33,222 nucleotides of DNA from Circinella minor (taxonomy: Eukaryota > Mucoromycota > Mucoromycetes > Mucorales > Lichtheimiaceae). Location of the stretch: positions 1 through 33,222 of the forward strand of contig JAEPRB010000347.1 in NCBI GenBank assembly GCA_016758965.1. Direction: 5' to 3'. The notes below the pieces were generated by a model. The model had not been told where the DNA came from. It saw nothing but the letters and a program-made list of their open reading frames with translations, and did not search any database. Every line of letters starts with the position of its first letter. Position 1 is the first letter of the stretch. This document shows, in pieces, positions 1-33,222 of this stretch. A program made the translations under genes and the position numbers.

Positions 1-2700
1 ATTACCCTTATCAAATATATCATCCACTTTCAAAACCATCTTATGTACGCCAAAAAAATAAAATAAAGGCCAGTCTAACCATGGTCGTCTTGTGTCACCT
101 TAATTGCTCCATCTATAAAAATATAAACATTAAACTGCCACCCGAACGACTTCTAATTATATGCTACTTATTCAAATAGGTTCTCGCTTTTTTTTTTATT
201 AAACATAGTCCTGTATGTAATAGTCGTATGATTAATTCGAAGTTCAAGCACAAGAGTATATAGCTTGTATGTTATTACTCTTGTTGCCCGATAAAAAAAA
301 TGTGATACCGAGTTTCCGTAAACCTGTTTTTTCTGTTTGTGTAGAGTAATTTGTGATTAAAATGTAAACAAAGAAACAAGTAATTAACAGTTTTTTTTCA
401 CACTGATGGCAGACACTATACCATGGCTCTGGTCCAGAAGAATAGATAGTGGTGGTCAGTTTTGCATATCACCTTGGGGTTATGGCGTCTTTGTTTATTC
501 TCGATACTGAGTAATGGTACATAATATGATTGGACATTTTCTTTTATTTAGTATACAAACTAGTAAGTCACCTTCCCATTATCAACAAATAAAATAAATA
601 TATTGGGTACTATTACTCAACTAGTCTAAACCGGTTTATAAATGTGAAATGTGTGAAAATATTCTTTCATCCCTCGGAGCCACAGACGATAGGATAATCT
701 ACTTTTATCACTAATAATAGGAGTTCCCAGTATAACCAAGTTCTATTTTTTATTTTTATTTTCATATTGGAGATAAATTAATGTATTTTACATTATTCAG
801 TTTAACTTTAAGAAAAGATGTATTCTTGTATAGTACATGAATTTCTCAGTACCATGTTGTAAATTGCTCATGTAAACGGCCTTTTCTATATTTGGAATGT
901 TTTTCATGTGCTTACAATGTATATATAAAAGCAGTTTGCGTTAATAGAGAGAATGATAAGTAGCAGGTGCTTGGCTGCAAGAAAAAAAAACATTGCTGTA
1001 AATGATCATGTGAAGTTTCGGACAAAACAAAAAAGGTCAGCACGAAAAAAAATATAATATGGCTAGGTTCCCATTATACCTTTCTCATCCCAAAGTTTCT
1101 TTGCTTCCTTACGAATATACAATCCGTAACCAAAATGTTCTATCGGTAGACTTATATGACTGTTATATAATGGTGCTAACACACAACGCTCATATTTTCT
1201 TCTTGGCTAAAGCTTAATTCTTATTCGACCATATTACTCGATCTATCTATTATTCGTTGGACATTACTTGTCACAACTGGGGTATGTTTTGTGTTTATTT
1301 TTCAAAGTGCACATTTGTTTAAGAAACATATTTAACAGGTACTTGAGCAGTAAATAAACATTTCTATTTTATTGACGTTTACATATAGGTACTATAGGTC
1401 GTTTTTTTCTCTGCTGCTTTGGGTATTTGCGCCATTTTATGCGTGTTTTTTCTGCTCTGTTACTTCAACTACGCAACCATGGAAGGTACTATATACTGTG
1501 TATGATACTTCCCCGTTGTCTAATGAATTATTATCGTATATTGCATTTAATTCTTATCATACGTATTACCCTTTCTGAGGGTTTTATTTTTCATAATCAT
1601 CTCTTGCTTACTATATACTGTGGGATGATAATAACTGCAATCGCTTAATAAAACATTTATTCTTTTTTTTTGGCATTGTGAAAATCTTACCTACCATCAA
1701 TAATAAATAATAAGATACACGATCTAACTCAACATAATAATATCTATTACGTACTTCTCCATTATATAATATTAAACAAACTATACCAACGGAAACATAT
1801 AATATATAATAATAACATACCAATAATAATAAGAATAATAAGAATAATAAACAAGATATCATGTACATATCAAACATATTAAAACTAAAACAACAAGTGA
1901 ACCCATCATCGTATGATAGAGAAATTATATACCAAAGAATATAAATATAGATTTAAAATTAAATAATATAGAATTATATTTTTATCTTGATACCTAATAT
2001 AATAAAAAGACCTAACTGATTTTTACAAAACTATTTTCTGTTATCTATTTTATTTTCTTATACGTATTTTTTTCACTTATATTTCCCATCCACACGACAG
2101 TAACTTAAAAATAAATAGTACCTGTAATTGTAGAAACAGGGATACCATTATTTATACACGTGATCTTTCAGTGATTTTCATATCTTATAGAGTCCTTGCC
2201 TTTTATTGGAATCACTCAACTACGTAAAAACACTTTTCCCGCATCACATTAGCTTGACAAATATGGCAATTTTCAGATCAACTTTTTTCTCGGACATATC
2301 GTACCCACCTACAATTCTACCGATTAATCCTTTAGAATATATATTTCTTTACCCTTAGTACTTTACTTTTGCGTTAAAAACTTTATAATACATCTTTGAT
2401 TTTCAACATTAAAAAATCGTATTTAGCTTAGTAACTTTTGTTACGTAAAAAATATATTTTTTAGAAATTTCATCGACCACTCATTATTCGTTAAATTTTT
2501 CTCAAAATTGTATCGTTCGTAATGTTTTTCTTTATTCAATCTACTCTAGAACTATCAACTTACTACCTCATTTTCTGAGAAAATTTTACCAAAAAAAAAC
2601 TAAGTCAGAGAGTTTTCGCCTTTTTTAGAATCTACCGAGAATATTCTCTCTGTCTATATTAAGTAATACCCTATCTCTTCTCCCTTATAACTTTTTTTTA
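1..2700. other. AT-rich intergenic sequence, no gene seen
   Basis: Very AT-rich sequence with many short A and T runs. The few open frames are short, rich in Tyr/Leu/Ile/Phe codons and overlap each other on both strands, as expected by chance at this composition. I see no splice-bounded coding chain, no RNA gene and no recognisable repeat. TACGTA hexamers occur near 1747, 2061, 2221 and 2443; see the finding on CGTA insertions. Confidence 0.6.
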
Positions 2701-3746
2701 CAACTGTATACTCCGATGGCTGGTTTACCTGTACGGATGGATAATATGGTCAGCCTTATTTCACCCAAGCTGGATTTGATGAAAAAGAAATTATATGACC
2801 AATGTCAAGCTTCCATTATATATATATATACATATAATTAAATTCTGAGACAAGTACTTAACATTATTACTACCGTCACTTATCGCTATTAAACCAAATA
2901 ATCTTTATTACGTATTGATGTCTAGTAAGTAGAAGACAGTGTATTGTGATTATTGTTACACAGTACGTACGTATGTTATATAAAATGTCGCAAAAGCGAT
3001 CCATGTATAAATTGACAAAAGTACTATATACTTCTATGGCAATAAATAAACTGTTAAAAAGGAGTAAAAAAAATTAAGTAGAGAAAAAGAATGAATTGTG
3101 ATTTCTCTCTTTTCATCGATTTTTAACTCACACCGTTCCCGCAGTGAAAATACAGTAACTACTATTTAATCTTTTTCAGGCTACATGATTCTACACGCAA
3201 ACTTCTTATTAACTTCCGTCAGGAAGAGGCTCTCTTTGACAACAAACCTCCTTAACCCCTCCCTCACCCCTCATATATAATTACACACACACACACACAT
3301 ACGTATATATAAAAGCCCACTTTATAGTTTAGTTCATCTTCTCGATTATATCCTACGTACTTCCTTTATCTTTCTTTTTCTTCCTTTTTTTCCTTTGCTT
3401 GTATTATATTATCATATATTGTTTTGTCTTGTTTATGTCTATCCAGCCACTGTTGTGGGTCTCCTAATTTTAGTGACCGCTAATAAATTCATTTTCTTAA
3501 ATGTTAAAAGAAAGAAAGTTCAGGCTACCTAAGCATCTATATTTCCGTGTATATACTGTCTATATACTCAACATATCAAATGGAAAAGTTACGAAAATAC
3601 TTTTTTGGCTGCATACTAACGAATAAGTTTATTTGTTACTGTCAATAAAGATATTATTTTTAAAACAAAAACGTATAGTACATGATTGATCAATAAAGTA
3701 TAATATCATTTTCCAAATTGCTATTTAGTTTTACAATTTTTCTTGA
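2701..3746. other. Intergenic; weak exon-like islands and a promoter-like block
   Basis: No gene can be supported. Three stretches look more coding-like than the surroundings: an ATG at 2716 followed by about 34 codons, an ATG at 2984 (30 codons), and about 25 codons after a possible TTTTTCAG acceptor at 3174-3255 ending in TAA. They share no frame or obvious introns. At 3304-3313 a TATATAAAAG box is followed by a long pyrimidine-rich stretch (3360-3400) and an ATG at 3435 that closes after 10 codons, so it resembles a fungal promoter without a gene. An (AC)n run lies at 3282-3298. TACGTA occurs at about 2909, 2964 (overlapping pair), 3300 and 3353. Confidence 0.35.
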
Positions 3747-6700
3747 TCAAGTCATTCTATTTGCCTTTTGTTTCAATTCTTTAATTCGCCGACGTTCAGT
3801 TTCTTTTTCTACATCATCCCAAATTGTTATTGGGTTTGGAGGAGCGAGCAATTCTCTTCTATTCTCAGACCAATGAATACGGTCGATATCGTGATTTACT
3901 TAAAATCGTTAATATTGACCATTCCTATCTGGTTTGTGTGAATAATCTGAAACGATATGCACAGTACGTTCAATGTCACTTACTTGAATAACTTTACCAG
4001 TCTTTTGTAATTCCAATACCTCCATGCTAGTAATATGTTTGATGCGAGATACTTCTGAATTACTTTGGGCTTTGGTTTGATTAACAGGTGGATATCGATT
4101 TATAAGACAAAGGTCGAGTTGCTGATCCTTATATTTGCAAGTAGAAAACAGCACTACCTGACCATAATACCGTCACCGCTCGATATAACGATACACCCCG
4201 TCAGACCAAAAGTGTATCGTTATATCGAATTATCGTTATATCGAATTCTTGATCTGAGTTATAATAATTGGATAAATATCATCCATATGTACTTGGCCTT
4301 ATTTGTATCTATATGTCTTGTAAAAGACTAAACTCTAGAAATTTATGTTGTCCATACTAAAAATAAGCTATAAAAATAAAACAGTTCTTTTTTTTTGTAC
4401 AGTTTTCTTTGTCAAATATCCCCCGTCTTATTACTTCTAATTGAATTACAACCACATAATCACATATAATTAATGCTGATCCCCTATAAAAAAAATGCGA
4501 GTATCATATTATGATAAGCATCAAAAACCGTCTACATATTATTGTTTACAAATGCATGCCAATTGACAAAGAAAAAGTTAGACAAGCATAATTGGGGAAA
4601 AAACAAATCTAATTTTTATAAGAAAAAAGCATAAGCAAAATATCACTGATTTTTTTTAGTAAGACAATCCCTGAAGATAAAAATGATGTTCAGATTATTA
4701 AACACTTAATAAAAAGCTTAAAAACTAAAGTTAGAAGGTCAAAAAATGCCCAACAAACTAGTATTATTTCCTTTTTTAAAAAATAAAGATGTTATTTGTC
4801 CGCTCGATATAACGATATTTTTGCCAAAACCCTATCGGATATCGTTATATAAAATTAACGATATTTCCCTGCTTAATCTGTCTTGGACCCCAAAACCCTA
4901 TCGTTATATCGAAATATCGTTATATCGAATATCGTTACAGCGAGCGGTGACGGTATTCACCTTTGATAGCGACAAAATCTATCCATGCTTCATTACGGTA
5001 AACTGAATCAGCTCTAACAATTTCAGTATACGTATTCTTCATTATCATCATCAGATTTCATAAAAACCTTTAAACACTTGTAGGCCTTGATCTTGAAATA
5101 AAAAATATTGGGATCAATTAATTTTCTGATACTAATAAAAATGTGTATAAGTACAGATCACGCATCCTTGACTTGCTTACAATTGAACTTCTTTTCTCAA
5201 TACGTATCAGTACGTATCCAAGAATATGCGTATCAGTCGGCTTATAGATGAGTAGGCAGAATCTTCATGCTGTAACGCCTTCGGATCAACACTTTACTAA
5301 CGATGAAAGTTCATATGGACGCTTTATAGTGGAAATGCTAGTCGATGAATGATATTGTACAATATCATCTTTGCTTTTCTCATTGGGTATGTCATATAGC
5401 ACATCACGACGCATGATAAACGTGGCCATTTATTATAATCAGTAATTGTGTCGGACTTCATGATTGAACGAGATGCTCACATACAATAAAACACATTAAA
5501 TAAATCTTTACCTGTTCAGTATATGCACCGCTTTGAAAATTTGAGCATCTTGTCGGTAGTTTTGAATCTGTCTTATGCGGTGTCTCACTTTGACATGTTC
5601 TATATCCATCAACAACACCACGGCCTTCGATATCAATAGCATTCGCTATAATGCATGATTTTTGGCACAAAAATATTAATATTATTACGTCGTGTATCAT
5701 CTGGTATATCTAGTTACAATGATAGGAATCGTTTATCTTAGCTCCATATGATCTTTTAATTCATCATACGTTGGCTTTGTTAAATTTGAAATTAAGAACC
5801 CATTTTTAATTCGTCGTTGATTCCGAATCCAAGGAATTACCTTCGCTCTATAGTATATAATATTAGAACAGAAAACCATCTTGCAGCAAATAATTTATAT
5901 TCAATAAGTATATTTGGTTAGGACTGAAGAGTGTTTACTGTTTTATATCCGAGAAGGGTTTTATGCGTCAATGAGGAGCAAATTTATGTTATGCGCATAG
6001 TAAAATGTTTTTGTTGGCCTTATAAAAAATTGTACATCCTCGCATTGAAGCCATCTAATTTGAAGAACGACCGTCCAAATTTATAAAAATTAAATATACT
6101 AACTTGCAAAAATAGTATCACCTGTTGGTGATCTCAATAATATCTTGTGTAGATAACAATGCTTCAACACACTGGACGATCTGGATGTATACACCTCCTA
6201 ATTGATGAAGTTCATCTGAAACCATACTGCTGTAAATGTCAAAGTGTGGTACAGTCCAAAAAACATTCTATAATCAGATATCTATACCTCTATAGCGAAA
6301 GATTAATTTATTGTTCTTTCCTGTTTTTATTTGACTGACATCTCATTCTTACCTCGCAAAGATGTATAGAAAATTTTAGAAAATTCAGCTGCCTTTTTTT
6401 TTTATTTCTAGATGTCACTAATCCTTGCCCTCGTGTACACAGTAGTTTCGTGATTTCAGATTTTCTTGAGTTTGTATCATTACTGGGAGGTAAATGAAAG
6501 TTTGATGTGAATGACCAACATCGTGGACATAAATATAGCACACCACCGGATTTAACAAGTGTCATAAGAACCTTATAAGTATTCATGGGATGATACGTAT
6601 TAATAAAGGGCTTTAAAATGATAGCGCTTTTGTTTATAATTTACTTATTGCTTGGGAAGGTCGGCAATGTATACTGCGAGAGTTGGGACACATTGGTACT

Positions 6701-7705
6701 CTTTATCATATGGGCCACGCATCGCAATAGTACTATCCAATATGTACATCTCATCAAATCAAAGCTGAAAAATAAAAAACGGAGAAAATGGACTCACATG
6801 AATGAATGGGAGTCTTTTTGCAAACGGAGCAAAGATTATCTTCAAACATTGGTGTATGATTTGCTGCCTTGGCTAAACTCCAACATGTGCGATTCTTCCC
6901 ATCAGCAGGCTTATCCAGAATAGGAAAGTATGCAAGAACCTTCAAATAAAATTGCATGATACAGCAGTCTGGTTTAAAGCTAAAATAGTAGCAACAATTG
7001 GTATTTTGTTCTACAATAAAATAAAAAATATAATAAGGGTTTTAGCAACAAAATTACATAATCTCTTCAATTTAAGATACCTGAAGGTCTTCCCACCAGT
7101 TAGCTGTGTAGAAGTCTTGATACGTACACTCTAATTTTTTATTCAAATCCTGTTTATATCTTTTTTTTTTCACGCGTGAGTTTTTCGGGTCGTAAAATTG
7201 TATAATCCTAAACTTCTTGTATGAAAAAACATGCTGAAACAAAAGATGTATATCACGATATACTAATTAAACTTTTCCAAACGATTTCTTGAAATCGTGT
7301 GTGTGCTCCTTAAGAAACCTGTTGATTTTTTCCACATCAAAATAGACGGTTTTAAAAGGTTGAAATGGCGTTAAATCAATGTTAATCTAAGTAGTGCTAT
7401 ATTTTAGCTGCAATAGTTCTTGAAATATTATTATAAACTAACCAAATGCGAACCATTATTAGCGATATCTAACTTCCTAAAGAGATTATCTAACGTTTGT
7501 GTCGAGTTCAATTGGTCGACCAGGTTTGTGAACAATATTTATCATTCTATGTATTGTTGTTTTGGTAAGTGAACAGTTCCTTGATATGGAGTAAGTCGAC
7601 GTGAATAAAAAAAACTCGGTTACCTTTCATAAATAATTTTTTCATCTCTTTGGCAACCGCCAGCTTTGCATATTTCAGTTCGGCCTGATTCATTTCCGAA
7701 CCTGA
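3747..7705 (-). pseudogene. Decayed DNA-transposon transposase gene (Plavaka/CACTA-like, tentative), split by a nested element
   Basis: Transposase-like segments follow one another in order on the minus strand, broken by stops and frameshifts. From the 5' end: an N-terminal fragment near 7640-7705 (NQAELKYAKLAVAKEM); FYTANWWEDLQ near 7090-7117 followed by a plausible intron (about 7086-7008) and IPIVATILALNQTAVS; DSTIAMRGPYDKEYQ and VPTLAVYIADLP near 6660-6740; a cysteine pair in YLCPRCWSF near 6510-6540; DELHQLGG near 6200; SVYRNEAWIDFVAIKGEY at 4956-5015; VSDIERTVHIVSDY near 3930-3970; and a C-terminal VNHDIDRIHWSENRREL near 3850-3895, ending at the TGA 3747-3749. WW...LQ...P..ATI.A and DELHQLGG resemble fungal Plavaka-type transposases as I remember them; the family call is tentative. 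A 784-bp element interrupts it at 4170-4953, and TACGTA insertions add further frameshifts. No terminal repeats of the transposon itself were found. Confidence 0.55.
4170..4953. mobile_element. Non-autonomous TIR element (MITE-like) with TA target duplication
   Basis: The ends form an inverted repeat: CCGTCACCGCTCGATATAAC at the left matches the complement of the right end over about 24 nt with two mismatches. TA flanks both sides (4168-4169 and 4954-4955). Removing the element and one TA joins the flanking minus-strand frame without a stop (..IKGEY-YGQVV..), which independently confirms the boundaries. Inside the left end, a perfect 17-bp stem (4180-4196 with 4212-4228) encloses a 15-nt loop. 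A 16-bp unit, TATCGTTATATCGAAT, is repeated in tandem at 4215-4246 and again, with one change, at 4899-4930. The core has no transposase-sized ORF, so movement would need an enzyme supplied elsewhere. TA duplication fits Tc1/mariner-like transposition. Another copy of the subterminal motif at 4800-4817 could mean two merged elements. Confidence 0.8.
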
Positions 7706-7718
7706 ATCTCGCTAGTAA

Positions 7719-8384
7719 CCAATATTACCAGGACAAACACGAGTTGAAATAAATATCGATAATTCTTGTCCTGATCCAATTGAACTACCATATAATTCAT
7801 ATCTTGGAGACTATATGGATATTTACCATATTAGAACTGGAGAACAAGAAGAAGAACTAGACGATGATGAAATAGCAGAAATATACGGATACGATTATGA
7901 CCCATATAGATATACACAATTATGACGACAAGGAGCTACAAACGATCAAGACGTATTCATGCTACACGAAGAAATACCAGTACAAAAATCCTTGATTATG
8001 TTACCACGACCAGGAGCCAAAGTTTTGGAAATTTGGACTAAAGAAGATTTAATGATTTTATATAATCGATCAATATATTACCATGGAAAACGTCCATCCT
8101 CAAATGAAAAACTTCTTCGTTTTGAACCCGAAAAACAACCAGGACAATACACCCATAATTATTATTGTAATAAAATACCTGAAGGATCAACAACCTTTAC
8201 CATCACGATACAAAATATTGTAGACAATCAAGTAATCATCAGTACAGCAAGCTTTGTTGGAACCCTTCATGAAATACAAGATACCGATGAAAATAAATCA
8301 ACCACCACATACTATATTTTAGAAAATGAACAACAGGAATTCCATGATGACGATACATCAATACCATCACTATCCAAAGAATAA
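7719..8384 (+). pseudogene. Upstream part of the retroelement polyprotein, one internal stop
   Basis: A frame open from 7719 to the TAA at 8382-8384 contains a single TGA near 7924; the reading there, CAA TTA TGA CGA CAA, is otherwise coding-like. The longest uninterrupted part starts at the ATG 7959 (141 codons). It is acidic in two stretches (near 7850-7900 and at the C-terminus) and contains LPRPGAKVLEIWTKED. I do not recognise a domain. Its position directly before the reverse transcriptase suggests the gag-pol linker or protease-flanking region of the same element. It is unlikely to be an independent gene. Confidence 0.5.
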
Positions 8385-9780
8385 AAAATAAATTGGATAT
8401 CGCAGACTTACCAGAAGACCAAGATCACAAAATTTCGAAATGCATTTTTTAATTTGATCCAAAAATATCAACCCTGCATAGACTGAGACAATACAAGCTT
8501 ATCATGCACCAACGTATTACAAGCATCCTTTGATACAGGAGACACACAACCGATCAGAACAAGACCATAAAAAATGTCACCAGAAGAAGCCGAAGCATTA
8601 AAATAGGAATTTAATCGATTATGCAGATTAGGTGTCATATAACCATCCAAATTACCATGGTCAGGCCCAATTATTCTATTAAAAAAGGAAATACAGGAGA
8701 ATATGAATTATTATCAGATTTATGACGATTAAATACTATCGAAAAGAGTTATAATTATCCTTTACCCAATGTATAAGTATTATTATCACCTATAACAGAA
8801 GGAAGTGTATTTCCATGTCTTGATTTAAGACAATCTTTTTTCAAGTACCTTTAGAACCAGCCAGCCGAGACAAGACCACATTCACCACTAAATATGGAAA
8901 TTATTGTTACACGAAATTACCCATGGGATACAAGAATTCACCACATATTATGGCTAAAGTTGGAGCAATAGTATTTCGATCACTCAATAGGAACATGCCT
9001 ACGATTATATGTAGATGCTGTATGTTGCTATAGTAAAAAAAATACAGAAACATTTATCAGATTTATAACAAGTTTTTAAATGTTTGAAAATTGCCCAATT
9101 AAAAGTAAATGCGGAAAAAAATGTTCATGGATCAAAACAAAAAAAAAATACCTTGGACATTATATTACACCTGATATAACCAAAATTATTCAAGAGAACA
9201 GTCATTCCAACCATACAAAAACAATTATAAAGTTTTCTCGAATGCTGCAACTATTTCAGAAAATTTATAACTCGCTACTCTCAAAGGGTTCGACCATTAA
9301 CAAAGATCACTGGCAAGGACCCACCCACCTTTGGGAGAAGCAGCAACAAAAACATTCAATGATTTGAAAACGACGTTAATACAAGTAACCCATATTATCA
9401 CGACTGGATTACAACGAAGACTTTTACTTGATCACAGACGGAAGCAAAATTTGGTTTGGGTAGGTACACTCGGTTCAACTCATCTGTGATGACGAAAAAA
9501 AAAAAAAAAAAGGAAATCGTAATATGTTATCTATATCCCGTTCCACCACTAAAAGAGAAGAATCATTATTTGCTACAGGTTTAGAATGTGCAGCGTTAGT
9601 TATATTGTGTACAACAAACGCGACATTATCTTTTAAGAAAAAAAAATTAAATGTTACAGATCACTAACCTTTAGAAGCAAGCTATCTGAAAGAAAACAAC
9701 CGATTGGAAGACATGCAAGAGCCATAGCATTTTTGAGAGAGGACGATTTTGAAATTCATTATAGCAGTATTAAACTTTGA
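7719..9780 (+). mobile_element. Degenerate Ty3/Gypsy-type retrotransposon pol fragment
   Basis: Broken frames on the plus strand give the domains of a Ty3/Gypsy pol in order. The reverse transcriptase entry region is near 8528-8700 (FDTGDTQPIRTRP, MSPEEAEALK, a proline/serine/tryptophan block before LLKKE). The core follows near 8815-8960 (LDLRQSFFQVPL, KTTFTTKYGNYCYTKLP). The catalytic box at 9008-9019 reads YVDA instead of YVDD. YLGHYITPD lies near 9150, an RNase H start LITDGSK near 9430, SRSTTKREES and LECAALV near 9540-9600, and YLKENNRL and RAIAFLREDDFEIHY near 9680-9765. Several stops and at least four frame changes rule out a functional product. Integrase, gag and paired LTRs were not seen, so this is a 5'- and 3'-truncated relic. 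Its left end abuts the transposase relic, which runs the other way. Confidence 0.85.
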
Positions 9781-11193
9781 AGGTCGACTTTCCTGTTTCC
9801 CCCATCTCCATAACAACGAATGATCATAAGAAAAAAAACGATTGAGTCGACGCGTAAATGGAAGAACGGAAGAGATTATAAAATAAAAATATTTATTAAA
9901 AAAAGTCCACTTTTAAAACGAATTTATTCACATCGCCCGTTTTTATCCTTGAGGATAGTTTATTTTTTTTCTTTTGTCAAGGCGCAAAATTGATTCCCAT
10001 ATTTTTATTGAGTGCTAACTGACGACAAGTCTGCTTTTATGCAAGAGAAACAAAGTCCGAAGCAGGAATAAAAAAAAAAAAGAAGGGGTAAAAAGTAATT
10101 TTTCCCTTTCTGTTTCTGTTTACTATACAAAACAGTCTCACAATCAGAAAAGCATTAAAGATGGGTCAAAATAACATAATTAACTTGTCAAATAACATGT
10201 CCAACATTCAATATATAAAATACATTGGTAAAAAGAGGGGAAAATAGTTTATGAGTATCACATATATGGATATATGTACTAACAAACAATCAAAGCTATT
10301 TTAGTTTCAAAAGATGGTTGTATTTCTGGAATAAATAATAATGATGTTATGATTAGCAGATGAAAAGGTGAGCTAATTAAGTGAAGGGATTGTTTGTGGA
10401 TTGCTCTCTCTCACTTTATTGTTTGTTCTGAACTTTTAATTTCTGAAACATACCTTTGACGATAAACCTCTTTAAAATGTCAACTACTTTATGAAAAAAT
10501 ATAAAGACTGGGATAAAGCAGCATTTGGCCAAGAAAAGGTAAAATAGCATATCAAACTTGTAGTAAAAACAAAACATAAATTGCCCATAGCAGCTATTAT
10601 AAAAGAAAAAAATGAATAAGTCAAAGTGTGTATTTTATATCAGCTATTTTCAAATTATATTCAGAATTAGCTCATTTTTCAATGGAGTTCTTCCTGATAT
10701 AATAGAGAACTTCGAATCCAACTTCCAATTTGACGGCTATTAATGTACATATTGGATTTTCCTTATTTAATTATTTATTCCAGCAATCTTAATTGTGAGG
10801 TGTACACTAGAATAAATAATAATTTATCAATTCAACAATAAATAAAAATATACGGAATAAACGATGAGTCCTTCGAAACAGAAATTATTCTCGAAAATAA
10901 GATAAAAACTATTATTTTATATACGAGTTGGGCTACTTGTATAAGCTGCTTATCATAATGGTTTACTCCAGATACGCAATCTGAAAAATGCATCTTGAAG
11001 AATTTTGTAGACATCTCAGGACATTCGAAAAGTCGGAAACTTAGTACCAAAATATTCTTAACAAATGGGTAGTTGACCCATGAGTGCTCTTTTATTTTAT
11101 TTATTTTATTTATTTTATTTATTTTATTTATTACAAAACTAAGAAAATTATTTATTTAACGTATCAAGTTTTTCAAGCCGAATGAGTTGCTTG
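9781..11193. other. Intergenic, no gene seen; 9-bp tandem repeat
   Basis: AT-rich sequence without a supportable gene. A short stretch near 10680-10740 (NGVLPDIIENFESNFQFDG) and a 72-codon minus-strand frame at 10832-11050 are somewhat coding-like but isolated. A tandem array of TTTATTTTA occupies 11091-11133 (4-5 copies). Just before it, TGGGT and ACCCA form a small hairpin at 11066-11080. Confidence 0.5.
11091..11133. repeat. Tandem 9-mer (TTTATTTTA)n
   Basis: Four and a half to five near-perfect copies of a 9-base unit, lying just downstream of the 3' end of the broken minus-strand gene at 11194-12318. Confidence 0.9.
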
Positions 11194-12318
11194 TCAATTA
11201 GTAGGATCTTGATAAGGAAGCGCTTGTGGATTCTTTGACAATTCTTTTCGATACATGTACCAAAGCCATCTGCGTAGCGATATCGGTATTTTGTCAAAGT
11301 TATTCATTATTTGCCCATATTGACACATGGATGATTTTACACGGCCGTGCTTGTGCTGCGCGTTTCGAGAAACGGGGCGTTGATTTGTCGGTTTTCGACT
11401 GGGGGACTTAATGGTGTAGCTGTCGCATGGCTGCGGTTCATTACAGCGTATTTCAATAAAAGGCATTTCACGAGTTTCTGCGAGATGTTTTATAAATTTC
11501 CCTTCATCATCCGGTGGTGTTGTTTGTCCAGGATCCGACGCTTGTATTTCTCTGTCGACTGCTTGGGTAAACAAAAATTCATCAGATGAATCAAGTGCTG
11601 CATACACAAGACCTAATGACCCTTCTACGCGATTATTTTGATTTTTGTAGTTGCATTGGTTTAGAATCGTGGCGGCATCATGTTCATCCATGCTGGAACT
11701 TGTTCTCTATCTTCAAGGTCAAATTCGATGGCATCCAGCATATCGTGGGCATAAAATGCATATACATAAGATAGACCATTATTTTCAGATGTAAGTACTT
11801 CTTGCTCAAGTTCTGGACATCTGTGGATTGTATTTTTTGTCTTGTATAAAGACCGTCCACCGAATATACATGTTGCAATGGTCAATTTACGATCGCCAGT
11901 TTTGTTCCATTGGGATTCCGTCGTTAAATTAACTAAAGCCACTTTCTGTCGCGCCATTTGGTTTCTTTCGACATTTGCATGTGCACCATATATTTATAGT
12001 TTCCGTTTCTTCAAATAATCATCCCTTCCTTCTTCATCTAAATCACGGGTTGGGTCATTGCCGAACGCATTGGCTGAGTATTGCATGGCTTTTCCGGATT
12101 TGGCGTGCAAAAACCACTCACAGTAGGCGTCACTGAATAGATCAATCCCAGGCGGGCATGGAGCAATAGAATATACAAGTCCTCGAGCAAGCCATGAGTC
12201 TTCTAGCGTAATACAGAGTTTAAAGTTCTGTCTTAAGTGAGCGTTGTTTTTCGTGTGCAGCTATATTCATCGCGTAGCATTGTAATCGTTTAGTATCAAG
12301 TGATCTTTCGAAGTCCAT
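11194..12318 (-). pseudogene. Unrecognised broken gene, about 370 codons
   Basis: The minus strand gives a consecutive coding-like chain in three frames. It starts at the ATG 12318-12316 (MDFERSLDTKRLQCYAMNIA), shifts frame near 12240, continues through LEDSWLARGLVYSIAPCPPG and SDAYCEWFLHAKSGKAMQYS to a TAA near 11995, resumes in the same frame through MARQKVALVNLTTESQWNKT (ATG at 11957), and shifts again near 11680. The last frame runs through MDEHDAATILNQCNYKNQNN and ends at TGA 11194-11196 (ALPYQDPTN). At the second break PAWM is followed by two alternative continuations, so a single small indel there would connect them. Base composition is clearly more GC-rich than the surroundings. I recognise no domain. 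Its place beside retroelement and transposase relics suggests a mobile-element accessory gene, but a decayed host gene is equally possible. Confidence 0.5.
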
Positions 12319-13150
12319 TATTTGGATCGGTGATTCAAGTATTTTGCTGGTAGAAGTATAAATCTTTCAGATGTATTTGAAGATGAGTAAAGTATAAATA
12401 AGAATAAAGAGGAACGCAAACAGAAAAGAATTTCTTAATAGATAGTAGCTATAATTATTTCCCGAAATATTTTTATGAGCCATTATTATTATTTTTCCTT
12501 GTTCTTTTTTTATATATATTTATATATATATATACATAACTCTCTATTCGTAAATCGGTCTCGATTGGTTGATACATTACACTCAACCTTTTTTATTTCA
12601 TGTTTGGTAGTGGAATATTCGCACTAAACTTTTTTTATTTTATGTTTGGTTACTAAATATTCACTGATGCGATATTTAATTATCATCACTTATAATATTT
12701 TTATTTTTATCTATAATCTTCATTATATATAGTCTCTACAACGTATACAAAAATCCATATAAAATATAACTATTATGGAACAGTAAAATAATCATGCATA
12801 GCTTAAAGAGATTATTTACCCACAGCAGCAAAAAAAAAAAAAAAAAAGGAAAAATTCCGATCAGTCATCTTTTCCCTCCTTATTCTTTACTTTTTTTGAT
12901 AAAAAAAAATACACAAAGCCTTTATTTCAATCTAACAAAGGTAAAAACTATAATAATAACTGAATTAGATTGTCTTTTTTTTCATGATATGTTTATCTTG
13001 TGAAAGAGGAAAAAAAACGGAAGGACCAAATAGAGTTAAGTAGTATAAGGTTGGAGGAAACAAAACGGTAATTGTGTTCAAGAAAAATGACTATATTCAA
13101 CATGGAAGAGAGGGACACTGACAATATAAGAAAAGGAAAGCATTCTATTC
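12319..13150. other. Intergenic, AT-rich; no gene seen
   Basis: Contains a TA-rich run near 12510-12535 and an 18-base A run at 12830-12847. No exon-like stretch was recognised. Confidence 0.5.
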
Positions 13151-15374
13151 AAAATGATTTATGTGCCTGAAGGAACGGAAACGTCATGGTTAGAACAAAA
13201 AAAAAGTATACAAAAAGATATAAAACTAACAGTTGCTGAAACTTTCAAGACACGCTTTACTTTTGTAATCTATATAACGACCATTTCAGCTAACAATGTA
13301 GTCGACAATCGTACATCAATATTGAACACAATGAACGTCAATCTATACTATCCTAAAAACAGTGTTACAAAAAAAAAGAACCAAAGAACAAGCAAACAAC
13401 AATATAATATTATACTTGTTTTCCAACTCACCAAACAAAGCTATTTTTAAAAGTTAAAAAAAGACTTTACTTTTGCAGCAAGCTATAATATGTTTTCTAC
13501 GCCTAATATTATTAATAGAACAGCACATATTATCAAAGAAACACACGGATGATGAAAGGTTAAAGAGTGAATCAGGTATTAAAAGTATGGATTGGATTCC
13601 AAGTAGTGTTGTTGTTATGGCTAGCATATTATTATTATTATCATCATCAATAAAGTATATACATAAATTCTCTTGGATAATCGACTCTATCTTATTGGAC
13701 GTTCTCGAGTATGTTGTTATCGATACCAGGATGGTTTCCATCCCTCATAATCATGTTAACTCAAAATTCTTGATCAGTATATATATTCCATCCAATAACA
13801 GACTCAATCTCTTCTGGACAAATGCTTCGTAATATATATATATATATTCTCTCTTTTATATTATAAGTAGTACAATATATTGGAGGCTGTTTAGATAATA
13901 CATAGTTTATTTCGCGTATATCAAAGCATTATTTATTGTTGTGGTAATATTTATTTCTATCCGACAGAATATAGTGTTCTACTGATAAAAGAATATGTGG
14001 ATCTAGCATTATTATCTTATCCGAACGTTTAGATGCAGATGAATATATTTACCATACAATCCGACTATCCAATGATCCAATAAATTCAAAGTGACAATAA
14101 TGTATCGACGAAGCTACTTATAAAAGAACATAAAAATATTACATTAAAAAAGTATGCCGCGATCTTAATTTATATACATGTAGCAAGTCAATAAAGGTGA
14201 TTAATATTATTCTATTCAACTGGAAGATTCATCAAACTTTTTAGATCTATACTTTTCGAATGATCTAATCCCAAAGATGCCGAAATGTTATTACTCGTCC
14301 CAGTTCCTTATATCTTTTATACCATATTATTCCTAACATTATTTATGTTACAACATTTCCTATATTATTTCATAATAATAATGATATTTTGACTGTTCCC
14401 GTAATAAATAATAGCAAATACCATTGTTAAAAAAAAACAATTCATAGAATAATTTATTACTATTACCGCAACGATATGTATAACATAATTAACAAATACA
14501 ATAATCTCTCTATTTCATACTATCCAAATATCCATTATCCAGATCCAAGTATACGAAGCGTAATATCAATCCATATCCAGAACACTCTTTTTAATAGTTA
14601 TTGTTTCAATAGTTATCGGCACAAGCTATATAATCTACCCGAAGAAAAATAAAATAAGATACCAGTATCAATAATAACCAAACATATCGTAGAATATAAA
14701 TCGAAAGAGGTGTATGTGTGTATATTAGAGTATTGTTTAGTCTTGTGTGCATTATTCATTCTTATCCGACAGAGCACAACGTTCTGCTAATCAATGATCG
14801 TAAAAAAGAATATGTGAACCTAATATCAATGTGTTTATACAAACCTAGTGCTTTTGATGGATCATATACAGATACAGACACAGATGCGGGTGGTTGGATG
14901 ATAATATGTGTATAGGTAGTTTTTTTCGGCAGAAATACAGTTGAAGTAGGAAGAGTCATTATATTCTAATGAATCAAACAAAGTAAAAGTAGCCAACAAT
15001 AGCTATTCGTTTAGCAATTAAAAAACGCTATTTTATAATGTAAAAATTCTCATAGTAGTTGTTTGTCTTTTTGTATATAATATAGAGATACGTTCAGAAT
15101 AAATACTATACTTAAATCAATTGAAAGAGAGAGAAAAAGCAACGTGTTTCAATGAACAATTGCAATTGAAAAAAAGATGCGCAGGAATTTTTATTATAAA
15201 TATATTACCCGCGAAAAAAAAAATATTATCCTTGAATATAAAAAACGTTTACCTCGATACATAGATTGTTTTCATACGTAACTACTATTAGTGAGAGCAG
15301 TAGATCCCAAAAAGATGGAATTACTCAATATTTTATGAGCTTGTATAATATAGGATTTTTCAGAAGAAGTTGAC
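13151..15374. other. Intergenic; diverged internal duplication, no supported gene
   Basis: A 98-codon frame from 13154 and overlapping frames on both strands at 13454-13832 exist, but neither has recognisable motifs or splice-linked partners. Two segments, near 13945-14010 and 14750-14830, resemble each other around TATCCGACAGA and AAGAATATGTG, so they look like an old duplicated repeat. One TACGTA lies near 15276. Confidence 0.4.
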
Positions 15375-15608
15375 CATGGTGTTTTTGATTTCAAGGATGA
15401 CGCTTTTGATTCCATGGATGTTCTTTTTATAATCGCAGATGGTGTTTTTTATATTCAAGGTAAACGATTTTTATATTTGCAGATGTTATTTTTGAATTCA
15501 AGGATGGTGTTTTTGATTCAAGGATGACGTTTTTTAAATCATGGATGCTATTTTTGAATTCATGGATGCGTTTTATTAATCATGGAAGGTGTTTTTTTTT
15601 ATTTCGAA
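15375..15608. repeat. Degenerate ~21-bp minisatellite
   Basis: About eleven units of 20-23 bases resembling GGATGGTGTTTTTGATTCAA follow head to tail. Variable positions lie mostly just after GGATG and at the T run. Two adjacent units, GGATGGTGTTTTTGATTCAA and GGATGACGTTTTTTAAATCA, show the pattern best. The unit length suggests a 7-codon repeat, but indels break every frame. Confidence 0.8.
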
Positions 15609-16512
15609 TAACAAATAGCTTATATTTTTACATACGTATTTGAGTTTGTTAGTATGAATACGAAAATTCTCTTTAATCTTTTCCCATTTCCACTCATTAG
15701 GTACAAGTGGCCATTGCTTACATGAGTAGATAAATTAACTGAGAAAAAAAAAAACTGGCGACGCTGTCGATTTTTTTTAATATCATGCAGGGAAAGAAGA
15801 AGTCGACCTAATTGATCAATGAAGGGGCTGTTTGATTGTCCATGAATTTTATTGAAAGAAAATTACAAAATTGGTGGATTGAAAGTGAGGAGAGAGAAGT
15901 AATAAATTGCATATCTTGGATTAATAATATACGTACCTATATAATTTTGAACTGATTGTAGATATTCGTTGACATCGACAATAAGGATGATTATTATTGT
16001 TGATTTGAGCTACAAGTAATCACGACACCTCCATACTATGTGGTAGATAAAATATAGTAAATTGTATATCATATAGACACGACAGTTTGAATTGTAAAAT
16101 AATAAAAGAAAAGTCAAAAAAAAAAAAAAAAACAAAAGCATTTAAAAATTCAATGATCGAAGATTTATTTCTGATTAGTTACATAAATAACTAGAATAAC
16201 TGAAAAATTATAAAAGTTTTTTTTTTAAAAAAAAAAGTTACGTGGACAAGTCACTAGCGATGTGGAGGTGGAATTGGGTCAGGACCCAATCTCCCCAGTG
16301 CCTACATGAATCATCGACCCTTTTTACTATTCGAAGATAGAAAGAGTATGTTTATGATAGGGCACAGCAACCTTGATAAAAAAAAGTTCTTGACCTGGTC
16401 ATGATATCCTGCGCATTGCGCGCCATCGATTTTTTATAACCTAAAAGACCAATACTGTAAACATTAGTATATATACGTTACAAAGAAAAGCCACAGTCCG
16501 TTTTAGAGATTA

Positions 16513-16549
<37 letters not shown>

Positions 16550-16588
16550 GATACGCCCCATCATCCGAAATATTGAAAAAAAAAAAGT
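15609..16588. other. Intergenic; microsatellite and one perfect palindrome
   Basis: No gene seen. A 17-base A run lies near 16115-16132. The palindrome ATTGGGTCAGGACCCAAT occupies 16273-16290 in a GC-richer patch (16250-16320). A TAA trinucleotide array occupies 16512-16549. TACGTA occurs near 15633 and 15929. Confidence 0.6.
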
Positions 16589-16589
16589 T

Positions 16590-16597
16590 TATAAAAG
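16590..16597 (+). promoter_or_regulatory. TATA box TATAAAAG
   Basis: A consensus TATA box 84 bases before the ATG at 16681, followed by a C/A-rich leader of the sort found before strongly expressed fungal genes. No function was tested; the support is motif and spacing only. Confidence 0.5.
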
Positions 16598-16680
16598 TCA
16601 AATAAACCTACAGAAAAAACAACAGATCTTTTCATCAACCAAGTGACCACACATCTATCAAGAATCTCCTTACAAATAAA

Positions 16681-16803
16681 ATGCGTACACCGACTACTTA
16701 CGCCCTCCCCTACACCATCTACATTTCTCCCGATGCAAAGCTGCAGTCTGATACGCCTACTAACAAAGCTGGTGTCATATCTACTCTAACGTACCAAAAT
16801 TAA
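16681..16803 (+). CDS. Possible small gene, 40 codons, unknown function
   Basis: The frame ATG 16681 to TAA 16801-16803 encodes 40 residues beginning MRTPTTYALPYTIYISP. Unlike its surroundings it uses many C-ending codons (TAC, ACC, ATC, CTC, CCC, CTG), which in fungi suggests high expression. A TATA box lies 84 bases upstream and an A/C-rich leader precedes the ATG. There is no signal peptide or membrane segment. An alternative 3' end uses an intron 16791-16861 (GTACCA...TTACAG, 71 nt), which would give 44 codons ending in a TGA near 16884. I recognise no family. It could also be the only surviving exon of a larger lost gene. Confidence 0.35.
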   Translation: MRTPTTYALPYTIYISPDAKLQSDTPTNKAGVISTLTYQN

Positions 16804-16869
16804 AAGCATTTGTATCAATACTATTGTCGTTACTGTGTCATTATTATTTTTATTATTACAGTGTCATAA

Positions 16870-19320
16870 ACAGCCTTATTACGTGATCTTATTGACTTAT
16901 CCAATGCCACATTCCCGGCATTGCTAAATAGTATAAATACTCCTAAATTATTTCAAATAAAATCTTTTCTTCAGTTCTATATCTTTACCTTTGAATCTTT
17001 TAGTCTTTTAACAATTAAATAATTGACCTGACAATAGTTTTCTTTGAGTATAAAACCTCTTAAAGTCATCATAAGACTTCTCTTTTGTGGATTCAGACAT
17101 AATATTCCTGAATAAATAAGAACTCCCACAACCCATATTTCTATTCTATTTGATACAATTTATTATTCAAATACAATTATATAGTATATTATTTCTTCTT
17201 TATTTTATACATTTATACAAAGTACTTCAATCACACATTGAACGCTTCACTACCTCTATGTTTAACCGCGTAGATTAAAAAAAAGGCTTCCTAGCGAGTG
17301 GAGGTACTCTTAGGTAATGCATCAAAACAGACAACATTTAAATTAAACATGTAACTCCACCAGCCCAGAGCAACAGAGGATTGAGAAATCCACCAGTATT
17401 CAGACACAAGGAGTTGTATCTTCATGTCTTGTCAAAGCACCATGACCAACAAGCACCATAAACATACATAATATTAATAGTTTTATTATTTCACGTTGAA
17501 ATCGAAGCAGAAAAATAATAAAATACTTCCCTTTAACCACTTTAACCGTCGTTTAGGATCTTCATTATTAGTATATATAAACAATTTTTATAATAAGATA
17601 ATAAGTACATGAAAAAAGAAAGACTGTCAAAAATTCAAAGTGTTTTAAAAGCAAAAACTCCCTCAAAATTTAACTTGTTAAAAAAAAAGTAACCTTTAAA
17701 AAAAGGAGTAGTATTTCTTATTCTATTAAGAAAACAAGCCAGATTCTTACCAGAGATTACAGTAAAAAAAAAAAAAAGGGAAAAACTATTCATATTTACG
17801 TGAATAAAATAAAAAGATGAAGAAAATAAGTAGACGGAGCAGAACAAAGGGAAAAAAAAACTCTATTGTCTCGCCAACACGTTGGAAGCGCTCTGATTTT
17901 GGAACATGTGAGCTTTTTAAATTCTTCCTATTCTTGAATAAATTTTTTATATGACATACTACTATGAGCAGCGTAACGAACAAAAAGCGTGCTTGTTAAT
18001 AAAGCAAAGAGGAATGTTGTTGGACAACTATTGTCATGGTAATGGAATGTCACGCCCTAATCTTGAGTTGACACAAAATGTTATTTTTACAAGTCTATTT
18101 TTTTTTTATTAAAGAAAGTTGTATTCTTTTTTTTTTTTAATGCCCCATATATTTTTTGTTTTCCTGTGCTATTGGTTTACTTTATTATGCCGATCATTGA
18201 TTGGCGGCAACTGTATCTGGCGTAAGTTATTGTTATTCGAGAACAATAGTAACAGTCGATGTGTATTCTACTTACTATTATTATTGTTGGTAGAAAAATA
18301 GTCATACTATCTACAGCGACCATTCTGAAAACCAAAAAAGTAGAAAGTTCATTTTTTCTCAAAAATGAAAAAGTACGTAAAAGAGTAAAATCAAGCCAAT
18401 AATATTTTTATACAAAAAATAGCGTCTTCATTCTTTTTGGTAATAGATAATTAAAGCTTTTGCTTGTACAAGTAAGAATAATTTTGTTATGTTTTCTACT
18501 ATAAATGATATCTGATTCCTACTACTATTTTATATATCCCTTTGAATTTGAAATGTTTCTTTATTTTTCACTTTCTCGTGAAGGTAGAATACTTACATAA
18601 CACAGTCTTCCAAGTTCTAACTGTGTTTCTTACACGATTAATTCCTTCGCAAAGTGATTTTCTTTTAACGTGTTATAGTACGTTGTAGTAGTGATTATTT
18701 GCGCACAACTGTAAATATAAATAAATTTGATTAGATAGCTGCATATTTTTCTTTTTAATTTTTAGAAGAGAAACTTATCAATTTTTTTTTTGACAATCAA
18801 ATTTATGTACTACTACGTACTAAGGTATGCTTTATTATGTACTGTAAAATCATTACTCTAATTGACACCTTTTATACTAGTATAGCAAATATTTTTCCTG
18901 TCTACTGTACCTGGTAACTTTTAAAAATTTATTTCACTAGCATCCTGGAAATAATTACTATCTGTCAAATGGTTGTTTCAACCTCATTTGGGTTAGCTCA
19001 TTTTTTGGAGAGCATAACTATTTTATGCATCGATCCCGGTTATTTTTTATGATAAGTAGAATATGTATGTGTGTATATACTCGTATCAATAAGTTGTTTT
19101 AAATATAAAAAAAAAAAAAAAAAGTTCTTGGAATGTATTCTAATAATTTTATTATTCATTTGAATGAAACAAGAGGAGATAAAAATCCTCCACTCATTTT
19201 TGTTTTGATATGCAGATAATGCTACAAGTTTATAAAATTAGTTTTAGGATAGGAAATTCATCTAACTAGATTAAGAAATTGCTGCCCTGGTTCTTTTTTA
19301 GACCCTCCACCTTGTCTTTT
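16870..19320. other. Intergenic; one exon-like island
   Basis: AT-rich and mostly featureless. The island at 17342-17461 stays open for 39 codons to a TAA and reads like protein (SNRGLRNPPVFRHKELYLHV), but has no start codon or linked exon, so it may be an eroded exon. A small hairpin (ATTGTT and AACAAT) lies near 18223-18250. Frames at 17635-18362 are low-complexity Phe/Leu/Lys and lack support. TACGTA occurs near 18373 and 18815. Confidence 0.45.
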
Positions 19321-19407
19321 TTTTTTTCCCTTCAACATTCCACGTTTTACCACTTCTTCTTTTAATTTACATTTTCTTTTATTTCCCATCTACATTCCTA
19401 ACTTATC
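19321..19407 (+). promoter_or_regulatory. Pyrimidine-rich leader of the golgin gene
   Basis: Long T/C tracts (TTTTTCCCTTCAAC, CTTCTTCTTTTAATTTACA) run to the ATG at 19408. Such CT blocks commonly mark transcription starts in filamentous fungi. No clear TATA box is present. Confidence 0.4.
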
Positions 19408-20975
19408 ATGCCAAATAATAAAAAGCAAAATCAAGGCAAACAAAAACTTCAAGATCAAATTCAACGTCTTCATAATGAATTAGAAGAGTTAAGACTTGAA
19501 CGTGAAGAATCAAAAAAGAATGTTTTACATTTTATGCAAGAAGCCGATCAAGCACGACAAGACTTGGAAAAGGCACAATCTATAATAGGTCAATTATCAC
19601 AGCAACAACAATCACATGAAGGACGAAAAGAAGGAAAACAAGGAGGACTTGTTACAACTGGTGATGATGTTCTAATAAAGAAAACAACGCAAATCTTGAT
19701 TAAATTACAACAATTAAACGATCCGACTATTATCAATGCAGTGTGGAATCAACTTGACGAGAATCAACAAATTAAAAAGAATGAAGAGAAATTGTTGTTA
19801 GAACAACAAAAAGAAAAAGACGACCTTATTCGACAACAACAGTTGTCAGGACAACAACAACAAATTGATTCCTTGACGGAACAACTTCATGAAGCGCATA
19901 AAAAAATTAAACAGTTGGAAATGGATAAACAAAGGTCATTGGATGAATTATCAATGGCAAAAAATGAACAAGAAACAGCAATTCAGGCACGCGATATTGA
20001 ATTTGAACGTGCTGAAACATTGGAAAAAAGATGGCAAACATCTGAAAATCAATTAGAAGAAGCAGAAACACGGATACACTCGTTGGAACGTGAATTAGAA
20101 TCCATGCGACAAAAGGAATGGGTTAATAAAGCTCCTTCATCACAACTCGTGGAAAAAACAGAACTGGATGCTAAATGTAAAGAATTGAAGGAACTTGGAT
20201 CAAAGTTTTCGGTCGTTCAAGAACAATATGGTAATTTGAAGGATCAGATGGAGCAACAATCGGATGAATTAAAGGATTCTCGTGAAAAATATATCAAGTT
20301 AGAAGAGAAACTGGTATGAAACTTGAAAAAGAAAATATTCCGTAGGATTTAGGTTGTGTGGACTGATATGGGGATCAAAATAAATGAACTATAATTTAAT
20401 TTTAATTATTATTTTATTCCATATAGATTGGATACAGAACATTAGAAAATCAAAAGGATGCACTTGAACAAGCTAAAATTCGAGAAAATCATCTTAAAAC
20501 AATCAATAAGGTAAAATGATGATACCATGATATTGTCATTATTTTATTTTTTTTATACTTATCATTCATTATAAATGACTTTTTTTTTAAAAAAAATATA
20601 TATATTTATTAATAGACTCTTCGTGATGAAATACGTAAAACATCCTCACGAAACGATATGGAGGTTAACATGGAATATTTGAAAAATGTCATTATCAAGT
20701 TTTTAGAGAAAAAACAAACACGGGTAAGATGACGAATATGACATCATTATACGTAATACAAATAGTAATAATAATAATATATAATATAATGAGAAAATTT
20801 GGTTACATGACTTACTTCTATTATTTGTTTGTTAATTCCCGAATATCTACATCACTATTATCATATATTATTACAGGCTCAACTTATTCCAGTGTTATCA
20901 ACATTACTTCAATGTTCTCGTGAGGAACAATTAAGATTAAACAAACTTGTCCGGAACAAAATATCGTCACCATGA
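19408..20975 (+). CDS. GRIP-domain golgin (coiled-coil Golgi tether)
   Basis: Four exons: 19408-20313, 20427-20510, 20616-20723 and 20877-20975, giving 398 residues. All introns are phase 0 (donors GTATGA, GTAAAA, GTAAGA; acceptors ATAG, ATAG, ACAG). The protein is almost entirely heptad-rich coiled coil (about residues 10-75 and 120-330), with Gln-rich stretches near 63-70 and 145-155. The C-terminus (about 345-395) matches a GRIP domain: EVNMEYLKNVIIKFLE followed by AQLIPVLSTLLQCSREE, with Tyr351 at the position of the invariant tyrosine that contacts Arl1-type GTPases. GRIP golgins bind Arl1-GTP on the trans-Golgi and tether vesicles through the coiled coil. Yeast Imh1 is the nearest functional comparison, and this protein is shorter than Imh1. 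The second intron includes T/A runs. The single TACGTA in the exons is in frame (EIRK) and looks native. Confidence 0.92.
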
Positions 20976-21149
20976 TACAATTAACTTATCAAAATATTAC
21001 AATCACAAAACAAAGAAATCAAAATCCACCAAAAAAAAAAAAAAAAAAAAATTTACATCATTATAAAATAGAAATCTTTTTTACTTTCTTTCACTTTTTT
21101 TTTTTAATTAATTCAATTCTATTCAACAACCAAGTCAAATTCATCAAAA

Positions 21150-21496
21150 ATGAACAATAATACTACTCCATCCAACCTCAATGCTGCCAAGAACCAAACC
21201 ATGGGTAATGTCAAGGATGCTGCCGGAAACATGATGAATGATAGTCGTATGCAAGCTGAAGGCAAAGGTCAACATGCTGGCGGTAAGACTGAAGAAATGG
21301 GTGCCAAGGCCAATGATATGTGGCAGGTAACTAAGAAATTTTAGTATAATTTATTATTGAGTGGTATTGCTCTTTTTTTTTTTTTGGTGAATTAAATATT
21401 AAATCCCATTTATGTATATAACTTAATAATGAATAGGATGCCAAGTCAAAGATGGAAAATGCTTTCAGTGGCAACAACAGTAATAACAAGCCCTAA
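21150..21496 (+). CDS. CsbD-like small stress protein
   Basis: Two exons, 21150-21326 and 21437-21496, joined by a phase-0 intron (GTAACT...AATAG), give 78 residues. The hydrophilic sequence is rich in Asn, Gly, Ala, Lys and Met, with no signal peptide. The order MGNVKDAAGNMM, then MQAEGKGQHAGGKTEEMGAK, fits the CsbD/YjbJ family of small general-stress proteins, which have short fungal members. The biochemical role of the family is unclear. Codons are more C-ending (AAC, GCC, ACC) than in neighbouring genes, suggesting high expression. The leader before the ATG has poly-A and T/C tracts. It starts 174 bp after the golgin stop on the same strand; an independent promoter seems likely. Confidence 0.82.
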
Positions 21497-21848
21497 GAGT
21501 ACATCCTTAATATTGATATATTAATCATATGATTTACTATCTCTAATAATCTATAATAGTAATAGTAATAGTAATAATAATAAACTGTTATTTCAATTAT
21601 TCTTATTTGTTTTGTTTTGTATCCCAAATGTTCTGCTCTAGTGGATTATTAAGAAAATGCGCGGCATTTCAAACTATACAGGAAACAAGTTGCCGTAGCA
21701 CATATCTTTTTTTTATTAAGTTATTTTTTTTTCTCTCTTCTGTATAATATATATACACGTACACATAAAACATAGTTTAATTCATAATTTTATTCGATCA
21801 AAAGTAAAACGAAAACAAAAAATACTTTTTTTTTAAAAAAAAAAAAAA

Positions 21849-23696
21849 ATGAAAAAACAATCGACGAATGGAAAAAAACCCGTTACTCGTAAAAAACCTG
21901 GTTTAACCGATAAACAAAAGTTAATCAAGAGCAGTGCCGAACAAAGGTTGCAAGCACAGCAATTAGCTTTTAGTTGGCAAGAAAAATTATTTTCGAAACG
22001 TCAAGTACCAGTTTCTTTATTAAGACAAGCTGCCACTATATTACAACCACAAACATATGACGAAGTAGTTGAAGAACGTGCTGTACAAGATTATTGTGGC
22101 TACCCATTATGTAATAATGCACCTGTCAAAGATCAACCTCGGTATCGCATTTCTTTATCTCAACGAAAAGTATTTGATCAAACCGAATTAGCTTCTTACT
22201 GTTCTGATAATTGTTTACAAAAATCTAAATATTTTCGAATGCAATTATCTGAAGAACCTGTTTGGTTTCGTGATTTACAAACACAACCTTTGGTTAAAAT
22301 TGTATTACCGAGTCAAGATTTAAAGTAATTTTTTTTTTTTTTCATATATCAAATAATTGGATTTTGGGCCCTTTTTTTTTAATGCATTTTAATAACTAAA
22401 AAAAAAAAAAAAATACTATTTGGAAATGGATTAATATAGAAAAATATTAGAAGAAGAAAAACAAGAGAGTCAAAAAGCCAAATCAACTCATCAAATACGA
22501 CAAGATTATGTACAAAAGTTATTGGAAAATATTTCTATTTTACCAACCACTATTAATACCATCAACAAAGCATCATCATCATCATCATTAGCAGCAACAG
22601 CAACTCCAGTAACTGTAGAATCATTTGAAACAGATACTGGTAACGAAATTCGAATTTTTGAAAACAACACAACATTAGAAAATACCACTCTTACCAATAT
22701 CCCAAAAGAAGGTATTCATGATGCTATTGAAGGATTTCGAATTGAAATGCAACGACGACGGAGGAAAAGTAATGATGGTCCAAGCACACTTATATTACAA
22801 ACGGATACGACATATAATGATAATGATGATAAACCACCTGCATCACCAACGACTGTGGGTTCAGAATCAGTCATATTTGAAGATGAAGAAACTATGTTGG
22901 AAAATGCAATGGAAACAATGATGATGTTAAAAGAAATGAAAGCCGATCAACCAGATCAAATAGCAACACCGCCACAACCATCCGCAGCAGAACGGCAACC
23001 ACGACAACAATCTTCATCGACATCTACTACTATTGCTAGTAATACAACAACACCAACACAACCTAAAGCAGTCAATATCGTAATACCTGATATACCGAAA
23101 CCATCATCCAAAAAAAAGAAACGTCAAGTACCTGAAATGTCACTCTTTGGAAAAATTTGGACAATGACAGATCGATTGACAACAAAGGCTACAAGAAAAT
23201 ATTTTGAAGAACTGAAATTACAAACCAAAGTAGATATGGCTAAATTATTACGTGATGAAACGAATCGTGATGAAACAACATTAATGCGTAGTCAAATTTT
23301 CAGTGAAAAGATATTAGAAACGTAAGGATGAAATATAATTAACGAGAGATCGTGTGGGGATGTATGTAAAAAGTAAACTATTAAATTTAACATGATTTAT
23401 TATTTATTGTTCATTCTAGATATGCGGTCATTCGTGCACAATTGGGATTATCAGATACACTGGAGACGGATTTAATCAATTTAATCCAAACATTTCAATT
23501 TACGGATGCTTCTATCGTTGTATTAAATCCTTCAGAAACATACATGATGACATTAGTATTATTTAAAGCACTTGCAGATGTGACTATTTCAAATAATACA
23601 TGGCAACAAAATTTCGAAGCATGTTGTAAAGCAGTCGGTGAAACAGGTGATACCATTGGTGCATGTGTTCGTGTTTTACGTGTTGCAAGTACTTGA
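21849..23696 (+). CDS. RTR1: Rtr1/RPAP2-type RNA polymerase II CTD phosphatase
   Basis: Three exons: 21849-22324, 22440-23321 and 23420-23696, giving 544 residues. Both introns split a codon after its second base (donors GTAATT, GTAAGG; acceptors ATAG, CTAG). Residues 30-142 form the Rtr1/RPAP2 zinc domain: C83-x4-C88 in CGYPLC and C118-x3-C122 in YCSDNC, followed by the family hallmark QLSEEPVWFRD. The family removes phosphate from Ser5 of the polymerase II C-terminal repeat and aids nuclear import of the polymerase. Residues about 185-380 are low-complexity Ser/Thr/Gln/Pro. A basic SKKKKR run follows near 392-397, then SLFGKIWTMTDRLTTKATRK and a predicted helical C-terminus. It is longer than budding-yeast Rtr1 (about 230 aa) and nearer to animal RPAP2. 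Exon 2 opens in a Lys/Glu-rich helix right after the zinc domain. Confidence 0.9.
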
Positions 23697-23916
23697 TCAC
23701 TTACTCTCTTAAACACACCGTCTTACTTTCTTTTATACTATTCTGTTTTTTTTTTTCTTATTTCTTTTTGTTACTATTATTCAAAAAATAAGAAAAACAT
23801 CCCAACCGTCATTACATTTTTTTTTTGTCAGATGAACGTTAATAAAAGAAGATAAAGTAAAAACAAAAAATTTAGTGCAATGAGATTCATAGTAATAATA
23901 TTATTCTTGTTGTTAA

Positions 23917-25650
23917 TTAGCGATGATAATCCTCTAAAAATGATATTGATGTGGATGGCTGTAAATTATTGTTGAAATTAGATGAAGATGTAGAAGAATA
24001 ACGAAGATGGTGACATACTACTTCTGGTTTGATGGTTATTTCACAATCATGAGTATAATCTTGTTTGCATACGTAATGGACAATTACGAGATCTATTACG
24101 TACTTGACCATGGATCTATTATATATGTGATAATACTAGATCACATTGTACGTATAATATACATGTGGATTATATGTTTGCATTCTCTCTTACCAACGCA
24201 TGAAACACAAAACCCATGTTCACATTTAGACCGACGTACGTAATAACTTCATATTCATATTTTCATCCGTTGTTGTTGTTGTTGTCGGCGCCATTCCTGT
24301 ATACGTAATTATTATCCTTTTTCTTACATACTACACGAAAATCATCGAAGCATAGAGCACATGTACTATTTCGTATAATCAATAAGGATCATAATAAATC
24401 TTTGGAAACATATCCAATTGTTTCCAACCAATACCAACTTGTTGTATTTCATTATTCTGACTTCTCATAACAGCCAAAAAAGTACTCGTGACAGGATTTA
24501 TGGGAGATTGTGTTTGTCATGGAAGAGTTATTATCACCAAAATGTTGCTGTTGTTGAAGATGATTATTCAACATTATTCTACGTGCGAAATCGATGACAC
24601 GCATAAATAATTAAAATAATAACCAGTATTACGTACAGCGATACTATTAACAATCAGCTGGCCTACAAGAATGAATCGATACGTACTACTTTTATGTTTT
24701 TGTGCTAATAATATTGATTATCTTCTTTGTTGCTCTTTGTATTGTTTGAAAAAATGGATAGTTTTTCATAAAAAAAAAAAAAACGGATACTTTCGATAGC
24801 GTTACTATGTCATTATTGTCACTAGCATAAAATAAAGTTGGTAATAATAATTGTCCAATATTTTAATTTACAAATAAGATAGGTGGCATAAGTGGCTGTT
24901 GTTGTTGTTGTTGTTGTTGATTTAAAGAGATATCATTCTCGGGCTAATGTTTGATATCGATCATTGTTTCTTCTAAAGAATATTTAATATTGTCGTGTGT
25001 AATAATGCCAGCCAAAGTCATATTATAAAATTTTAATTATTTTTTTAACATGTAAGATTTTAGTTGACCATGTACAATGACCGCTTCGAGAAACATGAGC
25101 AATTCGTTATAATACTCCATTCTCCTTGTAACCTTCTTTAAGGAATTCTTGTTCTAACAAACTTTTTTTTTTGGTATAGTTCCAGAACATGAAGTATAAA
25201 GATATATTACGTAATTAAATTACCCTATTAAAATATTACAGGGTTTTTTTTTCTTTGATTAATTTTATAAATATAAAAAATAAAATACGTACGTAAACCA
25301 TAAGAAACAAGCTATACATATAATTTTAATGTATAGTAACATGAAGTAATAATATCCTATTTACATTCCAGTTACGTACTATAGAATGGTAATTGATTTT
25401 GTCCATTCATTATATGGCATGCGTTTATCTTCAACATACCATTCTTTTGACTGATACCATAAACTGCAAAAGTACTAATCGAGGTAATTTGTCGTCATTA
25501 CGTATTATTATTATTTGTTCTTACTGTATTATTACTAATGTCATTAAAAAATGGCTCCTCGTGGTCTTCTTCTGCCACATAAACGGTTCCTATTGTTATT
25601 ATTGATTGGTCACCACCATTATGTCGAGTAGATAGAAATAATAACTGCAT
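23917..25650 (-). pseudogene. Broken membrane-RING ubiquitin ligase gene riddled with CGTA insertions
   Basis: The minus-strand chain begins at the ATG 25650-25648 (MQLLFLSTRHNGGDQSIITI) and ends at TAA 23917-23919. The 3' part encodes a RING finger: C-x2-C in NSTCALCFDDF near 24340-24362; KLLR and C-x-H-x2-C-x2-C in KCEHGFCVSCV near 24194-24240; a normal intron 24193-24116; then DPW and CPLCKQD near 24062-24115. This reads through only if CGTA is skipped at 24302, 24237, 24097 and 24070. Upstream, skipping CGTA at 24630 turns IAVRNTG into a hydrophobic span, IAVILVIILIIYACHRFR, suitable as a membrane helix. Membrane helix followed by a CVDPW-type RING fits the PA-TM-RING family of ubiquitin ligases; the N-terminal domain is not recognisable. 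As written, the gene is frameshifted many times, and at least two breaks (near 24500 and 24385) are not explained by CGTA. Confidence 0.6.
24116..24193 (-). other. Intron inside the RING finger
   Basis: On the minus strand the donor GTAAGA follows TGC GTT G, and the acceptor AATAG precedes AT CCA TGG. The junction creates GAT (Asp) in the conserved CVDPW. It is 78 nt long, including one TACGTA at 24149-24154. A functional splice frame here shows the gene was recently under selection. Confidence 0.65.
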
Positions 25651-25654
25651 TAAG

Positions 25655-25685
<31 letters not shown>

Positions 25686-26400
25686 TTATTTTTTGATAAA
25701 AAAGTATTCATATTATCCATTTTTTTTCAAATATGACAGTCAACGAGAGAAGAAGAAAAAAAGAGAGAGAAGAGAAAGAAATCATGAATTATCAGATCGA
25801 GAGTTGTTCGTTATCATTATTTTATATTAGAATCTGTCCGACTGGACACATTTTGGAGTTTATCATATGGGCATATTATTGTATAATATAAAAAATGATT
25901 GCTTAATAATAATATCTACTCTCTTAATAATTGTTTTCTATAAGAATCCTATAATAATAATAATAATAAATTTATTTTTAATTAATCTTATGAACATTTT
26001 AGTACATACAATATTTATGATCCCTCACTCACTCTCATACTAATTATACATGTTATAAGTGAAATACGTAATGTTTTATAATGGATTAAAGAAATTTATA
26101 AAAAGTACTATTTATTTTACACTAGAATGAAAAAAAGAAAAAGCCGAATTTGTTATCGAGAAGACATCCACTAATATACTAATAAATGATAAAAAAAAAA
26201 TATAGGTAAGAGAGCTGAAAAATTGGTAAGTTTTATATGACACGTAATTTTTTTTTATGCAAGTTTATCGTGTTGAGTTTGGCCAATACCTTTTCAAAAA
26301 AAAAACATTTCTCTCATACTTTTCATTAACGTACGCTTTACGACAACACCATTGATGCATTGTTGTAATAATTTTTCTCTTCTGTGAATTCTACTATTAA
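25651..26400. other. Intergenic; trinucleotide arrays, no gene seen
   Basis: AAT/TAA arrays lie at 25653-25682 and 25951-25971, with a purine-rich GA block at 25745-25785. No exon-like stretch. One TACGTA lies at 26065-26070. Confidence 0.6.
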
Positions 26401-26510
26401 TAATGAGTAATAATGAGCCACCAAACCGTAACCCAGGAGAAGTTGACACGAAGCCAAGCGAAGGGACTCAACCCACGAATAAATGACAAAGACTCGTAAT
26501 GAGTAATAAT
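26401..26510. repeat. 82-bp GC-richer insert between 14-bp direct repeats
   Basis: TAATGAGTAATAAT occurs at 26401-26414 and 26497-26510. The 82 bases between them are far less AT-rich than the flanks. They stay open from the ATG at 26404 (27 codons) and, in another frame, from the ATG at 26413 (28 codons, containing LTRSQAKGL). This may be a target-site-type duplication around a small insertion, or a small ORF with a repeated start region. Confidence 0.4.
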
Positions 26511-27400
26511 CAAAATAAACAATGGCGTTAAATAAAGAAGGTACTCATTGTAAAAAAAAAAAAAAAAAAAAAAAAAGTTAATTTCTGCTTTCCATGACGC
26601 CCAGTTCTGTACTTACTTTAAGTTTCAAAATCAATGGGTTTACTCCATGCTGTAGTCGAAAAGGAATACCGTAAAACTATCAAAAGCATTAAATCTCATT
26701 GAAGATTTCATTATCACTGAATATCCTACAGTATTCAACGTCAATGACCTTAAACGCGCGCGTGGAAAAGCCGTTTAAGTGTAACTTACAATATTGTTAA
26801 GGGCTTAAACTTAAATACGGTCCTTGAGGTACATACCCCCCAAAAATATATATATATATTTTTATTACACATAATGGTAATTATTATTTTGTATTGTATT
26901 GTACACGTTTTAAAATTACAGTCAAATCTTTCTTGCTTGACACAGGTGGGACTTAGGTCACAAGGTGTGCAAAAAGAAAGGAAAATAGAATAGCTGTTAA
27001 AAGCTGACAAGCTATTATCAGTTCTCAACTGATAAATGTGTAGGCGTGCAAAAAGCAGGGGGCCTATTGACTATACTATTCTTTAAAAAAAAAAAAAATA
27101 GCTCGATCTACCACGTTCGTGACAATGCATTGGACAAAATTTGTTCGAATCTGTCACGGAGGTCATTTATTATTTGTTGCGTTTTAGCGTAAGGTTGTGT
27201 TTTAACCTAGGCTTATTTATTACATAATGCTTTTTATCGTACACGAAATAAATAACGACAAATAAAGAATCATCAGCAAGTAACTTTAGAATTGTTCAAA
27301 AGAACAAATGACAATTTTTTGCCCGTGATCTTTTAAATGAATCAGGTATTATATCGACGCTGCTTCACAAACTATTATTGATTTTAAGCGAAAGGAGATT
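26511..27400. other. Intergenic, no gene seen
   Basis: Contains a 26-base A run at 26551-26576 and a short GC-rich patch (ACGCGCGCGTGG) near 26754-26765. A minus-strand 80-codon frame at 26786-27028 has no recognisable feature. Confidence 0.5.
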
Positions 27401-28140
27401 ATGATTTTTTTTTTTAATAAAAGCCGCCAGAGAGCCACAGCAACAACAAGAACGTGAATAACAAGAAGAAGCCGTTGAACAGGAGGAGCAGGAGACAGCA
27501 ATTGATGATGATGAAGGTATCAGTCTCGAAGGGACTTGAAAAGAAGCCATCTGAAGTTGGTTTTGGATCTATTACTGCAAAGGAATATAGAAAAGAAATT
27601 TTTATTACTGGATATCAAACTGTAAATAAGAATAACAGCTTATTGAGAATAACTACTAAATGGCTCTCTGTGTATTTACACTGCTAATTCTTTTTTTTTT
27701 CTGCTGTTGTAGCTTAAAATTCAAGTTGCGTTTGAATCCATTGTTAAGATTAACAATATGGCTTGTTACATAGAGCCTACATCACTCGGTGAATGTTGTC
27801 TTGATCGTCTATCACAGACTCTCCTTAAGAGTCCACACACCGACAAGCAACACATATTGAAGCTATGAAGTGAGTTTTTATTATCAGTATTGTATGCAAT
27901 TTATGTTTACTAATTGTCAAAATAGTATCTCTTTCTCGAGTCATATATTTAGTTGAAGTAGAGGATACTTTAAAAGTATTCGACACACATTTCTTCGAAA
28001 AAAAAAAAAAAAACACGAAATTCAAGGAGAGCAAAAGCTGATATTCCCAAATTACCTTGCTGGTATTACAGTTGAAATGGGAAACGTCTTTGATTTGATT
28101 GCGGCTTTAAGAAATAATAATAATACGTAGTTGAGATGAG
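27401..28140 (+). pseudogene. Scattered coding-like fragments, unrecognised
   Basis: Coding-like stretches appear in changing frames: an acidic Glu/Gln segment near 27465-27530 (EEAVEQEEQETAIDDDEG) overlapping a basic alternative frame; an island after a plausible acceptor TGTTGTAG at 27703-27711 that stays open to TGA 27868 (YIEPTSLGECCLDRLSQTLL); and one near 28040-28130 (FPNYLAGITVEMGNVFDLIA). They do not join into one frame with obvious introns. I do not recognise a family. They may be the 5' part of the ORF at 28294, which runs the same way. Confidence 0.3.
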
Positions 28141-28293
28141 AGACCTTTACAATATTATGCGCAACACATTCTAATTTTCAATTTAGTCCTCTTTCACTGT
28201 ATAGCAGGCAAAAAATGGTCCGAAAATATATATGTAAAAAAAAAAAAAAAGCTAAAAGTCTTTAATTCGGGAGTAAACGACAATAATGAATGA

Positions 28294-28638
28294 ATGCAGA
28301 TGCTTGATATCGTCAATGCTACGTATCATTGCGAGTTCACCCGATTGGAACGAACAGTCATCACCATATCCCCCGGAAACAGTAGTGAGCTTACACACTA
28401 CAGATATGTAGCTACTACTCTCCTCCTTGACATCATATTTCAAGACAAAAAAAAATTGAGTAAGTTATTTTATACGTACATGGATTAAATTTTATATCTT
28501 TGATTCATTTTTACAGTTGTACTCATTGGAATGATATTATTTAGTGACGAAACGTCCAGCAAAGGAACAAAAATAGTCAGACAATACAACATGGAATTGT
28601 GTGAAGATAATGACAATAATAAACAAGTCATCACTTGA
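28294..28638 (+). CDS. Two-exon ORF, 95 codons, possibly part of a transposase-like gene
   Basis: Exon 1, 28294-28459, and exon 2, 28517-28638, are joined by a textbook intron (GTAAGT...TTTTTACAG, 57 nt) that splits an ATT codon and keeps the frame open to TGA. Around the junction the protein reads LIVLIGMILFSDETSSKGTK. This recalls a motif (hydrophobic, then F-x-D-D-T-S-G-N-x-S-K) that I associate with certain fungal transposase-like proteins; the similarity is weak. Coding-like fragments upstream suggest this is the 3' end of a larger damaged gene, with the ATG at 28294 simply the first Met. A TACGTA at 28319 lies inside exon 1; removing CGTA there switches to another open frame that ends near 28410, so the true frame is uncertain. 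Confidence 0.35.
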
Positions 28639-30040
28639 AATTTGTGCCTAGAAAGATTTTAGGGATTGAAAAAAAAAAATCGACAATTGGGGAAACCGTG
28701 CGATATCAAGAATAAATCCATTATAGATTAGTGTGAATAACGCTCAAACCCCTCCCCCCCCCCCTCTCCCGGTCCAACATTTTCTTTTTTATTAGTACGT
28801 ATTGTACATAAAAATAAAAACATCAAATAAAATCAGATTTTATAAAACCATCAATTTACTTATTTTATCTGATGTCATAAACCCCCCCCTCCCTTTACAT
28901 TATTTAAAACCTTTTATATATATATACATATATAGAAAAAAAAAGTTCTAACTATTCTAGTTTTAGTACAGTGATCAATTTATGTAAAAGTTGAACAGAA
29001 AAATAAATTCTGTCTTTTGAAAATAAGAATGCTATAAGTTTTAGTGTCATTTAATTTAATCCAACCGCACTGAGACTCCTCTTCCCCCCCCCCTACGTAA
29101 ACGTTTTTTCCTCGTCATTTATAATATCTCATTACACAAATTTTACCTAAGAACGAATTAAGCTATTTAAATAAAAACTACAAATCTCCCCTCCCCCTTC
29201 TCTCTCTCACACACACACACACACACATACACACGCCATCATCATCATCAGCCCCACTTCACCCCCCACCACCACCTTTTTTTTTTAATTCTTGAAGCCA
29301 TCCTTATCCCCGGATTTTCTTTTTCCAATGAATAATCTAAAAACGTGATAGATTCTTTCAACCATGTGTAAATAATATTATATACACTAAAAAAAAAAAA
29401 AAATGACAACAAACAACCTGTCAACTTCTTGGCATGATTCTCTTAGATCTAATAATAATTTTGATCGAGACAAAAAAAAAAAAGGAAGGGAAACAAATCA
29501 AATCATTCTATTCGGAAACATCCTTTTAAAAACATATATGCATATTTTTGTTTTCTCTTGGCAAAACGCAAGGTTTTTTTTTTTTTTACACCATGACAAA
29601 TAAAATGTTCAGATATATATATATGTCGGTTTCTTTTTTTTTTTTAGGAGGGCGCCGGGGGGGGGGGGGCTGGGTTTCATCATTGACCATTTCATACTAT
29701 AGGTCTTTTCATCATCTCAAGGAATGAATGGGTTTCATTTCCCCATTTCCATTGTCTCCTCATTGCTTCCCCTCCATCAATACTAAAAGTTATTTTTTAC
29801 GTGATAAAATAAAAATTGGAATAGTTTATAAACAAACAAAAAAAGAGGGGGAGAGAAAAAAAAAAGGTTTTATATATTGATATAAAAGAATAAAAGGGGA
29901 GAGGGGAAAAGGCAGTGTGATACATATATTGAATATGAAATAGATAAAAAAAAGAGTTTTTTTTTTTTTAATTTTAATAAGGGTTGTTGAGGGGTTTGTG
30001 TGTGTGTTATGATGGGGTATTTTTTTTTTTTTTAGTTTTT
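28639..30040. other. 3' flank of the light-chain gene; C/G homopolymer tracts
   Basis: No gene seen. C-rich tracts on the plus strand lie near 28748-28769, 28881-28894, 29083-29093 and 29187-29197, and a G tract at 29656-29669. A CA repeat (29207-29232) is followed by CAT/CAC triplets to about 29275. Poly-T and poly-A runs flank them. The part nearest 30040 presumably holds the 3' untranslated region and polyadenylation site of the minus-strand light-chain gene. Confidence 0.5.
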
Positions 30041-30508
30041 TTAGTTTGATAAAACCAAAGTAACAAAATCAACATAGTTGATACGACCATCTTTACCTAC
30101 TTCCACTTCCTTTAACAATTCATCCACTTCTTCATCAGATAATTTTTCACCTAAACTAGTTAAAACATAACGAAGTTCACCCACAGCAATAAATCCATCT
30201 CCTTCTTTATCAAATACTTGAAAACCTTGAATAAATTCTTGAGAAGTACCAGCAGGTTTAAAACCATCAGGACGTGTTAAAATAGTTAAAAAAGTACCAA
30301 AATCAATATCGGCTTCTTGTCTTTCAGAACCACCTGCCGACTTGACCAATTCACGTACTTCAGCTTGAGTAGGGTTTTGTCCAAGACCTCTTAATAAATC
30401 ACCTAAATTGGCAGATGACACAGTACTATTACCCTTTTTGTCATATAAAGAAAAAGCTTCTTTCCATTCATCTAATTGTTCTTGTGTAGGTTGATTCGTT
30501 GGACTCAT
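30041..30508 (-). CDS. cdc4: Myosin essential light chain, Cdc4/Mlc1 type
   Basis: An intronless frame of 155 residues with four EF-hand-like units. Loop 1 (D23-N34) ends in Asn instead of Glu, and loop 2 (about 60-71) is clearly non-binding. Loop 3 (D100-E111, DKEGDGFIAVGE) is nearly canonical, and loop 4 (about 136-147) is degenerate. Stretches such as GDLLRGLGQNPT, FQVFDK and GELRYVLTSLGEKLSDEE match fission-yeast Cdc4 and budding-yeast Mlc1 as I know them, and separate it from calmodulin, which has four intact loops. These light chains bind IQ motifs of class II and V myosins and act in contractile-ring assembly and cytokinesis. It is slightly longer than Cdc4 (141 aa) because of an N-terminal MSPTNQPTQEQ extension. 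The ATG follows an A/T-rich leader. It shares its 5' flank with CSN5. Confidence 0.94.
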   Translation of the reverse strand: MSPTNQPTQEQLDEWKEAFSLYDKKGNSTVSSANLGDLLRGLGQNPTQAEVRELVKSAGGSERQEADIDFGTFLTILTRPDGFKPAGTSQEFIQGFQVFDKEGDGFIAVGELRYVLTSLGEKLSDEEVDELLKEVEVGKDGRINYVDFVTLVLSN

Positions 30509-30776
30509 TTTTTTTTAAGATGAAAGTTTTTTTTTTTTTTTTTTGCGTGTGTAAAGGTGGGGCGAAGGGAGCAAAAAAAAAAAAAAGGTACCGGAATGAA
30601 CCTACGCGCGCGGGGTTTTACAACAACTCACTGTAAAGAGTTCCATGTGACTTCTGGAGAGAGAAAGTCCCCAACACACACACACAGCCCAAAGGGGATC
30701 ATGCGGGTTTAAAGTTAAGCGCTTCTTTTTATCAAAAGACACGTAACTTTTTTTTTTTTTTTTTTTTTTTTTAACC
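30509..30776. promoter_or_regulatory. Bidirectional promoter between light chain and CSN5
   Basis: The 268 bp between two divergent start codons must hold both promoters. Long T runs (plus strand 30527-30544 and 30749-30772) flank the two ATGs. The centre is GC-richer, with CTACGCGCGCGGGG at 30601-30614, a CA run at 30675-30685 and no consensus TATA box. Poly-dA:dT tracts next to a GC core fit a nucleosome-depleted fungal housekeeping promoter; that reading is inferred. Confidence 0.6.
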
Positions 30777-32503
<1,727 letters not shown>

Positions 32504-32959
32504 TTATATCAATGACTCTCTCTCTCTCATTACACATCATTTACATCATAATAATAATAATAATAAAAAGAAAAATAGCAAGTCAACAATATATGAGTTG
32601 TTTTTTTTTTTTTATATATATTTATTTATATTTATTTGTAAAATGAAGAAAAAAGAGAAAAATAAAACGAAAAAGAAAAAAAATACAAAGTTTGCGTGGG
32701 TCGTTAGTGTGTGTTGTGTGTCATACAAAATAATAATAATAATAATAATATAAAGAACATTTACTGTTACAAAAGAAAAGAAAGCCATGTTTTTTTTTTT
32801 TTTCCTTCTTTCTTCCAACCTCCCCCCTTTCACCTTCATTTGAGGTGTATCTTTTTTTTTTTTTTAGTTGATTTGGATTGATTGGCATAAGAAATAAAAT
32901 GGTGTGTGTGTGGGTTTTTTTTGTAAAACAAAAAAAAAAAAAAAAAAAAAAAGAAAAAG

Positions 32960-33044
<85 letters not shown>

Positions 33045-33066
33045 AAAAATATAAAAAAAAAAAATA

Positions 33067-33115
<49 letters not shown>

Positions 33116-33222
33116 TAGTACTATTTTTTTTTTTTTTTTGACTTTGGATTTGAATATTAAGAAAGGAAATGAAATCTGTTTATATAATGCTTGAAGTTTT
33201 TTTTTTTTTCCCCGAAAAGTTT
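32504..33222. other. 3' flank of CSN5 and long poly-A block
   Basis: Simple-sequence DNA without a gene: CT and AAT arrays near 32516-32565, AAT repeats near 32730-32750, poly-T runs, and a nearly pure adenine block at 32930-33111 broken by a few G and T bases. The first part should include the CSN5 3' untranslated region. Long lysine-only frames here are translations of poly-A. Confidence 0.7.
32930..33111. repeat. Poly-A block of about 180 bases
   Basis: Nearly uninterrupted A with isolated G/T interruptions (for example near 32953, 32959 and 33043-33072). It could be a slipped homopolymer or collapsed low-complexity sequence; its exact length in an assembly is unreliable. Confidence 0.85.

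Follow-up and report, generated by a model that had tools for sequence, protein, structure and literature searches.

The RING gene and its TACGTA hexamers

On the minus strand of the window, by which we mean the whole stretch of 33,222 nucleotides of Circinella minor DNA analysed here, a gene ends in a RING (C3HC4) domain that lies in pieces in successive reading frames. An adjacent Rtr1/RPAP2 gene (21849-22328) has an open frame matching PF04181 at 87.4 bits and a product 94% identical to the closest protein in the public set, and a calmodulin-like EF-hand open frame occupies 30041-30508 on the minus strand. The hexamer TACGTA recurs throughout the RING gene and in a second cluster, which lies 0.8 kb from a transposon of family A (described below).

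23920..24370, minus strand: RING (C3HC4) domain in frame pieces, ending at the stop (from frames and PF00097)
24116..24193, minus strand: putative GT-AG intron of 78 bases within the RING domain (from frames)
24070..24075, no strand: TACGTA at the CPL/CKQD junction of the RING; frame step +1
24097..24102, no strand: TACGTA at the DPWS/NRSRNCPL junction; frame step +1
24149..24154, no strand: TACGTA within the intron
24237..24242, no strand: TACGTA at the KLLR/RRSKCEHG junction; frame step +1
24302..24307, no strand: TACGTA at the KKKDNN/YTGMAP junction; frame step +1
24630..24635, no strand: TACGTA joining two hydrophobic stretches; step +1, judged by eye from translated frames
24680..24685, no strand: TACGTA (word position)
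25208..25213, no strand: TACGTA (word position)
25286..25295, no strand: TACGTACGTA, two overlapping TACGTA hexamers (word position)
25373..25378, no strand: TACGTA (word position)
25499..25504, no strand: TACGTA within coding-like sequence (translated frames)
1560..3359, no strand: second TACGTA cluster, ten hexamers

The domain can be followed from one hexamer to the next. One minus-strand frame reads NSTCALCFDDFRVVCKKKDNN up to hexamer 24302, the next continues with YTGMAPTTTTTTDENMNMKL(LR) up to 24237, and the one after it carries RRSKCEHGFCVSCV to the GT-AG intron at 24193-24116, which holds hexamer 24149; after the intron come DPWS to 24097, NRSRNCPL to 24070 and finally CKQD...YHR to the stop. 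The steps at 24302, 24237, 24097 and 24070 have the same sign, +1, so that four skips of CGTA and the removal of one intron restore the frame, as the first-pass annotation had proposed. The pieces contain CALC, KLLR, CEHGFCVSCV, DPW, CPL and CKQD, and all eight zinc ligands are readable. The read-through protein scores 27.8 bits against PF00097 (cut-off 21), the sole pass among the 12 RING families listed, and none of these 12 models passes when an X is placed at each junction; C3HC4 spacing together with a score above the cut-off is thus found on the read-through protein only. The description of the gene as otherwise nearly intact holds for the RING part and is limited to it, because upstream the frames are poor and neither a homologue (two candidates, none at E <= 0.01) nor a paralogue was found to judge by, the product matching only its own locus in its own genome.

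The twelve hexamers that had been reported in this gene are all present at their reported starts, and the window as a whole holds 40, whereas 100 dinucleotide-preserving shuffles average 6.62 and never exceed 12. Under a Poisson model, twelve sites in 1,435 bases have a probability of 1e-9 if the genome rate applies and 1e-8 if the non-ORF rate does, values that overstate the case because the cluster was chosen for its density; the locus has the highest TACGTA density in our 233-kb sample, which comprises the window and 200 kb taken from 20 contigs. We call a TACGTA in place of TA a scar: scars are unusually dense at the RING locus, and TACGTACGTA at 25286..25295 represents two of them on the same TA. 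No TAC...GTA inverted pair (at least 11 of 14 bases) was found near the gene, at 22-31.5 kb.

A genome-wide excess and a recurrent four-base gain

The genome contains 33,262 copies of TACGTA and 18,837 of the reversed word ATGCAT. Masked non-ORF DNA of the sample holds 136 where a second-order model expects 43.4, and the runner-up among the TA-NN-TA words, TAAATA, reaches 1.27 times expectation; before masking, TATATA was also high. The count thus lies well above expectation, and the comparison that the first-pass annotation suggested between exons and intergenic DNA, made here as a split by ORFs of at least 120 codons, gives 3.17 times expectation outside and 0.70 inside, a depletion that is partly definitional because ORFs were taken as unbroken. 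From the order-2 expectation for the 233 kb (61.9, or about 12,400 when scaled to 46.6 Mb), we estimate that about 20,900 of the genomic sites are in excess. The flanks of 158 TACGTA sites resemble those of 23,172 TA sites, with no preference beyond TA itself. Clustering is a general property of the word: its variance/mean ratio over 143 windows is 2.19, whereas 12 control words give 0.78-1.16, and local hopping or accessible DNA may therefore be at work. Scars within scars are also in excess, with four copies of TACGTACGTA against 0.12 expected in masked non-ORF DNA.

The data do not support skipping of CGTA as a general rule in genes. We read the 158 sites found in the 233 kb on both strands, 316 readings in all: skipping four bases gave the longest open frame 64 times, skipping five bases 70 times and skipping none 110 times, and the other 72 were ties. 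At most TACGTA sites there is nothing to suggest a broken gene.

Repeats bring the gain itself into view. Across 55 aligned copies of three unrelated transposon families, TACGTA arises from 32 of the 54 insertions of four bases, spread over 25 alignment columns; a random four-base insertion would produce the word in 0.1-0.3% of cases. The hAT-like short element (16 of 22 copies aligned, five having been dropped for lack of a match and one for matching 47 bases only) has 47 insertion events, of which 13 are four-base and 7 make TACGTA. For family B (22 copies) the corresponding numbers are 136, 34 and 20, and for family A (17 copies, including the one at 4168-4955 of the window) 38, 7 and 5. 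Judged by eye, the majority sequence has a TA at 21 of the 27 TACGTA insertions in the hAT-like element and family B, and six are unclear. A short remnant thus stands between duplicated TA at a former TA, the form of an excision footprint. Further unrelated pairs, TTTACGTATATG against TTTATATG and similar cases, show the same gain.

The rate per substitution is similar in the three families (7/573 in the hAT-like element, 20/1900 in family B, 5/690 in family A). The gain is often private to one copy, and two scars are unique to a family A copy that differs from the majority by only 2.9%, which makes the process recent; three copies share one hAT-family site, and scar columns common to several copies may be inherited. 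The 22 four-base insertions that do not make TACGTA count against excision as the cause; among them is TATGTA, present at one column in four copies of family B and perhaps a scar that has decayed. Family B also holds a double insertion (L104), TACAG insertions in L100 and L112, which form a second remnant type, and a TACTG insertion in L106 that could be a plain duplication. An hAT footprint, with an 8-bp target duplication and altered bases, does not fit, since the gain is four bases at TA. With its recurrence at many places in three repeat families and its enrichment across the genome, a specific process that inserts CGTA at TA, the core of the original proposal, is strongly supported.

TA-inserting elements and candidate sources

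TA-inserting elements and transposases are present in this genome, with at least 146 profile matches to DDE_3 and 13 to DDE_1. One candidate source type lies in the window itself.

4168..4955, no strand: family A, 788-bp TA-flanked non-coding element with inverted repeats CCGTCACCGCTCG

A genome search for family A gave at least 44 entries, 40 of 156 candidates being scored. After the flanking TA, family A starts C(C/A/T)GTCACCGCTCG... and family B CAGAGGATCC..., and both have TA at either end. With the pogo-like elements, of which 45 ends were found, there are three TA-flanked families with defined ends, and all begin with C and have ends of the form C...G. In family A (the window copy and L117-L132) the second base is equal at both ends in 16 of 17 copies (CC in 6, AA in 6, TT in 4), the exception with mixed bases being L127; the base varies between close relatives, with several changes on the tree that affect both ends together, while the remainder of the end is stable. 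One copy, L129, is directly preceded by TACG. The TACGTACGTA excess, the double insertion in L104 and the TACG before L129 indicate that scars serve again as targets.

An element with TACG...CGTA ends was not found in loci of at least 2 kb, barring the inner repeats of the hAT-like family (L011:5804-6208, L027:1313-1756 and L033-L052). Its TACG...CGTA pairs (10/12 bases) were considered as a CG-ended source and rejected: they sit inside outer ends AGGGAATTG with 7-8 bp duplications, judged by eye, so that the hAT-like element is a scaffold and not a source. Its inner repeats TACGGACACC are spaced 22 or 44 bases, and the exact word occurs 330 times in the genome, compared with 27 for its reverse. 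The DDE_3 locus L032 has 172-bp inverted repeats and no clear TACG end. Three other DDE_3 loci, L029, L030 and L031, have transposase-like open frames of 439, 488 and 487 aa, with no recognisable inverted repeats and no TACGTA within 2.7-2.8 kb, and are possibly domesticated. At the DDE_1 loci L053-L055 a complete end pair was not recovered. The mariner-type profile PF01359 had no match in this genome, a null that says little because the control genomes gave none either. The insertion nested in family B copy L056 was set aside: its first bases are TG, its last are CA, and a 5-6 bp duplication is visible by eye, so that it resembles a solo LTR. The open frames of L019 had no match in the window.

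In small, size-limited samples, which included the flanks of 20 family A copies and of 20 out of 45 pogo ends, we found no site occupied by an element in one copy and carrying a scar in another. One of these pogo ends, L076, lies in a repeat that is also present in L014 and L022, and their counterparts of its site are neither a clear TA nor TACGTA. The pogo and family A flanks hold 15 TACGTA in 10.0 kb, mildly above the non-ORF rate. In masked non-ORF DNA, TACCGTA/TACGGTA, the by-product expected of family A, lies below expectation (5 against 11.3), and TACAGTA reaches 1.55 times expectation, a level that some other TA-NNN-TA words match. Few TA-elements were recognised in the 233 kb, against some 90 excess hexamers, and scars seem to be many times more numerous than recognisable TA-elements.

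Origin and meaning of the scars

We posit, with a probability of roughly 0.7, that TA becomes TACGTA when TA-inserting DNA transposons of the IS630/Tc1/mariner/pogo type excise and leave a footprint; the source elements would be mostly short non-autonomous copies. Insertion would duplicate the TA; at excision, the left-end C and the right-end G would remain, and end-joining would give TA-CG-TA, four bases longer than the original site and enough to shift any reading frame. The CG could arise by two routes: C...G ends may be trimmed to one base each, or a family with CG...CG ends may leave two-base overhangs, which would pair perfectly. We infer a transposon source, with excision as the cause, as probable; no pair of filled and scarred sites was found in the samples searched. 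Several such events, we propose, disrupted the RING gene.

CGTA might instead be written at TA without a resident element, by a domesticated transposase of the IS630/pogo type or by a break-repair activity that adds CG. The small samples without a filled site, the comparable frequency per substitution in the three families despite their different ages (7/573, 20/1900, 5/690) and the DDE_3 frames of 439-488 aa at L029-L031, lacking recognisable inverted repeats in 2.7-2.8 kb, all speak for such a writer; the TA duplication with an end-like remnant matches element excision instead, TACAG remnants occur too, and we consider the idea unlikely. To our knowledge, no enzyme cuts TA and adds CG without an element. 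Conceivable, though doubtful, is a clock-like process of about one CGTA insertion per hundred substitutions, with TA as its sole target rule, an unrecognised enzyme or element behind it and local hot spots such as the RING gene; it could be driven either by a highly mobile CG-ended transposon, with scars far exceeding residents, or by a domesticated host transposase without cargo. At the repeat-derived rate, four scars per approximately 370 coding bases would accompany hundreds of substitutions, and the RING ligands are nonetheless readable.

The remaining explanations fare far worse. Assembly or sequencing errors could take the form of a short uniform indel, but they would not be expected to be depleted in open frames or to occur about equally often per substitution in older and younger repeats, and we regard them as very improbable. 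That GTACGT, which stands on the coding strand at 24097 and 24630, works as a splice donor in an unbroken gene is hardly tenable: exact removal of four bases restores CPLC and the other motifs, leaving no room for an intron at these sites, and the same gain occurs in non-coding repeats. We give equally little credence to a regulatory motif, bZIP-like and kept by selection, which would account for a palindrome enriched outside coding sequence but not for flanks without preference beyond TA or for four-base gains at different places in transposon copies.

The Fot1 footprint is TAATTA, a word that is not enriched here (97 against 129 expected in masked non-ORF DNA). Fot1/pogo-like fungal elements share the TA target (PMC7325037), and pogo-type transposases and ends are present in this genome. 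Excision footprints of this kind are known from other systems: those of Tc1/mariner elements measure 2-4 bp (PMC7913693), and relics mark excision sites in yeast (PMC3660474). Stowaway MITEs and the rice Tc1/mariner element Osmar5 leave 1-4 bp of their ends beside the TA duplication and re-insert at the same TA, at an earlier footprint (PMC1925063). As here, the duplicated TA encloses a short remnant and footprints are re-targeted; they leave several remnants per site and the element is known, whereas here CG dominates genome-wide and the source is inferred. In vertebrate cells, Sleeping Beauty, with a remnant of three bases printed as TAG(T/A)CTA (PMC2874221), and the Tc1/mariner element ZB, with zero to three bases (PMC2874221, PMC7913693), likewise leave a short remnant between TA duplicates after end-joining, comparable to the TACAG in two family B copies, although the remnant here is mainly two bases. 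TACGTA is absent from the passages seen of PMC2874221, PMC2170065, PMC7325037, PMC4832277 and PMC4188875, and no report of TACGTA scars or CGTA insertion was found in the literature searched, which covered few subscription journals. The kind of footprint is thus known, and its uniformity and scale look new within that literature.

If no element makes the scars, the process would be an unknown mutator. If excision is the cause, the rule of cleavage and joining, by which C and G are left behind, would be directly testable, and the count of one hexamer would be a genome-wide readout of past excisions, which are usually seen site by site. The scars would then record transposon mobility after the elements have gone and would show how a cut-and-paste element can break genes by frameshift without staying.
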